Shown here one piece after another: positions 1-64,000 of a DNA stretch of 64,000 nt. A model generated the notes under the pieces. That model worked only from the letters and a program-made list of their open reading frames with translations, ran no database searches and was not told where the DNA came from. The stretch is from Eggerthella sp. YY7918. Its GTDB lineage: Bacteria; Actinomycetota; Coriobacteriia; Coriobacteriales; Eggerthellaceae. The stretch covers positions 1,612,001-1,676,000 of the forward strand of contig NC_015738.1 in the NCBI RefSeq assembly GCF_000270285.1, in the 5' to 3' direction. The stretch's first letter is position 1; every line of letters begins with the position of its first letter. The position numbers were made by a program, and so were the translations under genes.

Positions 1-822
1 GTCGCGCAAACCTACCAGCCCTGTACCGTTGGCGTGACGGTTCCCGGACCGGCCGAATACGCGCTGGCGGCCGGAAACGCCGGCCATCGCGTGGTCGATA
101 TTGCAAGTCCCGGAGGATTCGTTCTGCCCGACCCCGCAACGGCTGAACGCAACGGCATCTTTTTCGATGCTGCGGTGCTTGCGAACCCCTCCTACCCTAC
201 CAGTCGCCTGCTGCCTGAACCGACCCTGCTCGCCTATTTGCAGGCTTGCACCTGGGTTGTGGTTGACGAGCGTTCGATCGAGCTAACACTCGGCGGCCAG
301 AGCATGATTCCATTGGTACATGAATATCGCAATCTCGTGGTGGTAAGGTCGCTGTGCGAACCCTTCGCCATGCCGGGCATTCCCATCAGCTACTGCGTCG
401 CCCATCCTGACACCATCGCGCAAATCACGCGCTTCTACGACAGTTCGGGCGTTCCCATGTTTGCCGAAGTACTGGGAGAGCTCACCCTTGCGGAAAAGGA
501 ACATCTTGAGCGCACCCGAGACTTTCTTGATACGGAAATTCCTTGGATGCAGTGCATGCTCAACCTCATTCCTGGGATCAGCATTTTCCCGGCCGAGGCG
601 AATTATGTCATGTGCACCTTCGATCACAGCCCCGACATGACCCTTGGCGTGTCGAGTACGGAAGAATTGGCGAGCCGCCTGCAGCTGGCTGGATTTCTTA
701 TCCGCAAGCTTGAAGGCACGCCGGGACTGGACGACGGCCGCTACTTCTGTGTGGCTGTGCGCACGCGCGAAGACAACGAGAAGCTGATCACCGCCTTGCG
801 CGAGATCATTGTCGGGCGCTAG
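1..822 (+). CDS. Class I/II aminotransferase-like protein lacking the PLP lysine (5' end outside window)
   Basis: The frame is open to the left edge, so the N-terminus lies outside the window; 273 codons plus the stop are visible. The order of motifs follows fold-type I PLP enzymes of the HisC/CobD kind: NPSYPTS at the usual NPNNPTG position, VVDERS at the VVDEAY position, SLCEPFAMPGIPISY at the SLSKxFxLxGLRxGY position, and a C-terminal FCVAVRTREDNEKL like the substrate Arg segment. At the position where the Schiff-base lysine belongs there is Glu (SLCEPF), the following Arg is Pro, and the DEAY tyrosine is Ser. An ordinary transaminase or decarboxylase reaction is therefore unlikely. It may be a PLP-independent or regulatory homologue, or a degenerate gene. 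Alignment was by eye. Confidence 0.7.
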   Translation, partial: VAQTYQPCTVGVTVPGPAEYALAAGNAGHRVVDIASPGGFVLPDPATAERNGIFFDAAVLANPSYPTSRLLPEPTLLAYLQACTWVVVDERSIELTLGGQSMIPLVHEYRNLVVVRSLCEPFAMPGIPISYCVAHPDTIAQITRFYDSSGVPMFAEVLGELTLAEKEHLERTRDFLDTEIPWMQCMLNLIPGISIFPAEANYVMCTFDHSPDMTLGVSSTEELASRLQLAGFLIRKLEGTPGLDDGRYFCVAVRTREDNEKLITALREIIVGR

Positions 823-866
823 AAGGTCTTCGCGGCCTTGCTATCGGGCAACGCCGCGACGCTTCC

Positions 867-1067
867 TTACTTTACCTCGTATCCCGCTTCCACAATAGCG
901 GCTTTCAGCACGTCATCGGGCACCTCTTGGGTCATTTTGGCAGTAGCGGTGCCGGCATCGAGATCGACAACAGCCTCTTCCACGCCCTCAATACCTTCAA
1001 GGGCCTTTTTGACGTGCGCCACGCAGTGTTGGCACATCATACCTTCCACGTGCAGCATCTTTTCCAT
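867..1067 (-). CDS. Possible internally initiated CopZ-like copper chaperone inside copA
   Basis: Within copA, in frame, the sequence GAAGGAG lies 6 bases before an ATG at 1067. From it a 66-residue protein beginning MEKMLHVEGMMCQHC would be made, the size and motif of a free CopZ chaperone. It may be a relic of a copA-copZ gene fusion or a working internal start giving both a fused and a free chaperone. The sequence shows only the strong start signal; independent translation is inference. Confidence 0.45.
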   Translation of the reverse strand: MEKMLHVEGMMCQHCVAHVKKALEGIEGVEEAVVDLDAGTATAKMTQEVPDDVLKAAIVEAGYEVK

Positions 1068-3515
1068 AGTGATCTCCTTCTGTTTGGGCGCGTCAGCGCT
1101 GTCGATTAAAATAGGGTCAACGGAAGTTAACGCGTCCGTTGTCCCTTCTGAAGCAGAGGGTGCGGCATGTGCGGAAGGCGTATCCGTCGCGGCAGTTGCC
1201 TGCCGTAAGACGGGTACGGTGAACTTCGGTTTCCATCCGCGCAAGCGCAATGCGTTCGCGACCACACAGACCGAACTTGCACTCATAGCGGCCGCGGCGA
1301 TCATGGGGTTGAGATTCACACCCCACATTGACAGGGCGCCAGCGGCCACGGGAATACAAATGGCGTTGTAGAAAAGCGCCCAGAACAGGTTTTGCTTGAT
1401 GTTACGCAGCGTGGCGCGCGAAAGCTGGATGGCGGCGGGCACATCCATGAGGTCGCTTTTCATGAGCACGATATCGGCGCTTTCGATGGCAATATCCGTG
1501 CCCGCGCCAATAGCGATACCGACATCGGCACGTGCAAGGGCCGGTGCATCGTTGATGCCGTCGCCCACCATCGCCACCGCGCCTTCGCTGGCAAGACGGC
1601 GAATCTCGCGCTCCTTGCCCTGCGGCAACACATCGGCGATAACCTCGTCGGCACCCACCTCGTGCTGAATAGCGGCGGCGGTGCGCTCGTTGTCGCCGGT
1701 CAGCATCACGGTGCGGATACCCATTGCAGAAAGCTCATGAAGAGCCGCGGCGCTGGTAGGCTTTACCGTGTCGGCCACGGCGATAATGCCAAGCAGTGCG
1801 CCCTCTTGCGCGAAGAAGAGCGGGGTTTTGCCTTCGTCCGCCAAGCGCTGCGCGGTCGCTGCCACTTCGCTTGTCGCGATGCCGCGCGCCTCCATCATGC
1901 GCAGGTTGCCGGCAAAGGTGAGACGATCATCCACCAACGCTTCCACCCCTTCGCCGGGTATCTGCTTGAAATTTTCCACCAACAATGGGTAGGCCTTTTG
2001 CTCGCGCGCATACTCGCAGATTGCACGGGCAAGCGGATGCTCAGAGCGCCCTTCAATCGACACCGCCGCTTCAAGCAAACGAGCGTTATCCACGCCAAAA
2101 GCTGCAATGACGTCGGTCACACTGGGCGTACCCTGGGTGATGGTGCCGGTTTTGTCGAGCACGACCGTTCGTATGCCGTGCGCCACCTCAAGTGCTTCGG
2201 CCGACTTCACAAGAATGCCGTTTTGAGCGCCGCGGCCAGTGCCCACCATAATGGCCGTAGGCGTTGCCAGCCCGAGCGCACAGGGACACGAAATGACAAG
2301 GACGCTGATGGCGTGCGAAAGAGCCACTTCAAGCGTTGACCCTCCCAACATCCAGGCAGCAAACGTACCCAGCGCGATGACGATGACCGCCGGCACGAAC
2401 ACACCCGAAATCTTGTCGGCAATTTTCTCGATGGGGGCCTTGGTAGACGTGGCTTCGTCAACCAGGCGGATGATGCCAGCGAGCGTAGTATCGTCGCCCA
2501 CGCGGTCGGCTCGCATGGTAAACCAGCCCATGCGATTCACGGTGGCACCCGTCACCGTATCGCCCGGGGCCTTTTCGACAGGCACGCTTTCCCCGGTGAT
2601 AACCGATTCGTCAAGCGTGCCCGATCCCTCAAGCACCGTACCGTCGACCGGCACGCCTTCGCCTGCGCGTACCACCAGAATGTCGCCCATGCGCACGTCA
2701 TCGGCAGGAATACGCTCCTCCTGACCGTCGCGCACGCGCGTAGCCTCCTTTGGCGCCAGGTCCATGAGTTTTGCGATGGCGTCGGTGGTCTTGCCCTTCG
2801 CACGCGCCTCGAAATACTTACCCAACGTGATGAGGGTAAGAATCATGGCGGCAGATTCGAAGTAGAGATCCATCGCCGCCATGTGCGCGCTCGCTCCATC
2901 ACCGGCACCGAGCGCATATCCGATCTTGTAGAGCGCGTAGACACCGTAGACCGTAGACGCTGTGGAGCCGAGCGCGATGAGCGAATCCATGTTCGGCGCA
3001 CCGTGAACGAGCGTTTTGAAACCCACACGGAAGAACTTAAAGTTCACGAAAATCACGGGCAAGAGCAGCAAAAACTGCGTGAGCGCAAACGGCATGATGT
3101 TCGCATCGCCGGTAAGGAAGCTCGGTAGCGGCCAGCCGAACATGTGCCCCATGCTGATATAGAAGAGCGGCACCGTGAACACGGTTGACACGATAAGCCG
3201 CATACGGACGCGCTTGGCCTCGGCGGCGGCATCGGCCACGGGGCGCGCCTGGGCGGCACGGGATGCAGTGCTGGAGCCGCCTGCAGCCGCGCCCGAGTCT
3301 TTTAACGGACGCGCGAATGCGCCGTAACCGGCCTTATCGACGGCAGATTCGATGGCGGCAATGGTAGTCGGCGACCCGTCAGTTTCCACCTCCATGCTGT
3401 TCTTGAGCAGGTTCACCGCGACACTTTTCACGCCATCTACGCCACGCGTCGCCTTCTCCACGCGCGCCGAGCACGCCGCGCAGGTCATCCCCGTAATATC
3501 GAACGTCTGCTTCAC
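867..3515 (-). CDS. copA: Copper-exporting P1B-type ATPase with N- and C-terminal HMA domains
   Basis: An 882-residue heavy-metal ATPase that would pump Cu(I) out across the cytoplasmic membrane. Visible in order: HMA domain with GMTCAAC near residue 9, several membrane segments, actuator loop with TGES, the CPC membrane motif (SCPCALGLATP), the phosphorylation motif DKTGTIT, SEHPLA, and the hinge GDGINDAP. It ends in a second HMA domain with GMMCQHC. I start it at the GTG at 3515 because AAAGGA lies 7-8 bases upstream and the HMA domain begins directly; a longer frame to 3563 has no good ribosome site. The CsoR gene upstream and its operators make copper the likely substrate. The C-terminal HMA fusion is unusual and has its own start signal (see 867-1067). 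Confidence 0.93.
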   Translation of the reverse strand: MKQTFDITGMTCAACSARVEKATRGVDGVKSVAVNLLKNSMEVETDGSPTTIAAIESAVDKAGYGAFARPLKDSGAAAGGSSTASRAAQARPVADAAAEAKRVRMRLIVSTVFTVPLFYISMGHMFGWPLPSFLTGDANIMPFALTQFLLLLPVIFVNFKFFRVGFKTLVHGAPNMDSLIALGSTASTVYGVYALYKIGYALGAGDGASAHMAAMDLYFESAAMILTLITLGKYFEARAKGKTTDAIAKLMDLAPKEATRVRDGQEERIPADDVRMGDILVVRAGEGVPVDGTVLEGSGTLDESVITGESVPVEKAPGDTVTGATVNRMGWFTMRADRVGDDTTLAGIIRLVDEATSTKAPIEKIADKISGVFVPAVIVIALGTFAAWMLGGSTLEVALSHAISVLVISCPCALGLATPTAIMVGTGRGAQNGILVKSAEALEVAHGIRTVVLDKTGTITQGTPSVTDVIAAFGVDNARLLEAAVSIEGRSEHPLARAICEYAREQKAYPLLVENFKQIPGEGVEALVDDRLTFAGNLRMMEARGIATSEVAATAQRLADEGKTPLFFAQEGALLGIIAVADTVKPTSAAALHELSAMGIRTVMLTGDNERTAAAIQHEVGADEVIADVLPQGKEREIRRLASEGAVAMVGDGINDAPALARADVGIAIGAGTDIAIESADIVLMKSDLMDVPAAIQLSRATLRNIKQNLFWALFYNAICIPVAAGALSMWGVNLNPMIAAAAMSASSVCVVANALRLRGWKPKFTVPVLRQATAATDTPSAHAAPSASEGTTDALTSVDPILIDSADAPKQKEITMEKMLHVEGMMCQHCVAHVKKALEGIEGVEEAVVDLDAGTATAKMTQEVPDDVLKAAIVEAGYEVK

Positions 3516-3568
3516 TTGCGTATCCTTTCCAACACGACATCGCCGCGCATTACTACTGCACAAACGAA

Positions 3569-3584
3569 TGTTTCACGTGAAACA
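3569..3584. promoter_or_regulatory. parS-type centromere site 1
   Basis: Perfect 16-bp palindrome TGTTTCACGTGAAACA, identical to the canonical chromosomal parS bound by ParB/Spo0J. It lies in the gap upstream of copA. Confidence 0.85.
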
Positions 3585-3714
3585 CTGTTGTTCCTACATC
3601 CGTGCATCCTAGACGTGAAGGCGCACAACGCCGCCCTTCCCATCATCCTGAGCGAAGCCGAAGGATCCCGTACGATAACCATACAGTCCCCGCTATTTCG
3701 CTCGTTCATACAAA

Positions 3715-3730
3715 TGTTTCACGTGAAACA
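3715..3730. promoter_or_regulatory. parS-type centromere site 2
   Basis: Second exact TGTTTCACGTGAAACA palindrome, flanked symmetrically by CAAA/TTTG, 130 bp from site 1, between csoR and copA. Confidence 0.85.
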
Positions 3731-3775
3731 TTTGTGGTCATGTCATCGTGAGCGAGGAGGGCGCTCCGCGACTTT

Positions 3776-4129
3776 CTACCGAGAGAACTTCTGCAAAAGT
3801 TGCATGACCTCATCGACCACTTCCACATTACCCTGCTGGATCTGTTCAACCACACACGTTTCCAGGTGGTCCTGCAACATAAGTGCCGACACACGGTGGA
3901 TAGCGCTCTCGGCGGCCGCAAGCTGGGTGAGCACATCGCCGCAGTAGCGATTGTCCTCAATCATAGCTTTCACGCCGTTGAGCTGGCCGATCGCTCGATT
4001 GAGCCGTTTCTGCAAGTCGGCCTGAAGCTCCGCGGAGCGTGGCGTATCCTTATGATGGCAGCATGCTGCCTTCTCCGTTGCTTCCGCGGTCATGTGGGTA
4101 GATTTGCTCGCCTCTCGATTCGCCATCAT
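3776..4129 (-). CDS. csoR: CsoR-family copper-sensing repressor
   Basis: A 117-residue all-helical repressor of the CsoR/RcnR family. The Cu(I) ligands Cys-His-Cys are visible in DNRYCGDVL and LQDHLETCV, and the family core RLNRAIGQLNGVKAMIEDN is present. It should repress copA when copper is absent. GGAG lies just upstream of two adjacent ATGs (4129 and 4126); either could start it. The N-terminus carries an extra Cys-Cys-His-His stretch (AACCHHK) of unknown role. Two GC-rich palindromes upstream fit its operators, so it is probably autoregulated and co-transcribed towards copA. Confidence 0.9.
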   Translation of the reverse strand: MMANREASKSTHMTAEATEKAACCHHKDTPRSAELQADLQKRLNRAIGQLNGVKAMIEDNRYCGDVLTQLAAAESAIHRVSALMLQDHLETCVVEQIQQGNVEVVDEVMQLLQKFSR

Positions 4130-4156
4130 ATTGCTCCTTCGGCTCTCGCTGCTCGC

Positions 4157-4173
4157 ATACCCCCTGGGGGCAT
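4157..4173. promoter_or_regulatory. Candidate CsoR operator 1
   Basis: ATACCCCCTGGGGGCAT, a G/C-rich inverted repeat of the kind bound by CsoR, 28 bp upstream of the csoR start. Confidence 0.6.
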
Positions 4174-4193
4174 ATTACGTTCGAGCGTTAGTA

Positions 4194-4210
4194 TATACCC
4201 CCTCGGGGTA
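4194..4210. promoter_or_regulatory. Candidate CsoR operator 2
   Basis: TATACCCCCTCGGGGTA, a second palindrome with the same TACCCCC core, centred 37 bp from the first. The rest of the stretch from 4211 to about 4436 shows no gene or further clear signal. Confidence 0.6.
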
Positions 4211-4436
4211 TTGTCAAGCCTCGCTTTCTGCTTCTTCACGCACTGTTTTCTCACCTCATCACGATCTTCTCTGAACAGGTGTAAAACTAAATAGGCCGTG
4301 TTGCAGTCTTTCTAAAACATCAACACTTGGCCCCGTTGAGCATCCGACCCTTCATTCCGGACGCTACGGCTACGCAATGGTCAAAACCCGCATGATACAA
4401 TGCAGGACCGCTAGGCAAACCGAAGGGAGGAGCAGC

Positions 4437-5126
4437 GTGTGTAAACGTTTCATCGTCGTTGAGCGCACTGAAGTGGCGCGCATTGCGGCCGAAATCGCAG
4501 AAGACCTTGCAGCGCACGCCGGCGAGCTGGGAACTCTTGATCCTCTCGCGTCGTTTCGCCCCTTCCTGTCCTCCCCTGTACCCGACGCGCCCGGCACACA
4601 GCGCGAGGTATTTCCCCAAGCAGTGGTGCCCCTTATTGCTCCCACCGGTTTGGAAGCGCAGCTCGCTCTCGCAGATATGATCTGGGGATTCGAAGTTTCC
4701 TGGAAGCGAGGGCCGGTGTTCAACACCCGCATTGAAACAGCGCTTAGCAACCCAGAATGCCTATGGGCGGAATCGTTCGCACGACGCCGCTGCATCGTGC
4801 CTGCCTGGGCGTTCTACGAGTCGCACGCTACCGAAACCGTATGCAGCCTGCGCAGTGGCAAGCCCGTAAAGCGCCAGTATGCTTTCGAACGACGGGATCA
4901 TGCGCCGCTTCTGTTGGCGGCCATTCATGACCATGGTCGCTTCTCGCTTGTCACCACCGAGCCGAATGCCGCAGTCTCCCCTGTTCACGATCGCATGCCG
5001 CTTGTCCTTAACGTATACGAAGCAACGCCTTGGCTCTGTGGCGACTATCGGCGCCTGCTTGATCGAAGCTCTGTCAAGCTGTCTGCTACGCCTGAAGATT
5101 TGTATACAGCCGATACGCTATACTAA
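4437..5126 (+). CDS. SRAP-domain (YedK/HMCES-type) abasic-site DNA-protein crosslink protein
   Basis: A 229-residue member of the SOS-response-associated peptidase family, which covalently traps abasic sites in single-stranded DNA through an N-terminal cysteine. I choose the GTG at 4437, preceded by GGGAGGAG, because it places Cys at position 2 (VCKRF), the catalytic residue exposed after Met removal; longer frames to 4377 would bury it. Other family signatures are NTRIET, PAWAFYES with the active-site Glu, and the histidine motif HDRMPLVL. It probably stands alone; the next gene starts 31 bases on. Confidence 0.88.
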   Translation: MCKRFIVVERTEVARIAAEIAEDLAAHAGELGTLDPLASFRPFLSSPVPDAPGTQREVFPQAVVPLIAPTGLEAQLALADMIWGFEVSWKRGPVFNTRIETALSNPECLWAESFARRRCIVPAWAFYESHATETVCSLRSGKPVKRQYAFERRDHAPLLLAAIHDHGRFSLVTTEPNAAVSPVHDRMPLVLNVYEATPWLCGDYRRLLDRSSVKLSATPEDLYTADTLY

Positions 5127-5157
5127 AAATTCAGCCGTCAATCACGGAAGGATACGC

Positions 5158-5907
5158 ATGGAGCCCGACTTCATAAACTTGACCGCCGACAACCTTGCGC
5201 AGGAGCATCTTTGTTGCATCATTCGCACGAAGAAGCAGCATCCCGGAGTTGAAGCGAAGCGACAGTGGCTCGCAGACCGTCTTGGCGAAGGTCATGTTTT
5301 TCGGAAACTTGATGTGAAGGGTCAAGTTTTTATCGAATATGCGCCTCTTGAGACCGCATGGGTTCCTCTTGTCGGCGAAAACTACATCTACCTGTATTGT
5401 CTGTGGGTGGTGGGCGAATTTCGAGGCAAGGGATACGCAAAGAACCTGATGGACTACTGCATCGCCGACGCTAAGGCGCAAGGTAAATCCGGTATTTGCA
5501 TGCTGGGTTCAACGAAGCAGAAATCATGGCTTTCTGATCAGTCGTTTGCAAAAAGGTACGGCTTTGAAGTCGTCGATACGACAGACTATGGCTATGACTT
5601 GTTGGCACTTTCCTTCGACGGCAGCGTTCCTGCATTTGCTCCAAATGCAAAGCAGGGCCAGATCGAACGTAGCGAATTGGTTGTGTACTACGACCTGCAA
5701 TGTCCCTACATCAAAGGTAGCATTGAAATGGTACGACGCCATTGCGACGAGAACGATATTCCCGTCTCGCTCATTTGTGTGGGCACGCTTCAGAAGGCGA
5801 AAGAACTCCCCTGCGTTTTCAACAACTATGCCGTGTTTTACAAGGGGGTCTTCCAAACGGTCAACCTGCTCGACCTTGCGACACTCAAAAGAATTCTCAA
5901 GAAGTAA
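5158..5907 (+). CDS. GNAT-family N-acetyltransferase with C-terminal YoaP domain
   Basis: A 249-residue two-domain protein. The first 150 residues form a GNAT acetyltransferase fold; the acetyl-CoA loop is VVGEFRGKGYAKNLMDYC. The C-terminal part (ELVVYYDLQCPYIKG to TLKRIL) matches the YoaP thioredoxin-like domain that follows GNAT in this family. The substrate is not known for the family. The ATG at 5158 has AAGGA 6 bases upstream and starts where the homology starts. Confidence 0.8.
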   Translation: MEPDFINLTADNLAQEHLCCIIRTKKQHPGVEAKRQWLADRLGEGHVFRKLDVKGQVFIEYAPLETAWVPLVGENYIYLYCLWVVGEFRGKGYAKNLMDYCIADAKAQGKSGICMLGSTKQKSWLSDQSFAKRYGFEVVDTTDYGYDLLALSFDGSVPAFAPNAKQGQIERSELVVYYDLQCPYIKGSIEMVRRHCDENDIPVSLICVGTLQKAKELPCVFNNYAVFYKGVFQTVNLLDLATLKRILKK

Positions 5908-5917
5908 TCTTGTCGCC

Positions 5918-6017
5918 CAGCTTCAAACCATTGTTCACACCTCGTTTAAAAGACTCTGAAGAGGTAACCGCGCCATCCCGGTTTCAAGCCATTGCGTACG
6001 TCTAACCCAAAAGACTC
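5918..6017 (+). repeat. Imperfect direct repeat in a 509-bp gene-free gap
   Basis: Between 5908 and 6416 I see no gene. Two imperfect copies of a roughly 45-bp unit occur: one ending TTTAAAAGACTCTGAAG (near 5960), one ending CCCAAAAGACTCTCC (near 6017), each beginning around TTTCAA(A/G)CCATTG. Two parS palindromes lie further right in the same gap. Confidence 0.4.
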
Positions 6018-6228
6018 TCCAGAAATACCCCCGGGTACGCTAACATTTCCCGTTACCCACGGCTATGACCGATGCGCGCGCCGAGGAGGACCCGCGACGT
6101 GTGCCGAGAAGAACCCAAGCGTGTGCCTTTCACACGAGCAGAGTCCTGCGCGTCAGCTTACTCCCTGCATGGCAATCCAAAGGGTGCCTTCCTGGGGAAA
6201 CCTTCCCGAAACCATGTTACGGAGCAAA

Positions 6229-6244
6229 TGTTTCACGTGAAACA
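6229..6244. promoter_or_regulatory. parS-type centromere site 3
   Basis: Exact TGTTTCACGTGAAACA palindrome flanked by AAA/TTT, in the gap downstream of the acetyltransferase gene. Confidence 0.85.
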
Positions 6245-6301
6245 TTTGTACGCTATACAATCTTCCTCTAAGCTTTTGGCATAAGAAAAGGCCCCAAGTG
6301 A

Positions 6302-6317
6302 TGTTTCACGTGAAACA
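6302..6317. promoter_or_regulatory. parS-type centromere site 4
   Basis: Exact TGTTTCACGTGAAACA palindrome only 73 bp from site 3, giving a closely spaced pair. Confidence 0.85.
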
Positions 6318-6416
6318 TTTGTATGGGTTTACTTTTTGATGTAACGAATACGCTGCACAAGCATCACGACGCAAACCCCCAGTTACTTCCCAAGTTCAAA
6401 GAGCAGAAACATCCGT

Positions 6417-7358
6417 CTATTTCCCGCGTTCGGAAAGCAGCAGACCGCCAATGGTAAGCAGAACGCCGATGATCACGGGTGGCGTGAGCGGGTCGCCCAA
6501 GATGGCGGCCGAGGCAAGCACTGTGAGCGCCGGCACCAGATAGATGTAGAGACTCGTTTTCACCGGCCCGAGTTCTTTCACGGCAAGGTTCCAGGTCACA
6601 AAACAAAGCGCACTCGCACCGAGACCGAGGAACACGAGGTTGCCCCACATCTCAGGCGCTGCAAGCGATGCCCAATCCGGTGAGAACCCCAAAAACGGCA
6701 GCGTTGGCACCATAAACAACAAACCCCATGCAAAGGTGCGGCGCGTCACGAGAATACTATCATAGCCAAACGTGGAAATCTTTTTTGTTACCACCGAGTA
6801 GACAGCCCAGGTAGCCGCTGCAGCAAGTGCAAGCCCCACACCGAGAAGCCCCGCTTCCCCAAGACCGCCTATTATCTCAGCAGTACCTTCTACACCTCCC
6901 GAAGCAGCCACTCCGCCCGCAAAACTCACCAGACACACACCCGCCATCGCCACAACGAACCCTACAAAGAACGGCGCACGCAAACGCTCCTTGAGCGCAA
7001 TAGCCGAAATAAGGCCCGTGAACAGCGGCGCCGCAGCTACGACCACGCCAACAATGGAAGCCGTGGTGAACGTGAGCGCGATGTTCTCAAGCAGATAGTA
7101 CAAAGTCACACCCGTAATGCCTGCAAATATAAACCACTTTTCCTGCGCAAATCCGGAAAGATGCAGACGACGCGGGCGCAGCAAAGCGAGCGCAACGAAG
7201 CCGATGATAAAGCGGAAGAAGAGGATTTCTATGGGCGTTAAATGAACAAGCAACACCTTCGTCGAAACAAACGTCACAGCCCATACAAGAACCGTGAGTA
7301 GAGCGAAGACGTGTCCCCGCACGGCGGGTTGTACATCTACGGTCGAGCGCGCGCTCAT
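6417..7358 (-). CDS. EamA/DMT-superfamily transporter
   Basis: A 313-residue integral membrane protein with ten predicted hydrophobic segments arranged as two EamA repeats (for example FALLTVLVWAVTFVSTKVLL early, and GASALCFVTWNLAVKELGP in the second half). Members export metabolites or amino acids; the substrate here cannot be read from the sequence. I choose ATG 7358, which overlaps the stop of the upstream AraC gene as ATGA and has GAAGG 9 bases before it; the in-frame ATG at 7367 abuts that GAAGG too closely. The overlap implies translational coupling with the regulator. Confidence 0.85.
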   Translation of the reverse strand: MSARSTVDVQPAVRGHVFALLTVLVWAVTFVSTKVLLVHLTPIEILFFRFIIGFVALALLRPRRLHLSGFAQEKWFIFAGITGVTLYYLLENIALTFTTASIVGVVVAAAPLFTGLISAIALKERLRAPFFVGFVVAMAGVCLVSFAGGVAASGGVEGTAEIIGGLGEAGLLGVGLALAAAATWAVYSVVTKKISTFGYDSILVTRRTFAWGLLFMVPTLPFLGFSPDWASLAAPEMWGNLVFLGLGASALCFVTWNLAVKELGPVKTSLYIYLVPALTVLASAAILGDPLTPPVIIGVLLTIGGLLLSERGK

Positions 7359-8332
7359 AAGCGGCATCCTTCACCCGCTGTAGCGCGATAACGCGCAGGA
7401 GTAACGCCAAAAAGTGCCTTAAAAACGCGTGTCATATGCGACTGATCGGAAAAACCCGCATGCACAGCTGCTTCGGCAGGTTCGACACCTTGCGCGAGCA
7501 GGTTGCGAGCGCGATTCGCACGCAGGGTCTGCAGGTAACGATGTGGCGTAAGTCCCGTGTGCGCTGCAAAAACACGCACCAGGTGGTAGCGCGACAAACC
7601 CGCCGCCTCAGAAAGCTCCGCAAGCGTTACGCCAGAGGCTGCATGCGTTTCCAGAAGCATCCGAGCACGATCAACGGCTCCTGCTGTGTCGCTTGAAACA
7701 CGTCCACGAGCTGCAGGTTCGTCGCTGGCCTTCTTGCTCCTGCTCGTGTTGACTTCACCGCCGTTTTTATTGCTCGTGTTGGCTCCATCGCCGTTTTTGC
7801 TCTCCTCTGTTGGGCAATAATGCATTGCATGGTGAACGAGAGCTGCAAGCCCCTCCTCCTGCTCCAGCGGATCGGACAGAGAATCCCCGGCAAGCGTATA
7901 TATCTTTTCAAGAACGTTTTTTAACCTATCGTCCTGCACGGTAAAACAGTCGAACCGACGCGAAGCGTTCAAACCGAGCGAAGAAAACAACTCATCAGGC
8001 AAAATAATACTACGATAGAAGAACGGCTCGTTGTTTACCGGCTCGCAACCATGCACTTCACCTGGCCCAAAGAGCACAAGATCGCCTGGTCCCAGAACCC
8101 GAATCTCACCGCGACACGTAGTCCGACGGTGCCCCCGCACGATTTCTCCGATCGTCCAAAAATCATGGAAATGCAGGGGAAACGGCTGCACGACGCCTTC
8201 CAGCGTAATGAGCTCCACGCCCGGGCAGGAAGACAACGCGACGACATGACGACTCTCTACCTCTTTATTCGGGTCAGCCCGACGCGCACCCGCCACCTCG
8301 GGCCGCGCCAACCATTCCTCAAGCGTCTCCAT
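7355..8332 (-). CDS. AraC-family regulator with N-terminal cupin domain
   Basis: A 325-residue regulator: a cupin sensor domain (PFPLHFHDFWTIGEI, then GPGDLVLFGPGEVHGCEP) and a C-terminal AraC double helix-turn-helix (TLAELSEAAGLSRYHLVRVF, then ANLL..GFSDQSHMTRVFKALFGVTPARYR). The linker carries a short repeat (NGDGANTSNKNGGEVNTS). The start at 8332 has GAAAGG upstream; the open frame runs on to 8395 without support. It sits in one operon with the EamA transporter and probably controls it, as in AraC-YdeE/EamA pairs. Confidence 0.87.
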   Translation of the reverse strand: METLEEWLARPEVAGARRADPNKEVESRHVVALSSCPGVELITLEGVVQPFPLHFHDFWTIGEIVRGHRRTTCRGEIRVLGPGDLVLFGPGEVHGCEPVNNEPFFYRSIILPDELFSSLGLNASRRFDCFTVQDDRLKNVLEKIYTLAGDSLSDPLEQEEGLAALVHHAMHYCPTEESKNGDGANTSNKNGGEVNTSRSKKASDEPAARGRVSSDTAGAVDRARMLLETHAASGVTLAELSEAAGLSRYHLVRVFAAHTGLTPHRYLQTLRANRARNLLAQGVEPAEAAVHAGFSDQSHMTRVFKALFGVTPARYRATAGEGCRL

Positions 8333-8424
8333 GTCTGCACACCTTTCTTCCAAGCCGTACACAATAGCACGGCTCCCTGTAGTCCGCTTGAACAAAATTG
8401 CGAAAAGAATGTAACGCAGCGAAA

Positions 8425-8440
8425 TGTTTCACGTGAAACA
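8425..8440. promoter_or_regulatory. parS-type centromere site 5
   Basis: Exact TGTTTCACGTGAAACA palindrome upstream of the AraC gene. The stretch 8333-8607 otherwise shows no gene. Confidence 0.85.
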
Positions 8441-8607
8441 TTTGTACTTATATTTACCGCGGCAGCATTTCGTCAAAGAGCGCCTCCAACAAGCACTGCG
8501 CATAACTTCTTGCACAAAATCAGCCGCTCGCACTCCTTGCAAGTCGGCCGTGCTGTCCGACGCATCCCCTCGGAAGCGCAGAGGTTTTCCGCACATAATC
8601 AGCCTGG

Positions 8608-9117
8608 CTATTCGCGCACGAGCATGTGCACGATTTCGGCAATGTACATGGTGTGGTAGTCGTGCTCGGGGTACCACCGTTCGTCGTTTTCCTTTGCGAT
8701 GAAGTTGTCTAGCGGCATAGTGTCGGCATAAAGCTTACGACACACCAACACAAGATCCGCCTCCGCAATGGCCGTCGTTCCATCCATATAATGCGGTGTG
8801 AGACCCGCTTCTGCAATCTTGTTCGCCACGTCACGACCGGAAACCTTACCGCAAAAGGCAAGGGCACCGCGATATTCCTCGCTTAGAAACGATACCGTGA
8901 ACAGGTCATTCGCATCTACAAACTCCTTTGTGTAGCGCTGCGGACGGATATAAACCGTTGCAACGTTTTTGCCCCACAGTATTCCGAGCCCACCCCAGCT
9001 CGCCGTCATCGTGTTGCTTTTTTGCTCATCTCCCGCCGTGATAAGCATCCATTCTTTGCCAATTTTCTCAAACGGGTTAAATTGCAAACTCTCGATGTCC
9101 ACTTCTCGAAATGCCAT
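8608..9117 (-). CDS. Flavin reductase-like (split-barrel) protein
   Basis: A 169-residue protein of the flavin reductase-like/DIM6-NTAB type. Family features are KEWMLITAGDEQKSNTMTASWGGLGILWGKNVA near the N-terminus (split barrel FMN site) and the RPQRYTKEF segment. It likely binds FMN and reduces flavin or an unknown substrate with NAD(P)H. Start at ATG 9117 is set by GAAGGAGG 6 bases upstream; the longer frame to 9147 lacks one. Monocistronic by context. Confidence 0.85.
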   Translation of the reverse strand: MAFREVDIESLQFNPFEKIGKEWMLITAGDEQKSNTMTASWGGLGILWGKNVATVYIRPQRYTKEFVDANDLFTVSFLSEEYRGALAFCGKVSGRDVANKIAEAGLTPHYMDGTTAIAEADLVLVCRKLYADTMPLDNFIAKENDERWYPEHDYHTMYIAEIVHMLVRE

Positions 9118-9227
9118 GAAAGCCTCCTTCACTTCGCTCACTGTCACCGCACATGATAACGCACCTGTTCGCCAATTATTTTTATAGCGTTAAGCAAAAT
9201 TGGCGATACTTTTCTCTCGCTTCCCTC

Positions 9228-9273
9228 TTGACACGTCTGATTCACTTTGTATACTTATGAACAGTTGTTCATA
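9228..9273 (+). promoter_or_regulatory. Promoter with overlapping ArsR/SmtB-type operator
   Basis: TTGACA (9228-9233) and TATACT (9250-9255) with a 16-bp spacer form a near-consensus promoter. Directly after the -10 box lies the palindrome TATGAACAGTTGTTCATA (9256-9273), the typical ATGAACA/TGTTCAT operator of metal-sensing ArsR/SmtB repressors. It stands 15 bp before the regulator gene's start. Confidence 0.75.
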
Positions 9274-9288
9274 TGATAAGAGGTTGCT

Positions 9289-9669
9289 ATGACTGAAGAA
9301 ATTCAAGACAACGCCAGTACACACGACGACGGATGCTCCTGTGGAAGCGCGGAACACGCAGCGCCTGGTCAATCGACCGAGAGCATGCCCGATGAGGAGT
9401 TGCTCTACGATCTGGCCGATTTATTCAAGACGTTCGGTGACACGACGCGCATCAAGATACTCTACGCCCTCATGGGTACTGAGCTGCGCGTAGCAGATAT
9501 CGCCGAACTCATCGGCGCCACGCAAAGCGCCGTGTCGCACCAGCTGCGCACACTTAAACAGGCACGCCTCGTGAAGTTTCAGCGTGATGGCAAAAACGTC
9601 ATCTACTCGCTGGCAGACGACCACGTGTACACGATGCTCGCCCAAGGTATGACCCACATCTGCGAATAA
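9289..9669 (+). CDS. ArsR/SmtB-family metal-responsive repressor
   Basis: A 126-residue winged-helix repressor. The DNA-binding helix is VADIAELIGATQSAVSHQLRTLKQARLVK. A Cys/His-rich N-terminal tail (CSCGSAEH) and a C-terminal helix with DDHVYTMLAQGMTHICE supply candidate Zn/Cd ligands of the CadC/SmtB type. It heads an operon with a HMA protein and a P-type ATPase, so it most likely senses Zn, Cd or Pb and derepresses their efflux through the palindrome in its promoter. Confidence 0.88.
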   Translation: MTEEIQDNASTHDDGCSCGSAEHAAPGQSTESMPDEELLYDLADLFKTFGDTTRIKILYALMGTELRVADIAELIGATQSAVSHQLRTLKQARLVKFQRDGKNVIYSLADDHVYTMLAQGMTHICE

Positions 9670-9753
9670 CCCATCCGGTTGCCGCCGTTCGGGATCCTTC
9701 GATTCCGCGCTGCGCACTCCATTTAGGATGACGACCAAGCGAAAGGACCCATC

Positions 9754-9972
9754 ATGCGCAAGGCTTTCAAACTCCAGGACCTCGACTGCGCGAACTGCGC
9801 TGCCAAGATGGAGAACGGAATCAAGAACATCGAAGGCGTGAAGAGCGCTACCGTGAGCTTCATGACGCAGAAACTCGTTTTGGAAGCCGACGATGATCGT
9901 TTCGACGAGATTGTCGAAGAGGCCGCTCGCATCTGCAAGAAGATTGAGCCGGATTGCGTGATCGTGCGCTAG
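9754..9972 (+). CDS. Small heavy-metal-associated (HMA) domain protein
   Basis: A 72-residue single HMA domain with the metal-binding motif LDCANCAAKM near residue 11, in place of the usual GMTCxxC. It lies 85 bp after the ArsR gene and before an ATPase that lacks its own HMA domain. It may act as the detached metal-binding domain or chaperone of that pump. A GGA-rich ribosome site (GAAAGGA) precedes the ATG. Confidence 0.82.
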   Translation: MRKAFKLQDLDCANCAAKMENGIKNIEGVKSATVSFMTQKLVLEADDDRFDEIVEEAARICKKIEPDCVIVR

Positions 9973-10276
9973 TTTCAAGTTAGCGCGTAACGGTGCGCGG
10001 GCCAATTGAGAGCTAGCGACGGTTTACAGCGTGCAGACAACGCTTTGCAGCATTTCGAGCGCTTTCTGGCAATAAAAGCGCGTTTTGGTAACGAGCACAG
10101 AAGGACATACTGACGGGAAAATCTCCGATCAGGTGTTTTACCTTCAACACACATTGCCTGGGTGCCTCAAGCCCAAAATTGCGTTACCAAATCGGCTATT
10201 TTTTGCCAAAAACCTCAGACCGCGCACACCAACTATCACACACGAGTACTTCACACACGAATACGAAAGATAGCCT
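9973..10276. other. 304-bp gap within the metal-efflux operon
   Basis: No gene seen. TTTGGTAACG (near 10084) and its complement CGTTACCAAA (near 10192) form a 10-bp inverted repeat about 100 bp apart, which could fold a leader between the HMA gene and the ATPase. No promoter or terminator stands out. Confidence 0.4.
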
Positions 10277-12205
10277 ATGAACAAGAAACAGAAACGCACG
10301 AGGAACCGCATCCTCATTGCCATCGTGCTCTTCGTCGTGGCCTACATCATCGCAGAACTCATGCCGCTCGCGACGTGGCTTGGCACCGAGACGGCGGCGT
10401 TGTGGGCGGAGTTTGCGCTATTCCTTATCCCCTACCTCATTGCCGGCTATGATGTGCTGCTGCGAGCGGCAAAGAACATCGGGCACGGCCAGGTGTTCGA
10501 CGAGAACTTCCTCATGAGCGTAGCAACCATTGGTGCATTCGCGCTCGTGCTCTTCCCTGACAGCGATCCGCACATGGCCGAAGGCGCGGCTGTTATGCTG
10601 TTCTACCAGGTGGGCGAGCTGTTCCAGAGCTACGCCGTGGGCAAGAGCCGCGCGTCTATCGCCGAGATGATGGACATTGCGCCCGACTTCGCCAACGTAG
10701 AACGCGACGGCGAGCTGGTGCAGGTCGACCCCTACGAGGTGGCTGTGGGCGACGAGATTATCGTTAAGCCGGGCGAACGCGTGCCAATCGATGGTATTGT
10801 GCTCGCGGGTTCCTCGCAACTTGACACCGCCGCGCTCACCGGCGAATCGATGCCGCGCGAGGTGCGCGAAGGCGACGAGATCATCTCGGGTTGTGTCAAC
10901 CTGACCGGCCTCATCACCGTGCGCACGACTAAACCCTTCGGCGAATCCACCGTGAGCCGCATCCTTGAGCTGGTAGAAAATGCCGCCGAGAAAAAGGCGC
11001 GTACCGAAAACTTCATCACCCGCTTCGCGCGCTACTACACCCCCGCCGTTGTAGGCATCGCGGTGCTGCTTGCCGTGATCCCGCCGCTGCTGCTGGGTCA
11101 GAGCTGGTCGGACTGGGTGCAACGCGGCCTCATCTTCCTGGTGGTGTCGTGTCCCTGCGCCCTCGTCATCAGTGTTCCGCTGTCGTTTTTCGGCGGCATC
11201 GGCGGGGCATCGCGCCTCGGCATCTTGGTGAAAGGCAGCAACTACCTGGAAACGCTCGCCCATACCGAAACGGTCGTATTCGACAAGACCGGCACACTCA
11301 CCGACGGGTCGTTCAACGTGGTAGCCGTGCACGCCGAAGCCGATATCGACGCCGACCGCCTGCTCTCAGTGGCGGCACATGCTGAAGCGTTCTCCAACCA
11401 TCCCATCGCGCTGTCGGTGCAGAAGGCGTATGCGGGCCCCATCGACAAGCAGCGCATCGCCGACGTGGAGGAACAAAGCGGCCACGGCGTGCGCGCCACG
11501 GTGGACGAGCGCGTGGTATACGTGGGCAACGACAAACTCATGCGCGAATGCGGCGTTGACTACCACGACTGCGAGCTCACCGGTACTATCCTGCACGTGT
11601 CGCTTGACGGTGCGTACGTGGGCCATATCGTGATCGCCGACGTGGTGAAGCCTGACGCGACCGCAGCTATCGAGGCGCTGCGGGCGGCCGGCGTGAAGAA
11701 GACCGTCATGCTCACGGGCGACCGCACCGATGTGGCGGCGGCCGTGGCCGACGAGCTGGGACTCGACGAGTTCCGCGCGCAGCTTTTACCCCAAGACAAG
11801 GTAGCCGAAGTCGAAAAACTGTTGGGCGAGACGCATGCCCACGGCACCGGGAAGGGCAAGCTCGCGTTCGTTGGCGACGGCATCAACGATGCGCCGGTGC
11901 TCACACGCGCCGACATTGGCATCGCCATGGGCGCGATGGGCTCAGATGCAGCTATCGAAGCGGCCGATGTCGTGCTCATGGACGACAAGCCAAGCAACAT
12001 CGCGAAGGCCATCCGGATCGCACGCACTACGATGCGCATCGTCTGGCAGAATATTGTGTTCGCCCTTGGCGTGAAGCTGCTCGTCCTGGTCTTGGCGGCC
12101 GTCGGCATTGCGAACATGTGGCTGGCCGTATTCGCCGACGTGGGCGTGGCCGTAATCGCCATCCTGAACGCCATGCGCGCCATGAACGTACGCAACATGA
12201 AGTAG
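10277..12205 (+). CDS. Zn/Cd/Pb-exporting P1B-type ATPase
   Basis: A 642-residue heavy-metal ATPase without an N-terminal HMA domain. Visible in order: two hydrophobic hairpins, the GE-rich actuator loop with LTGES, the membrane metal site SCPCALVISVP (CPC, typical of ZntA/CadA), phosphorylation motif DKTGTLTDG, SNHPIAL, the ATP loop, MLTGDRTDVA, and GDGINDAPVL. It should export divalent soft metals. GAAAGA lies 8 bases before the ATG. With ArsR and the HMA protein upstream it forms a Zn/Cd resistance operon; a terminator follows about 50 bp after its stop. Confidence 0.93.
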   Translation: MNKKQKRTRNRILIAIVLFVVAYIIAELMPLATWLGTETAALWAEFALFLIPYLIAGYDVLLRAAKNIGHGQVFDENFLMSVATIGAFALVLFPDSDPHMAEGAAVMLFYQVGELFQSYAVGKSRASIAEMMDIAPDFANVERDGELVQVDPYEVAVGDEIIVKPGERVPIDGIVLAGSSQLDTAALTGESMPREVREGDEIISGCVNLTGLITVRTTKPFGESTVSRILELVENAAEKKARTENFITRFARYYTPAVVGIAVLLAVIPPLLLGQSWSDWVQRGLIFLVVSCPCALVISVPLSFFGGIGGASRLGILVKGSNYLETLAHTETVVFDKTGTLTDGSFNVVAVHAEADIDADRLLSVAAHAEAFSNHPIALSVQKAYAGPIDKQRIADVEEQSGHGVRATVDERVVYVGNDKLMRECGVDYHDCELTGTILHVSLDGAYVGHIVIADVVKPDATAAIEALRAAGVKKTVMLTGDRTDVAAAVADELGLDEFRAQLLPQDKVAEVEKLLGETHAHGTGKGKLAFVGDGINDAPVLTRADIGIAMGAMGSDAAIEAADVVLMDDKPSNIAKAIRIARTTMRIVWQNIVFALGVKLLVLVLAAVGIANMWLAVFADVGVAVIAILNAMRAMNVRNMK

Positions 12206-12253
12206 TGCGCGTATTCTGCCATTTCAGTCGAAGGCGGCGCTGCTACCGGAACG

Positions 12254-12282
12254 AAGCCCCCGCGGTACAACCGAGGGGGCTT
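12254..12282 (+). terminator. Terminator after the metal-efflux operon
   Basis: AAGCCCCC (12254-12261) pairs with GGGGGCTT (12275-12282) around a 13-base loop; the 3' side is followed by only two T, so it may need a factor or be weak. The rest of 12206-12486 shows no gene. Confidence 0.6.
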
Positions 12283-12486
12283 CCTGCTTGTGATGTGCGG
12301 GATATCGCCACTCGTTTCGCTCGGTCGAGATGACAAGCAGCCTGTCTGGCTCGGTGAGAGAACAAACATCACGTCCCGCTCGGTCGGAATAAGAGAGACG
12401 ATCGCTTGCGAGCCCTCCCCCGTTTGTGAGAATATGAGATGCGCCGCACAACGCGGCATATCCACTCCCAACCTTGAGGAGGCACC

Positions 12487-13413
12487 ATGCTACATGAAGT
12501 CAGTTTCCCCTCGTACAACAAGCGCGATGAAGTGCAGGGCTGGATTTACGTACCAGCCTGCGAGCCAATGGGCATCGTCCAGTTGGTACACGGATTTGGC
12601 GAGCACTCGCGGCGCTATCTTCACATGATAGTCGCGCTCATGGATGCGGGCTTCATTGTAGCCGCTGATGACCACGTGGGTCACGGAAAAACGGCGATCG
12701 CAAACGACACCTGGGGCGACTGGGGCGATGCCGGCTGTCACACCATGATGGAAGATGAACATTCCCTGATGGAACTCACCCGCGAAAAGTATCCCGATCT
12801 GCCCTATTTCATGTTCGGCCATTCCATGGGCTCCATGATCGCACGCGATTTTGCCGCCACCTATGGCGATGAACTGACCGGCCTTATCATCTGCGGAACG
12901 CCCGGCATCTTCCGTATGACCGACGAAGTGGCGCCCAAGCTGCAGGCCGCCATCGACGAAGGCAAGGCACACGAATCTGACCCCGCATTCGTTGGTGAAC
13001 TGATGGGCTGGATGTTCGCTCGCTGCGAGGAGGGCGCGCAGCTGGGCAACGAATGGATCTGCCACGATCCGTACGTGCAGAAAGACCATGCCGAAGACCC
13101 CTTCGACGCGTTCACCCATCCCACGCACAATATCTCGCTTCTCAACTTCATCGAAATGATGAAGGTTATCGAAGGCCCCGAGTGGGCGGCAAAGGTGCCT
13201 GCCGACTTGCCGATTTTGAACATCGCTGGCGATCAGGACCCCGTGGGTGAATGGGGCGCGGGTGTGTATCAGGTAGCGAACTGGCTTGTTGATACCGGAC
13301 ACGACGTGATCACGCGTCTGTACAGCGGTTATCGCCACGAAATCCATAACTACGACGACCTTAAAGATGAGGTCGAAAACACCATCGTCGACTTTTTGTA
13401 CCTGAATGTATAG
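12487..13413 (+). CDS. Alpha/beta hydrolase, monoacylglycerol lipase-like
   Basis: A 308-residue serine hydrolase of the Hydrolase_4/lysophospholipase group. The oxyanion segment QLVHGFGEHSRRY, the nucleophile elbow FGHSMGSM (Ser), the acid loop AGDQDPVG (Asp) and the terminal GYRHEIHN (His) form the expected triad. It lacks a signal peptide, so it would act in the cytosol on monoacylglycerols, lysophospholipids or related esters. GGAGG stands 6 bases before the ATG. It is alone between two terminators. Confidence 0.87.
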   Translation: MLHEVSFPSYNKRDEVQGWIYVPACEPMGIVQLVHGFGEHSRRYLHMIVALMDAGFIVAADDHVGHGKTAIANDTWGDWGDAGCHTMMEDEHSLMELTREKYPDLPYFMFGHSMGSMIARDFAATYGDELTGLIICGTPGIFRMTDEVAPKLQAAIDEGKAHESDPAFVGELMGWMFARCEEGAQLGNEWICHDPYVQKDHAEDPFDAFTHPTHNISLLNFIEMMKVIEGPEWAAKVPADLPILNIAGDQDPVGEWGAGVYQVANWLVDTGHDVITRLYSGYRHEIHNYDDLKDEVENTIVDFLYLNV

Positions 13414-13462
13414 CGCCGAGCCCACCTCATACGGCACCGCGCATAGCCCAAAGCATTGACAC

Positions 13463-13498
13463 AAACACCACCGTCGCAGCATCGTGGCGGTGGTGTTT
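13463..13498 (+). terminator. Rho-independent terminator after the hydrolase gene
   Basis: AAACACCACCG (13463-13473) pairs exactly with CGGTGGTGTTT (13488-13498), followed by TTA; an 11-bp stem with a 14-base loop. Confidence 0.75.
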
Positions 13499-13574
13499 TA
13501 CGTTACAACAACGGACGCGTATCCAAACGTATCTAACCGAATCGCGCACCGAAGCTCATGCTAAGGTGGTCGGC

Positions 13575-13973
13575 ATGAGCACGAAGCGACATACCAGCAC
13601 TTCTCACCCACACGCCGACTTCCCCGCACGCGGCCCCGTTGTTATAGGACGTTGGGCGCTTGTAGCAGCAGGTGTCGTGGCAATCCTTTTCGGCTTTATG
13701 GCTTCTTCAGCGCTTGTGCGCGGCATCGCCTTTGCGGGGCTTACCTTCCTTTTGGCAAACGCACTCTTCCAGCACATGCCGCTTTCACGCGCCTGCATTA
13801 TGGCAGGAGTGATGGCGCTTATATTCGGCGCAGGCGTTTCGCTTTATCGACTTTTTACCTGGCATATGGGACTGGATAGTTGGTTTCCCGATGCCCTTGG
13901 CACGCTGATAGGTGCGGCAATAGCCTACCCGGTTCTTAAACGTATCAATCACGCAATTGACGGCACTTCGTAG
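13575..13973 (+). CDS. Small membrane protein of unknown function
   Basis: A 132-residue protein with a hydrophilic His-rich start (HTSTSHPHADFPARG) and four hydrophobic segments (from WALVAAGVVAILFGF to LGTLIGAAIAYPV). I recognise no family. The ATG at 13575 has AAGGTGG 5 bases upstream; the in-frame GTG at 13566 overlaps that site. It is convergent with the lyase gene that follows. Confidence 0.65.
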   Translation: MSTKRHTSTSHPHADFPARGPVVIGRWALVAAGVVAILFGFMASSALVRGIAFAGLTFLLANALFQHMPLSRACIMAGVMALIFGAGVSLYRLFTWHMGLDSWFPDALGTLIGAAIAYPVLKRINHAIDGTS

Positions 13974-14041
13974 CGTCGCACCACGTAAACGAACCGCACG
14001 CCTTTTTTCGTGACGACGCTTTGGCGCCCGACCAAACTGCG

Positions 14042-15151
14042 TTACGCGTCGAAACGACCCGCCTGTGCAAGCGCTGTCACATCGGCGACCAGCGCATCCA
14101 CATCTTCGTCGCGCGTACTCCAACTGGTGCAAAATCGCACGCAACTGTGCGCCTCATCGATACGCTGCTCGTATTCGAACACGTACGACTGCGCCAAGTC
14201 TTCTAGCACCTCATCGGCCATAATGACAAATTGCTGATTGGTGGGACTATCGATGAAAAGCGGCACCCTTGCCTGCTCGAACGCCGTTTTAATGCGCAAC
14301 GCCTGATCATCGGCGCGGCGAGCAATGGCAAGGTATAGCGGTTCGTCTGGGGCGTTTGCAGAGCCTTCCGCACTCACGCCCGCTTCCGCACTTGATTCGA
14401 ACAGCGTGGCAAATTGCAAGCCAAGCAGCCAGCCCTTCGCCAGCATCGCGCCGTTCTGCTTCATGTTGCTGCGGAAACCCTCATGCAACGCGGGATTTGT
14501 AAGCACCACCGCTTCGCCAAACAGCGCGCCGCATTTTGTCCCGCCTACGGTGAAAGCATCGGCCACGCGCGCGATATCGGCCAAACTCACATCAGCTTCA
14601 GGCGCAGCTAATCCATACGCCATGCGAGCTCCATCGATGAACAGAAACAACCCGTGCTCACGGCACACCGAAGACATATCTTCAAGCTCGTGCTTCGTGT
14701 ACAGCGTACCGAATTCAGTGGAAAATGACAGATACACCATCTTTGGCTGCGTGATATGCTCGGGCACCGTACTTGTCTCGAAAGCGCGTGCGGCGGCTTC
14801 CACCTGAGCAGCCGTTATCTTCCCGTCTGTACTGGGGAGCGCCTCTATCTTGTGGCCGACATGCTCTACCGCACCCGTCTCGTGCCCATTGATATGGCCC
14901 GTGTCGGCACTGAGCACACTCTCGTATGGCCGAAGCGCAGCGGCGATCACCAGAAAGTTTGCCTGCGTTCCACCCACCACAAAATGCACGGCGGCATCGG
15001 GAGCCTGTGCGTAGTCACGAATAGCCTGCGCCCCGCGTTCGCACCACGCATCAAGCCCATAGCCGGGATACCTTTCAGCGTTTGTGGTCGCCAGCGCCTG
15101 AAGAATACGCGGATGCGCACCGCAGTTATAGTCGTTGTTAAACCGTCTCAC
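14042..15151 (-). CDS. Low-specificity threonine aldolase / beta-eliminating lyase family enzyme
   Basis: A 369-residue fold-type I PLP enzyme. Family markers: FNNDYNCGAHPRIL at the start, GGTQANFLVI (phosphate-binding turn), HINGHETGA, FIDGARMAYGLA (Asp contacting the PLP ring nitrogen) and the Schiff-base lysine in TVGGTKCGALFGE. It would cleave threonine or allo-threonine to glycine and acetaldehyde, or act on related beta-hydroxy amino acids. It starts at ATG 15151; the coupling to neighbours is not evident. Confidence 0.87.
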   Translation of the reverse strand: MRRFNNDYNCGAHPRILQALATTNAERYPGYGLDAWCERGAQAIRDYAQAPDAAVHFVVGGTQANFLVIAAALRPYESVLSADTGHINGHETGAVEHVGHKIEALPSTDGKITAAQVEAAARAFETSTVPEHITQPKMVYLSFSTEFGTLYTKHELEDMSSVCREHGLFLFIDGARMAYGLAAPEADVSLADIARVADAFTVGGTKCGALFGEAVVLTNPALHEGFRSNMKQNGAMLAKGWLLGLQFATLFESSAEAGVSAEGSANAPDEPLYLAIARRADDQALRIKTAFEQARVPLFIDSPTNQQFVIMADEVLEDLAQSYVFEYEQRIDEAHSCVRFCTSWSTRDEDVDALVADVTALAQAGRFDA

Positions 15152-15229
15152 CTAGTATCGCTCCTGATTGATCGCCTTCAATTTGGCAGCGCTCAGAACA
15201 CCTTAGAAGTATCCTCGCGCCGAAAACCG

Positions 15230-16621
15230 CTATCCGTTCAACGGACGAATATCCTCCAGCGGCATGGGAACGTCCGGCACCTCATCAGGCTCGCGACGCG
15301 CGGCGGCCGCCTCTTCCTGCCCCGGCAGAATTACATTCATCACGATGCCGACAACCGATCCCACCGCCAAACCCGACAGCGAGATGACAATGCCGCCCAC
15401 CGGGATGGCGATAGCGCCAGCCGTACTGTACGCAATGCCAAGCGACAGCACCAGAATGAGCGCCGTAATGAGCACGTTGCGGCTCTTCAGAAAGTCAACG
15501 TGATTTTCCACAAGATTACGGATACCTACCGCTGAGATCATGCCGTAGAGCACCAGCGACACACCGCCGATGACGCAAGCCGGCATGACCGCGATGACAG
15601 CCGCAAATTTCGGGCAGAACGAAAAGACAATGGCGAACAGCGCCGCAATGCGAATGACCCGGGGATCGAAAACGCGCGTGAGCGCGAGCACGCCGGTGTT
15701 TTCACCGTAGGTGGTGTTCGCCGGCGCGCCAAACAGCGACGCAGCGATGGTGGCCAAACCGTCGCCCAGAAGGGTGCGGTGCAGCCCCGGTTCGGCAATA
15801 TAGTTGCGGTTGCAAGTAGAGCTGATGGCCGACATGTCGCCGATGTGTTCGATCATCGAAGCAAGTGCAAGAGGCATGATGGTGATGATAGCCGTGATGG
15901 CCAGTCCCGCGTCGAAATTGGCACCGAAGAGGGAAAACACGGTGTCATCCCAGATGACCGGCAGGCCAATCCACGGAGCTTCGGCCACCGCAGCAAAGTC
16001 CACCTCACCCAAGAGCGCGGCCACAATGTAGGCCCCGATTACGCCCAAGAGGATGGGCACAATCTTGATCATGCCCTTGCCCCAAATGTTCGCAATCACA
16101 ATGATGGCTATTGCCACCACGGCTACGAGCCAGTTCGTGGACGCATTCGAAATGGCCGAACTTGCCAAAATGAGGCCGATGGCGATAACGATGGGGCCGG
16201 TAACCACCGGCGGGAAAAAGCGCATGACACGCGAGGGACCGAACACCTTAAACAGCGCCGAAAGCACCAGGTACAGAAGACCAGCGCACGCCACACCGAG
16301 GCATGCGTAAGGCAAAAGCTCGGGTTCTCCATTGGGTGCAATGGCGGCATAGCCCGCGATAAACGCAAACGACGAGCCAAGAAATGCGGGGACTTTACCT
16401 TTCGAGATGAGGTGAAAGAGAAGCGTGCCGAGTCCGGCGAACAGAAGCGTAGCGGAAACCGACAGGCCCGTCAGCGTCGGAACAAGGATGGTTGCCCCAA
16501 ACATGGCGAACATGTGCTGCAAGCCGAACACCGCCATCTTCGGCGCGCCTAGTTTGCGAGCGTCGTAAATGTCATCGGGACTGTCTTTCGCTCCCATGGT
16601 CGGCGTTGGACGATCGCTCAT
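15230..16621 (-). CDS. Uracil/xanthine permease (NCS2 family), probably uracil
   Basis: A 463-residue membrane protein with about 14 hydrophobic segments. The N-terminal AVFGLQHMFAMFGATILVP and the motif ASLFGAPANTTYGENTGVLAL are those of UraA/PyrP-type uracil transporters; the Glu in TYGENTG binds the base in UraA. GAGAGGGG lies before the ATG at 16621, which I prefer over the frame's earlier Met at 16648. A 9-bp hairpin in its leader may take part in regulation. Confidence 0.88.
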   Translation of the reverse strand: MSDRPTPTMGAKDSPDDIYDARKLGAPKMAVFGLQHMFAMFGATILVPTLTGLSVSATLLFAGLGTLLFHLISKGKVPAFLGSSFAFIAGYAAIAPNGEPELLPYACLGVACAGLLYLVLSALFKVFGPSRVMRFFPPVVTGPIVIAIGLILASSAISNASTNWLVAVVAIAIIVIANIWGKGMIKIVPILLGVIGAYIVAALLGEVDFAAVAEAPWIGLPVIWDDTVFSLFGANFDAGLAITAIITIMPLALASMIEHIGDMSAISSTCNRNYIAEPGLHRTLLGDGLATIAASLFGAPANTTYGENTGVLALTRVFDPRVIRIAALFAIVFSFCPKFAAVIAVMPACVIGGVSLVLYGMISAVGIRNLVENHVDFLKSRNVLITALILVLSLGIAYSTAGAIAIPVGGIVISLSGLAVGSVVGIVMNVILPGQEEAAAARREPDEVPDVPMPLEDIRPLNG

Positions 16622-16651
16622 TGAAACCCCTCTCGGTCGCGTCCCCACAGA

Positions 16652-16675
16652 AGACGCGCCTTCGCGGGCGCGTCT
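16652..16675 (-). promoter_or_regulatory. Leader hairpin upstream of the uracil permease
   Basis: AGACGCGCC (16652-16660) pairs perfectly with GGCGCGTCT (16667-16675) around a 6-base loop, 31 bp before the permease start. On the minus strand no T-run follows, so it is not a clear terminator; attenuation of a pyrimidine gene is possible but unproven. Read on the plus strand it is followed by GATTTT. Confidence 0.4.
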
Positions 16676-16763
16676 GATTTTAACTTTCGCTATTATGCAT
16701 CAACCGGTCAGCGATGGAGCCGACAACGGAGAAATTCGCTGGGTATGTGATGCCCTGCTCGGC

Positions 16764-17165
16764 TTAGCGGCCAGCCGTCACCGACACATGAAACGTCCGC
16801 GTGCGCGGGCCATCAAACTCGCAGAAGTAGATGCCCTGCCACTTGCCCAACACCAAACGTCCGCCACGCACGAGCACAGTCTCACTTGCACCCACGGTGG
16901 AGGATTTCAAATGAGCTGCGCTATTGCCTTCGAAATGGCGAAACGCAGAACGATCCGGAAAAGCGGCATCCAGACCGAGCAGGAAATCGTGTTGCACATC
17001 GGGGTCGGCATTCTCGTTGATAGTGATGGCAGCCGTGGTGTGCGGACAGAAAACGGTGCACAAGCCATCAGCGATGCCGCTGGCGGCCACATCGGCAGCC
17101 ACAAGGGCGGTGATGTCGCGCAGCTCTTCGCGCGTAGTTGTAAGATCATGTTCGTAGAAATGCAT
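16764..17165 (-). CDS. YjbQ/UPF0047 family protein (secondary thiamine-phosphate synthase type)
   Basis: A 133-residue full-length member of UPF0047. Signatures are CPHTTAAITINENADPDV (conserved His/Asn/Asp), GNSAAHLKSSTVGAS (His) and the C-terminal WQGIYFCEFDGPRTR. YjbQ has weak thiamine-phosphate synthase activity, but the family's main role is unsettled. AAGGA precedes the ATG. It reads towards the uracil permease gene but is separated by about 140 bp. Confidence 0.88.
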   Translation of the reverse strand: MHFYEHDLTTTREELRDITALVAADVAASGIADGLCTVFCPHTTAAITINENADPDVQHDFLLGLDAAFPDRSAFRHFEGNSAAHLKSSTVGASETVLVRGGRLVLGKWQGIYFCEFDGPRTRTFHVSVTAGR

Positions 17166-17240
17166 GCGGAAGTCCTTTCTTGATTCTTACTCATTATACG
17201 ACGTGGTCCGTTTTCACTTCTTCTGCAGGTGCGCATTCGG

Positions 17241-17246
17241 TATAAT
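17241..17246 (+). promoter_or_regulatory. -10 box of the guaA promoter
   Basis: Exact TATAAT 36 bp before the guaA start; no good -35 box is seen 17 bp upstream. Confidence 0.55.
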
Positions 17247-17281
17247 CGCTGGCGAGAGATAACCCAACACGAGGAGGCCCC

Positions 17282-18265
17282 ATGGATCCGAACAAGCGTC
17301 CCGACGACATGCAGCGTATCACCACGCCCGAGCTGGCGCAGACGTTCATCGACGAGCAGGTAGAAGCGATTCGTGCCCAGATCGGCGACCAGAAGGTATT
17401 GCTGGCGCTGTCCGGCGGCGTGGATTCGTCCGTGGTTGCGGCGCTGCTGATTAAGGCAATTGGCAAGCAGCTTATCTGCGTGCACGTGAACCACGGCCTC
17501 ATGCGCAAGGGCGAAAGCGAGCAAGTGGTGGACGTGTTCCAGAATCAGCTTGATGCAAACCTGGTATACGTGGACGCAACCGACCGCTTCTTGGACCTGC
17601 TTGCCGACGTGGCCGAGCCTGAGGCCAAGCGTAAGATCATCGGTGCCGAGTTCATCCGCGTGTTCGAGGAGGAGGCTCGCAAGGTGGGCGACGAGGTGAG
17701 CTTCCTCGCGCAAGGCACTATCTACCCCGACATCCTAGAGTCTGACGGTGTGAAGGCGCACCACAACGTGGGCGGCCTGCCGGACGACCTGCAGTTTGAG
17801 CTGTGCGAGCCCGTGAAGCTGCTGTACAAGGATGAGGTGCGTGTTATCGGCCGCGAGCTTGGGCTGCCCGAGAGCATGGTCGAGCGCCAGCCCTTCCCCG
17901 GCCCTGGCCTGGGCGTGCGCTGCCTCGGCGCCATCACGCGCGACCGTCTGGAAGCGCTGCGTGAAGCCGACGCCATCCTGCGCGAGGAGTTCGCTGCGGC
18001 TGGCCTGGAAGGCAAGGTGTGGCAGTACTTCGTGAGCGTCCCCGACTTCCGCGCCACCGGCGTCCGCGACGGCGTGAGGGCCTTCGAATGGCCAGCCATC
18101 ATCCGCGCGGTTAACACCGTAGATGCCATGACCGCCGAAGTCCTCGAACTCGACTGGGCGCTGCTGAAGAAGATCACCGCCCGCATTCTGGAGGAAGTCC
18201 CCGGTATCTGCCGAGTAGTCTATGACCTGACGCCGAAGCCTATCGGGACGATAGAGTGGGAATAG
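17282..18265 (+). CDS. guaA: GMP synthase ATP-pyrophosphatase subunit (no glutaminase domain)
   Basis: A 327-residue protein matching the C-terminal two thirds of GuaA: the PP-loop LALSGGVDSSVVAAL, HVNHGLMRKGE, AQGTIYPDILES, the XMP-binding HHNVGGLP, and the dimer domain QPFPGPGLGVRC ending KPIGTIEWE. It adenylates XMP and accepts ammonia to give GMP. The usual N-terminal glutamine amidotransferase (about 190 residues) is absent; a separate GuaA(a) glutaminase must supply ammonia, or free ammonia is used. No such gene lies in this window. A GAGGAG site precedes the ATG. Its last codons form the attachment core of the mobile element. Confidence 0.92.
   Translation: MDPNKRPDDMQRITTPELAQTFIDEQVEAIRAQIGDQKVLLALSGGVDSSVVAALLIKAIGKQLICVHVNHGLMRKGESEQVVDVFQNQLDANLVYVDATDRFLDLLADVAEPEAKRKIIGAEFIRVFEEEARKVGDEVSFLAQGTIYPDILESDGVKAHHNVGGLPDDLQFELCEPVKLLYKDEVRVIGRELGLPESMVERQPFPGPGLGVRCLGAITRDRLEALREADAILREEFAAAGLEGKVWQYFVSVPDFRATGVRDGVRAFEWPAIIRAVNTVDAMTAEVLELDWALLKKITARILEEVPGICRVVYDLTPKPIGTIEWE
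18248..18263 (+). other. attL core: left attachment site in the 3' end of guaA
   Basis: ACGATAGAGTGGGAAT, encoding TIEWE and the first base of the stop. A copy with one change (third base of the Ile codon) lies at 59385-59400, also in frame with TIEWE and a stop. The pair marks the ends of the inserted element. Confidence 0.8.
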
Positions 18266-18766
18266 TACTGGAACATTTGTTCGTGTTTTTCATACGGTTT
18301 CTTACGGTTCCGATGGCGACTGATGTCGACATTTCGGAACCGCCGCACCTGCAAGCCGCATGACCCCGCAATTAAGCATAAAACCCAAAAGGCTCCTCGG
18401 AATCATCGAGGAGCCTTTTCGTTTCCGCAGGTAGATGTATGGTAGGATGCCACCCCATGGCAAATGGGCATGCGTCGAACGAGCCCGAAACGACTCGAAC
18501 GGAACCGAAAATAGCCGACGCGAACCGAAAAACCCGCAAGCCGACGAGAGGCAGTGATGGCGGGTGGCTTGCAGGTGCCGTCGAAAAACCGGGGGAACTC
18601 AAACGAAACTCACCCGGAAAAACGAAACTCAAGAATGATACTTGCCCCTGGTGGAGAACTTGCGAGTGTCACTCTTGCAAACTCACGCGTGCGGGGAAAT
18701 TTCGCTTTCACTCCTCCCGAGTAGTAACGCGAGGCTTGCGGGCCCCTGGCGCGCTCAGCCGTCGTT
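18266..18766. other. Left-end noncoding region of the element
   Basis: No convincing gene. After the terminator at 18387-18419 the sequence has repeated short motifs: GAACCGAAA-type units near 18490-18530, AACGAAACTCA twice (about 18602 and 18622), and the 11-bp palindrome GAGTGTCACTC (18664-18674). These could be integrase arm or transfer-related sites, which is inference. Confidence 0.4.
18387..18419 (+). terminator. Bidirectional terminator just inside the left end
   Basis: AAAAGGCTCCTCG (18387-18399) pairs exactly with CGAGGAGCCTTTT (18407-18419) with a 7-base loop, flanked by A and T runs. It would end guaA transcription and insulate the element. Confidence 0.85.
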
Positions 18767-19180
18767 TTACTCGGAGGGACGACTCCTCGTCAAGTGGGAA
18801 TAGAGCTTCTCGAAAGAATCGGCGGAGACACAGTGCTCCAGGCGGCAGGCATCTCTGGATGCTTCGTCGGCGTCGACCCCGGCGTCGCGCAGCAGCCCCT
18901 CGAAGAAACGATGCCTCGCACTCGTCGCCTCAGCGATAGCCCTCCCCTCCGACGTGAAGCCAACGTCATGGTCGACGACCTCGACAAGGCCCGCCTCCGA
19001 TAGCTTCACGAGGGCCTTGGAGACGCTCGCCCTCGAGACGCCCAAGTGCCTCGCGATGTCGACGTTGCGGCATCGCCCATGCGAAGAGCGGATCTCCAGG
19101 ATCGCCCTGAGGTAGTTCTCGGCGGATTCGCGCGACCGGGACGGCTTGTTCCAAGGGCGGGTGCTTTCCTTCTTTTCCAT
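18767..19180 (-). CDS. DtxR/MntR-family metal-dependent repressor (copy 1)
   Basis: A 137-residue winged-helix regulator: NVDIARHLGVSRASVSKALVKLSEAGLV recognition helix and a metal-binding/dimer domain with ARHRFFEGLLRDAGVD and ACRLEHCVSADSFEKL. The Cys-x-x-Glu-His set matches the DtxR primary site, and His/Glu in RHRFFE match the ancillary site; the N-terminal Met ligand position is Asn (SAENYL). No SH3 domain, so it is MntR-length. It follows the methyltransferase by 16 bp, so both are one operon. Metal (Fe or Mn) cannot be decided. Confidence 0.82.
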   Translation of the reverse strand: MEKKESTRPWNKPSRSRESAENYLRAILEIRSSHGRCRNVDIARHLGVSRASVSKALVKLSEAGLVEVVDHDVGFTSEGRAIAEATSARHRFFEGLLRDAGVDADEASRDACRLEHCVSADSFEKLYSHLTRSRPSE

Positions 19181-19196
19181 CTTAGGTATGAAGGGG

Positions 19197-19835
19197 CTAG
19201 TCTTTTCGCGCGACTGCCACGCAGGAGGTGAGGCCGATCCGCCGCCAGCTCACGCTGCCGAACCACGTGCCGAGGATCTCCCGCATCTCGCCCTCGGAGT
19301 AGATGCGCACGTCCCCCTCGGCGGAGTGCGGCATCCACGCGTTCATGACGGCGCGCGCGGGCGCCGGCTGCCAGACGTCGCCGACCACGAAGGTGCCGCC
19401 CGGTCGCAGCGCGCGCCACACCTGGAACGCCGCCAGCGCCGGATCGGGGTAATGGTGGAACGAGTCGTTGCAGTACGCCGCATCGAAGGAACCGTCATGG
19501 AAGGGGAGGTGCTCCGCGTCGCCCACGACCACCTCCGCCCTCCCGCCGAGGCGCTCGGCCGCACGCTCTGCCATGTTCGCCGAAAGGTCGACCCCCACGA
19601 GGGCGCAGCCCGGGATCTCGTCGAGGACGATTTCGGCAAGGGCCCCGGTCCCGCACCCCAGGTCCAGCACGCGTGGCGAGTCGACGCCGCCGCACGCCCG
19701 GACGACCTCGCCCGCCACGATGCGGTAGAGCCCCCGCGCATGGTCCCCCTGCATTCCGGCGTCATAGGTCTTCGCCTGGGCGTCGAACGCGGCCCTCGAC
19801 CGCGCCTTCAACTCGTCTGCGTTCTTCTGTTCCAT
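19197..19835 (-). CDS. Class I SAM-dependent methyltransferase
   Basis: A 212-residue methyltransferase of the UbiE/Methyltransf_11 type. Motif I is VLDLGCGTGALAEI, motif II acidic residue in LVGVDLSANM, then VVGDAEHLPFHDGSFDA and LRPGGTFVVGDVW. It has no membrane segment. The substrate is unknown; similar proteins modify small lipids, quinones or metalloid/drug compounds. The start at 19835 has GAAGGGAG 5 bases upstream. A TetR-type operator lies 15-29 bp before it, so it is probably the main target of the adjacent TetR regulator. Confidence 0.85.
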   Translation of the reverse strand: MEQKNADELKARSRAAFDAQAKTYDAGMQGDHARGLYRIVAGEVVRACGGVDSPRVLDLGCGTGALAEIVLDEIPGCALVGVDLSANMAERAAERLGGRAEVVVGDAEHLPFHDGSFDAAYCNDSFHHYPDPALAAFQVWRALRPGGTFVVGDVWQPAPARAVMNAWMPHSAEGDVRIYSEGEMREILGTWFGSVSWRRIGLTSCVAVARKD

Positions 19836-19849
19836 GTCGCTCCCTTCTA

Positions 19850-19864
19850 TTGAGCATTGTTCAA
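19850..19864 (-). promoter_or_regulatory. Candidate TetR operator in the methyltransferase promoter
   Basis: TTGAGCATTGTTCAA, the same palindrome plan as TTGAACATTGGTCAA at 20535-20549 in front of tetR. On the minus strand TTGACG lies upstream as a possible -35 box. Confidence 0.65.
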
Positions 19865-19881
19865 CATCTAACGTCAAGAAA

Positions 19882-19902
19882 AGCCCCAACCGGAATTGGG
19901 GC
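19882..19902 (-). terminator. Terminator downstream of the TetR gene
   Basis: On the minus strand GCCCCAA pairs with TTGGGGC around TTCCGG and is followed by TTTTCTT. It separates the tetR transcript from the methyltransferase operon. Confidence 0.7.
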
Positions 19903-19908
19903 GGTTCT

Positions 19909-20499
19909 CTAATCTGCCTTCACACTCGACCTGAACTCGGCGACCAGGGCGGCGAAGTAGCGCTTGGCGGTTTTCACGGCGCCCTCGTCCGGCATGCCGG
20001 GCCCCGAAGCGAGCCCGATGCACCCGTACGCCATGAGGGCGGCGAGCCCGTCCGCGTCGCCCCGGGGGCCGCCCCTGAGCAGCGCGTCGAGCTCGAGCGC
20101 CGCGCGGAGATGGGGCTGCACCGCCTCGCACATGCCCAGCGAGAGCCTGTCGTGGAGCGTGCCGTTGCCCTCCGCGTGGAAGAAGTCGGCGTAGTCGAAC
20201 GCGCCGGGGTCGGACCCTGCCTCGATTGCTCGGTCGAGCTTCTCGTCGAGCGAGAGGCACCGGTCGTCGAGGATCGCGATGATGCCCTCGGCGCAACGCC
20301 GCGAGTACTCCTCGATGGCGGCGTCGAACATGTTCTGCTTCGAGTCGAAGTAGTGGTAGGCGAGCCCCGGCGCCACTCCCGCCGCCCGCGCCACAGCCCT
20401 CACCGAGACGTTATCGTAGCCCTCCTCGGCGAAGAGGCGCATCGCCGTGACGAGCAGCTCCCGTCTGCGCTCATCCGGGTTCTTGACGATCCTGCTCAT
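19909..20499 (-). CDS. TetR-family transcriptional regulator
   Basis: A 196-residue regulator. The N-terminal DNA-binding domain RRRELLVTAMRLFAEEGYDNVSVRAVARAAGVAPGLAYHYF is typical; the rest is a helical ligand domain. ATG 20499 is chosen because GAGGAGG lies 8-14 bases upstream; the frame extends to 20562 over its own operator. The two matching palindromes, one before it and one before the methyltransferase, suggest autoregulation and control of that gene. The ligand is not deducible. Confidence 0.87.
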   Translation of the reverse strand: MSRIVKNPDERRRELLVTAMRLFAEEGYDNVSVRAVARAAGVAPGLAYHYFDSKQNMFDAAIEEYSRRCAEGIIAILDDRCLSLDEKLDRAIEAGSDPGAFDYADFFHAEGNGTLHDRLSLGMCEAVQPHLRAALELDALLRGGPRGDADGLAALMAYGCIGLASGPGMPDEGAVKTAKRYFAALVAEFRSSVKAD

Positions 20500-20527
20500 G
20501 CCTTCCACCTCCTCGGTCTCATGGTAA

Positions 20528-20556
20528 GTCATTATTGAACATTGGTCAATAATGAC
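20528..20556. promoter_or_regulatory. Candidate TetR autoregulatory operator
   Basis: A 29-bp palindrome: GTCATTATTGA (20528-20538), centre ACATTGG, TCAATAATGAC (20546-20556), with perfect 11-bp arms. It lies 29 bp upstream of the tetR start. Confidence 0.75.
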
Positions 20557-20665
20557 TTTCAACGCTCTTCTCCTGGCAAACTACGGCGAGCAAATCCCAT
20601 ACCGGGCGGTCTCTATGCGACAACATGCTGGCAACATAATCTTCGACCGCCTTACGGCATGTTGC

Positions 20666-21085
20666 CTAGCGTCCGCCAATCCCCATCTTCCAGAACTCGT
20701 ATTCCTCGGGCGTTATTTCTCCGTGGTCGAGGGCGCTCCTCTGAGACTCCCATATCTTGATGGCGGCCGCGAGCTTTGGCGCCTTTTCGGCATCGCTTTC
20801 GACTGCCAGCCTGCCGTCGCCGACGGGCCTGAGTCCGAACTCCTCCTCGATTCTGAAGAGGAGCTCGAGGGCGTCCCTTGCGGACTCGACGTGAACCGGC
20901 ATGAGAGCTTCGGGGGCGACCTCGAGGGCACCTGCGATTGCATCCAGGGCAGAGCCTTTGAGCACCCTCCTGTCCGCCTCGTAGTTTCTGATGGCGGCAT
21001 CAGTGCAGCCGGCGGCCTCGGCGAGCTGCCGCTGCGTCATTCCCCGAGATTCCCTGAGTGTCCTTATGCGGTTCCCCATCGTCAT
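20666..21085 (-). CDS. XRE-family repressor of the element
   Basis: A 139-residue protein with an N-terminal HTH of the Cro/C1 type (IRTLRESRGMTQRQLAEAAGCTDAAIRNYEADRRV) and a C-terminal SHOCT-like helical hairpin (ALDHGEITPEEYEFWK). GAAGGAG precedes the ATG. It is divergent from xis-int across a region with three copies of an AGAAC-N6-GTTCT palindrome, and a fourth copy sits before parA. It is the likely master repressor of excision and maintenance genes. Confidence 0.82.
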   Translation of the reverse strand: MTMGNRIRTLRESRGMTQRQLAEAAGCTDAAIRNYEADRRVLKGSALDAIAGALEVAPEALMPVHVESARDALELLFRIEEEFGLRPVGDGRLAVESDAEKAPKLAAAIKIWESQRSALDHGEITPEEYEFWKMGIGGR

Positions 21086-21122
21086 CTTTTCTCCTTCAAT
21101 TGATTTCCGTCCATGATACTAG

Positions 21123-21138
21123 AGAACAAAAACGTTCT
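21123..21138. promoter_or_regulatory. Repressor operator O1
   Basis: AGAACAAAAACGTTCT: five-base arms AGAAC/GTTCT separated by six bases, 38 bp before the repressor gene. Confidence 0.65.
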
Positions 21139-21152
21139 CAATTTGTCTTGAC

Positions 21153-21168
21153 CGAACATTTTCGTTCT
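21153..21168. promoter_or_regulatory. Repressor operator O2
   Basis: CGAACATTTTCGTTCT; overlaps the spacer of a possible promoter with TTGACC as -35 (21148-21153) reading towards xis. Confidence 0.65.
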
Positions 21169-21186
21169 GTTAATGTCGCGAGAAGC

Positions 21187-21202
21187 AGAACGCTTTTGTT
21201 CT
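21187..21202. promoter_or_regulatory. Repressor operator O3
   Basis: AGAACGCTTTTGTTCT, 26 bp before the xis start. O1-O3 starts are spaced 30 and 34 bp, close to three helical turns, which suits cooperative binding. Confidence 0.65.
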
Positions 21203-21227
21203 GTCATCCGAACGACAGGAGGAAAAA

Positions 21228-21440
21228 ATGGATCAGAACTCGCAGCCGGTGATCATGGGGGTCGAAGAGGTCATGCGCGCCCTGAGCATCAGCAGGCCCT
21301 ATGCCTATCGCATCATCAGGATGCTGAACTCGGAGATGGAGCAGAAGGGGTACACAACCATCAAAGGGAAGGTGAGCCGAAAGTATTTCTACGAGCGTTT
21401 CCACTGTGGCGACGGAGCCCCCAGACGAGAGGCACGCTGA
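21228..21440 (+). CDS. Excisionase-like helix-turn-helix protein
   Basis: A 70-residue protein with a MerR/Xis-like HTH (GVEEVMRALSISRPYAYRIIRMLNSEMEQKG) and a basic wing (KGKVSRKYFYERF). It directly precedes the integrase, with its stop overlapping the integrase start as TGATG. AGGAGG stands 6 bases before its ATG. It is most likely the recombination directionality factor; a regulator role is the alternative. Confidence 0.75.
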   Translation: MDQNSQPVIMGVEEVMRALSISRPYAYRIIRMLNSEMEQKGYTTIKGKVSRKYFYERFHCGDGAPRREAR

Positions 21441-22513
21441 TGCCCGCCTACGTGAATGAGAAAACAGGTTCTTGGTACGTCCAATGCTATTACAGCGACA
21501 TCGACGGAAGCCGCAGGCACAAGGTGAAGCGCGGGTTCGCGACCAGAGACGAGGCTCTAGCGTGGGAGGCGGAGTTTCTGGCCTCTGCCGACGGGTCGAT
21601 GTCGATGCCCTTCGAGGCATTCGTAAAGAGATACTCCGAAGACGTGAGGCCAAGGCTCAAGCTCAACACCTGGCTCACCAAGGAGCACATCATACGCACG
21701 AAGATAGTGCCGTTCTTCGGATCGAAGAGGATGCGCGACATCACCCCCAAAGACGTGGTGGACTGGCAGAACAGGATGCTGGGCTCGTACGACGACGAGG
21801 GGAAGCCATACAGCGGCACCTACCTGCGAACCATAAACAACCAGCTGAACGCCATATTCAACCATGCCGTCAAGTACTACGGACTGGGAAAGAGCCCCGC
21901 CACCCCGACCATCAAGATCGGCGAGCGGAAGGGCTCGGAGATGAGGTTCTGGACGAAGGAGCAGTACCTTATGTTCAGCGAGGAAATCATGGACAAGCCG
22001 GCAAGCTTCTACGCTTTCGAGATCCTCTACTGGTGCGGCTTGAGGGTCGGAGAGCTCCTCGCGCTCGAGCCTGACGACATCGATCTCAAAAGATGCCTCA
22101 TCCACGTCACCAAAAGCTACCAGCGAATCAAGAGAAGGGATGTCATCACGTCGCCCAAGACACCCAAATCGAAAAGGGACGTAGTTATGCCGGAGTTCCT
22201 CGCAGACGAGCTCGCCGATCTCCTCAGATCAATCCCCGAGGAGCGGCGCGCCTGCCGCATCTTCTGCTTTACCAAAAACTACCTGCACCACGAGATGAAG
22301 CGAGGATGCGCCGCGTGCGGCCTCGAGCCGATTCGGATTCACGACCTCCGCCACAGCCACGTATCGCTTCTCATAGAGATGGGCTTCAGCCCGCTCGCCA
22401 TAGCGGACCGGCTGGGACACGAGACCTACGAGATGACACTTCGCTACGCCCACCTCTTCCCCAGCAAGCAGTCGGACATGGCGGCGGCGCTCGACCAGGG
22501 AAGGAGGCCCTGA
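21440..22513 (+). CDS. int: Tyrosine recombinase (integrase) of the element
   Basis: A 357-residue phage-type integrase. The N-terminal arm-binding part (SWYVQCYYSDIDGSRRHKVKRGF) is followed by a SAM-like core-binding domain and the catalytic domain: first Arg in CGLRVGELLAL, Lys in SPKTPKSKRDV, HDLRHSH (His-x-x-Arg), LGHE and nucleophile Tyr in TLRYAHLF. All catalytic residues are present. It should recombine the 16-bp guaA core. The start at 21440 overlaps the xis stop; the open frame upstream to 21173 crosses the operators and is not coding. Confidence 0.93.
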   Translation: MPAYVNEKTGSWYVQCYYSDIDGSRRHKVKRGFATRDEALAWEAEFLASADGSMSMPFEAFVKRYSEDVRPRLKLNTWLTKEHIIRTKIVPFFGSKRMRDITPKDVVDWQNRMLGSYDDEGKPYSGTYLRTINNQLNAIFNHAVKYYGLGKSPATPTIKIGERKGSEMRFWTKEQYLMFSEEIMDKPASFYAFEILYWCGLRVGELLALEPDDIDLKRCLIHVTKSYQRIKRRDVITSPKTPKSKRDVVMPEFLADELADLLRSIPEERRACRIFCFTKNYLHHEMKRGCAACGLEPIRIHDLRHSHVSLLIEMGFSPLAIADRLGHETYEMTLRYAHLFPSKQSDMAAALDQGRRP

Positions 22514-22899
22514 TGTCCAGACCGATCGTCGATTACAAAGGGCGTCGGCGCAGCAAGACGATAGCGTTCCGGGTCTCGCCGGAGGAGGACGAGGTAATAA
22601 ACGCCCTCGTCGCAGCAAGCGGCATGACCAAGCAGGACTACATAACCTCCAGGCTCGAGTGCCGCGACATAAACGTCAGCCCGAACGTGAGGGTCTACAG
22701 GATGCTGCGCGACCAGATGAGATCCGTCTACGTCGAGCTCAGGAGGCTCAGGAGCGCCGACGGCATCGACGAGCGCCTCATCGAGCTCATGCAGGTGCTG
22801 ACGCGCGTGTTCATCGACCTCGGCGCCGACGAGCTCGGGGCGGTCGGGGACGACGTGGCGCAGCAGGACGCGGCGGTCCTCAGGATGGCGAGGGGCTAG
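22513..22899 (+). CDS. Ribbon-helix-helix protein, MobC-like
   Basis: A 128-residue protein overlapping the integrase stop (TGATG) and preceded by AAGGAGG. The first half (SKTIAFRVSPEEDEVINALVAASGMTKQDYITSRL) is an RHH fold as in MobC-like relaxosome or regulatory proteins; the second half is helical and rich in Arg/Leu. It may bind DNA near the adjacent 22.9-23.26 kb gap. Exact role unknown. Confidence 0.6.
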   Translation: MSRPIVDYKGRRRSKTIAFRVSPEEDEVINALVAASGMTKQDYITSRLECRDINVSPNVRVYRMLRDQMRSVYVELRRLRSADGIDERLIELMQVLTRVFIDLGADELGAVGDDVAQQDAAVLRMARG

Positions 22900-23264
22900 C
22901 TCCGCCGGGCGGTCCGGCAAGGGCTTCCCCCGAGCAGTCGACCCTCAGACAGCCTCCTGGGGGCATTCGCGGCACGGCGGGCTCCGTTCGATCGGATCGC
23001 CTTGCCTCCTCCTTGGGCATCAAAGGTTCGCACAGCCGCCCGATGCGCCCCGCAAGGGTTGCGATGCTTTTCCGATTTCTTTTGCCGCCCGAGAGAAAAG
23101 GCGAAAGCGGCAAAACAAAGCGCCCTCCGGGCTTCGGAAAACCAACGGCCCGATGGGGCGAGGAACGCGCCTTCGCTTCCTCCCTTGCAGGGCGCGGCAG
23201 GCGGTGCGGCCCCGATGCCACAAGGCGGGGCAAGGGGCTCCGCCCCAACCGAACGGAGGTCACC
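22900..23264. other. 365-bp noncoding region with a strong hairpin
   Basis: No gene. It contains TTTTGCCGC (23080-23088) pairing exactly with GCGGCAAAA (23107-23115) over an 18-base purine-rich loop. GGGGCTCCGCCCC-type structure lies near 23234. Purine tracts and GC-rich repeats are present. It could be a small RNA, an origin or a transfer site; the sequence does not decide. Confidence 0.4.
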
Positions 23265-23636
23265 ATGAACACCAATCCCACTCTCCAGGACAGGGCGGTC
23301 GAGGCGGCGGCCCGCTTCCTCGAGATCCGCGGCTACGAGACGCTCGCGACCGGGTGGAAGTCGCCCGAGGCGAGAGGAACCATCGACCTGGTTGCACGCG
23401 ACCCCGAGTCCGACGACCTCGTGTTCGTCGACGTCTCCGCGCGCCCGAACTCCGGCGCCGGCTTCGGCGACGGGAGGAACGATCGCGAGACGATGGAGCT
23501 GCTCGCGGTCTCCTGGCTCGCCGAGAACGACTTCGCCGAATCGGTCGGCGTGAGGTTCGACAAGATCAGCATGATCGTCGTCGGCGAGGACCGCGCGCTG
23601 CTCAGGCACCACATCAACGCCTTCGGCGAGTTCTAG
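23265..23636 (+). CDS. YraN/UPF0102-like protein with altered nuclease residues
   Basis: A 123-residue protein with the YraN layout: ARFLEIRGYETLATGW, then GTIDLVARDPESDDLVFVDVSAR. In YraN these segments read GEIDLIA and FVEVK(A/R), giving an Asp-Glu-Lys nuclease-like site. Here Glu is Thr, EVK is DVS, so only Asp is kept. Activity is doubtful, or the fold is reused for DNA binding. ACGGAGG precedes the ATG by 6 bases. Its role on the element is unknown. Confidence 0.65.
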   Translation: MNTNPTLQDRAVEAAARFLEIRGYETLATGWKSPEARGTIDLVARDPESDDLVFVDVSARPNSGAGFGDGRNDRETMELLAVSWLAENDFAESVGVRFDKISMIVVGEDRALLRHHINAFGEF

Positions 23637-23742
23637 GACCTCCGGGCCCGCCTGGGCAGGCCCCCTCCGGACGGAGGGGGCCGTTTGCAGGCGGCTCGCC
23701 CCATGGCGAACCGCCATCCCATGGTGAACGGTCGGTATTAAC

Positions 23743-23758
23743 AGAACGTTTTCGTTCT
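23743..23758. promoter_or_regulatory. Repressor operator O4 before parA
   Basis: AGAACGTTTTCGTTCT, a perfect version of the O1-O3 motif, immediately followed by TATACT as a -10 box (23760-23765 region), 52 bp before parA. Confidence 0.7.
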
Positions 23759-23809
23759 GTATACTCGGGGTAAACGCCGTCGACGATCGACAGAGAGGAC
23801 GGAGGAATC

Positions 23810-24571
23810 ATGAGGGCGCTCGCGATATCGAACTACAAGGGCGGAGTCGGAAAGACCACCACGGCGGTCAACCTCGCCACTATCTACGCCAGGCGGGGTC
23901 TGAGGGTCCTGCTGATCGACCTGGACCCGCAGGCTTCTGCCACGGACTTCTTCGGGCTCTACGACCGCGCCGCGAGCGAACACCGAAGCGCCGTCGAGCT
24001 CCTCTACAGCAACGCCCCCGTTGAAGACGTGGCTTTCGAGACCGAGACGGCAGGACTCTCCGTCGTGCCCTCGACCATCGAGCTCGTCGACCAGAACGAG
24101 CTTCTGCTCCGTGAGCAGCGCCTGCGCTTCGCGCTCGACGACTGCGCGAGCGACTACGACGTCTGCATCGTCGACTGCAGCCCCACGATGAAGCGCCTCG
24201 CCTTCAACGCCTACCTCGCCGCAGCGGGCGACGGCATGGTAATCGTGCCGGTGAAGCTCGACTCCACCGTCATGCGCGGCACCGCCCTCACGGTCAGAGC
24301 CATCGAGTCCATCGCAGACGCGCTGCGCGTGCCCACGCCCGCATGGCGCATCCTACGCACCTGCGTGCCCGGGCTCATGACCAACGCGGAAGCGACCGGG
24401 GCCGAGGTCCTCGACTCCTACTTTCCCGACAACCAGTTCGAAACCGTCATACACGCGAGTTCCAAGGTGTGCGAGGGAAGCTGGCAGTGGCAGCCCGTGA
24501 CGACGTTCAGGCCCGACAGCCGCCCCGCGAAGGACTACCAGAGGCTCGCCGAAGAGGTGCTCCATGGCTAA
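23810..24571 (+). CDS. parA: ParA/Soj-family partition ATPase
   Basis: A 253-residue deviant-Walker ATPase: ISNYKGGVGKTTTAVNLA (signature lysine included), LLIDLDPQASATDFFG, and VCIVDCSPTMKRLAFNAY. It should drive segregation of the excised circular or replicating form of the element together with the overlapping ParB. The ATG has GGAGGA upstream. Its promoter contains a repressor operator, so maintenance appears tied to the excision switch. Confidence 0.9.
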   Translation: MRALAISNYKGGVGKTTTAVNLATIYARRGLRVLLIDLDPQASATDFFGLYDRAASEHRSAVELLYSNAPVEDVAFETETAGLSVVPSTIELVDQNELLLREQRLRFALDDCASDYDVCIVDCSPTMKRLAFNAYLAAAGDGMVIVPVKLDSTVMRGTALTVRAIESIADALRVPTPAWRILRTCVPGLMTNAEATGAEVLDSYFPDNQFETVIHASSKVCEGSWQWQPVTTFRPDSRPAKDYQRLAEEVLHG

Positions 24572-25493
24572 ATCCATCGCCTCCGGCTTCACCATCTCGG
24601 GCCTGCTCGACAAGAACACATCGACCCGGAACGACTACCCCGTCGAGCGGATCCCCGTCAGCGTGATAGCCGACCACCCCGCAAACGCCGCCTACTCTAT
24701 GGACGATGCGGGCATAGCCCAACTTGCGAGAAGCATCGAAGAGGAGGGCCTCACCGACCTGCCGCTCGTCCGCAAGCTCGACGACGGGGGCTGGCAGATG
24801 GTGAGCGGACACCGCCGCAAGGCGGCTTACGCCCTGCTTGCCGAAGAAGACGAGCGCTACGCGCAGATTCCCTGCCGCGTCATCCGGGGCATAACCGACG
24901 AGCAGTCGGTCCTGCTGCTGCACGCCGCCAACTACTTCGTGCGCAACCTCACCGTATCAGAGCGCGCAGCCGCAAGCCGCGCACTCGGCGTGGAGGTCGA
25001 GCGCATGCGCGCCGAGAACCCCGAGCTTTCCGGCGTGCGCACGGAGGACATCAAGGCGGCGATCATTTCGGAGCAGACAGGGCGCAAGGTGTCCGGCAAG
25101 ACCATCCAGCGCCAGGAGTCCCTTGCCCGCAAGATCGAGGAGCAACTCGTTCCCGAATGGCGCGAGGCAGCATTGTCCGACGCTCTGTCGGCAGACGCCG
25201 TAAACGTCCTGGCGAAGCAGAGTCCCGAAGAGCAGAAGCGCCTCTACGGCGCATGGGAGAAGCAGCCTCTCGGAAAGAAGGAGACGACCGAGTTCCTGAA
25301 GAGGGAGACAGGCAAGTCCGAACCGAGGGAATCAGCGAAGGATCCCGTCCCAAAGCCCTCTGCCCCGCTCAGCAGCGCCCTCCGCGCGCTCAGGCGCTAT
25401 GAATCGAAAGTGAAGAGCACGCCGAACGAGCTTGACAGGAAGACACTCGAGGAGATCGCCGAGACGGCTCGAAAGCTCCTCGAGGGCAGGTAG
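24564..25493 (+). CDS. parB: ParB-family partition protein
   Basis: A 309-residue protein overlapping parA by 8 bases. The ParB/Srx nuclease-like domain (IPVSVIADHPANAAYSMDDA, then WQMVSGHRRKAAYALL) is followed by a helical KorB/HTH region (SERAAASRALGVEVERM) and a coiled C-terminus. It differs from a chromosomal Spo0J in these motifs; its centromere is not identified here, and nothing shows that it uses the chromosomal parS sites. Confidence 0.87.
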   Translation: MAKSIASGFTISGLLDKNTSTRNDYPVERIPVSVIADHPANAAYSMDDAGIAQLARSIEEEGLTDLPLVRKLDDGGWQMVSGHRRKAAYALLAEEDERYAQIPCRVIRGITDEQSVLLLHAANYFVRNLTVSERAAASRALGVEVERMRAENPELSGVRTEDIKAAIISEQTGRKVSGKTIQRQESLARKIEEQLVPEWREAALSDALSADAVNVLAKQSPEEQKRLYGAWEKQPLGKKETTEFLKRETGKSEPRESAKDPVPKPSAPLSSALRALRRYESKVKSTPNELDRKTLEEIAETARKLLEGR

Positions 25494-25544
25494 AACCCAG
25501 GCAGGTGCCCCACTAGGGCTCCTGCACCGTTTCCAGCAAGTAGC

Positions 25545-25566
25545 CTATCTCGTATACGCGAGATAG
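25545..25566. other. Candidate oriT hairpin upstream of mobC/relaxase
   Basis: CTATCTCG (25545-25552) pairs exactly with CGAGATAG (25559-25566) around TATACG. A second hairpin, GCAGG/CCTGC with inner GCCC/GGGC, lies at 25501-25525. The 274-bp gap between parB and mobC holds nothing else, and oriT commonly lies directly upstream of the MobC and relaxase genes. The nick site is not identifiable by eye. Confidence 0.45.
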
Positions 25567-25767
25567 ATGGCGGCAGGGACGCCTTCCGGCGGCCCACTGC
25601 CCCGCCCCACCGCCGACGAGGTAGGCGAGGGGCTATGCCGCCAAGCGCGCCGCAGCACGTAAACGCGCCGGCTCGCGCCATGCGGGGGATGCCCCGCGCC
25701 CCTCAGAAAGGACGCCGCCCGAGCTTCCACCATATCGGGGCGGCAAAGGATGCGAAGGACCGAGAAG

Positions 25768-26187
25768 ATGACGAAGGTCTTGAAATACGACAACGTGCTC
25801 ACAGCCCGCGTGAGCGACGCGGACTTCCGCGCGGTCCGCGAGCGCGCCGAGGAGGAGGAACTCACCCGCTCCGAGTACCTCCGCTACGTGGTGCGCCTCG
25901 TGACAGACGACGCCGTGAACGCGCAGCGAGGCGGCGTGCTGCTCGACGGGAGCTCCATGCGGAAGCTCTCCCGCGAGCTCGTCAAGTGGGGGCACCACTA
26001 CAACCAGGGCATGCACGCCCTCAACTCCATCAAGTTCGCGCTCGACCACGGAAGAGGCGACTTAGAGTGGGTGTCCGGCAAGCTCGACGAATGCGCGCTG
26101 CTGCTTACGCAGGTGGACGAGGGGCGCGCGGACATCGCGAAGCGCATCTCCTCGCTCGAGGCGCGCGCCATCGTTGGCGGCGATTAG
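25768..26187 (+). CDS. mobC: MobC-type relaxosome accessory protein
   Basis: A 139-residue protein: RHH-like start (VLTARVSDADFRAVRERAEEEELTRSEYLRYVV) and the MobC segment with LSRELVKWGHHYNQGMHALNSI, close to the KxGxNxNQ motif of the family. It would open oriT and recruit the relaxase encoded immediately downstream. ATG 25768 has AAGGA at 8 bases; ATG 25750 is an alternative. Confidence 0.82.
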   Translation: MTKVLKYDNVLTARVSDADFRAVRERAEEEELTRSEYLRYVVRLVTDDAVNAQRGGVLLDGSSMRKLSRELVKWGHHYNQGMHALNSIKFALDHGRGDLEWVSGKLDECALLLTQVDEGRADIAKRISSLEARAIVGGD

Positions 26188-26188
26188 C

Positions 26189-27439
26189 ATGCCGCTCCTG
26201 AAGCCCATAGCCGGCCACACGGGATGCGCCGGTATCAAGAGCTACCTCGAGAAGAACGGACGCGCGCTCGGGATACAGGTGATGAACTTCGCGTGGCAGG
26301 AAGAGCGCGTCTTCGAGGACGTCGCTGCCGCCCCAATCGGGTTTGACTGGGCGGCGTCGATGGACGCGACGAGGCATGCCTGCGGGAACGACACGCCGTA
26401 CCGGGGAAAGCCCGCGCGCACCTTCAAGCACTTCGTGATGTCGCCCGACCCGCAGGACGGGCTCTCGACGGATCAGGTCGCTGAGCTCGCACAGACGTGG
26501 ACAAAGAGGCACTTCGCCGACTTCGAGGTTGCAATTGTTCTGCACGACGACAACGAGGGTAGGATTCCCCACGCCCACATCGTCGTCAACAACACCAACC
26601 TCGCCACCGAGCGCCGGCTGCAGACCCCGGACCCGCTCGAGCTCAATCGCAGCTTGCAGGAGCTCGCCGAAGAGAGGGGGCTCCGCTTCATGCGCGACGA
26701 TGCCGTGAGGGAGACCGACGAGGGCCCGACACGCAAGGCGACGCCTGGCTCGATGCAGAAAGTCTACATTCGGCGCGCCGAGCGGGAGATCCAAAAAGAA
26801 GGAGGGTATTCCTGGGTCGCCGACATCCGCAACCGGGTCACGGTCGCCAAGGCGCTCGCGCGAAACGAGAGCGAGTTCATGGCGATTCTAGAGGCGCTCG
26901 AGGTCGAAGCCGTGCAAAACTCGGGACGCTCCTGGAGACGCGACTGGATCTACTCGCTCGCCGACCACCCCACCTGGCGCATCGGCGGCGAGAAGCTGGG
27001 GCTCTCCTTCGGCCAGGAGGCGCTCAGGCGGCGCTTCGCCAGGATCGCCGCCTGGCACCCCGCCCCGGCGGCATCACGGCAGATTCTCTCCCATGCCACA
27101 AACGCCGTCGAGCTGAACGACCTGGAGGAGCTCAAGCGCCTGGCCGATGCCATCGAGACGTGCATGTCCTTGAACGCCCGCAGCCTGGCAGACCTCGACA
27201 GAAGGATCGAAAGGCTCGAGGGCCGTGCCGACGACGATTCCACCGAGCGCGCCGGCACGCTGCGCGAGATACGCGCCTACATGGCGCAGAACAGGCTCTT
27301 GCCCGAAACCGCGCAGGCGAGGCAACAAAGGAAGCCGCAGGACAAGGAAACGTCCACCAACCGCAGCGGCGTGAAACACCGCAGCCGCGAAACGCAGCCG
27401 CAGCAGGAACGGCGGCGAGAAGGGAGGGGGGCCCGATGA
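26189..27439 (+). CDS. MobA/VirD2-family relaxase
   Basis: A 416-residue conjugative relaxase that would nick oriT and pilot the strand into the recipient. Motif I with a candidate catalytic Tyr is GIKSYLEKNGRAL; a conserved region TFKHFVMSPDPQDGLS follows; motif III with the metal-binding His pair is PHAHIVVNNTNL. The C-terminal third is basic, helical and Gln/Arg rich. It begins 1 base after the mobC stop, without a strong ribosome site, which suggests coupling. A TTG at 26174 is an alternative. Confidence 0.88.
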   Translation: MPLLKPIAGHTGCAGIKSYLEKNGRALGIQVMNFAWQEERVFEDVAAAPIGFDWAASMDATRHACGNDTPYRGKPARTFKHFVMSPDPQDGLSTDQVAELAQTWTKRHFADFEVAIVLHDDNEGRIPHAHIVVNNTNLATERRLQTPDPLELNRSLQELAEERGLRFMRDDAVRETDEGPTRKATPGSMQKVYIRRAEREIQKEGGYSWVADIRNRVTVAKALARNESEFMAILEALEVEAVQNSGRSWRRDWIYSLADHPTWRIGGEKLGLSFGQEALRRRFARIAAWHPAPAASRQILSHATNAVELNDLEELKRLADAIETCMSLNARSLADLDRRIERLEGRADDDSTERAGTLREIRAYMAQNRLLPETAQARQQRKPQDKETSTNRSGVKHRSRETQPQQERRREGRGAR

Positions 27440-28008
27440 GGGTGGAGGTCGCCTACTTCGGTCGCATCGAGGTGTTCGACACCGACCGCTTCACCGAGGC
27501 ACAGCCGTTCACGGGCAAGAGCATGCTCGCCGACTTTACGCTCGAATACGAGGATGCCGAGAAGAACGGCCTTTGGCTCACGGCCCACTGCTACGTCGCG
27601 AACGAAAGCTACCGAACCGACGGCGAGGAAGTTCCCGAGGCACGGCGCGAGAAGGGCTGGAGGTTCCAACTGGCAAGCCCCAAAGAGGCTGGCGAGTTCG
27701 AGTGCGTCGCGATGGACGGCGAGACAGTGCTCGCAAGAATGTTCGGTGAATTAGTAGATGTGATGAAGCTCGACCGTGCCTCCGCCCTCTTCGCCGGGCC
27801 CGGAAGCTCGGTCGCAAGCCGCATAGCGCGGCTGAACGATTACCTCTCGAACTCGGACGAGAGACTCGCGGCGAGCTCTGCTCTCATGGCGGAGGCGATA
27901 GGCGTCGCGCCCGACGTGCTCGAGCGCGCCATAGCAGCCGAGGCTGCCCAGATGGAGCCCGCAGACGACGAAGAGAGCGACTGGATGGAAGGATACGGAG
28001 ATGATTAG
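27436..28008 (+). CDS. Unknown protein of the mobilisation operon
   Basis: A 190-residue protein overlapping the relaxase stop (ATGA) and preceded by GGGAGGGGGG. It is acidic towards the C-terminus (ADDEESDWMEGYGDD), has no membrane segment and no motif I recognise. Conservation of the overlap suggests a role in transfer, such as a relaxase partner. Confidence 0.65.
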   Translation: MRVEVAYFGRIEVFDTDRFTEAQPFTGKSMLADFTLEYEDAEKNGLWLTAHCYVANESYRTDGEEVPEARREKGWRFQLASPKEAGEFECVAMDGETVLARMFGELVDVMKLDRASALFAGPGSSVASRIARLNDYLSNSDERLAASSALMAEAIGVAPDVLERAIAAEAAQMEPADDEESDWMEGYGDD

Positions 28009-28075
28009 AGCGATATTCAGGGGAATCGGGTCGTTCGTACGCTGGCTTTTCAAAGCCGTATTCCGCTTCATGTGA
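28001..28075 (+). CDS. 24-residue cationic amphipathic peptide
   Basis: ATG at 28001 lies inside the last codons of the preceding gene, with AAGGA 8 bases upstream, and the frame closes at TGA 28073-28075. The product MIRAIFRGIGSFVRWLFKAV plus FRFM has six positive and no negative residues spaced in a hydrophobic background, as in membrane-active helices. It could be a small toxin-like or membrane peptide, or a translational-coupling leader. The sequence shows only a good start and composition. Confidence 0.45.
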   Translation: MIRAIFRGIGSFVRWLFKAVFRFM

Positions 28076-28165
28076 GCTTGTAATCGCGCTCCCACCAAAC
28101 ACTGGAAACAAAATATGAAATGTGACACAATAATGTACATTAAGATGCAATAGGAAGGAGAACCA

Positions 28166-28435
28166 ATGTCGTTGTGCGTACCCATCAAAGACCTCCGCGA
28201 TACAGCCGCATTCGACGAGATGGTCTCGACGAGCCCCACCCCGGTTATCGTGACGAAGAACGGCTACGACCGCTTCGTGTGCGTGAAGAGCTCGGATTTC
28301 AGCCGATGGGAGCAGGCGGAGGCACGTGCCCGTTTGCTCGAGCGCATCATGGTCTCCGAGCGCGAGCGCGCCGAAGGAAAGAGCGTCGACGCTTTCGAGG
28401 CGACCAAATCCTTGAGGGAGAAGTATGGCCTGTAG
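28166..28435 (+). CDS. Phd/YefM-type antitoxin
   Basis: An 89-residue protein: MSLCVPIKDLRDTAAFDEMV and PVIVTKNGYDRFVCVKSSDF are the Phd/YefM DNA-binding fold, followed by an acidic/basic helical tail (RLLERIMVSERERAEGK) that would wrap the toxin. GGAAGGAG lies 6 bases upstream. It overlaps the toxin gene by 11 bases, the usual antitoxin-first order. Confidence 0.85.
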   Translation: MSLCVPIKDLRDTAAFDEMVSTSPTPVIVTKNGYDRFVCVKSSDFSRWEQAEARARLLERIMVSERERAEGKSVDAFEATKSLREKYGL

Positions 28436-28736
28436 GGTGCGGATACAGCCAACCGCGCTTCGCGAACTCGAGGGCACGGTCGAGTACCTGCTCGGCTTCG
28501 GGCCCAACACCGCGTCGGCGTTCCTGGACGAATGGGAGAATGTCATCGAGTGCTTGAAGGACGGATCGGTGGAGCACCGCCTCTCGCGTTTCGAGCCGCT
28601 CGCGAAGCTTGGTTATCACACCGTCCTAGTGAAAGGCTACATAGCCCTCTACTTCAAGGAGGGGGAAGACGTCGTCATCGCCCACCTCTTCCATCAGAGC
28701 CAAGACTACGCGAGCATCGTCTTGAACGGAGAGTGA
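28425..28736 (+). CDS. RelE/ParE-family toxin
   Basis: A 103-residue toxin: VRIQPTALRELEGTVEYLLGF at the start, then FEPLAKLGYHTVLVKGYIALYFKEGEDVVIAHLFHQSQDY, the beta-sheet core of RelE/ParE. RelE members cut mRNA at the ribosome, ParE members poison gyrase; the residues seen do not decide. With the upstream antitoxin it would stabilise the element. Confidence 0.85.
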   Translation: MACRVRIQPTALRELEGTVEYLLGFGPNTASAFLDEWENVIECLKDGSVEHRLSRFEPLAKLGYHTVLVKGYIALYFKEGEDVVIAHLFHQSQDYASIVLNGE

Positions 28737-28737
28737 C

Positions 28738-29196
28738 ATGAGCCCCGCACAATACTGCGCCAGATACGGCATCGCAGAGAGCACACTGAGAGGCTGGCTG
28801 AAAAGGGGGCTCATGGAAGGCGCCGAAAAGTGCGGCGGCATTTGGGACATCCCAGAAGACGCGAGGGCGAGATACGAGCCGAGGAAGAAAAAGAACCGCA
28901 CACAAGACGACAACCGATGGGATCTGCTCAAGGCGCTGAAAGAGCGGCGTTACGTCGACGAGAAGGTGCTCCTCTGCCAGAAGGCGGACTTCGTGGATCT
29001 GGCAAACGATCTGCTGGACAAGGGGTTCATCATCATGTCGAGCACCCCCTGCGACGGAAAATGGAACACGGGATACGCAATCTCCCAACTTGGATTGGAC
29101 GCAATCGAATCCAGATCGAAGAAAGACTTCTTGGAGTTCTGGAAGGCTACATGCAGCGGAATAACCAGCGGGGTCGTGGAAGCTCTGCCCCGCTGA
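28738..29196 (+). CDS. HTH protein heading an unknown three-gene cargo operon
   Basis: A 152-residue protein starting 1 base after the toxin stop. Residues 1-45 form a small HTH of the excisionase/MerR-N type (SPAQYCARYGIAESTLRGWLKRG, then GGIWDIPEDARARYEP). The rest (WDLLKALKERRYVDEKVLLC to SGVVEALPR) has no family I recognise; it has the pattern of a winged helix followed by helices. It may be the regulator of the next two genes, 15 bp downstream. Confidence 0.6.
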   Translation: MSPAQYCARYGIAESTLRGWLKRGLMEGAEKCGGIWDIPEDARARYEPRKKKNRTQDDNRWDLLKALKERRYVDEKVLLCQKADFVDLANDLLDKGFIIMSSTPCDGKWNTGYAISQLGLDAIESRSKKDFLEFWKATCSGITSGVVEALPR

Positions 29197-29211
29197 TGGA
29201 ATGCCGGAGAA

Positions 29212-30285
29212 ATGACCAACATGGATGAAATCGCCACATACGAGCGAGACCTCGCGAACATGGAGTCGAGGATCGAGAGTGTTTTCGCCGATGCCGACGT
29301 AGAGGCAGAACTGCCCCAGGCCGACCTGGACATGCTCGACGTTTGCTTCTCGATGGCATCGGGATTGGTCGGCGTGTTCGTCGCGACGAACGACGATGTC
29401 GCGAAGTGGCTCGAGAAAGTCCATGATGCAGCGTCGGGCAATCCCGGCGATTGCGGGGTCGTCCAGCAGATGCTCGGCTCCCTGCTTTTCCACAAAGGGG
29501 ACGCCTTGGACGTCTACGCATCGGAAGAAGGTTTCATCGCCCGCAACGGCGAAAGGGCATACGTGATGTTCCATAGGCTGCTGTTCGGCCACGATGTGCT
29601 TGCGACGGGCAGGGGGCTCATGCCCTACAACCCCTTCGAGCTGATGTACCAGCAGAAAGGCCTCATGGGCATCGTGCAAGCAGTCCGTCACCTGCTCGCC
29701 GACACGATGTCCAAGCAAGGGTTGCCCGTGCCTGGAAGCTCGCACCTCGACACCGAGCGGGAAGGCGGCAGGCCTTGGAACCGGATCATCGACTGGGTTC
29801 AAGAGCTTTCCATCGAGGCGGGCGGCGACAAGAAGATGGCCCAGGAGATCTACTCCCACATGTTCACGATCCGAGCCCAGGACATCGCTGCAGGCGGCCT
29901 CGTCGCCTTCCTTGTCGGATGCTATGCCAAGTCCCGCGCGATAGAGGATCCCGTTCGTAAGGCGCAGATAGAGCTGGTCGGCACGGGCGTCGCCTTTTTC
30001 GGCCAGGCGGCGCTCGGCGCAGTGCGCCAGAAAGGCGTCCCTTACATCAACAATGCGATGGCGCCTCAGCTCGTGAAGGCCTACGGCGGCCTTCTTGCTG
30101 CAAGCGCGAAGCGCACGAAGCGTCTTGAAGAGAGGACGGAAAGGCTCTGCACCGCCGCGGACAGACAGATCATGAGGCACGACCGGATTTCCGAAGAAGT
30201 CGCAGCAATCGTCCAGACCCCCGTTTCCGACGATGAAGCCTCGGCATCGGTAAGCAGCCTCATCGGATATCTGGAGGGAAGATGA
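29212..30285 (+). CDS. Unknown 357-residue protein with glycine/alanine-rich helical centre
   Basis: No family recognised. The first 80 residues are acidic and helical (ERDLANMESRIESVFADAD). Residues about 220-300 contain GGLVAFLVGCY and GTGVAFFGQAALGAV, amphipathic or membrane-associating segments, and the C-terminus is helical and basic then acidic. It overlaps the next gene by ATGA and follows an HTH gene, so the three form one operon. A defence or membrane-effector role is possible, but only by position among cargo genes. Confidence 0.6.
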   Translation: MTNMDEIATYERDLANMESRIESVFADADVEAELPQADLDMLDVCFSMASGLVGVFVATNDDVAKWLEKVHDAASGNPGDCGVVQQMLGSLLFHKGDALDVYASEEGFIARNGERAYVMFHRLLFGHDVLATGRGLMPYNPFELMYQQKGLMGIVQAVRHLLADTMSKQGLPVPGSSHLDTEREGGRPWNRIIDWVQELSIEAGGDKKMAQEIYSHMFTIRAQDIAAGGLVAFLVGCYAKSRAIEDPVRKAQIELVGTGVAFFGQAALGAVRQKGVPYINNAMAPQLVKAYGGLLAASAKRTKRLEERTERLCTAADRQIMRHDRISEEVAAIVQTPVSDDEASASVSSLIGYLEGR

Positions 30286-30917
30286 AAATACCCCAGCATC
30301 TATTGGCCCCCATCGTCGGCGTGTTGGCAGGATGCCTTGGCATAGGCGTGGGTTTCATCATCCGGCAACCCGAGATAAACGAGCTGCACCGGCAGGTCGC
30401 TAAACTCCAGAAGAAAGCCGACGAGCTCAAGGAGACCGTCCGGAAGCAAAATGACGAGATATCCGCCCTCATCACGCGCTATCGGACTCTGCAGGTCTGG
30501 CAGATCATCCAGAAGCACGACCTGCACAAGCAGATCGAGGAAAGCCTCGTCTTCCAATACGCGATGAACGACTATTTCTCCCTTATGGTGGACCGCCTGG
30601 AGACCGGACGGGACTTCAGCGAGGCCGAGACGGCGTTCTACGCCGCCTTCTCGAAAATGCTGGATGGAAAGGAATTGGATGCCGACCAGATGGAAAACGT
30701 CAAATCGTACGTCGAGGCAACGCACAGCACGCAGATTGAGGCGATGACGCCTTGCGACGTGTCTGAGCCCATCGAGAGAATACGCAATTTTGAAGACGGG
30801 AAGAAGAAGCGTTTTTTTCATCTTCCGCAAATCAACCTTCCGAAATTCGAGATTCCAAAGGTTGAGATTCCGCTCCCATGGAAAAAAGAGTCCGAAGAAA
30901 AGCCCTCGGACAAGTAG
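30282..30917 (+). CDS. Membrane-anchored coiled-coil protein of unknown function
   Basis: A 211-residue protein: one N-terminal membrane segment (LLAPIVGVLAGCLGIGVGFII), then about 45 residues of coiled coil (INELHRQVAKLQKKADELKETV), a helical domain, and a C-terminal repeat rich in Pro/Lys (LPQINLPKFEIPKVEIPLPW) with alternating hydrophobic residues. It overlaps its upstream neighbour by 4 bases. A scaffold or sensor at the membrane is plausible; nothing assigns a function. The 200 bases after it show no gene. Confidence 0.6.
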   Translation: MKIPQHLLAPIVGVLAGCLGIGVGFIIRQPEINELHRQVAKLQKKADELKETVRKQNDEISALITRYRTLQVWQIIQKHDLHKQIEESLVFQYAMNDYFSLMVDRLETGRDFSEAETAFYAAFSKMLDGKELDADQMENVKSYVEATHSTQIEAMTPCDVSEPIERIRNFEDGKKKRFFHLPQINLPKFEIPKVEIPLPWKKESEEKPSDK

Positions 30918-31122
30918 CACCAATTCCCGCTATGGCTTCGCCTCTACCTCCAACGTATAAATCAGCAGCAGAGCAGGTAGTCCAGCCGGTCGCACACCCT
31001 GCCCCGCATGGAATCGATTTTAGTCTGCAACAGCAGAGGATTCATTAGCCGGCGGCATAAGCTGCGATGTCTGTCTCGTCGAGAAGTTGAAGTTGCACGT
31101 ATGAAAGGCATCCTGCTCACTT

Positions 31123-31275
31123 TCATCGATCATGCTGGCCATCGATAGCTTTCCCGTTGTCGCCGGCTCGCATCTCCCCGTGCTCGCTCATGGATCCCAC
31201 TCGAATGCAGGCGTACCCCACGATCGTGCACGCCATCATGGCCATGCCGAGGAAGAAGCATACAGTCGGCAGCAT
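31123..31275 (-). CDS. 50-residue membrane protein coupled to sortase
   Basis: Its ATG at 31275 shares the A of the sortase stop (TGATG), with GAGGAGGTGG 4 to 13 bases upstream. The product has one strong hydrophobic segment (LPTVCFFLGMAMMACTIVGY) and a polar tail. Translational coupling argues that it is real. Function unknown; perhaps a sortase or pilus accessory. Confidence 0.5.
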   Translation of the reverse strand: MLPTVCFFLGMAMMACTIVGYACIRVGSMSEHGEMRAGDNGKAIDGQHDR

Positions 31276-32012
31276 CACTCCACCTCCTCCCTCGCATACA
31301 CTATCGTCCGTTCGTGCCCATTCCACCTGCCGTAGCTGCAGGTGCAGAACGCCTTGACGCTCTCTGCCTGGGCATTCTCGTCGAGCACGACGTCCGCCTT
31401 TGCCAGAAGCTCCTCTAGCCAGGAGTCGAGCTCCTCATCGTCGGCGAACTCCAAGCGCTTGTGCTCGGCATTGGAATCCACGACGTCCGCTGCGATGACG
31501 TTCAGGCGAATGTCCCCCTCGGGCGTCTGCAGGAGGATCTCGTCGTGGGCCTCCGCGAACCCCCTGTCGGAGTAGCCTGCGAATGCCGAGAACATGCTGC
31601 CGTCGTTCATGTGGTGGGCGAACATTAGCGCGAGCGGGCTGTCGATTCCCCGCTCCGCGCAGCCGGCGTCGAGGTAGGGGCATCCGTAGGGGTTCCAGCC
31701 GCGGTAGACGTCGTGGTCGAGGTAGAAGGTCGGGTCGTCGGCGCTCGCCTGCACCACCGGATAGTCGATGTCGGTTCCGGGGACGCTCACCCAGGCCACG
31801 ATATCGGGGTTCACGGACAGCCAGTATTCCCAATCGACTTTCGTAGAGCCGTGGTCCTCCTCGCTCTCGGCAAGACCTCCCGAGATGGGAGAAGGGCTTA
31901 CGTCGACCGCCCTGTCGTAGACGCTGAAAAGCCACAGCCCCAACACCGCAGCACCGGCCAGCGCCGTCACCGTCGCCATGATCGCGAATCTCCGCTTGAT
32001 GTCCGTTCTCAT
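31275..32012 (-). CDS. Class B sortase
   Basis: A 245-residue membrane-anchored transpeptidase: membrane segment at residues 10-30 (IMATVTALAGAAVLGLWLFS), NPDIVAWVSVPGTDIDYPVVQ, catalytic His in LMFAHHMNDGSMF, catalytic Cys and Arg in FCTCSYGRWNGHERTIV. It would join a surface protein to the cell wall or to pilin subunits. The VaFE-repeat protein encoded just upstream is the obvious substrate. Confidence 0.9.
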   Translation of the reverse strand: MRTDIKRRFAIMATVTALAGAAVLGLWLFSVYDRAVDVSPSPISGGLAESEEDHGSTKVDWEYWLSVNPDIVAWVSVPGTDIDYPVVQASADDPTFYLDHDVYRGWNPYGCPYLDAGCAERGIDSPLALMFAHHMNDGSMFSAFAGYSDRGFAEAHDEILLQTPEGDIRLNVIAADVVDSNAEHKRLEFADDEELDSWLEELLAKADVVLDENAQAESVKAFCTCSYGRWNGHERTIVYAREEVE

Positions 32013-32082
32013 CTGAACCTCCAGAAAGACGGGCGGGGAGGCCCGTCGCCGCCCCGCCCTCTTCGATCAGCCGAAAACCCGG

Positions 32083-35000
32083 CTATTCCTCGGAATCCTC
32101 GTCTGCAGACCCCTCGTCAGCTGATGCGCTCTGGCGGATGCGGCTGTGAAGCGCATACGCGCCCGCAGCGCCGCCGCAGACGACCAGGGCGCTGATTAGA
32201 ACCCATACGGGAAGCAAATCGTTGCCCGTCTTGTCGTAGGGAGCGCCGGGAGTCTCGGGGCTGTCGACGACGACCGTCTGCCCCTCGTCCTCGAGGTCTT
32301 GATGCACCGCGATGACGTTCCCGTTCACGTCGAGCACCTCCTCGAACGCCACGAGGGCGGCACCCTCCTCGAGCTGGGAAGCATCGAACTCGAAGGTCAC
32401 CTCGACAGTGCCCTCAGAACCCTCCGCCACGAACTCGGCTGTGGAGGTCACGGGATTGCCGTCGGAGTCCTCAAGGGCAAGGCCGGTGCTCTTGTCCATG
32501 ATGGTGCCATGGGCGGTATAGGTCTCGCCCGCGACGAGCCCCTTATACTCGACCGTATCCACGACGGTGACCGTCTCGCTCTCGACCATGTGGTCGCCGT
32601 CGGCGGCGTCGACGAGCGTGGTGCCGATCTCGACCACCGTAACGGACTGACCCTCGTCCTCGATGTCCTCGTGCACCGCGAGGACGGTGCCCTCGGCGTC
32701 GAGCAGCTTCTCAAACACCACCAGGCGGTGCCCGCCGAGGTTGGTCGAGTCGAAAGAAAGCTCTACGACCTGGGTGCCCTCAGCGGCATCGGGTGTGAAC
32801 TCGACGGTTGCAGTCACATCGGTTGCAAAAGGCCCCTCGCCGCTTTTCAGCGGCTCGCCCGTCTCGGCATCCATCAGCGTCGCCTCGAGCGTGTAGCTCT
32901 CGCCCGGGGTCAGACCCTCGAAGGAGACCTCGTCGGCGATGACGACCTCGGAGCCCGTCACGAACTTGTCGCCGTCTGCGGCGTCTGTTGCCGTGGTGCC
33001 GATGTCGACGAAGTGCACCGTCTGCCTCTCGTCCTCGATGTCTGCGTGGACGGCAGCTTCAATCCCGTCCTTGACGAGGCTCTCGAAGGCCACGATGTCC
33101 TCTCCCGCGAGCAGGCTCGCGTCGAAGGTGAACTCGATGTCTACCGAGCCGTTGGTGTTGTTCGCCATGAACTCCTTGGTCGCGGTCACGGGATTGCCCT
33201 CGGCGTCCAGCAGGGGTTCACCGGTCGACTTGACCATGAGCGTGCCGATGAGAGTGTAGGCGCTGCCGAACTCGAGGTTCTCGTAGTAGACGGTATCCAC
33301 GAGCGTCATCTGCTCGTTCGCCTGGGCGATCTGGTCGCCGTCGGCAGCCTCGGCTGCCTGCGTCCCGATCTTCGGCCCCTCCTGGTCGTCGAGCGTCATC
33401 CAGACGGCCTCGGCCACGCCGGAGTCGCGCTCGATCCAGAAGGTCTTGGTGATGAGCTCGTAGCCCTCGTTGGCCTCGCAGGAAAGCTCCTCCAGGGTGT
33501 ATTGACCGTGCGGCAGCGCGGCGAGTGCGTCGTTGGCGGGAGCGGACGAGCCGTCCTCGCCCAGTCCGAACCAGATGCCGGCTTCGGCGTCCATCATGTC
33601 GGAGGTGATGGCCTCTGCCTCGAGCAGGTGGTCGTTGCCGTTGGTGTTTTGAGTGTGCTTGTTCCAGCCCGCCTCGGTCGAAGCCTGGCCGTTGCGGTCG
33701 GTCACCAGCACGTGGGTCTCGCCGGTCGCCACGTTGGTGATGGCGAAGGGGACCTGCAGGCTCGCATTGGTGTCCTCGGCCTTCTTGGAGAGCTTGAGGT
33801 CGTTGCGGACGACCTGGTTGTAGAAGGCAAGCTCGCCGCCTTCCGCGTCGGCGGTCACGGTAAGGCCGTCGGTTCGGATCTTGAAGGTCCTGGGCTCGCC
33901 GTCGGTGAGCAGGTAGGAGTCGTTGGTCGCGGTCTCCTGGATGGTGTAGGTGCCATAAGGAAGCGCGTCGGGCGCGGTCCTCGCGATGTAGGAGCCGATT
34001 TCCTCGTCCCATGCGGTCTCGACGGTAGCGACGACTTCGCCTGGCTCGTACCAGGCGTCCCCCACGAGGACCTTAGCCGAAGACGTGTTCGTTATGGTGA
34101 ACTCGATGCCGGAAAGCGTGGTGCCGACGCCTTCAGGCGTGTGCCCGTTGCCTCCGACCGCTTCGGACTCGCCGAGCTCGGCGTCCGCCTTGGTCACCTG
34201 GACGCCGCCGCGGATCACGTCGTCTTGGACGGGATCGCCGGAAAGGTCGACGACCTGGCCGTCGCCCTCGATGGTGGACTCGAACCCGCCGTCCCAGGAG
34301 AGGTACCCCTCGGGAGCGTTTGCCTCGACGATGCGGTAGGAGCCGCACGGCAGCGCGTCACCTGCGGTCTGGGCGGTGTATGCCGATCCATCCCAGGAGA
34401 TGGAGATGGTCATGACCGTCTCGCCGTCAGCATAGCTGTGGCCGTTCACGAAGGAATTCATCCCCGACGCGTTGACAATGGCGAACTCGGCGCCCTCGAG
34501 CGAGGCGTCGCCCTGCTCGCTTGCGCCGGCTTGCGCGTCGATCTTGGCGATCTTCACACCGCCACGATCCCACGTGAAGCTGGCAAGCGTCTGGGCATCA
34601 GACCCCGCATGGATCCTGATGGCGCTAAATCCCGTGGAGACCTCGCCTGCACGTGCGTTGACCTGGCTCCACACGTTGCCCACGATCTCGCGCTCGGCCC
34701 AGGAGACGAACTCGGCATTCGTGCCGTAAGTCGCCTCGGCGACAGAGCCCAAGTTGGCATACGAGAGCAGGATGTGGCTCGCCACGCGGTACTTGTCCTC
34801 GTCCATGCCGCTTCCGTCGTACCAGGAGCTAGGCCACATGGACGCGTCGAAGCCGGGCGCGCCGTACGAGAACCACATGGCCGCCGCCAGATCCCCCGCC
34901 TCGCTCGTCGGATAGGTCCCCGCGTCGGGCGTGGAGCGCGACGGCTCGATGCAGTAGGCGTCGTTTCCGTTCGCACTCATCTGGGTCGTCGCGTAGCCGG

Positions 35001-35151
35001 CATAGGGGAGGTTCTTGCCGATCGATACGCTCACGTCTCCGGAGGCGTAAGCCTTAGCCGGGACGATGACAACGGACAGCACGAGCGCCATCGCCATGGC
35101 CACGCGCACGATCTTCGAAGAGGTTATCCTCTCCATCGCTTTCTCTTTCAT
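32083..35151 (-). CDS. VaFE-repeat cell-surface protein (sortase substrate)
   Basis: A 1022-residue secreted adhesin or pilus-like protein. It has a signal peptide (VRVAMAMALVLSVVIVPAKAYA), an N-terminal thioester-like domain with YCIEPSRSTP, three SpaA/Cna-B-like modules (GAEFAIVNA, GIEFTITNT, VPFAITNVA), then three VaFE repeats, each ending in a form of VAFE and H(A/E/Q)D(I/L)EDE(R/G)Q. The C-terminus is APYDKTG, a membrane segment and a basic/acidic tail. No LPxTG is present; PYDKTG is the likely sorting signal for the adjacent class B sortase. GGAGGAGG precedes the ATG. It probably helps mating contact or host attachment. Confidence 0.87.
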   Translation of the reverse strand: MKEKAMERITSSKIVRVAMAMALVLSVVIVPAKAYASGDVSVSIGKNLPYAGYATTQMSANGNDAYCIEPSRSTPDAGTYPTSEAGDLAAAMWFSYGAPGFDASMWPSSWYDGSGMDEDKYRVASHILLSYANLGSVAEATYGTNAEFVSWAEREIVGNVWSQVNARAGEVSTGFSAIRIHAGSDAQTLASFTWDRGGVKIAKIDAQAGASEQGDASLEGAEFAIVNASGMNSFVNGHSYADGETVMTISISWDGSAYTAQTAGDALPCGSYRIVEANAPEGYLSWDGGFESTIEGDGQVVDLSGDPVQDDVIRGGVQVTKADAELGESEAVGGNGHTPEGVGTTLSGIEFTITNTSSAKVLVGDAWYEPGEVVATVETAWDEEIGSYIARTAPDALPYGTYTIQETATNDSYLLTDGEPRTFKIRTDGLTVTADAEGGELAFYNQVVRNDLKLSKKAEDTNASLQVPFAITNVATGETHVLVTDRNGQASTEAGWNKHTQNTNGNDHLLEAEAITSDMMDAEAGIWFGLGEDGSSAPANDALAALPHGQYTLEELSCEANEGYELITKTFWIERDSGVAEAVWMTLDDQEGPKIGTQAAEAADGDQIAQANEQMTLVDTVYYENLEFGSAYTLIGTLMVKSTGEPLLDAEGNPVTATKEFMANNTNGSVDIEFTFDASLLAGEDIVAFESLVKDGIEAAVHADIEDERQTVHFVDIGTTATDAADGDKFVTGSEVVIADEVSFEGLTPGESYTLEATLMDAETGEPLKSGEGPFATDVTATVEFTPDAAEGTQVVELSFDSTNLGGHRLVVFEKLLDAEGTVLAVHEDIEDEGQSVTVVEIGTTLVDAADGDHMVESETVTVVDTVEYKGLVAGETYTAHGTIMDKSTGLALEDSDGNPVTSTAEFVAEGSEGTVEVTFEFDASQLEEGAALVAFEEVLDVNGNVIAVHQDLEDEGQTVVVDSPETPGAPYDKTGNDLLPVWVLISALVVCGGAAGAYALHSRIRQSASADEGSADEDSEE

Positions 35152-35168
35152 TTCTCTCGCACCTCCTC

Positions 35169-35645
35169 CTACATCGCGATGCTCTCGCGGCTTTGGGCGG
35201 CGCGCCTATCGCCGTTTCCCAGGCGCTCCGAGCCCTCGCGGGCTCCGCGGGCCTTCTCGGAGAGGCTCTGCAGGTACTCGCTGCGGCTGCGGTCGAGCGC
35301 CTCCTTGATCTGCGCCGGCATGACGCGCACGATGTCCTTGGCGGGCTTTCCTCGCTCGTCGAGCACCGGCTGGCCGTTCTCGTCGAGCACGCTCTTCTTG
35401 AGCCATACCTCGCGGTCCGTCAAAAGCGGGATGTCGCGGTAGTTCTCGCCTCGGTAGCGGGATTCGTTGACGAACATAGGGCTGAACTGGTAGTAGCTCA
35501 CGTCCACCCCATCGATCACCGTCCCCTTGGGCAGCGTCACCGAGTTGAACGTGCGCACCTCTCCCGTCACGCGGTCGGTGTACTCGATGTCGGTGCGCAC
35601 GAAGTTCTTGTGGAGCGTGAGATAGGTGTTCTTCTTCTCAGGCAT
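35169..35645 (-). CDS. Conserved-looking conjugation-operon protein of unknown function
   Basis: A 158-residue soluble protein: MPEKKNTYLTLHKNFVRT, VTLPKGTVIDGVDVSYYQFSPMFVNES, then VWLKKSVLDENGQPVL and a long basic helix at the end. ATG 35645 has AAAGGGG 8 bases upstream. It resembles the small beta-rich proteins found next to Gram-positive transfer genes, but I cannot name a family. It lies between the TrbL-like gene and the adhesin, all on the minus strand. Confidence 0.6.
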   Translation of the reverse strand: MPEKKNTYLTLHKNFVRTDIEYTDRVTGEVRTFNSVTLPKGTVIDGVDVSYYQFSPMFVNESRYRGENYRDIPLLTDREVWLKKSVLDENGQPVLDERGKPAKDIVRVMPAQIKEALDRSRSEYLQSLSEKARGAREGSERLGNGDRRAAQSRESIAM

Positions 35646-35770
35646 TTCATGCCCCTTTCTTTGCATCCTTTAGGCGGGCGTAGTTGTGGAAGCCCCGCCT
35701 GATTGCCTTGCCTTCGGTTTCGGTCAGCCATCCAAGGCGACCACCCCCTTTCAAAACGTCAGTTCCCAGA

Positions 35771-36775
35771 TCAGATTCCCGAGACGATGTCGCGCGCCCA
35801 TGCGCCGCTCTTGACGAGGGAGAGGATGAGCAGCACGCACATCGCTAGGTACTGCAGCGCGTAGGTGAGCCCCGTCGCTATGCCGTCGATGGGGGTGCCC
35901 GTCGAGGTGCTCGCCCCGGTGAGGCCTCCCAAGATGAGCGGAAAGGCTATGAGCAGAATCAGGATGATCAGCCCCGCCAGGCACACCGCCGTGAAGTTCT
36001 TCAGGTATCCGATTCCTATCTGGCGGGTGTCGTCTAACGCCATGAGGGAAAGCGGGATCGGGCTGAACGCGGCCATGATGTAGAGCTGGATGGCGCGCGC
36101 CCAGCAGACCACGAGCGCCACGATGTAGGCTCCGAGCACCACGACCCAGCTGATGACCGATACCAAGAGGAGCGCTATGAGCGCCGGGACGTCGTCGTCT
36201 TCGGTCACCACGCTCACGGCGGTAAGGTCGATCGCGCCGCCCGAGCCGAACAGCGACATCGTGCGGTCGATGGCGAGTCCCACGACCGCGTAGATGGCCT
36301 CCATGAGCTCGAAGCTGTTCTGTATGAGGAACAGGAACACGGCGAAGAAGACCAGCAGGAAGACGACCTCCTTCACGCCGGGGAAGGAGGCGTTGCCGTC
36401 CATGCGCTGGCTTATCTGGATGAGCTTCACCGTGAACACCAGCCCGAGCACCCCGCATCCGATGGGAAGCACCGCGGCGTCCCAGACCCCTCGCGCGATG
36501 TCGTACATGGAGACATCTCCTGCGGTCGTGAGCATCTGCGAGAAGTCCGCGCCGATGATGCCCTCGTAGCCGATGCTCGAGAGCACCGCCACCTGGTTGG
36601 TGAACATCCAGTTGCACGCGTCCCTCAGAAGCCCGGCGAGCCATGCGTTCACGTCGTCGGCGATGCTCGCGTAGGCGGGAGACGCCGGGACGAGCATGAG
36701 CGTCGCGAAGAGCAAGGTGGAGGCGAACGCGAGGAGAAAGCGCCTGTCTGAGATCATCGACGCCGCCCGCCTCAT
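35771..36775 (-). CDS. TrbL/VirB6-like polytopic transfer protein
   Basis: A 334-residue protein with a signal peptide-like start (LLAFASTLLFATLMLVPASPAYA) and about six membrane segments (FLLVFFAVFLFLIQNSFELM, LIALLLVSVISWVVVLGAYIV, AGLIILILLIAFPLIL). This is the layout of the inner-membrane channel subunit VirB6/TrbL in Gram-positive conjugation systems. ATG 36775 overlaps the upstream stop as ATGA. Confidence 0.8.
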   Translation of the reverse strand: MRRAASMISDRRFLLAFASTLLFATLMLVPASPAYASIADDVNAWLAGLLRDACNWMFTNQVAVLSSIGYEGIIGADFSQMLTTAGDVSMYDIARGVWDAAVLPIGCGVLGLVFTVKLIQISQRMDGNASFPGVKEVVFLLVFFAVFLFLIQNSFELMEAIYAVVGLAIDRTMSLFGSGGAIDLTAVSVVTEDDDVPALIALLLVSVISWVVVLGAYIVALVVCWARAIQLYIMAAFSPIPLSLMALDDTRQIGIGYLKNFTAVCLAGLIILILLIAFPLILGGLTGASTSTGTPIDGIATGLTYALQYLAMCVLLILSLVKSGAWARDIVSGI

Positions 36776-37479
36776 AGCGCGCTCATCTCCCCGGATCCGC
36801 GGTCGAGGGAGAGCTGCACGATAGTCGAGGCCGCGTCGTTCAGGTGGAAGGAGGTCGTGAGGACGTCCTCGTTGCAGTCGATGTAGACCTCGCCGTCCCA
36901 GGTGGCGAGCGTTGCCGTCGGGGACGCCGAGGATGCCTTCTGCGCTATGGCGGAGGCGATCTCGGCGTCTTCGGCATCGAGGAGCTCGTTGAGCTCCGGC
37001 GAGTGGGCGGAGAGCTCGATCCCGGCCTCGGAGCCCTCGGCGATGAGGTAGCTCTTCGACAGCGCGAACGCGTCGCATGAGATGCTCTTTCGGCCTCCCG
37101 TGTCGTTTATGGAGAGCAGCGTCTGGGAGGCGGCCTCGCCGGCAGATCGCGTGAAGGAGATCTGCGCCGAGAGGCCATCATCGTCGGGTTCCTCGGAGAG
37201 CACCTCGTAGTACATCACCTGGACTCCCGCCTCTCCAGACTCCACGATCGTCGAATCGGAGAGCGTGAGCGTGCACGTACCGTCCTCGCTCTCCCAGGTG
37301 GTGCCCGCATAGCCGGCAAGGGATTCGCCCGCCTGCTCTGCCTGTCGGCTTTGCTCCTCCACGGGAACGACGGGATTGGGATCGCTGGGCGCGATCGCAC
37401 AGCGCGCGAGCCCTGCCCCTATAAGGATCGCCGCAGCGCCTGCGGCGCATATGGCCATCAGTTTCGTCTTCTTGTCCAT
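36772..37479 (-). CDS. Secreted or membrane-anchored transfer-operon protein
   Basis: A 235-residue protein with one N-terminal hydrophobic segment (LMAICAAGAAAILIGAGLARC), Cys at residue 27, then an acidic extracellular beta-rich domain (GTCTLTLSDSTIVESGEAGVQ). The segment before Cys (LARC) is not a proper lipobox because of Arg at -1, so it is more likely membrane-anchored. Its position between the hydrolase and TrbL-like genes suggests an outer part of the transfer apparatus. GGAGCAAG precedes the ATG. Confidence 0.65.
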   Translation of the reverse strand: MDKKTKLMAICAAGAAAILIGAGLARCAIAPSDPNPVVPVEEQSRQAEQAGESLAGYAGTTWESEDGTCTLTLSDSTIVESGEAGVQVMYYEVLSEEPDDDGLSAQISFTRSAGEAASQTLLSINDTGGRKSISCDAFALSKSYLIAEGSEAGIELSAHSPELNELLDAEDAEIASAIAQKASSASPTATLATWDGEVYIDCNEDVLTTSFHLNDAASTIVQLSLDRGSGEMSAL

Positions 37480-37494
37480 CTTCTTGCTCCTTGT

Positions 37495-39069
37495 CTATCG
37501 ATACGACAGGGCGCAGGTGAAGCTCGAGATCCCGCTTGCGATCTTCACGACCTCGCCCCGATGGGGCGCGTGGATGTAGCGGTCGCCCCCTATGTAGATG
37601 CCGACATGCCCCGTTCGGTAGAGGATGTCGCCCGGCTGGACTTCCGACAGGGAGAGCTTCTTGCCCTGGGCGTACTGGCTTTCAGTGTTTCTCGGAATCG
37701 AGATCCCCGCCTGGCGGTAGCAGTACTGGGTGAGGCCGCTGCAGTCCAGGCCGACGCCCGGCGTCGTCCCGCCCCACACGTAGGGGACCCCGAGCTGGCT
37801 GTAGGCGGCGGAGACGATCGCGTCTGCCGAGACCGCCCCGGACCTGAAGTCCTCCAGGCTCATGCCGTCGAAGCGGTAGAGGCCGTAGGTCTCCATGGCG
37901 GATTTCAGGCTCTCGACGTAGCTCGAGCTCGTCGCCCATCCCGCATCCTTGAGCCCTTCGGCCATCTTGTCCGAGTCGTGGTTCGCAATCGCCTCGCGTA
38001 TGAGCGCGTTTGACGCGTAGCGATCGGCCTGCAGGAAGACGCGGCTGCGGAAGCGGATGCACTCCGCGTCGCCGACGAAGCTGATGAAATCCGCCGTGAC
38101 GGTGACCTGCTCGCCGCCGTACTCCTCGCCGGTCCTCCACGAGCTCTTCCCCGCGACCTCCTCGCACAGCGCGTAGGCGCTCGACCACTTCATGCCGAAC
38201 AGGTTGTGGTCCTGCGTGGCGAGCCCCGAGAGGTGGTCGCCCTGCCCCGACTCGACGATGATCTGCGCGATCGTACATCCTGCGGGGTGCCCGTACTCCT
38301 CCTGGCACGCGAGCGCCTCCTCGACCATCTCGTAGGTGATGTAGGGCGGCAGCCCCTCGAGGGAGGCTTTGGACGCCTCGTTTTCCCAGAAGCCGAAGAG
38401 GGCGCTCACGATCTGGGAGATTGCGAGCACGGCGAGCAGGAACGCCACGACCGCTGCGAGCACGCCTGCCACGGGGACGGCGACCGACGAGACCGCGCTC
38501 ACGACCGCGCCCTTGCCGCCGGCGGATGCAGCCGCCTTCGCGGCCCCGGCAGATGCCTGGCCGACGGCCGCATGCCGGGCCTTCGCGGCAGCGCCTTGAC
38601 CGAAGGCCCCCGCCTTGGCATGCTTTGCGGTCCCTTTCAGCGGGCCTTTAGGCTTCGAGGCGGCAGTGGCCTTCTTGGAGGCGGAATGCCGTGCGATGAC
38701 GGAGCGTGCGCCGCGGAAGGTGCTGCTCGCCTGTCCGATGCCGGAGAGCTCCTCGGAGTCGTCTGCCTCGGACGCGGCGGCATCGGCGATCGCGCGCTTG
38801 AGGTTCCCCTTGGCCTGGGCGGCGAGGCGGGATTTCACCTTCGGCCTGCCCGCACCGACAGGGGAGGGTTCGGCGAAGTCCGCCCTGCCCCGCCCCGGAG
38901 ATTTGCCCCTCGATGAGAGCGCCTCGCCCGCGCGCTCAGTCGATCCTTTCACTATCCCTGCCGAGATGGCGTCTGGCCGGTCGTCCATCCCGAGCGCACG
39001 CGCCTGCTCGCGGCTTGTCGCCTCGAGGCGTTCGGAGTCGGTCGAGTATTTCGCAACGCTCTCAGGCAT
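37495..39069 (-). CDS. Bifunctional cell-wall hydrolase of the transfer system (glucosaminidase-like plus NlpC/P60)
   Basis: A 524-residue protein. The first 200 residues are basic, Ala/Gly-rich and cytoplasmic, then a membrane segment (VAGVLAAVVAFLLAVLAISQIV). Next comes a lysozyme/glucosaminidase-like domain (CTIAQIIVESGQGDHLSGLATQDHNLFGMK, Glu as likely acid) and a C-terminal NlpC/P60 peptidase with GLDCSGLTQYCY (Cys), GHVGIYIG (His) and HAPHRG. It would open peptidoglycan locally for the mating channel, as CwlT/VirB1-type proteins do. It overlaps the VirB4 stop by 8 bases. Confidence 0.88.
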   Translation of the reverse strand: MPESVAKYSTDSERLEATSREQARALGMDDRPDAISAGIVKGSTERAGEALSSRGKSPGRGRADFAEPSPVGAGRPKVKSRLAAQAKGNLKRAIADAAASEADDSEELSGIGQASSTFRGARSVIARHSASKKATAASKPKGPLKGTAKHAKAGAFGQGAAAKARHAAVGQASAGAAKAAASAGGKGAVVSAVSSVAVPVAGVLAAVVAFLLAVLAISQIVSALFGFWENEASKASLEGLPPYITYEMVEEALACQEEYGHPAGCTIAQIIVESGQGDHLSGLATQDHNLFGMKWSSAYALCEEVAGKSSWRTGEEYGGEQVTVTADFISFVGDAECIRFRSRVFLQADRYASNALIREAIANHDSDKMAEGLKDAGWATSSSYVESLKSAMETYGLYRFDGMSLEDFRSGAVSADAIVSAAYSQLGVPYVWGGTTPGVGLDCSGLTQYCYRQAGISIPRNTESQYAQGKKLSLSEVQPGDILYRTGHVGIYIGGDRYIHAPHRGEVVKIASGISSFTCALSYR

Positions 39070-41572
39070 CGCCGCCCTCCCGGGCCCGCGCGAACGCCTG
39101 GGCGCGCTTTATCTGGGCGATCTCCTCGGGCTTGGTGTTGAACAGGTCGTAGAGCGCTCCTTTCGGGAAGTCGTCCTTGAGGGGGACGCGCACGCCGCCT
39201 GCCACCAGCAGGCCTTCGCCTGCCTTGATGGAGTCGTCGATGTATCCCTCCTCCTGCGCCGAGAGGGCCAGCAGGTCCACCCAGCTTTTCCGGTCCAGGT
39301 GGCTTTGCTTGTGGAGCAGCACGAAGTCCGAGTTGAGCACCATGTTGCGGGTGTCTTCGTGCTCGAGCATGTAGGTCGAGTTCTGCGTGATGCCCGTGCA
39401 GATGAGGTTGAACTTGCGGCCCTCCGCCCAGAACTTAGAGAAGTAGCTGATGATCGCAGGGTGCCCGAAGAGGCTCTGCACCTCGTCGATGTAGAGCCAG
39501 GTGGTCACGCCGCGCTCGAAGTTCGCGTACATGCGGTTACGCACCGCCTCCAGCGCCGTGAGCATGCCGAAGACCCTCATGTTCTGCGAGAGGTCCTTGA
39601 AGTCGACGTTGGTGATGCGGTTCTCGAAGCCGACGTTGCTCTGGTGGTTGAAGAACGACAGCGCGCCCTTCACGTAGCGCTCGTAGCGCAGCGCGATGTC
39701 GCGCGCCTCGGGCTCTTCCTGGTCGAGCAGCAGCTCGTAGAAATCGCCCAGCACGGGCAGGCGGCCCTTGTCCTCGCAGCGCATGTAGGCAAGCTCCACG
39801 CAGCGGCTGATGATCGACTTGTCTGCCTCGGGCAGCCCCTCGCGCCCCTCTGCCATGGTCGCGCTCGAGAGTGCCAGTATCGCGTCGATCTTGAAGGCGA
39901 GCTGCGCCTGGTTGGCCTTGTCGGCGACGTCGGAGAGGTCGAAGGGGTTCATGAACGTGTCGGTGTCCGGCGAGAAGCGTATGCAGGTGCCGCCCGCGGG
40001 CTCCACGACCGGCGCGTACTCGCCCGCCGGGTCGAAGACGATTACCTCGTCGTCGGGATAGGCCAGGATAGTGTTCATGATCTCGCGCTTGACGCTGAAG
40101 CTCTTGCCCGAGCCCGGCTTGCCGCAGACGAACCCCATGGGGCTCGCGAGCTTCTTGCGGTTGCAGATGACGAGGTTGCCCGACTGCTTGGACTGGCCGT
40201 AGTAGCCGCCGCCTTCCTGGTTGAGCTCCTGGGAGGCGAAGGGCATCTGTATGGCGATCTGCGCGGTCGTCATGTAGCGCGAAACCTCCACGTGGTTAAG
40301 CCCCAAAGGCAGGATCGAGTTCATGCCCTGGCGCTGGCGGTACGAAAGCGGCTCCACCTCGATGGAGCGCTGGCGCGCCGCCGCCATGATCTGGCGGGTC
40401 TGGTGGTCGAGGGCCTCTGCCGTGTCCGCGTAGGTGAACACGAGCCCCGTGTAGGTGAACAGTCGCTGGTTCTTGTTCTGGAGCTGGTCGAGGAGCTCTT
40501 CGGCCTCCTCCTTGGAGTGCGAGAGCTCGGGAGGCAGGATGGAGAAGTCGTAGCCCTTCTTGACCGCGCTCATCTGCTCGTCGATGACCTCCTTGTCCAT
40601 CCAGGCGATGCGCTTCTTCACGTAGGCCACCGCGGCGGCCTTGCCCATGGGATGGATGTGGAGCGTGACGTTGAGCGGCATCGGCAGGTCTACGACGTTG
40701 GCGATGCAGTCGTCCTCGAGATCGCTGCCAAATCCGCGGAAGACCAGCACGCGGCACCAGGCGCCGTCCGCCCGGTAGCAGTCGGCGCGCCCGTCCGGCT
40801 TGAAGTCGAGCACCGAGGGCGCGATGAGGTCCTTGGTGCGAAGCCCGCTTAGCTGGGACAGTTTGTCCCACGAGAAGGTGAACTCCGCTTTCGGCCGCAG
40901 CTGTGACTGGACGAGCTCGAGGCGCTCTGCCCCGTCGAGCATGCGCGCCTCGCAGCGGATGCGGGCGAGCGTCTGCATGCAGTCGCCGCGGGCTCGGGCG
41001 AGCCTGGGCGCGGCGGCGTCGAGGTCATCTGCCCCCACGAGGAAGGTGAGATAGCGGTGGCGCACGAGGTTGGAGACCCCCTCGCGCATCTTGTCGTTGA
41101 GGATGCGGTTGTACTCCTCGACGTACTCGTCGACGCGCGGGTCGCTCTTCTCGAAGAAGCGCTTGCGCCCGATCTCGCGCTCGGGTATGGGAGTGTTGGT
41201 TATGGTGAGCTGCACGGAGGTCTCCGAGCCGAAGTAGTCGTAGAGCTCGCTCATCGCCGCGAACACCGACTGCTGGTTCTCCTCGCGCGCGGACTGGTAG
41301 CTGATGTCCCCGAACTCGATGGTCTGGCTGAAGAGGCCCTCCTCGACCTGCGCGGTCCCGTCGGCGTACATGGCGTCGTAGCCGATTGCGGAAAGGACGT
41401 CTTTGGCCTCGGCTCGCGCGCGCCTCTTGCGGCGCGCCGCCTGCTCGACTTTCTTCTCCTCTTCCTCGAGCCCCGTCGTGCGGGCATGCGCGCCGCGCAC
41501 GGGCAGCCTGCCCTTGCGTGCCGCCGCCTCCTTTTCCTTGGGTTTCTTATTGGTCTTATCGAACAGCAGCAT
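39062..41572 (-). CDS. VirB4/TraC-type conjugation ATPase
   Basis: An 836-residue ATPase that powers the type IV secretion channel. Walker A is GFVCGKPGSGKSFSVK, Walker B TTWLYIDEVQSLFG, with the VirB4 region EVIVFDPAGEYAPVV and ICTGITQNSTYMLEH. The start at ATG 41572 follows GGAGGCGA; the frame upstream reads through prgI out of frame and is not coding. It begins within the last bases of prgI. Confidence 0.92.
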   Translation of the reverse strand: MLLFDKTNKKPKEKEAAARKGRLPVRGAHARTTGLEEEEKKVEQAARRKRRARAEAKDVLSAIGYDAMYADGTAQVEEGLFSQTIEFGDISYQSAREENQQSVFAAMSELYDYFGSETSVQLTITNTPIPEREIGRKRFFEKSDPRVDEYVEEYNRILNDKMREGVSNLVRHRYLTFLVGADDLDAAAPRLARARGDCMQTLARIRCEARMLDGAERLELVQSQLRPKAEFTFSWDKLSQLSGLRTKDLIAPSVLDFKPDGRADCYRADGAWCRVLVFRGFGSDLEDDCIANVVDLPMPLNVTLHIHPMGKAAAVAYVKKRIAWMDKEVIDEQMSAVKKGYDFSILPPELSHSKEEAEELLDQLQNKNQRLFTYTGLVFTYADTAEALDHQTRQIMAAARQRSIEVEPLSYRQRQGMNSILPLGLNHVEVSRYMTTAQIAIQMPFASQELNQEGGGYYGQSKQSGNLVICNRKKLASPMGFVCGKPGSGKSFSVKREIMNTILAYPDDEVIVFDPAGEYAPVVEPAGGTCIRFSPDTDTFMNPFDLSDVADKANQAQLAFKIDAILALSSATMAEGREGLPEADKSIISRCVELAYMRCEDKGRLPVLGDFYELLLDQEEPEARDIALRYERYVKGALSFFNHQSNVGFENRITNVDFKDLSQNMRVFGMLTALEAVRNRMYANFERGVTTWLYIDEVQSLFGHPAIISYFSKFWAEGRKFNLICTGITQNSTYMLEHEDTRNMVLNSDFVLLHKQSHLDRKSWVDLLALSAQEEGYIDDSIKAGEGLLVAGGVRVPLKDDFPKGALYDLFNTKPEEIAQIKRAQAFARAREGGDA

Positions 41573-41963
41573 TCGCCTCCGCCCCCTTCCTCTTCGCCTT
41601 GCGCTTGGCCTTTCGCGAAGGGCGTCCCGGCACGGGAGAGGTCTGCGCGCCCTCGAGCACGGGGGTGGAGCGGTAGAGGATCCTCTGGTCCTCGAGCTTG
41701 AAGTCGAGCCAGAGCGGGACGAACTTCTCAAATTTCATGTGATGGGGCCGCCAGAACCCCGCGAGCCAGAACGGCAGCGACGCGCACATGACCGGCAGGG
41801 CGGCGTCGCGCACCTCGATGCCGAGGGCGAACTGGCAGAGCGCCGCGGCTCCGACGGCGGAGGCGAGTCCGCCTGCGAGGCACGCGAGCGTGCGCGCGGA
41901 GAGCTTGCCCACGATCTTCTCGGTGTACTCGCCGATGTCCTTCTGGACCCTTACGGATAGCAT
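41556..41963 (-). CDS. PrgI-family membrane protein
   Basis: A 135-residue protein: MLSVRVQKDIGEYTEKIVGKLSART, two membrane segments (LACLAGGLASAVGAAALC and ALPVMCASLPFWLAGFW), then HHMKFEKFVPLWLDFK and a basic tail. This is the PrgI pattern, the small VirB3-like partner preceding VirB4 in Gram-positive transfer operons. ATG 41963 has AAGGAGG at 8 bases; GTG 41969 is possible. Confidence 0.85.
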   Translation of the reverse strand: MLSVRVQKDIGEYTEKIVGKLSARTLACLAGGLASAVGAAALCQFALGIEVRDAALPVMCASLPFWLAGFWRPHHMKFEKFVPLWLDFKLEDQRILYRSTPVLEGAQTSPVPGRPSRKAKRKAKRKGAEANAAVR

Positions 41964-41981
41964 TTGCACATCCTCCTTCCC

Positions 41982-42197
41982 TTAGGCGGGGAGCCAGGAC
42001 GTGTCGAGCTGGCCGAAGTAGATGGCGGCGGCGATGATGATCGCCCCGCCAGCGATGGTCGAGATCGCGCTGGCGATCTGGGCGCCTCCCTGCTGCTCTC
42101 GGATGGCGAGCCCGAGAGAGACCGCGCCCCAGACGACCAGGAAGCCGCCGAGGAACGTGACGCAGCCGGAGACGAGTCCGATGATGTTTGAGAGCAT
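41982..42197 (-). CDS. Maff2-family small membrane protein (VirB2/TrbC-like)
   Basis: A 71-residue protein with two membrane segments (IIGLVSGCVTFLGGFLVVWGAV and AISTIAGGAIIIAAAIYFGQL), the Maff2 mobile-element pattern that fits a pilin-like or channel subunit. GGAGCC precedes ATG 42197. The frame's longer form to 42320 lacks support. Confidence 0.85.
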   Translation of the reverse strand: MLSNIIGLVSGCVTFLGGFLVVWGAVSLGLAIREQQGGAQIASAISTIAGGAIIIAAAIYFGQLDTSWLPA

Positions 42198-42224
42198 CTT
42201 GGCTCCTTTGCATGTCTTGCTTGT

Positions 42225-42260
42225 GGGCGGCCGCAACGGTTGGGTTTGAGGCGGCCGCCC
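42225..42260. promoter_or_regulatory. GC-rich hairpin between virD4 and maff2 genes
   Basis: GGGCGGCCGC (42225-42234) pairs exactly with GCGGCCGCCC (42251-42260) around 16 bases; no T-run follows on either strand. It may reduce read-through or protect the mRNA. Confidence 0.45.
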
Positions 42261-42389
42261 CGGTTGGTACAATTGGTCGTGGAGCGCATCTCGCGCCCCT
42301 TTGCATCCGGGACGGCGCACGGCGGGCTTGTGTGGAAGCTGGCCGCGCCGCGCTTGTCAAGGGAGTGTCGGCTCCCGCCGTCCCATCTC

Positions 42390-44222
42390 TCATCTCATGG
42401 GCGCATCACCGCCTCTCCTTTCCCGGTACTCCTTGAAGTCGAAACGCTCCTCGTGCCTCGCGCCCGCATGCCCGGGGTCCACCTCGGGATAGGAGGGATG
42501 CTCCTCGATGCGGTACTTCGCGCCCTTCAGGGGGTAGGTCCCGCTGATGAGCACGATCGACTCGTCGCGCGGGAGCCTTCCCACCTCGTCGGGCGTCATG
42601 AGGTCGCGTTCGATCACGTTGTAGTTCTGGGTGGTGGAGCGGTTCGCGCCCCTCGAGTCGCTTTCCGTGAGCACCTTCACGGTCTGCTTGCCGACCATCT
42701 TGGAGATCATCTCGTTGGTCTCGGTCGACTTGCCGCCGAGAAACACCACGGTGTCGCAGCAGTCCAGGATGGTCTTCGCGCCCTCCTTCTTGTAGGCGCG
42801 CTCGAGCTGGCTGGCCGACTGCAGGATGATGCTGAAGCTCACGTTGCGCGAGCGGGCCGTGGCGATGACGCGCTCGAAGTCGGGCACCGTGCCGATGTTG
42901 CCGAACTCGTCGAGCAGGAAGTGCACGGGGCGCTTGAGCGAGCCCCCGAAGCGAGCGAGAGCCGTCTTGTAGAGCACGCTCGTGGCCTGCCACATGAGCA
43001 GCGCGAAGAGGAAGTCGAAAGTCGAGTCCGAGTCCGACATGCTCGCGAAGATGGCGTGGCTGCCCTCTCCCGAGCCGAGAGAGTCGAGCGCCATCTCGTC
43101 GTATGCGACGAGATCGGAGACCGCATCGACCGAAAGGGGCTTCAAGCGCACGTTGCAGCTAATGATGATCGACTTCAGGGTCTTCCCGGCCGCCACCTTG
43201 AAGGCGCGGTAGGTCGACAGCGCGAAGTCCTCCTCCGGGTCGCGGGGCTCGGCGATGCGGACCCAGCCCCAGTCGCCCCCGTCGTCGAAGGGGCGCTCTT
43301 CCCGCGCCTCGCGCCCGCGCCCGCGCTCCATGAAGCGCATGCCCGTCTCGAGCTCCTCGAATATGAGGTCGAGCGGGCTCATGTAGGACTCGTCCTCCTC
43401 GCGCGCCTCCGCGAGGCTCAGTAGCAGCATGAGGGAGTTGAGGTCCCTCTCCTCGGGTCGCGCGTGGTAGACGAGGTAGGCCACCAGCGCCGTGTAGAGC
43501 AGGCGCTCGGAGTTCTCCCAGAAGGGGTCCGACCCCTTGCGGTCGTCGGGCGTGGTGTTCTTGATCAGGCACTCCACGAAGACGAGGATGTCGGCCTGGT
43601 CCTTCACGTATGAAAGCGGGTTGTAGTGCATCGAGCGGGAGAAGTCGGTCGTGTCGAAGGTGCGTATGTCGTATCCGGCGTCCTCGAGCATCCAGCCGAC
43701 CTCGCCTAAAAGCGTGCCCTTGGGGTCTGTCACGAAGAAGTCGGCGTTCTTCTGCATTATGTTCGGCTTGACGTAGTAGCGCGTCTTGCCCGAGCCGGGA
43801 CCGCCGAGAACGCATACGTTGCGGTTGCGGTCGTGCTTGAGGTCGAAGCGCTTCGGCTTGAGGGCAAGAGCGAAGTCCCTCGAGAGAAGGATGTTGTTGG
43901 CGGGATCCTTCCTGTCCATGAATGCGCGCCCCTCCTTGAGTGTTCCCCAGCGGGCCGAACCATGTTCCTCTCCCTGTCGGTACGTGCCCGCGCGCACGAG
44001 GTTGCGTGCCCAGATCGCCCAGGGGACGCAGGCTGCCATGAGCCCCACGGCAAGCGCCATGGGCTCTGACGTGAGCCCCGTTTCGAGCATTTCGGACAGA
44101 AGGACGAGAGCGTCGCACCTCGGGAAGCCCGATGCGCTCGCTGCGCTCGTAAGGGCGTCGCCGGCGCAGAAGCACGCGATGCTCGCCGCGGACACAGCGA
44201 TAGCTTGTGATAGCGGCCTCAT
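42390..44222 (-). CDS. VirD4/TraG-type coupling protein (PcfC-like)
   Basis: A 610-residue membrane ATPase that brings the relaxase-DNA complex to the channel. Two N-terminal membrane segments (AIAVSAASIACFCAGDAL; MALAVGLMAACVPWAIWA), Walker A VLGGPGSGKTRYY, DPKGTLL, and Walker B VHFLLDEFGNIGTVPDFE, then SIILQSASQLERAY. ATG 44222 overlaps the PcfB stop as ATGA; the frame reading up to 44801 overlaps that gene and is not used. Confidence 0.92.
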   Translation of the reverse strand: MRPLSQAIAVSAASIACFCAGDALTSAASASGFPRCDALVLLSEMLETGLTSEPMALAVGLMAACVPWAIWARNLVRAGTYRQGEEHGSARWGTLKEGRAFMDRKDPANNILLSRDFALALKPKRFDLKHDRNRNVCVLGGPGSGKTRYYVKPNIMQKNADFFVTDPKGTLLGEVGWMLEDAGYDIRTFDTTDFSRSMHYNPLSYVKDQADILVFVECLIKNTTPDDRKGSDPFWENSERLLYTALVAYLVYHARPEERDLNSLMLLLSLAEAREEDESYMSPLDLIFEELETGMRFMERGRGREAREERPFDDGGDWGWVRIAEPRDPEEDFALSTYRAFKVAAGKTLKSIIISCNVRLKPLSVDAVSDLVAYDEMALDSLGSGEGSHAIFASMSDSDSTFDFLFALLMWQATSVLYKTALARFGGSLKRPVHFLLDEFGNIGTVPDFERVIATARSRNVSFSIILQSASQLERAYKKEGAKTILDCCDTVVFLGGKSTETNEMISKMVGKQTVKVLTESDSRGANRSTTQNYNVIERDLMTPDEVGRLPRDESIVLISGTYPLKGAKYRIEEHPSYPEVDPGHAGARHEERFDFKEYRERRGGDAPMR

Positions 44223-44773
44223 TTCGCCCTCGTCTCGACGCCGCGCGAGATATCGCGTGCCTTGCCCTTGGCTGCCTCGAGACGAGAGGACGCCTCCCTG
44301 GCATGCGCGGCCTTCTCGGCTATAGGCTCGTCCTTGGCGCGCTCGCGCATCTTCGAGAGCTCTTTTTCCGCACGCGGGGCAGAGGCCCGAGTGGCCTTTT
44401 CGAGGTCTTTGAAGGCATCGTTCACCGCAGGCGCGTCCTCGACCATGAAGACGAGGTGCTCGCCTTCGGGCATGGGCGCGAACTCGTGGCGGATACCCTC
44501 GCGGGACAGCTTCTCGTCGATGATCTGGCGGATGGTTTCGTATTCGGGCAGGGCCGTGAACTCCGACATGTCGAGCTTCGCCCATTCCGCGACACCCGGA
44601 GAGGGCTCGATCTCCCCTCCGGATATGTTTTCGCAATCGCCGCGGGCTCGCTTGAATGCCGAAGCCAATCGCTCGCCGCTCGCCACCATCGCCGCCTCTC
44701 CAACATCCTGGCCGATGCGGATCATCCAGTCGACGAGCTTCTCGCCGGAGTCGTCGCCGAAGTCGTTCGTCAT
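44219..44773 (-). CDS. PcfB-like (DUF3801) coupling-protein partner
   Basis: A 184-residue protein: SGEKLVDWMIRIGQDVGEAAM, then TALPEYETIRQIIDEKLSREGI, a DUF3801-like core, and a long helical Lys/Glu/Arg tail. In Gram-positive elements PcfB lies directly before the VirD4 gene and helps recruit the relaxase. ATG 44773 has AAAGGAAAA upstream. Confidence 0.75.
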   Translation of the reverse strand: MTNDFGDDSGEKLVDWMIRIGQDVGEAAMVASGERLASAFKRARGDCENISGGEIEPSPGVAEWAKLDMSEFTALPEYETIRQIIDEKLSREGIRHEFAPMPEGEHLVFMVEDAPAVNDAFKDLEKATRASAPRAEKELSKMRERAKDEPIAEKAAHAREASSRLEAAKGKARDISRGVETRAK

Positions 44774-44861
44774 TGGTTTTCCTTTCTTTCCAGTGGGACA
44801 AACTGTCCCAGTCGCCTTCCCAAAACAGAGAAGGCGGGATGAACCCGCCTTCTCAGATGCA

Positions 44862-45386
44862 TCAGCGAACCTCCGCCCGCGCATTTCGCGAATGCGGGTT
44901 CGCAGTCTTATTCAATTGCGGGATGGAATCCCGTGCGCGTCTTGCCGCGTCCTCGATGCTCGGAATAGCGCTCATGTAGTCGAGACGCTTGCACTGCTCT
45001 GGAGTTGCGCGATGCATGCACTCGATTGCATGCGCGAACCGCTCTGGCTCCTTCACGATGTCGTTGAAGGACCAGCTCTCGAAGTCGATCCAATCCGAGC
45101 CGTCACTTTTAAGCGTCCACCACTCGTCTCCGCCGTTGACCTGTTGCACGAAGGCAAGGTCCTCGTACACCACGCCCTGGCGGAGTGCAAAGTTTCCCTG
45201 CGCGAAAAAGCCGCGCAGCTCCTCAACGCTGCCGGCTTTCGCGAATTCGTATGGGTATTCTTCAAGATAGGGATCGTCCTGCCAGGCATAGCCGCCGCGC
45301 TTGAGCCAGCCGTTCTCCTGGCACTTGGCAACAAGCCCTTCTGCGGTTTCCTTGTCGACTCTTTGCAATCTAGGGATGTCCGTCAC
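44862..45386 (-). CDS. Unknown 174-residue protein
   Basis: A soluble protein with many aromatic residues (KRGGYAWQDDPYLEEYPYEFAKAG; EWWTLKSDGSDWIDFESWSFNDIV) and a C-terminal helical part. No family recognised. It lies between the replication genes and pcfB in the same direction; AGGAGG precedes the ATG. The gap 45387-45524 shows no gene. Confidence 0.6.
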   Translation of the reverse strand: MTDIPRLQRVDKETAEGLVAKCQENGWLKRGGYAWQDDPYLEEYPYEFAKAGSVEELRGFFAQGNFALRQGVVYEDLAFVQQVNGGDEWWTLKSDGSDWIDFESWSFNDIVKEPERFAHAIECMHRATPEQCKRLDYMSAIPSIEDAARRARDSIPQLNKTANPHSRNARAEVR

Positions 45387-45524
45387 GGCAAACCTCCTGA
45401 AGCTCCACGACTCAAAGCCGTCGCACCCGATTTGAATCTCTTCTTTATTGTCTCGACGATCCGAGCGAAGCTTTTCGCGAGGGAGGCGTTCTTGCCCGCT
45501 AAGCCCTTGTAGGGGAGGAATCCA

Positions 45525-46304
45525 TTAACCACCGCGTCTGCGATCACCATTTCCGAGATCGACGACCTTGCTGATCTGAGAGATTCGCGACGCTATCGCT
45601 TGCGCGCTTTCGCGCTCTCCGCCACGAGACATCCTCCGCTCCAATGCAGAGATCGGATACTGAGACGTGAAGACCGTGGGAAGCAAGTTTTCGTAGCGTG
45701 CGTTCAGGACCTGAAAGAGCGTCGTCAGCGCCCAGCTGTTGGCGCTTTCCTTGCCCATGTCGTCGAGAACGAGCAGATCGGCTCCAACGAATTTGGCAAT
45801 GCCCGCATCCCCCTTGCTGTCGTAGCTTTTCCTGATGGCGTCAAGCATCGAGAGGGTTGTCGTGAAGACGACCGAGTATCCTGCCCATATGAAGGACTTT
45901 GCGATCGCGCTTGCCTCATAGGTCTTGCCAGAGCCGACACCCCCAACGAAATAGAGTCCTGCCCCAATCCCCACCCTGAACGATTCGATGTAGCGGACGG
46001 ATTCGCTATTGCTGACCGAAGCGCAGAGATAGCGCTTGGCTATCCCCGCACGCAGAAATCTCGATTCCTGCTCCTTGCGCTCGATTAGTTCCTCTTGCCT
46101 TTTCGTCGCTTCGCGGTGCACGCGCGCGCCTTCGCAACTGCATTCCTTGCGGATAACCCACCTAACGACGCCATCGTACCCGAGTATCCCGAGCTGCTCG
46201 AGCGGTTTCGCGCAGTACTCGCATGCGAATTCGCTTTGCTCCTGGTACGGAATGCCGGCCTCTACTGCCTCTTCCAACGTATAGAAATGAACCTGATTTC
46301 CCAT
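45525..46304 (-). CDS. DnaC/IstB-like ATP-binding replication protein
   Basis: A 259-residue AAA+ protein. An N-terminal zinc-type region (CEYCAKPLEQ, then KECSCEG) is followed by Walker A VGGVGSGKTYEAS, Walker B LLVLDDMGKE and sensor region FTSQYPI. This is the DnaC/DnaI helicase-loader layout. Together with the initiator-like gene just upstream it would load the host helicase at the element's origin. Confidence 0.85.
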   Translation of the reverse strand: MGNQVHFYTLEEAVEAGIPYQEQSEFACEYCAKPLEQLGILGYDGVVRWVIRKECSCEGARVHREATKRQEELIERKEQESRFLRAGIAKRYLCASVSNSESVRYIESFRVGIGAGLYFVGGVGSGKTYEASAIAKSFIWAGYSVVFTTTLSMLDAIRKSYDSKGDAGIAKFVGADLLVLDDMGKESANSWALTTLFQVLNARYENLLPTVFTSQYPISALERRMSRGGERESAQAIASRISQISKVVDLGNGDRRRGG

Positions 46305-46314
46305 TGCGCGTTTC

Positions 46315-46827
46315 CTATAGCCAGTTTTCTTTCCTTTTTGGTATAGGGTGAAGATTCTTCACCCCGCCGAGTGAAGCCGCTTCACTATTTGATGGTGACG
46401 TTTCTTCACCTTCATGCATGTCGAATGGTGAAGATTCTTCACTGCGTATTTCGTCTACGGGCAAAAGGAAGGCATCGACATCGGCTCCCGCAACTTCGGC
46501 CACTCGCGTAAGATCCGCAACGTACGCCTTGCTCTTGCCGACGCAGACGCCGTGCTTTTGGCTGACCTCCTTGATCAAGCCCCTCTCAACCAGCCTTCCC
46601 ACGGCAGCTATGACAGCACGACGAGAACTTCCGAAGAACTCTGCCGTTTTAGCGCGGCTCTCGTAAAACGGAAGACCGTTGACCGTGAACCCGAAGATGC
46701 GGGCAAAGACGAGCAATTCCAACCCGGAGAGCCGAAGCGCCGATCCCATGAAGGCGTAAACCTTCACATAACTATGAAGAGAGCGCGAAGCGTCACCTCC
46801 AGCCCTTCTGCCCTCTTGCTCCATCAA
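46315..46827 (-). CDS. Winged-helix replication initiator-like protein
   Basis: A 170-residue protein: LHSYVKVYAFMGSALRLSGLELLVFARIFGF, then TAEFFGSSRRAVIAAVGRLVERGLI, the winged-helix plan of RepA_N/replisome-organiser proteins. The C-terminal 45 residues are acidic and low in complexity, and their DNA carries four palindromic iterons. The neighbouring DnaC-like gene supports a replication role. A plain transcription regulator is the alternative. Confidence 0.65.
   Translation of the reverse strand: MMEQEGRRAGGDASRSLHSYVKVYAFMGSALRLSGLELLVFARIFGFTVNGLPFYESRAKTAEFFGSSRRAVIAAVGRLVERGLIKEVSQKHGVCVGKSKAYVADLTRVAEVAGADVDAFLLPVDEIRSEESSPFDMHEGEETSPSNSEAASLGGVKNLHPIPKRKENWL
46347..46443. repeat. 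Four 17-bp palindromic iterons inside the initiator-like gene
   Basis: GGTGAAGATTCTTCACC (46347-46363), AGTGAAGCCGCTTCACT (46370-46386), GGTGACGTTTCTTCACC (46394-46410) and GGTGAAGATTCTTCACT (46427-46443). Starts are spaced 23, 24 and 33 bp. Copies 1 and 2 are perfect 8-1-8 palindromes. Origins embedded in initiator genes are known for RepA_N-type replicons, so this is a candidate replication origin. Confidence 0.65.
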
Positions 46828-46833
46828 GGGCTC

Positions 46834-47094
46834 CTACGAATTGTCGATTGAGCACTCCGCTATGTACTCATTGATGTCTTGGGCGGTAAAGCGATACGTC
46901 TGCCCGATACGTACCGCCCTGATGCGTCCCTCCTGTAAATACCGGTAAATCGTGTGAGGATGGACTCCCAGATAACCCGCCACCTGGCTCACGGTGTACA
47001 GTGGCACCAGCTCGCCTGGGGAATTTGGCGTGCCGCTATCCTGATTCAGGTATCCCATCTTGACTCCTATCATGTCGATTCCCTTGCCTGCCAT
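46834..47094 (-). CDS. Excisionase/MerR-like HTH_17 DNA-binding protein
   Basis: An 86-residue protein whose second half is a complete HTH_17 domain: LYTVSQVAGYLGVHPHTIYRYLQEGRIRAVRIGQTYRFTAQDINEYI. Such proteins act as excisionases or small regulators. It lies just upstream of the initiator gene (7 bp from its start), so a role in replication control is likely. The start is uncertain; later Met codons at residues 8 and 13 are possible. Confidence 0.7.
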   Translation of the reverse strand: MAGKGIDMIGVKMGYLNQDSGTPNSPGELVPLYTVSQVAGYLGVHPHTIYRYLQEGRIRAVRIGQTYRFTAQDINEYIAECSIDNS

Positions 47095-47212
47095 TCAGCT
47101 GTCATCACTCAACAGCAGTCGATGACGTTGCCCTTTGTAGCATTTGGAGAACAACGGCTCGCTGACGCTCGCGTTTTGAACCCCGGCAAGCCCTCGCATC
47201 GGAGGAACTAAT

Positions 47213-47242
47213 AAAGGAAGCGCCCGTTCGGGCGCTTCCTTT
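47213..47242. terminator. Strong bidirectional terminator
   Basis: AAAGGAAGCGCCC (47213-47225) pairs exactly with GGGCGCTTCCTTT (47230-47242) over a 4-base loop. Confidence 0.8.
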
Positions 47243-47276
47243 GCTGCTGGCAAGAATCCAGTTTCCGACGTGATGG

Positions 47277-47618
47277 TTACTCGGTCTCGTATTTCGATCG
47301 TCGACGTTCGCGCGCCTCGTCCACCGCGCTGATAGTGTTCTTGACCAGCCAATCTATCAACTCATCACGCAGGACGAACGAGCCCCGCGCTCCTCCCTTG
47401 AAGTGGCGGATGGGAAGTGGGTGGTTGTCGCGCTTCGCGAAGCTCCTCACGCGATCGGGACTAATATGCAAAAGCCTTGCGACTTCGCCAACGGAGTAGA
47501 CGTCTTGCGGGATGACGTACTCTCTGAACTTCTTGACCAAATAGCACTCTGTCATGCTCGGCAGGGTGCTATTTCCATCAGGTATTGGCATTTTGTTGTT
47601 TCCTGCTGTCTCGCACAT
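47277..47618 (-). CDS. HTH DNA-binding protein divergent from the NACHT gene
   Basis: A 113-residue protein with a MerR-like HTH: DVYSVGEVARLLHISPDRVRSFAKRDNHPLPIRHFKGG, then FVLRDELIDWLVKN. Start set at ATG 47618 (AAAGG 7 bases upstream); ATG 47591 is possible. It may regulate itself and the divergent NACHT gene through the 268-bp intergenic stretch, which shows no other gene. Confidence 0.65.
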   Translation of the reverse strand: MCETAGNNKMPIPDGNSTLPSMTECYLVKKFREYVIPQDVYSVGEVARLLHISPDRVRSFAKRDNHPLPIRHFKGGARGSFVLRDELIDWLVKNTISAVDEARERRRSKYETE

Positions 47619-47886
47619 CGTTTGCCTTTCCCGGCAGAACGCGGGCAGCTCGAACGCCCGACGATTTTGCCGTTTTTTTAAACGACATTCATCGGGTCTT
47701 GCCAGATCACCGTCTGAATATGCGAACCCCATCTAAATCAAGGTGCATCACCTCCTGAATGAGATAATTGGAGCCGTACGAGGACATATCTCACGCTACC
47801 AGGCATCATCGAGCAGATGGTTTTGGATGAGTTGTAGCGTGTCTGCGCGAAGTTTTGAAACGCTTTTAATCACGGAGGAATGCAAT

Positions 47887-50574
47887 ATGAGCGACACTGT
47901 CGATACGGATATCGAAGCAAACGCTATTCTCAATAGCTACATGTATCGCGTACTGCAAAAGACGCTGCCGAGAAGAAGCTGGGAAGAATGGGGGCTCAGT
48001 ACGCAGGACGCGCTAGATGCGGGCTTCAACGCCGCGCCCACAAGAACTTGGCTATGGAATCGGACAAACAGCGGCAGCTGCGCCGTTAACGCCGACGCCG
48101 TGGTCATGGTCGCGGGGCTCACGCGCCTGGCGCTCGAAGGAAAGATCGCCAAGAAGTTCAATCCGCAGAACACGGCGGAGAAAGTATTGATCTTTTTTCA
48201 CGACGAACTTGGCTGCGATATACCCGCCATTGACCATCGCATATTCGAACCGAACAACAGACACGATACTGCAGTATGCCTTTCCGCCTGCGTGGAGTCT
48301 CTCTTCTCGTCTCTAGTTGATAAGTCCAGGAAATCGAAACGCGCATTAAGGAAAGCGGTTGAGAATAGGCTGTCCTCTCTTCCATGGAAAGAGGAGAGAG
48401 GGCAGCAAGGCATCAGCGTCGTACGCAACCGCGCTCGAGAGTACGCGGAAGCATTCGCCGAGCCCCTCCATCTTGAGGACGACCTCGAGGATAAGGCATC
48501 TCTACAAAACGTCTTTGTCACACCGCGTGCACTAGACCTATCCGTATCCTCCAGCTGCTCTCCGATTCAAGACTCGTTAGAAGAGCTTGTAAGATATTGT
48601 GAAGCGGAAACCCAAAACCCAGGAGACATGGAAAATTGCTTCACCGTTTTGAGCGATGCGGGAAGCGGGAAAACGAGCCTGCTGAAAGCGTTGTGCTACA
48701 CGCTGACAAAAAACAAAAGCACGGAACGCAGTGTCATGTGTATACCGTTATCGGAATTGAACGCCGACGAGTTCATTCATCAGAACGATCCCGTGGAATA
48801 CATAAGGCGCGCCCTAGGAAGAGAAGAGTCCGAATTCGATAAATCCATAATCCTGCTCGATGGGTTAGACGAGCTGTACCTAGCCCTTCCCGCGGGGAGG
48901 TCGAGCATGGACTTCTTCAATAAGCTCGTCTATCGGTGTTCGGAACGAAAGAACTGCAGATTCGTTATTACATCAAGAACGAACTATATAGACAGAAAGC
49001 TGCTCGACAAAGAAATACGGCACAAGGTGCGGATCATAAAGCTCGAAGAGATGAACGAGACCGACGCGCTCGAGATGGTGCGCAACCTTGCGATAATTCA
49101 CGGCTCGCTGAACACTCCCGCGATTACGGCTATTTCAAACATGTATTCCCAGCTAGGCTTTCTTTCGGTGCCTTTGCTTCTGTACACCGTCGCGGCACTC
49201 GAAATCGATGTGAGCGCCACCAAAGACAAAGGCGAGCTATATAAACAGATCTTCTCCGAAATGGAGAAACGTGCATACAATCGCCCGAACTTAGACTTGC
49301 ATACAAACGAAGACCTCATCCGAAACCTTAGGCTGTACGCCAAAGCAGCCGCAACCGAAATGCGGAGAAAAGGAGCCGTTTCCCTCGATAAGCAAGGAGT
49401 CGACATGGTTTCCGCCAGGCTTGGTCGACTCGGAATAAACGAGGATGAGATTCATAAAGCGCAGCAGGCCTTCACTCTCTCCCTATACACCCTCTATGGC
49501 ACATCCGGTTTTCTGCACCGCTTGTTCGGCGAGTTTCTAGCGGCAGAAGACGTCTATCACTTTGTCGTTGACGGCCTAAACGGCTCCCTAGGCGAAGAGG
49601 GGTGGTTCGAGCTGGCAGACTACTTCTTCAGCGGACACATCTTAACGAACGAGGTTAAACAGTTCTTCGCCTCCGAAGTCGACTCCGGCTCCGCTTCTTC
49701 CGAAGATATAGCCAGGTTCTTGACAAAGAAGCTCATTCACGTGGTCATCCAGAACGGCGTTGTGTCCTCGCTTGCCGACGAGGCAAACGACTGCACGCTA
49801 GAGAAAATCGAGTGCGTTGTCGTCAACTTGTGGCTCCTCATCAAGTTCATCCAAACCACGATGCCGGTCCTAGACACCGAGACCCTCGAATCGAAGAAAT
49901 CCCTTTTGAGATATCTCCTTCTAGCTCGAGAAGATCAGCATTTCCCCCTTGTGCTGAGCCTCGAAAACCTGTCTTTCCTTGATTTGCGCCGTAGGAATTT
50001 CTACGCTGCCAGTTTGCATCGTTGCCGATTCTTCAAATGCAGGATGCGATCGGCGTGTTTCCGGAACGCCGATTTGCGAGAAGCCGATCTGAGATTTGCG
50101 GATCTTAGCTATGCCGATTTCAGGGGTGCCGCACTGGGAGGAGCAAATCTATCCTACGCAAACATCTCGGGTGCCGATTTCAGCAATGCCCTAGCAAGCG
50201 AGGATGAACCCATAATCGTCAGCGCGGATCAGGCAAGTGTCTTCGACGACTTCTCTCTGCCGTACGAAGCGAAAGACATTACCGCTAACGAGGCAAGCAA
50301 AAGGCTTTGCGAAGTCTTGCAAATGATAATCAGGGATGAAGAAGAGATTCACGAGCCCGGCTTCAGCTATTCATTTATCCCTCTTGAAGAGATTGGCCAC
50401 GATGAAGGAATCGACCGAAAGCTTCTCGAATACAGACAACGGAGCAAATACGTTCCCAGTACTGCTTCATATTATGTTGTCGACCTTAATACGGGAAAAT
50501 CTTACGGGCCAGATTTGGAAGAATTCGTCGAGCTGCTAAGAACCTTTATCGACTTCAAAGACGGAGGTTCGTGA
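47887..50574 (+). CDS. NACHT-family STAND NTPase with pentapeptide repeats (candidate anti-phage protein)
   Basis: An 895-residue protein. Residues 1-250: an N-terminal domain I do not recognise (RRSWEEWGLSTQDALDAGF...). Residues about 255-263: Walker A SDAGSGKTSLLK; about 321-331: NACHT Walker B SIILLDGLDEL, followed by CRFVITSRTNY (sensor 1 Arg). A helical segment follows, then pentapeptide repeats at about 697-770 (ADLREADLRFADLSYADFRG) and a C-terminal 120-residue domain. Bacterial NACHT proteins are known defence sensors that trigger abortive infection. GGAGG lies 8 bases before ATG 47887; the frame to 47743 has no such site. It stands alone as cargo in the element. Confidence 0.85.
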   Translation: MSDTVDTDIEANAILNSYMYRVLQKTLPRRSWEEWGLSTQDALDAGFNAAPTRTWLWNRTNSGSCAVNADAVVMVAGLTRLALEGKIAKKFNPQNTAEKVLIFFHDELGCDIPAIDHRIFEPNNRHDTAVCLSACVESLFSSLVDKSRKSKRALRKAVENRLSSLPWKEERGQQGISVVRNRAREYAEAFAEPLHLEDDLEDKASLQNVFVTPRALDLSVSSSCSPIQDSLEELVRYCEAETQNPGDMENCFTVLSDAGSGKTSLLKALCYTLTKNKSTERSVMCIPLSELNADEFIHQNDPVEYIRRALGREESEFDKSIILLDGLDELYLALPAGRSSMDFFNKLVYRCSERKNCRFVITSRTNYIDRKLLDKEIRHKVRIIKLEEMNETDALEMVRNLAIIHGSLNTPAITAISNMYSQLGFLSVPLLLYTVAALEIDVSATKDKGELYKQIFSEMEKRAYNRPNLDLHTNEDLIRNLRLYAKAAATEMRRKGAVSLDKQGVDMVSARLGRLGINEDEIHKAQQAFTLSLYTLYGTSGFLHRLFGEFLAAEDVYHFVVDGLNGSLGEEGWFELADYFFSGHILTNEVKQFFASEVDSGSASSEDIARFLTKKLIHVVIQNGVVSSLADEANDCTLEKIECVVVNLWLLIKFIQTTMPVLDTETLESKKSLLRYLLLAREDQHFPLVLSLENLSFLDLRRRNFYAASLHRCRFFKCRMRSACFRNADLREADLRFADLSYADFRGAALGGANLSYANISGADFSNALASEDEPIIVSADQASVFDDFSLPYEAKDITANEASKRLCEVLQMIIRDEEEIHEPGFSYSFIPLEEIGHDEGIDRKLLEYRQRSKYVPSTASYYVVDLNTGKSYGPDLEEFVELLRTFIDFKDGGS

Positions 50575-50759
50575 TCAGCGCCTCTCTTCCACGGTCATTG
50601 CCTTGCATCCTTCTTGCTTGAGGGGCGCTATGTCGCTGCCGGACAACCCCACCAACCTCAAACCCGGCTTAGCGCATAGCCTCAGACGACAAAGCCAAAT
50701 TTCTGACCCCACTTTAGGATCGACGTGCCTTCTTTCCAATTATCGAGCTGCCGGAAAAG

Positions 50760-51188
50760 CTACCTTGGCTTCAGGTAAGCAGAAAACTTCTCAAACGAAT
50801 CCGCTGACAGACAGTGCTCCATACGGCAAGCCTCTTTCGATGCCACTTCGTCATCGACTCCAGCATCGCAGAGCAACCGCCTGAAGAACTCGTGCTTCTC
50901 GAGAGTTGCCTTGGCGATACCAAGCCCCCTCTGAGTGAGCCGCACATCGCGATCGACCACCTCCACAAGCGATTGGGAGGAGAGGCTTGAAAGCGCCTTA
51001 GTAACACTCGGCTTCGTTATGCCCAGGTATTCCGCAATATCCACGTTGCGGCAGGAGCCACGCTCGGCGCGGATGACGAAGATCGCCTCGAGGTAGTCTT
51101 CGGAAGATTCTGTCGTCATTGTTTTCGTATGCGAAATAGAGTCCCGGTCGGCATCGGCGGGATCCAAAGATGAATCTACTGAGATCAT
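50760..51188 (-). CDS. DtxR/MntR-family metal-dependent repressor (copy 2)
   Basis: A 142-residue winged-helix regulator: NVDIAEYLGITKPSVTKALSSLSSQSLVEVVDRDV, then EKHEFFRRLLCDAGVD and ACRMEHCLSADSFEKF. SSEDYL carries an Asp where MntR has its first ligand, while Cys-x-x-Glu-His is DtxR-like; the ancillary Glu after His is replaced by Arg. ATG 51188 overlaps the transporter stop as ATGA. It closes the uptake operon and probably represses it when metal is plentiful. It is clearly related to copy 1 at 18767. Confidence 0.82.
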   Translation of the reverse strand: MISVDSSLDPADADRDSISHTKTMTTESSEDYLEAIFVIRAERGSCRNVDIAEYLGITKPSVTKALSSLSSQSLVEVVDRDVRLTQRGLGIAKATLEKHEFFRRLLCDAGVDDEVASKEACRMEHCLSADSFEKFSAYLKPR

Positions 51189-52948
51189 TGGCGGAAACTC
51201 CATCCTTCTGCTTCGCTCCTTATTTCCACAAACCTACGGTAGATCCCCTCATGTTCCAAAAGCTGTTGATGAGTTCCTCGCTGAGCAATTCTTCCACGAT
51301 CCACTACAAGTATCTGGTCGGCATGCTCTATGGTGGCAAGCCTATGAGCTATTACTACAACGGTTTTGCCGTAGGTCAGTTCAGTGAGCGCAGCTTGGAT
51401 GAGAGATTCATTCTCAGGATCGATGCTTGCCGTCGCTTCGTCCAGAATCACTATAGGTGCGTCTTTTAGCAATGCCCGCGCAATAGAGATTCGCTGCTTC
51501 TGGCCACCTGAAAGCGCAGCGCCCCCTTCGCCCACCATGGTGTTGTATCCATCAGGCAGCATCTCCGCAAATTCGTCGACCCTAGCACGATGCGCTGCAT
51601 TTCGGACTTCCTCTTCTGTTGCACCCGGCTTTCCGAAACGAATGTTGTTCTCGATGGTATCGTTGAAGAGGTAGACGCTTTGAAACACTGCAGAAAAGTT
51701 TCGGAGGAGGCTATCGCATGTCAGCTCCCTCACGTCCCTGCCTCCAACAAGAATTCGCCCTGTATCGACATCCCAGAATCTCATCATCAGGTTGGCAATG
51801 GTGGTCTTGCCCGAACCTGACGGGCCCACTATGGCGCACGTCGATCCCTCAGGAACGCTGAGGTTCACCTGGTCGAGAACTTTCCTCGTCTTCTCGCCCT
51901 GACCGTAGGAAAACGTTACATTTTGAAACTCAATGTCGTATTCCGAAAGCGCTATCTCTTGGCCATTCTCGTCGATTCGCTTCGCGTTTTCGACTTTTTC
52001 GAGCCTATCGAGAATGTCGCCCAGATCACCAAGCATATGCGCGGAATCGTTGACCTTCTCCACTCCGGAAAAGATTGTGAACGAAAATGCCAAAAGGGCG
52101 AAAAACGACCAGAGGGGAAGAGATCCGGTCACAAAGCCCCACACGGCGCATCCAACCACGCCCACGCTAGCGAGCTTGAACGCAATCAGGTGGATGACGT
52201 TTTTCGGCGTGAACCCAAACTCTATTGCAATGCGAGCTTCCTTCAATCCTTTCACCGAGCGCAGGATGGGCTTCTCCGCAGCACCACTCTGTCCATACGA
52301 TTTTGCGGTTCCAAGCCCCCGAACATATTCGATGATGTCTTCAGCAAGCTTTTCGGTTGCTTCATGTGCAACAGGGGTAAGCCGCTTTGACGTGCGGTTA
52401 ATCGAAGCGAGGGCAAAGCACGAGATCGCCGTGCCCAAAATCGCAGCAAGGGCAGCTGGCGGGCTTACGAAAAGCAGGAAGCAGATTATCGCAACTAGGT
52501 TGACGTAGCCATTTATCACCGCATCGACCATTTTCATCCCCTGAAGCTCGAGGACGCCTAGCTCGGTCGTTGCAAGAGTGAGGATATCTCCCGTGTTCAC
52601 CTCCGAAAAGAACCCCATCGGAACCCTCTTGAGGACATTGCCAATTCTTATGCGGTCTTCTGGAGCCACCTCGTAGCCTATAGATTCCTGCAACCTGTTT
52701 TTCCCATAGGAGAAGACAAACCGCAGCAGGACGCAGGCAACTATTGCGAGAAAGGAAAGCCACACCCAAGAAGGATCGAGTCGAGAATCGCCATTTGAAT
52801 CCTCGACCACCCTAGCTAGAAGCCAAGCTCCAATTACAACAGGCGCTGCAGTTGCCCACGTCATAAGAAAGGAGCAAACACATCCGAGAAAAAGGCGCTT
52901 TTTATGAGGTCCGGTCCATCGAATGATACGGATAAGCGAGTCTATCAT
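51185..52948 (-). CDS. ABC transporter, permease-ATPase fusion (YbtQ/IrtB-like)
   Basis: A 587-residue half-transporter: six membrane segments, then an ATPase with Walker A VGPSGSGKTTIANL, signature LSGGQKQRISIARALL, Walker B IVILDEATASID and switch His IAHRLATIEHADQ. The exporter-type fold used for uptake of iron-siderophore in YbtPQ and IrtAB fits this pair, which is associated here with an AraC regulator, an ECF transporter and DtxR. Its start shares one base with the partner's stop (TAATG). Confidence 0.87.
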   Translation of the reverse strand: MIDSLIRIIRWTGPHKKRLFLGCVCSFLMTWATAAPVVIGAWLLARVVEDSNGDSRLDPSWVWLSFLAIVACVLLRFVFSYGKNRLQESIGYEVAPEDRIRIGNVLKRVPMGFFSEVNTGDILTLATTELGVLELQGMKMVDAVINGYVNLVAIICFLLFVSPPAALAAILGTAISCFALASINRTSKRLTPVAHEATEKLAEDIIEYVRGLGTAKSYGQSGAAEKPILRSVKGLKEARIAIEFGFTPKNVIHLIAFKLASVGVVGCAVWGFVTGSLPLWSFFALLAFSFTIFSGVEKVNDSAHMLGDLGDILDRLEKVENAKRIDENGQEIALSEYDIEFQNVTFSYGQGEKTRKVLDQVNLSVPEGSTCAIVGPSGSGKTTIANLMMRFWDVDTGRILVGGRDVRELTCDSLLRNFSAVFQSVYLFNDTIENNIRFGKPGATEEEVRNAAHRARVDEFAEMLPDGYNTMVGEGGAALSGGQKQRISIARALLKDAPIVILDEATASIDPENESLIQAALTELTYGKTVVVIAHRLATIEHADQILVVDRGRIAQRGTHQQLLEHEGIYRRFVEIRSEAEGWSFRQ

Positions 52949-54744
52949 TACTTGCTCCTTTCCTCGCCAGAACCTGCCGACCACATTCGTGCGCCTATAT
53001 GAGCCTCCCACATCCGCGCGTAGAGAGGGCAGGTTGAAATCAGCGTGTCGTGCTTTCCTGTCGCGATTACGTTCCCTCCATCGATTACCGCTATCTGATC
53101 CGCGTTCACAATTGTCGAAAGTCGGTGCGCAATGACCACCAATGTCTTCCCTGATGAAAGATGAGCTATAGACTTTTGAATCTTGTCCTCGCTTTCGGGA
53201 TCGGTAAAGGCGGTGGCCTCATCGAGAACCACTACGGGAGCATCTTTCAAAATTGCGCGCGCGATGGAAACGCGCTGCCTCTCTCCTCCTGAAAGTTCAA
53301 GCCCCGCCGATCCCGCTGGGGTATCCAGCCCTTGCGGCAGACGCGACACGAAATCATCGCAGCACGCCGCCCGAGCCGCCGCCTCCACCTCTTCGTCACT
53401 TGCCGAAGGGTTCCCAAGCCTGATATTGTCCCGAATGCTTGCGTCGAAAAGATAGTTGTCCTGGGCAACAAAGCTCACCAGCTCAGAAAGCTGCTCGAGC
53501 GGCATATCGCGCACGTCGACGCCTCCGATAGCGATGCTTCCATCGTCGACATCCCAATGCCGCACAAGAAGACGTGCTAGGGTCGACTTGCCAGACCCAG
53601 ACGGGCCAACGAGCGCAGTGAAAGACCCGCATGGTATGTTCAGAGATATTCCATGCAGTACCTCTTCGTCTTCCTTATAAGAGAAATGGACGTCTTTCAG
53701 TTCGATGGACGAACCCTGGACTCCAGTTGCGTTTCGAGTCACCTCGGGAAGTTCTGGCAGGCCAAGAAACTCCTCGGCATCGGCTACAGCGTATTCCATG
53801 GACTTTATTTCGTTAACGAACGAGGTGAACCTAGCAATCGGATCAACGATGGCAAGCGCCAGCACCACGCACATCGCCAGGTCAATCGGAGACAGAGCCC
53901 CATTAAGGTAGAGAGCCAAGCCAACGGGCATCACACCAAGAAGCGTTGTCGGCATGATGCTTGACATGAGGTTCATGGTTAGCCAAGTAGACTTGAACCA
54001 CTCCATTGTGAAATCCTTGAAGGCTTTGACCGCATTTGAGTATTTCTCATAGGAGTCGCTTGCCTGATTGAAGGCCTTCACCACCTGGATGCCTTCTACG
54101 TATTCCACGATGACGCTGTTCACATGGTTGCTCTCAGCCATAAATGCAGCGTACTTTGCATTAAACTCCTTGAGGCTCGATGCAAACACTATCAAGCCCA
54201 AAGGGACGCAAACAAGGCATGTGAGAGCCATGCGCCAGTCAATTAGCACAAGCCAAACCGCCAAACCTGCCGCAAGAACGAGCGAACCGCCCAGTTCGGG
54301 AATCATATGGGCTAAAGGCGGCTCGATATTTTCGATTCGATCGAGGAACACGCTCTTTATATTCCCAATGCTCTTCGTCTGAACCGTTCCCAAAGAGGCG
54401 TGCATAAGCTTATGCACCACGTCCTTTCGAAGCGATTCAAGAATCGTGTAAGCCGAAACATGAGACAAAAGGGTGGATACCCCAAACAGAATCTTGCTCA
54501 GAATATAAGCAACTGCCGCCAGGGCGATCCAAATCAAAGCGCCATCCCAAGTCAGCGATTTGGCGATGGCCATCCCCATGATGCGGTACACCGCGTAAAA
54601 AGGGACAAAGCCTGCAGCCACGCTGGCGATAGACGCTAAGAGCGAAAAGAGCATTTTGCCCTTGCAGCGGAATGCGTAAGAGAAAAGCGTGCCAACCCAC
54701 GACCTTCCCTCAACATTTTCCGAAAGAGCCTCGTTTGTCGACAT
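52948..54744 (-). CDS. ABC transporter, permease-ATPase fusion (YbtP/IrtA-like)
   Basis: A 598-residue half-transporter: a membrane domain (MLFSLLASIASVAAGFVPFYAVYRI and five more segments) and an ATPase with VGPSGSGKSTLARLL, LSGGERQRVSIARAIL, VVVLDEATAFTDPES and VIAHRLSTIVNADQ. It should form a heterodimer with the next gene's product. The promoter region upstream (54745-54882) carries a copy of a 24-bp motif shared with the ECF operon promoter. Confidence 0.87.
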   Translation of the reverse strand: MSTNEALSENVEGRSWVGTLFSYAFRCKGKMLFSLLASIASVAAGFVPFYAVYRIMGMAIAKSLTWDGALIWIALAAVAYILSKILFGVSTLLSHVSAYTILESLRKDVVHKLMHASLGTVQTKSIGNIKSVFLDRIENIEPPLAHMIPELGGSLVLAAGLAVWLVLIDWRMALTCLVCVPLGLIVFASSLKEFNAKYAAFMAESNHVNSVIVEYVEGIQVVKAFNQASDSYEKYSNAVKAFKDFTMEWFKSTWLTMNLMSSIMPTTLLGVMPVGLALYLNGALSPIDLAMCVVLALAIVDPIARFTSFVNEIKSMEYAVADAEEFLGLPELPEVTRNATGVQGSSIELKDVHFSYKEDEEVLHGISLNIPCGSFTALVGPSGSGKSTLARLLVRHWDVDDGSIAIGGVDVRDMPLEQLSELVSFVAQDNYLFDASIRDNIRLGNPSASDEEVEAAARAACCDDFVSRLPQGLDTPAGSAGLELSGGERQRVSIARAILKDAPVVVLDEATAFTDPESEDKIQKSIAHLSSGKTLVVIAHRLSTIVNADQIAVIDGGNVIATGKHDTLISTCPLYARMWEAHIGARMWSAGSGEERSK

Positions 54745-54851
54745 GGCATCACTTCCTTCAACGGAATATCGGCGAATCGCATAAGCTCTTCGCCGGAATT
54801 GTTAACCTTGGCTTATTATTTGATGCGACGGGCGTTGCATCAGCTCCGTTC

Positions 54852-54875
54852 GGACGGAAGTGTTCCGATTGGACA
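54852..54875 (-). promoter_or_regulatory. Candidate AraC-regulator site before the ABC pair
   Basis: A 24-bp block whose reverse strand starts TGTCCAATCGGAACA; 20 of 24 positions match the block at 58794-58817. It ends 108 bp upstream of the ABC start, 8 bp after the araC stop. Confidence 0.6.
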
Positions 54876-54882
54876 GAATGTA

Positions 54883-55887
54883 TTATTGACGCCGCCGGTA
54901 CTCGCTGGGCGTAACGCCGCTAAACCCTTTGAATGCGACAGAGAACTTGGAAGGGCTTTCATATCCAACTTGTGCGCCGATTTCGGAAACGTTGGCATCG
55001 GTCTCTCTTAGCATCTTTGCCGCAAGCTCCATCCGGACAGTGCGCACATAAGCTGCCGGAGAAGAGCCGTAGACGCCTCTGAAGCATTGTTTGAACGCCG
55101 TAAGAGACATGCCAGCGCCTTTTGCTGCTTGCTCGACCGTAATGCTCTCAGAAAGGTTCGAAACCATCAGATCGTGCGCTTCTTTGACGCGGGCGACCTT
55201 CGAACGCGGGTAGTATTCCGTTCCCTCGACTAGCAAATCGGGCTCTAAGGAGTCTAGGAAAAGAAGCAATTCGAGAGACTTGATTTGGCAATACGCCTTT
55301 CGCACCTTCACGGGAGCGAGATAGAGCTCGGCGGCAATATGGCTAGCTTGATTGTTGGCGTGCAGGAAAAAGGGCCTTCCTTCTTTGCAAAATCGCCGCT
55401 TCACTTCAAAAAGGTCAACCGCAAAACCGGGAAGCGCCTTTCTTATCGAATCAGGCGCAAATGAAAGATCAAACGAAATGGTAACCCCTCGGTACCGACG
55501 CGTGGGAAAAACAAATTCCCCTGTGTGGCTTGCCCTATCGTCGACTTTGAGATCACCAGAAGACACGTATGCGTACGAGCCTCCGGGCACGGGTTGCTCG
55601 ATCCTGCCCTCCCGGCACCAGTCAATGCACAAAACGTCGCTCTCGGTAGAGAAAGAGGAAATGCAGCGTCCCATGTGAAAATCGTTAAACGAAACGGTGA
55701 TCCCCGGAAGAACCTCAGTGAAACGCATCTCTCCGAAACCGTCGTCGCTTTCAACGCGCATCACGGTCTCGCCCGACGCTGAAGCCAGATGCACTTCTCC
55801 GCCAAAAACTGAAGGAGCCGTATCAAGAGAAAAAGGGAAAGCGGTGCTAGTCCCATCCGTAAAGATACTTTTTGCACGATAACTCAT
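54883..55887 (-). CDS. AraC-family regulator (YbtA-type)
   Basis: A 334-residue regulator. The N-terminal 220 residues are a sensor domain without a clear cupin motif (GRIEQPVPGGSYAYVSSGDLKV). The C-terminus is a full AraC DNA-binding domain (ESITVEQAAKGAGMSLTAFKQCF, AKMLRETDANVSEIGAQVGYESPSKFSVAFKGFSGVTPSEYR). Its start overlaps the ECF ATPase stop as TAATG, so it is made from the ECF transcript. AraC regulators of this type sense the imported metallophore and activate its uptake genes. Confidence 0.87.
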   Translation of the reverse strand: MSYRAKSIFTDGTSTAFPFSLDTAPSVFGGEVHLASASGETVMRVESDDGFGEMRFTEVLPGITVSFNDFHMGRCISSFSTESDVLCIDWCREGRIEQPVPGGSYAYVSSGDLKVDDRASHTGEFVFPTRRYRGVTISFDLSFAPDSIRKALPGFAVDLFEVKRRFCKEGRPFFLHANNQASHIAAELYLAPVKVRKAYCQIKSLELLLFLDSLEPDLLVEGTEYYPRSKVARVKEAHDLMVSNLSESITVEQAAKGAGMSLTAFKQCFRGVYGSSPAAYVRTVRMELAAKMLRETDANVSEIGAQVGYESPSKFSVAFKGFSGVTPSEYRRRQ

Positions 55888-57353
55888 TAAAATGACTCCT
55901 TGGATGCTGCGTTGAGCTCGATGACGCTATCGCAGCACCGATTGAGAAACTCTCGATCGTGGGTAACCAATATGATTGCCGTTCCCGTTTCTGAGATACC
56001 GCGTACGAGGCTTACAACTTCGAGCATATGATCAAAGTCGAGCCCACTCGTTGGCTCATCGAGGAGCAGCACCTTCCTGCCAGAAAGTAGAGCGCATGCA
56101 AGGGAAAGACGCTGCTTCTGGCCTCCAGATAGCGCCATGGGATGCACCTGCGCCTTATCGGAGAGGTCCAGCTTGGAAAGCGTTGCTTCGATTTGCGCAT
56201 GCGTCGACTCGTTATCTTGTCCGCCAACCGCCAAGAGGCACTCGTTCCAAACACTGTCCGAAAACAATTGATGATTAACATCCTGCATTACAAGAGATAC
56301 CGCCCGTTTCCTCTCTTTCCTTGTTTGGCGATTTCCGTCAAACATCACATCGCCCATTTCATGACGCTCCAAACCTGCTAGTCCGCGTAAGAGCGTCGTT
56401 TTCCCTGTGCCGTTCTCGCCTAAAACGCCAAGCACCTTTCCCCATGGCACGAAAACGCTCACAGGCTCAAAGACGCTATTGCCTCTTCGAAGGACTGAAT
56501 ACGAAGAGAGCTCTACTCCCTTCGATGCACCATCGGATTGGCATCCATTACCAGGACGGCAGCTTGGAATTGTTACGGATAGGGCTTCTCTCGGATCCGT
56601 CGCGCGGAGGCCTAAAATTTCACGCTCCTCCGAATCAATTGCCAATAGTTCTTTTGGAGAAAATTCCCGAGAAATCCGCCCGTTTTCTATCAGAACTGCT
56701 CTATCTATCAGATCGGCAGCAAAATAGAGCCTATGCTCAGCTATGACAACCGTCTTTCCCTGAGCCTTCACAGCCGCTATCTCGTCATGCAAGACCTCAA
56801 TAGAAGACGTATCAAGATTTGCTGTTGGCTCATCAAGAACAAAGACATCTGGTTCGGAGCAGTCGACAGAAGCGAACACGAGGCTTTGTTTCTCTCCGCC
56901 GCTCATCGTATTCACATTGCGATTGAGCAGTCGTTGCGCTTTGAGTGCAACTACTGTCCTAGCGATTCGTCTTTCGATCTCATCAATCGCGACGCCGCGT
57001 GATTCAAGGCCAAAGGCAAGCTCATCATTCGAAGTCAAGTTGAAAAACTGGCTTTTCGGATTCTGAAACACGCTTCCAACAAGTTCGGCAAGCTCATACA
57101 TCTCACAACTAGACGGATCAAGACCACAAACCCGGACATCCCCCTCAAGAACCAGGTTTGGCTCAAACGAAGGAATCAAGCCGTTTATACACTTAGTGAT
57201 GGTTGTTTTCCCCGAGCCTGAGCGCCCTATCAAAAGCAGGCATTCTCCCCGTTTCACTTGAAGGTTGATATTATCTAAAATCGATGTGCCATCGCTTAAA
57301 GCGCAACTCACGCCTGAAAGAGAAATCACCGAATCGTCACTTTGGGATTCCAT
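55887..57353 (-). CDS. ECF transporter ATPase, two ATPase domains fused (EcfA-A')
   Basis: A 488-residue protein with two complete ABC ATPases: first IGRSGSGKTTITK, MSGGEKQSLVFASV, VFVLDEPTANLD; second LGENGTGKTTLLRGL, LSGGQKQRLSLACALL, VLLLDEPTSGLD. This energises the adjacent EcfT and S component. Start at 57353 shares bases with the EcfT stop (TAATG) and has GGGAGG upstream. Confidence 0.9.
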   Translation of the reverse strand: MESQSDDSVISLSGVSCALSDGTSILDNINLQVKRGECLLLIGRSGSGKTTITKCINGLIPSFEPNLVLEGDVRVCGLDPSSCEMYELAELVGSVFQNPKSQFFNLTSNDELAFGLESRGVAIDEIERRIARTVVALKAQRLLNRNVNTMSGGEKQSLVFASVDCSEPDVFVLDEPTANLDTSSIEVLHDEIAAVKAQGKTVVIAEHRLYFAADLIDRAVLIENGRISREFSPKELLAIDSEEREILGLRATDPREALSVTIPSCRPGNGCQSDGASKGVELSSYSVLRRGNSVFEPVSVFVPWGKVLGVLGENGTGKTTLLRGLAGLERHEMGDVMFDGNRQTRKERKRAVSLVMQDVNHQLFSDSVWNECLLAVGGQDNESTHAQIEATLSKLDLSDKAQVHPMALSGGQKQRLSLACALLSGRKVLLLDEPTSGLDFDHMLEVVSLVRGISETGTAIILVTHDREFLNRCCDSVIELNAASKESF

Positions 57354-58099
57354 TAGAACTCGCCTCCCAACAACGCGACCAAAATAACCACGGCAGCGGA
57401 AATCGCTATAACCGCCCAATCAAACCAGCGCATCGAAAGACGCTCGGTATCCGTAGAAGGCGACGGATTTTCTATTCCTCGGCATGTCGCCGCCCTAGCC
57501 AGTTCATCAGCGGTCGAAGTCGCCGACATAACCAGCGGGACAACAAAGCACTCAACCCTGCTGCCGACAGGGATGTCGCGCAAAGCCATAGCGTCACGAA
57601 TATGCGACGCCTCTTCTTTAAGAGTAGGAAAATAGCGCAACGTCACCGTTAAAGGAATAAGAACGGACTGAGGGATTTTGAGTTTTGCTAACGCAGTTGC
57701 GATTCTGTGAACAGATGCCTCGGAGATCAGGAGAGTCCCAACCATTAAGCACAAATAGATTTTCCTAGCAAATGTGAGGCTAATCGTGAACATCGTAGCG
57801 GCAATTCCCCCAATAGCGGGAAGAGCAAGATGCAGTATTGCCACCAAAACGGCATAGCCCGCCATAAAGCCGAAAGCCATTCTTATATGGCCACAAAGGG
57901 CCTGAAGGATTGCTACAGCGCAAACAAGCACAAGTTCGACGACAAGTCCCTTTTCGATAAAGGCGAGCACAGACACCGCAACAAGAACCGCCATAAAGGT
58001 TCGCGGGTCTAAGTCGAGGGCGCCTTGAGAATGAGGCTTTCCCAAAATGGATCCGCCCGAAAGAAGCTCTTTCTCATTGGCAAGCATCTCCTGCCCCAT
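57353..58099 (-). CDS. ECF transporter transmembrane coupling protein EcfT
   Basis: A 248-residue protein with four to six membrane segments and the EcfT coupling motifs, here of the form LMVGTLLISEASVHRIATALAKLKIP and ATSTADELARAATCRGIENP (Ala-Arg-x-x-Arg-Gly type helix). It overlaps both neighbours by one base, so stoichiometry is probably coupled. Confidence 0.87.
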   Translation of the reverse strand: MGQEMLANEKELLSGGSILGKPHSQGALDLDPRTFMAVLVAVSVLAFIEKGLVVELVLVCAVAILQALCGHIRMAFGFMAGYAVLVAILHLALPAIGGIAATMFTISLTFARKIYLCLMVGTLLISEASVHRIATALAKLKIPQSVLIPLTVTLRYFPTLKEEASHIRDAMALRDIPVGSRVECFVVPLVMSATSTADELARAATCRGIENPSPSTDTERLSMRWFDWAVIAISAAVVILVALLGGEF

Positions 58100-58716
58100 T
58101 ACACAAGCCCCGCTTTTTCGAAATGCTTCTTAAACATTCCCCTCGCGACGTAAGCGCCAACGAGACCAGCAATAAACGTAACAACGAACATTGCGATAAG
58201 CATGGTTGGATTAGCCGCCGTTTCAAGCGTCGCAAGATAAGAGGCCCCCATTCCCTGTGAAGCGATCTGGGCGACGAAAGAATCATGGAATACCCAAAGC
58301 GGCAAAGGACTGCCGCACATACCGAACCCGAACACAGCGTAAGCAACGGCATTACCAGCAAAACTGCGGTACTTAGTAACCGCGCGAATCACCTCGGCAA
58401 TCAAGCATGCGCCAAGCATCATGCCGAGAATGAGCGGTGTGAACATTCCGGTAATGAAATAGATTAATGAAGGAACCATTCCCATGATGAGCACAGTTCC
58501 GAACTTGGGAACCTTTGCACATGCCAACATAAACGGGATACCAGCAAGCAAGCCATCAAGAGCAGGCATAAACACCCATAGATACGGATGAAGACCAGAC
58601 AGGAGCATACACACGAAATTCACCGCAAAATACAGTGCGGTAAAAATGCCCACCGTTATTAAATCTCGTCCTTTAAGGACGCGTGAGTTTGTCCTGGAAG
58701 AATCAGCGTTGCTCAT
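58099..58716 (-). CDS. ECF transporter S component, MptD-like family
   Basis: A 205-residue membrane protein with about six segments (DLITVGIFTALYFAVNFVCMLLSG at the start, GVYVARGMFKKHFEKAGLV-like tail). It matches the MptD-type putative S components found with fused EcfA and EcfT. Ligand is unknown; the iron-type regulators and YbtPQ-like pair in the same operon point to a metal chelate or haem. AAGGAG precedes the ATG. It is the first gene of the operon. Confidence 0.8.
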   Translation of the reverse strand: MSNADSSRTNSRVLKGRDLITVGIFTALYFAVNFVCMLLSGLHPYLWVFMPALDGLLAGIPFMLACAKVPKFGTVLIMGMVPSLIYFITGMFTPLILGMMLGACLIAEVIRAVTKYRSFAGNAVAYAVFGFGMCGSPLPLWVFHDSFVAQIASQGMGASYLATLETAANPTMLIAMFVVTFIAGLVGAYVARGMFKKHFEKAGLV

Positions 58717-58727
58717 CTCTATACTCC

Positions 58728-58749
58728 TTTGTTAGCTAATGTTAACTTA
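58728..58749 (-). promoter_or_regulatory. Weak DtxR-like inverted repeat before the ECF operon
   Basis: TTTGTTAGC-TAAT-GTTAACTTA: half sites TTTGTTAGC and (reverse) TAAGTTAAC agree at 6-7 of 9 positions. It lies 12 bp upstream of the first gene's start. It is only a loose fit to a DtxR/MntR box. Confidence 0.3.
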
Positions 58750-58793
58750 CTCGCGGAGTATCCGACAGCAATTGGCAAACTCCTAGCCCAAAT

Positions 58794-58817
58794 GGACAGA
58801 ATTGTTCCATTTGGACA
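58794..58817 (-). promoter_or_regulatory. Candidate AraC-regulator site before the ECF operon
   Basis: A 24-bp block containing GGACAGAATTGTTCC and ending TTGGACA, 20/24 identical to 54852-54875. It ends 78 bp upstream of the first ECF gene, a normal distance for an AraC activator site. Confidence 0.6.
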
Positions 58818-59384
58818 TGAGATTGGTTCTTCATTTAAGAACCGATACCTCAAACATCCATGCAATCAACAACGAACATGGCCATCTCACGAAAGAGCAG
58901 GATAGTATCGCGGCGTAGCCTCAACAAACCAGCAATTAGTATCGCATCGCCGTTTTTATGAATGATCTATATGGTTAGCAGTTGTGAACAATTGTCAGGA
59001 TCCTCATTCCATAAGATAATGCAATTGGTCTTTCGAAGCAGAAGGGCTTCCAGGAGCCGGGGGTTGTCCCTCAGCATTCTTTAGAAGAAATGCCTACGCC
59101 TAAAATGAGCTTACGAATAGGCACATTAACGGCCTCAAAGGAAGTCACCCAAAGAATAGGAATGCCGATTTTGACCAAAACGCCGAACTGCAAACCGCCC
59201 GATGCTATTCCCATTCACAAAATCGGGGATAGTCGCAAGGGAGTCGTCGCAGGAATCGGCATTTGAATCAGGAATGCGATGATTTGTAATCACCCATCTG
59301 ATTACAAAGTGATTCGGACTTGAAGAAAACAACCGGACGAGGTGACACGATATGACACACGGCAGCACGCATAGGACAATTGCT
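58818..59384. other. Right-end region of the element without recognised genes
   Basis: It holds a promoter plus structured RNA (58992-59085), a 58-codon plus-strand frame from 59090 (MPTPKMSLRIG...) that I cannot support as a gene, and the 10-bp inverted repeat AATGCCGATT (59161-59170) / AATCGGCATT (59254-59263), a candidate integrase arm site. A small hairpin GTAATC/GATTAC follows near 59286. Confidence 0.4.
58992..59085 (+). ncRNA. Candidate structured RNA A (orphan copy near right end)
   Basis: Promoter TTGTCA (58992-58997), 17-bp spacer, GATAAT (59015-59020). The following RNA has stem CTTTC (59030-59034)/GAAGG (59041-59045), the shared block AGGGCTTCCA (59043-59052) and a 3' hairpin GCCGGGGG (59056-59063)/CCCTCAGC (59068-59075) then ATTCTTT. 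It matches RNA B at 62336-62397 in order, sequence block and structure. No associated protein gene follows. Confidence 0.55.
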
Positions 59385-59400
59385 ACGATTGAGTGGGAAT
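59385..59400 (+). other. attR core: displaced guaA 3' end
   Basis: ACGATTGAGTGGGAAT, differing from attL (18248-18263) in one base at a silent codon position. Read in frame it gives ATIEWE followed by TGA, a remnant of the original guaA end. Confidence 0.8.
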
Positions 59401-59521
59401 GACGCTCAAAACGGCGCAAACCCGCATGAATACAGGCCTTTTTGCCCGTCCATATTGCTCTTGATACTGGATTGATACTATTTGTGTCCGCCCGGTACTC
59501 TCAAGAGAATAATCCCAAAAG

Positions 59522-59578
59522 GACAAGCAAAACCGCCCTGCTGAACGACAAATTCAGCAGGGCGGTTTTTTGCTTGTC
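59522..59578. terminator. Strong bidirectional terminator right of attR
   Basis: AAAACCGCCCTGCTGAA (59529-59545) pairs exactly with TTCAGCAGGGCGGTTTT (59553-59569); outer bases GACAAGCA and TGCTTGTC extend the pairing. It may be the original guaA terminator of the host. Confidence 0.85.
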
Positions 59579-59670
59579 TTATTTGTTTTTCCGCCAGGGG
59601 ATATGGAAGAGAGCCAGGTGGAGAACAGCTTTTTACTCAAGATTATTTTGCCTGATAGTCGATGCGGCAA

Positions 59671-60033
59671 CTAGAATTCCCGAAAGAAAATGTCCGCGTC
59701 GAACAATATGCTTTTGATATCTGCGAAGGCAGCATTGATTGCCTCAGCTGAAGCTTCGTTGGTTTTTACTTCAATTGTCATAAACGAAGCCCTGCCATCA
59801 ATCGCATCATTCGTAATGATAATCGCTTCTCCTGGTTCCCCCGTGAACTCCGATTTAGCGCCAGGACCCATGACCGTTGTCTTCGTGTTGCTGACGACAA
59901 CACCCGCATCGTTAAGACGCTTCAGCGCCAAAGATTTGATTTGATGATCCCTCTCGTAGTTGAAAGGACTAGAGAAAAGCATCTTGTAAGTGTATGTGGG
60001 CGATTTCTTCTTGCCAAATCCAAATAATCCCAT
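59671..60033 (-). CDS. Unknown 120-residue protein
   Basis: A small soluble protein: MGLFGFGKKKSPTYTYKMLF, LALKRLNDAGVVVSNTKTTVMGP, GEAIIITNDAIDGRASFMTIEVKTNEAS. The pattern of beta strands and helices is regular, but I recognise no family. GAGGTAA precedes the ATG. Confidence 0.55.
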   Translation of the reverse strand: MGLFGFGKKKSPTYTYKMLFSSPFNYERDHQIKSLALKRLNDAGVVVSNTKTTVMGPGAKSEFTGEPGEAIIITNDAIDGRASFMTIEVKTNEASAEAINAAFADIKSILFDADIFFREF

Positions 60034-60066
60034 GTTGTTACCTCATTTCGGGCGCGTGCTGGTTCT

Positions 60067-60228
60067 CTACGCAAGGCACCATTTGCTGAACTCGCTCATT
60101 GCGTCATTCAGTGAGGAATAAGGACCGTATTTGGATCTGCCGTCCATGACATAGACCCAGAACGTAACTCCATTGCCCTCAATCCAACAATGTCCGTGAC
60201 TGCCGTGTCCATCCTTGTAGATAGCCAT
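60067..60228 (-). CDS. Small unknown protein, 53 residues
   Basis: MAIYKDGHGSHGHCWIEGNG then VTFWVYVMDGRSKYGPYSSL and ending EFSKWCLA. ATG 60228 has GAGGAG 7-12 bases upstream; the frame up to 60387 lacks support. It is compact with many Gly/Tyr/Trp, so likely a small beta protein. Function unknown. Confidence 0.5.
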   Translation of the reverse strand: MAIYKDGHGSHGHCWIEGNGVTFWVYVMDGRSKYGPYSSLNDAMSEFSKWCLA

Positions 60229-60405
60229 GGAACAACTCCTCTTCTCTTGGCGAAAAATGCAGTTACATTTTAAGCTACAGCAAAAGGAGTGCAAACGCTC
60301 ACCAGGTGTTTCAATCTCGTTCAGCTCTTCGTGCAAGGTCGCGCACTTTTTCTTCAATTGTACGTGCGCACGCTTCGAACGCCTCATCTCAACCTTCGGC
60401 CTTCT

Positions 60406-61350
60406 CTACACTTCAAGTGGCACAAACTGGAAGGTGGTGCAATCCACCAAACCGCGATCCATGCGAAAACACGTTGCCACATTAATGGTCACCATCTGTA
60501 TTGCCCGCACGGCCGGAATACCACACGCAACAGCAACACGCAAAATGCGATCCAAATGCCCCTCTTCCACAATGGTGTACGGATGCAAGTCGTCAGAAAC
60601 TAAGTTTGCAAAGCGAGAATCCACCTTGTTTTCTGTGAGGGCTTTAGCAAGCACGGGCAAATCAAGCCATGCAGAACCATGACGCAACTGCGCGTACATA
60701 CCCAAGCGCATCTTGGCCAAGGCATCCTCTGCGCGAGTTGATTCATGACAACAGCGCACGCCAGAACCTGCATACGCATTGAGCCCTCTATCTGTTTCAG
60801 GGACCGAATAATGGCCTGTAATAACTTTGTCTGCCTTGAGGGTTTCGGCAAGTTCTCCGTGTGCATGGTCAGAACCATTTACCACACCAACGAAATTCAT
60901 CATTTCGCCAAGTCCAACGACGCTATCCCACGTCATGCTTTCGCGAATTTCGTCTGGCCCAATGACGGATCCCGTATCTTCAAATCCTGGCACGGCTGGC
61001 ACACAAGACGGCGTGGTAACCATAGCTTTATGCGGCGTGTTTTTGGCATCTTCCAACATCGCCTGCACACCCTCAAGCCCAAGCACGTTGGCAATCTCAT
61101 GAGGATCCCAATAAATGCCCACCGTGCCGTGAGGGATAACAGCACGGGCGTATTCGCCAACACCAACCATGGAGGATTCCACGTGAATATGGCCGTCCAA
61201 AAAACCAGGCGCGATATACGCACCTGCTGCATCTATAACTGTTGTGTCCTCGCTAACACAATGAGCAGCGTTGCCCACATAGACAATACGACCCTCCACA
61301 ATGGCAACATCCATGCTGTCCTGGACCTCAGCAGTACATACATTGACCAT
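60406..61350 (-). pseudogene. Truncated adenine deaminase
   Basis: The conserved core of adenine deaminase is present: APGFLDGHIHVESSM (metal-binding His pair), GIYWDPHEIANVLGLEG, VVGLGEMMNFVGVV, and DDLHPYTIVEEGHLD. Homology starts abruptly at MVNVC, missing about 25 N-terminal residues, and ends at RMDRG where the family continues for roughly 250 more residues. About 315 of 570-600 residues remain in an open frame. An active enzyme is unlikely. Confidence 0.75.
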
Positions 61351-61361
61351 CCTCGACCTGC

Positions 61362-61535
61362 TCCGTGGCGGAGAAGACCTCACTCAGCCTCATCGCCAAC
61401 GTTTTCGGTGACGCCAGAAAAACCTATCGCGAGGTTGAAGAACGCGCCTTCGCCGACAAGGTGGACGAGCTCGGCGGACGTTACGGGCTGCAGAAAAACT
61501 GCTCTTTGTACGAAAGGCTAGGAGGATCGAAGTGA
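61362..61535 (+). pseudogene. C-terminal remnant of an AbiEi-like antitoxin gene
   Basis: The frame reads EKTSLSLIANVFGDARKTYREVEERAFADKVDELGGRYGLQ...ERLGGSK and stops at 61535, overlapping a GTG start as GTGA, the usual AbiEi/AbiEii junction. Its front part was lost at the junction with the adenine deaminase remnant. The identity rests mainly on the gene that follows. Confidence 0.45.
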
Positions 61536-61976
61536 CAAACGGCATCTACAAGACTCCCGCCGAGTTCGATCGGGCGATCAAGCAAGCCGCCAGTAAAGCA
61601 GAGGGTGATACCGGGGAGCGTTACCGGCAAGCACTGCGCGATCATGGAAACTCATCCCGGAGGATGGAGATCGTCCAGGATGAAAGACCTCACAGACGTC
61701 GTCGCGTACGCGCTTACCCAGTCACCATCGTCCGACGGATTAAGCGCGGCGATCGCAAACGAGTGCGTCCGCCGCTCGATGGAAATACCGAAAAAATTCA
61801 AAGCCCCTAATGAATGGAAAGTTGGGTACCAGTCTTTCGCTCTGAAAGCAAAAACGCTAGAAGAGTACCGGCCGTTTGACCAATCGTGCAGCTTAGCCTC
61901 GAAGTTGTTTGACCCCATATTGAAGGGACAGGCAGGCAACAAGAAGTGGAATCCCGATACCCTGGCATGGAAGTGA
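61532..61976 (+). pseudogene. AbiEii-type nucleotidyltransferase toxin, internally deleted and frameshifted
   Basis: The start TNGIYKTPAEFDRAIKQAASKAEGDTGERYRQAL is a typical AbiEii N-terminus. It breaks near 61640 and continues in another frame with METHPGGWRSSRMKDLTDVVAYALTQ to the C-terminal VGYQSFALKAKTLEEYRPFDQ. The catalytic middle with the GS(D/K)xD motif is missing, so the toxin is dead. Confidence 0.6.
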
Positions 61977-61977
61977 A

Positions 61978-62258
61978 CCCGCAATCCGCCCATTCTCAAC
62001 GACGCGCATCAGGTCGGAAAGACATGATTTCCCAAAGAATTCGGCAGGGTGCAGCTCGAGAACGTCGCATACGTGAACCTCGACGACAACCCCCCCAGGA
62101 TGCAAGAACAGTTCGAGCCGGGCTACAACATCCCGCACATCGTTTCGGCCACTCAGTTCGAAACGGGGGGATCGTACCCGAAGGAGGCGCCCTCATCGTC
62201 CTCGACGAGATTCAGGCATGCGGAGGACATCGATGGGAGGATGGCCGCAATCGGATAG
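61978..62258 (+). pseudogene. AAA ATPase (DUF4143-type) fragment
   Basis: Across shifting frames it reads HQVGKT (Walker A end), EFGRVQLENVAYVNLDDNPP, QFEPGYNIPHIVSATQFETGG and EGGALIVLDEIQACGG (Walker B). This is the N-terminal AAA part of the common archaeal-type/DUF4143 ATPases; the rest is lost. Confidence 0.6.
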
Positions 62259-62305
62259 GGGCGCCGCCCCCATCAACTTCGCGTCGTCGCAGACTCATAT
62301 CCCCG

Positions 62306-62397
62306 TTGCCAAAAACAGCATTCGATGGTATAAATTAGCTGGTTCTCCGATAGGAGGGCTTCCAAGTGCCGGGGGCGTTTTCCCCGGCTTTCTTTGT
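62306..62397 (+). ncRNA. Promoter and candidate structured RNA B before the DUF3800 gene
   Basis: TTGCCA (62306-62311), 17-bp spacer and TATAAA (62329-62334) form a promoter. The RNA folds a 5' stem TCTCC (62344-62348)/GGAGG (62353-62357), carries AGGGCTTCCA (62355-62364), and a 3' hairpin GCCGGGG (62368-62374)/CCCCGGC (62382-62388) followed by TTTCTTT, terminator-like. It resembles the conserved RNA structures described upstream of DUF3800 and Abi-type genes; I cannot say which class. Confidence 0.6.
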
Positions 62398-62415
62398 ATT
62401 AGGGGGGGGGGCGAA

Positions 62416-63087
62416 TTGCGCGAGCTCAGCCTGTTCATAGACGAGTCCGGGAGCGACAACCTGAAGGACAGGTACTACCTCCTCACGCTCGTGCTCCACG
62501 AGCAGGACGAGGACATATCTGACAGCATCCGCTTGTACGAGCGGTCTCTCGCCGAGAAGGGGCTGCCCGACATCCCGTTTCATGCTTCCCCACTCCTGAA
62601 CGGCCATGACGGCTACGAGAACATGGAGCCCGCCGACAGGAAGCGGCTCCTCTCGTCGTTTCGGGTGTTCTTCCGCCACATGCCGGTGCGCTACACGTGC
62701 ATCACGCTCAAGACGAAGGAGCACGGCGACCTTGACGGGATGACCGCCGCGATGCGGAAGCGCCTCGTCGACTTCCTGTTCGACAAGCTGACATACTTCC
62801 AAGACTTTGACGTCGTGAAGATCTACTACGACGACGGCCAGAAGTCGGTTGCAAGGGCGATCCACAAGGCTGTCGACTACGCCCTCGCAAAGGACGCGGT
62901 GACATACAGGCTCGCGTCTTCCGCCGACTACAGGCTCAGCCAGATTGCGGACTACATCTGCACGATGGAACTGACCGCCCTCAAGTACGCCGACAAGGCG
63001 TCCACCGCTACCGATGAGAAGTTCTTCGGCTCGTGGTCCCAGTTCAGGAAGGGCATCCTCAAGGAAGTGCGAGCGAAGAGGGTTTAA
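62416..63087 (+). CDS. DUF3800 domain-containing protein
   Basis: A 223-residue protein: RELSLFIDESGSDNLKDRYYLLTLVL (Asp-Glu motif at the start), FHASPLL, KIYYDDGQKSVARAIHKAV and RLSQIADYICTMELTALK near the end, the DUF3800 pattern (RNase H-like fold proposed). The start is a TTG at 62416 directly after a 10-G tract; no ATG fits. It is preceded by a structured RNA. Proposed roles of the family are in RNA-linked defence or toxin-antitoxin-like systems; unproven here. Apparently intact. Confidence 0.75.
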   Translation: MRELSLFIDESGSDNLKDRYYLLTLVLHEQDEDISDSIRLYERSLAEKGLPDIPFHASPLLNGHDGYENMEPADRKRLLSSFRVFFRHMPVRYTCITLKTKEHGDLDGMTAAMRKRLVDFLFDKLTYFQDFDVVKIYYDDGQKSVARAIHKAVDYALAKDAVTYRLASSADYRLSQIADYICTMELTALKYADKASTATDEKFFGSWSQFRKGILKEVRAKRV

Positions 63088-63109
63088 CTGCGCGATAATT
63101 GGGAGGTCT

Positions 63110-63342
63110 TGGGGCACTGTCCGCAAATCCCATGCGGCAATTGCCCGGGAAACACACGGCGCGCCCGCCCTCGTCGAACGCCTTGAGCCGTTCCTCCCGA
63201 TACCAGCGGATGTACGCCGAGAGCTCCTCGATGAAGCGCTCCGCCGTCCAGCCGGACCAGTCTCGGCCGTAGAAGAACTCGACCTTGAGCCTGCCGAAGA
63301 AGCCCTCGCAGGCGGCGTTTGTCTTTGATAGCTTTACCACTC
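63110..63342 (-). pseudogene. IS3-family transposase C-terminal fragment with inverted-repeat end
   Basis: Frame reading NAACEGFFGRLKVEFFYGRDWSGWTAERFIEELSAYIRWYREERLKAF is the end of the rve domain of IS3-family OrfB (catalytic Glu in CEGFFG). Only about 85 residues remain. The sequence GGGGCACTGTCCGCAAATCC at 63111-63130 is likely the right inverted repeat of the insertion sequence. The left part is gone, replaced by flavoprotein sequence. Confidence 0.7.
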
Positions 63343-63690
63343 TGGGTAAACAGCAAGGGCAAACGGTATGTCAATGAAGAAGTGGCTCTCGCCCTCATGA
63401 ACATGGGCACAGTCTACTGCCAGCTTAGGGACGGCATTAGCTGGACCGTCTTCGACGAAGATTTCCTCGAAAATCTCGAGACCAGGGGATCAGCACTCGC
63501 GATGGGCGAGTTCCTCCAGATCAACAAACCAGTCCTCAACGCTCGACCGGAAATCGATGAGAACTTCGCCCAGGGAGACCCCACGGTTGCGAAGGCGTGC
63601 ACCATCGACGTACCTGGCGGCACCAACGGCTTTGCCCACACTTCTGGGCGCATCGCCGGACGCAAGGCAATAGAAATCATCCAGGAATAA
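63331..63690 (+). pseudogene. Fumarate reductase-like flavoprotein fragment
   Basis: The frame gives LWVNSKGKRYVNEE (conserved in FAD-dependent fumarate/urocanate reductase-type proteins), DPTVAKACTIDVPGG and the C-terminal TSGRIAGRKAIEIIQE. Intact proteins have about 500 residues with an FAD-binding N-terminus; here that is missing and the middle is shortened. It is a relic truncated at the IS junction. Confidence 0.65.
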
Positions 63691-63778
63691 CCGGCTCGCT
63701 TAAGGCTTGCCTTCCAACCACGAAGCCGTCTTTGGAGCCATGCACAAAGGGACTGTATCAAATCTAGTGCTACAGCAC

Positions 63779-63810
63779 GGCCCGCCAGGATCGAAAGGTC
63801 TTGACGGGCC
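63779..63810 (+). terminator. Terminator-like hairpin
   Basis: GGCCCG (63779-63784) pairs with CGGGCC (63805-63810), with further pairing inside, followed by TCCCTTTCTC. Confidence 0.5.
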
Positions 63811-63851
63811 TCCCTTTCTCTGGCCCCACGCGTCTGTGCGAGTCAAGTTTC

Positions 63852-63955
63852 GTAGACGCTTTATTCGTCTTTCCCAGAGTTGCGGTAGACATCCGGGCTG
63901 GAGTTGGCATCGTGTCCGTAGACGCTGGGACTGTTTTCAACACAGGAGCGTAGAC
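63852..63955 (+). repeat. GTAGAC repeats with 33-bp period
   Basis: GTAGAC begins at 63852, 63885, 63918 and 63950, spacings 33, 33 and 32 bp; three copies extend to CGTAGAC. The region 63691-64000 shows no supported gene. Confidence 0.4.
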
Positions 63956-64000
63956 AGCGGCATCAAGGCAGGGCGTCTCGCGCCCATCCCTCCGCCTCAG

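Follow-up and report, generated by a model that had tools for sequence, protein, structure and literature searches.

A small structured RNA in front of a DUF3800 gene in Eggerthella sp. YY7918 and its decaying relative

Two RNA loci and a DUF3800 gene

In the window, i.e., the whole 64,000-nt stretch of the Eggerthella sp. YY7918 genome that we analyzed (NC_015738.1, positions 1,612,001 to 1,676,000), we found two short RNA loci, to which we refer as RNA A and RNA B (Table 1). RNA B immediately precedes a DUF3800 gene, whose TTG start comes 27 nt after the end of the RNA, and the elements at this locus follow each other as a promoter with an extended −10, a first hairpin (P1, for which the fold allows 8 bp, 62341-62348/62353-62360), a linker, a terminator hairpin (P2), a ribosome-binding site, and the DUF3800 gene. 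The G-run before the gene counts 10 G in the window versus 5 to 6 G in the nearest relatives. Computation supports RNA B as a short RNA gene of ~55 nt with its own predicted promoter and terminator.

Table 1. Features of the two RNA loci and the DUF3800 gene, in window coordinates.
Feature	Position	Strand	Basis
RNA A promoter-like sequence: TTGTCA 58992-58997, 17-nt spacer, GATAAT 59015-59020	58992..59020	+	direct reading
RNA A: intact P1 59027-59048, linker UCCAGGA 59049-59055, damaged P2 59056-59075	59021..59075	+	R1 match; P2 mismatch
RNA B promoter: TTGCCA 62306-62311, 17-nt spacer, TATAAA 62329-62334 with TGG before it	62306..62334	+	direct reading
RNA B: 5′ leader nt, P1 62341-62360, linker UCCAAGU 62361-62367, P2 62368-62388	62335..62388	+	covariance models, pair counts
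Intrinsic terminator between RNA B and gene: P2 and T-run TTTCTTT	62368..62395	+	fold; pair conservation
Run of 10 G, ribosome-binding region of DUF3800	62402..62411	+	direct reading, relatives
DUF3800 gene (223 aa from a TTG start), predicted nuclease of the RNase H fold	62416..63087	+	Pfam PF12686, alignment, AlphaFold2

Several claims of the first-pass annotation held on direct reading: the promoters of A and B both have 17-nt spacers, both RNAs contain the exact block AGGGCTTCCA (followed in each by NNN-GCCGGGG), and the stems of A and B differ by a U-A to C-G double change. The 20-nt pattern of A and B has exactly two exact matches genome-wide, none at one or two mismatches, and 14 at three; the latter (L003-L016) were taken as chance, as was a viral pattern match (L031), and three other loci (L019, L029, and L030) seem, on inspection by eye, to be other sequence. 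Covariance model R1, which was trained without RNA A, matched only B and A at E values up to 0.01 in the 3.12-Mb genome. RNA B, which is in the training sets of both R1 and R2, scored 76.5 bits with R1 (E = 6.9e-15) and 66.4 bits with R2 (E = 1.1e-11) in whole-genome searches, and RNA A scored 30.9 bits with R1 (E = 7.7e-5 in one search and 4.4e-4 in the whole genome).

The description of A and B as two copies of one structured RNA, each with a stem and a GCCGGGG-type 3′ hairpin, was borne out insofar as R1 places both in one family, P2 forms in B, and an 8-bp P1 is possible in each (59027-59034/59041-59048 in the fold of RNA A), but the two are of different subtypes and P2 of RNA A is damaged by one C·A mismatch, next to one G·U. 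This broken pair is unique to RNA A among 87 distinct relatives, and its T-run is weak (ATTCTTT). The 3′ half of RNA A is common to a Varibaculum cambriense RNA and nearly so to a Bifidobacterium panos RNA. Its status as an orphan stood: in a six-frame profile search of the window, no DUF3800 piece was found near RNA A, and the sole match besides the gene behind B was noise (E = 7.9). Among the DNA matches listed from 137 genomes of the same family, just one (L150) covers the RNA A part, and it precedes an internally deleted DUF3800 gene. Conjugation genes occur in the window at 23.8 to 44.8 kb. RNA A is a different subtype from B and has no protein, i.e., it is a decaying relic and no twin of B; it would be the RNA left over from a second DUF3800 unit, of a different kind, that has lost its gene.

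The RNA family and its link to DUF3800 genes

Taken by itself, folding gave z scores of 0.38 (whole stretch) and −0.86 (trimmed RNA) for RNA A, a weak result, and of −1.43 and −2.42, respectively, for RNA B, a moderate one; the strength of the structure claim derives from the wider alignment. Of the pair cells in 87 distinct relatives, 95.6% were paired, compared with 87.4% in shuffles, and 87 cells showed double changes, compared with 23.2 ± 8.7 after shuffling, a number that none of 500 shuffles reached; double changes occurred at 12 of the 15 base pairs. P1 varies in sequence with its pairing kept and with many double changes. P2 hardly varies and is paired in 99.7% of cells, and the unpaired linker UYCAAGN is conserved (C59 in 86/86 letters, A62 in 83/87, and G63 in 84/87). 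That RNA B belongs to a family of conserved structured RNAs is confirmed. The first-pass annotation had argued for such a functional structure and had named beforehand a lack of covariance support in a wider alignment as what would speak against it; that support was found.

A P1 with a 3-nt bulge was dropped for a continuous helix, with compensations at columns 7-56 and 8-55 (L092, L021, L105, and L114); the mean pairing probability of P1 was 0.70 for the continuous and 0.09 for the bulged form, and the continuous form was higher in 76 of 87 sequences (alignment A6). A2, R1, and R2 were built on the bulged P1, and R1 and R2 keep that register.

The RNA, which stands before DUF3800 in many gut actinobacteria, was carried by 111 of 396 genomes in a class-level sample, and the same family precedes DUF3800 also in Bifidobacterium, Varibaculum, and Actinomycetaceae. 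A phylum scan with R1 matched 22 of 396 genomes; eight of these lie outside the class (E = 8e-4 to 7e-3; L302, one of them, is in the alignment) and may be chance matches.

The arrangement in which RNA B precedes DUF3800, as had been noted for the window, recurs: an automatic rule found a −10 and a P2-like hairpin ahead of DUF3800 in 92 of 107 homologues, and where a −10 was located automatically (92 relatives), TG occupies the extended −10 position in 77. The 3′ types of the RNA, assigned as labels by text patterns that leave 21 of 101 rows as "other," track the protein tree, with 23 changes versus 61.3 for shuffled labels. Computation supports RNA B and the downstream DUF3800 gene as one heritable unit. 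Two genomes with identical upstream DNA (G017 and G018) have an uninterrupted DUF3800 gene, and both the RNA and the usual promoter are absent upstream. For 60 of the 138 full-length listed DUF3800 genes, there was no R2 match among those listed; many of these 60 have, by eye, XI-type or divergent RNAs.

The large ORFs neighboring the RNA units (the 71 longest up to 1100 aa, from 380 ORFs at 80 loci, duplicates included) comprise 6/71 of the Eco57I/PglX type, three ResIII, two BrxL, and two PglZ. In 71 control ORFs, which match PADLOC profiles too (43 families), these types were absent from the best 25 of 43 and of 69 families. This small comparison, with the best 25 families per set, is indicative of a restriction/BREX enrichment near the units. 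The idea that the RNA is the end of a transposon, with deleted copies such as L150, was dropped: by eye, the shared stretches end variably, and no target duplication was seen in the flanks of near-identical units.

The DUF3800 protein and related systems

The window protein, 223 aa long, consists of a DUF3800 domain alone and matches Pfam PF12686 (E = 4.8e-8; 34.3 bits, gathering cut-off 21), and D9, E10, H28, H56, D139, Q176, D179, and E185 are conserved in alignment A4 of 76 proteins. RNase H folds follow the scheme β1-2-3, αA, β4, αB, β5, αC, with acidic residues on β1, after β4, and on αC. The AlphaFold2 model (pLDDT 95.9) has this element order, with D9, D139, and D179/E185 where the scheme requires them and extra helices between β2 and β3; we call the protein a predicted nuclease of the RNase H fold, whose acidic residues are conserved. 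A Foldseek search of the PDB with this model gave nothing at E = 0.001; at the top of its weak list stands a mitoribosomal protein, and the list also contains sugar kinases, actins, integrases, TREX, and RuvC. Matches to viral models included RuvC, RNase H, and resolvases, weak except for one DUF3800 protein, and a sequence search found no solved relatives (best E values 1.4 and 0.19). PADLOC gave no match for the window protein, its DUF3800_VII profile included, a label that presumably denotes retron type VII; that profile matched 1 of the 76 homologues (E = 6.9e-5).

No match to Rfam, including its DUF3800 and AbiF RNA families, appeared: cmscan of the window against 4227 Rfam 15 families (other DUF3800 RNAs and the abiF RNA RF03085 among them) gave none at gathering score. 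RF02975 DUF3800-XI (gathering score 37.8 bits) matched neither A nor B even at E values up to 10, nor, at gathering score, any of 20 related loci. A sister branch of these DUF3800 proteins, split off by a 100/100 branch, carries RF02975, and R1 and R2 match a few DUF3800-XI members weakly (E = 0.0015 to 0.05). The window RNA family is an unlisted sister of the DUF3800-XI RNA. Both lie directly upstream of DUF3800 genes of the same wider subfamily, and both consist of a hairpin, a short linker, and a G+C-rich hairpin with a T-run, whereas the window P1 is an uninterrupted 8-bp helix and three XI examples fold with 10 bp and a 2-nt bulge, and the window has the linker UCCAAGN and GCCGGGG in P2 where XI has GGCGGGG.

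As with AbiF/Abi_2 and its abiF RNA, the window has the gene of a small RNA immediately ahead of a (predicted) nuclease gene, with a terminator between them; the RNAs are unlike, and the AbiF fold is HEPN according to PMC12737573, against a predicted RNase H fold here. In C. difficile, the abiF RNA binds the AbiF protein and neutralizes it, and its action is both in cis and in trans (PMC12373285). The type III systems ToxIN, CptIN, and TenpIN have the same order of promoter, RNA, terminator, and protein gene, which in the window is read from sequence and folds; their RNAs are tandem repeats and their toxins ToxN relatives (PMC12373285), whereas the window unit has a single motif and its protein is predicted to have an RNase H fold. 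DUF3800 is also an accessory of some CRISPR V-A2 and VI-F loci, with a reported RNase H fold (excerpts of PMC12669027 and PMC10910872), so that the domain name and, by our prediction, the fold are shared; no CRISPR genes were found among the window ORFs covered by a general ORF scan.

Candidate roles of the RNA

RNA B probably works with the DUF3800 protein, perhaps in a module for defence or of the toxin-antitoxin kind. Our main reading, to which we assign a probability of about 0.5, is that of a candidate type III-like antitoxin RNA, by analogy with the above systems, that would hold the DUF3800 nuclease inactive. Most transcripts would end at P2 and build up in the cell as a small RNA, and a few read-through transcripts would yield DUF3800 protein. 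The nuclease would bind the linker and hairpins of the RNA and stay inactive, as in type III toxin-antitoxin systems and AbiF, and a shut-down of transcription or a loss of the unit would free it. The RNA motif is usually single (tandem pairs occurred only in L075 and L092 among the loci read, and one motif precedes the window gene). RNA copies also occur downstream of the gene or, in many cases, without any gene, some with their own −10, and we count them as clues to action in trans. At 25 such loci, the fold is kept, with 90.9% of cells paired, a value biased upward since the loci were found with a structure-requiring model. RNAs without genes could also persist simply because a 60-bp target is struck less often than a 670-bp gene.

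These downstream or gene-less copies would make no sense, unless they are relics, for a pure cis-acting leader, where DUF3800 would bind its own 5′ leader and control termination at P2 or translation, with no trans role of the RNA. We consider this explanation rather unlikely, although it fits the location of RNA and terminator between promoter and gene (seen by the automatic rule in 92 of the 107 homologues) as well as a G-rich ribosome-binding region that could be structured: when the 74 leaders are cut at the start codon, the Shine-Dalgarno sequence has a pairing probability above 0.5 in 49. An attenuator/antiterminator fold was dropped, as P2 has no competing alternative fold and a pairing probability of at least 0.5 in 74/74 leaders.

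RNase H-fold proteins include RNA-guided nucleases, and DUF3800 with its RNA might accordingly form a ribonucleoprotein nuclease against invading nucleic acid, the RNA being an activating cofactor or recognition element. The accessories at some V-A2 and VI-F loci (excerpts of PMC12669027 and PMC10910872) are in line with this option, but the RNA has no guide-like stretch, and its variable positions lie mainly in the paired, covarying stem while the single-stranded linker is conserved, so that we judge it improbable. Lastly, it is very improbable that the RNA has no function and that a conserved promoter and terminator do no more than keep DUF3800 expression low, P1 being there by accident. Good as the nearly invariant P2 and its T-run are as a terminator, a plain terminator needs neither a P1 kept paired by double changes nor a conserved unpaired linker.

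DUF3800-linked RNAs are already catalogued in Rfam, and in the excerpts of the literature searched on DUF3800, we found no functional test of such an RNA/protein pair. The present family, found in gut bacteria that can be cultivated (Collinsella, Adlercreutzia, and Bifidobacterium), provides an RNA that is very small, has sharp bounds, and is backed by covariation, so that its role toward the nuclease as an inhibitor, a guide, or a regulator can be tested directly. More speculatively, and in our estimate doubtful, DUF3800 units may constitute a second, independent class of RNA-inhibited nucleases, consisting of an RNase H-fold enzyme and a 55-nt RNA, from which the V-A2/VI-F accessories would have come, as Cas13 reportedly came from AbiF, and orphans like RNA A could protect cells against incoming or residual units. 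If the RNA inhibits DUF3800, type III-like systems would gain an RNase H-fold toxin.

Two RNAs with a common layout

The two RNAs in the window share a layout in which a 5' hairpin (P1) and a 3' terminator hairpin (P2) are joined by a single-stranded linker. The first-pass annotation had assigned to both a promoter with a 17-nt spacer, a common exact block and a 3' hairpin. Promoter-like sequences with this spacing were indeed present (table), and the pattern AGGGCTTCCANNNGCCGGGG has exactly two matches in the 3,123,671-base genome, with none at one or two mismatches. The hairpin layout is likewise common to both, but P2 is intact only in RNA B; that of RNA A carries a C.A mismatch and is followed by a weak T-run.

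Features of RNA A, RNA B and the surroundings of RNA B
Feature	Position	Strand	Details
RNA A promoter-like sequence	just 5' of 59021	+	TTGTCA, 17 nt, GATAAT
RNA A	59021-59075	+	layout as in RNA B
RNA A linker			UCCAGGA
Amidohydrolase-like ORF	60406-61383		
ATPase-like piece	about 62000-62250		by eye
RNA B promoter	just 5' of 62335	+	TTGCCA, 17-nt spacer with TGG at its end, TATAAA
RNA B	62335-62388	+	directly after promoter
RNA B P1	62341-62348 paired with 62353-62360	+	
RNA B linker	between P1 and P2		UCCAAGU
RNA B P2			GCCGGGG/CCCCGGC, then TTTCTTT
DUF3800 start codon	62416	+	TTG
Integrase core fragment	63059-63340		

RNA B lies in an apparent scrapyard of gene pieces (60406-63690), which includes an ORF without a Pfam match (63319-63690). 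Between its terminator and the DUF3800 start codon runs a stretch of ten G (62402-62411; five to six in the nearest relatives), which could be slippage-prone and alter expression, or else be a sequencing effect.

Compensatory changes, claimed from the two copies, were also found in a wider alignment of 87 distinct RNAs (A6). There, 95.6% of cells were paired under the continuous structure (87.4% in shuffles), with both-side changes in 12 of 15 pairs (4.9 in shuffles) and 87 both-side-change cells (23.2 in shuffles), counts that are biased to the structure generally and not to the continuous P1 base, since the model used to fit A6 had its P1 base bulged and so did not favor the continuous one. 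None of 500 shuffles reached any of the three values, and slid versions of the structure were 45-64% paired. The linker is conserved though unpaired. A P1 register with a 3-nt bulge, drawn first, was 94.9% paired but was rejected for its fewer compensations and lower pairing probability.

Occurrence and relation to DUF3800-XI

A covariance model built from 21 relatives (R1), which included RNA B (as L032) and left out RNA A, found RNA A at 30.9 bits; with a genome-wide E cut-off of 0.01, it returned only RNA B (E 6.9e-15) and RNA A (E 4.4e-4). A broader model (R2), with both RNAs in its alignment, gave the same two matches. In class-level samples, 121 of 396 genomes had a DUF3800 protein match and 111 of 396 an RNA match (R2, E up to 0.001). 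Among the matches listed (150 RNA, 150 protein), 86 RNAs lay at most 350 nt before a listed DUF3800 and 64 did not; an R2 match was listed for 78 of 138 listed full-length genes. The 60 others include the DUF3800-XI RNA branch and variants missed by R2.

We read 107 distinct regions upstream of DUF3800 homologues, and in 92 of them an automatic rule detected a -10 together with a P2-like hairpin (choosing a second hairpin in L066). The remaining 15 comprised ten where the RNA, overlooked or misread by the rule, was seen by eye (L064, L081, L086, L098, L101, L116, L119, L120, L123, L129), two with RNAs farther upstream (L075, L092), one with an insertion within P2 (L087), and two without the RNA: L044, whose upstream DNA was replaced by a sequence common to L042, and L072, near a contig edge. 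In L075 (2649-2874) and L092 (2693-2916), a tandem RNA pair precedes one DUF3800 gene, the second copy having no evident -10 of its own. The IS within P2 of L087 is flanked on both sides by GGGGCTGTCCCC, and in L025 P2 is broken at nearly the same position by the same inserted end sequence; an insertion element may thus target this hairpin.

Searching Rfam 15, as had been proposed for both copies, yielded no family in the window, only chance-level families for RNAs A and B (E 1.8-8.3), and three tRNAs and nothing else in 20 related loci. DUF3800-XI (RF02975), an RNA known upstream of related DUF3800 genes, scored above gathering in 11 of 20 loci, a set including the most divergent homologues, and in 7 of 16 further loci (Lachnospiraceae, viral contigs). 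A tree of 101 proteins grouped the 17 rows labeled XI by sequence pattern, not by Rfam score, with one other row as one side of a 100/100 branch, and the RNA 3' types, all together, required 23 changes versus 61.3 when shuffled. The lack of an Rfam match, the XI RNA in divergent homologues and the 100/100 branch argue that the window RNA is an unlisted sister of DUF3800-XI. The thousands of candidates of PMC8040213 may include it.

Carriers within Coriobacteriia include Collinsella, Slackia, Adlercreutzia, Olsenella, Thermophilibacter and others, and those outside the class Bifidobacterium, Varibaculum and Actinomycetaceae. Protein searches also matched one plasmid record (Collinsella), one phage record and 15 viral contigs, most of those inspected having an XI-type RNA. 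As the unit in Collinsella aerofaciens (L174, genome G304), a member of another family than Eggerthella sp. YY7918, is 94% identical, sequence comparison implies that the unit moved between families.

RNAs without an intact gene

RNA A had been called an orphan, perhaps from a lost partner, and a profile search of the six-frame window found no DUF3800 trace near it. The 3' half of RNA A, UCCAGGAGCCGGGGGUUGUCC, recurs unchanged in Varibaculum cambriense (L192) and with two base differences in Bifidobacterium panos (L206), both with DUF3800 downstream. TCCAGGAGCCGGNGGTTGTCC occurs without mismatch at four sites in 392 Coriobacteriia genomes: RNA A, a site upstream of a DUF3800 split into two frames (G236), an orphan (G307), and a site whose DUF3800 was recognized solely as an N-terminal piece (G397). 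L150, 78% identical to RNA A in the alignment, stands upstream of a DUF3800 with an internal deletion. On this evidence, RNA A is best read as the relic of a separate unit, with P2 decaying. At 50760-58716, the window also holds an iron-dependent repressor, ABC exporters, an AraC regulator and, oriented divergently to RNA A, the gene of a Trep_Strep membrane protein. At 23810-44801 lie ParA, ParB, a relaxase, a T4SS coupling protein and an ORF weakly matching a TraG-like ATPase, by gene content a conjugative element.

Of the 64 RNA sites for which no intact gene was listed, we retrieved 40. DUF3800 pieces were found in 13 by profile search (upstream of the RNA in L370) and in one as a short piece by eye (L348); the other 26 had none, two of them (L359, L372) reaching a contig edge. 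A set of 25 orphan loci, made up of 23 from these 26 together with L022 and L028 (27 matches, one reverse-strand), still had 90.9% of cells paired. Further copies occur downstream of DUF3800 genes or as tandem pairs on their upstream side. Those just downstream are in L071 (3780), L109 (3663) and L113 (9153 and 9261), and that in L109 differs in subtype from the upstream copy. The orphan and extra RNAs would suit a trans-acting RNA, though orphans retained by chance as small targets would look alike.

The DUF3800 protein and a candidate role for the RNA

Across 76 homologues, D9, G12, H28, H56, Y138, D139, Q142 and Q176 do not vary, while E10, S11, R75, D179 and E185 are nearly invariant. The AlphaFold2 model (pLDDT 95.9, pTM 0.92) has strands and helices in RNase H order, beta2 and beta3 being separated by a helical insert, and an RNase H fold was already reported for DUF3800 (PMC10910872, PMC12669027). 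Foldseek found nothing in the PDB at E 0.001, the weak list having a mitoribosomal protein first, then sugar kinases, actins, integrases, TREX and RuvC mixed; among viral models, a DUF3800 protein was matched at E 3e-7, followed by weak matches to RuvC, RNase H, resolvases and others.

The 71 large ORFs adjoining the gene in 80 named loci included Eco57I/PglX-type (6), ResIII (3), BrxL (2), PglZ (2), Schlafen-type helicase (1) and TOTE primase (1) proteins. For 71 control ORFs from 20 fixed 20-kb regions in 13 genomes, none of these families appeared among the 25 listed of 69 matching Pfam families and of 43 matching PADLOC families, while other PADLOC profiles did match. The window ORFs scanned beside the unit matched no PADLOC profile. 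On a Collinsella aerofaciens plasmid (L062, NZ_OY725717.1), the unit lies near BREX genes: pglZ and brxL are followed by two hypothetical genes and then DUF3800, itself given in the annotation as two hypothetical proteins; a single in-frame TGA is present in the matching genome copy (G231).

For the RNA-gene unit, which like the RNA and the protein fold we infer from sequence and models, the closest working model is AbiF, where an RNA gene and terminator are described before a toxin gene and the RNA binds and neutralizes the nuclease (PMC12373285, PMC12737573). We give a probability of about 0.5 to the RNA being an inhibitor of the predicted DUF3800 nuclease. It is rather unlikely that the RNA serves as a cis leader, and less likely still that it activates. 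As an inhibitor, the RNA would be made from the gene before DUF3800, end at the terminator, and bind and neutralize the nuclease, as in AbiF.
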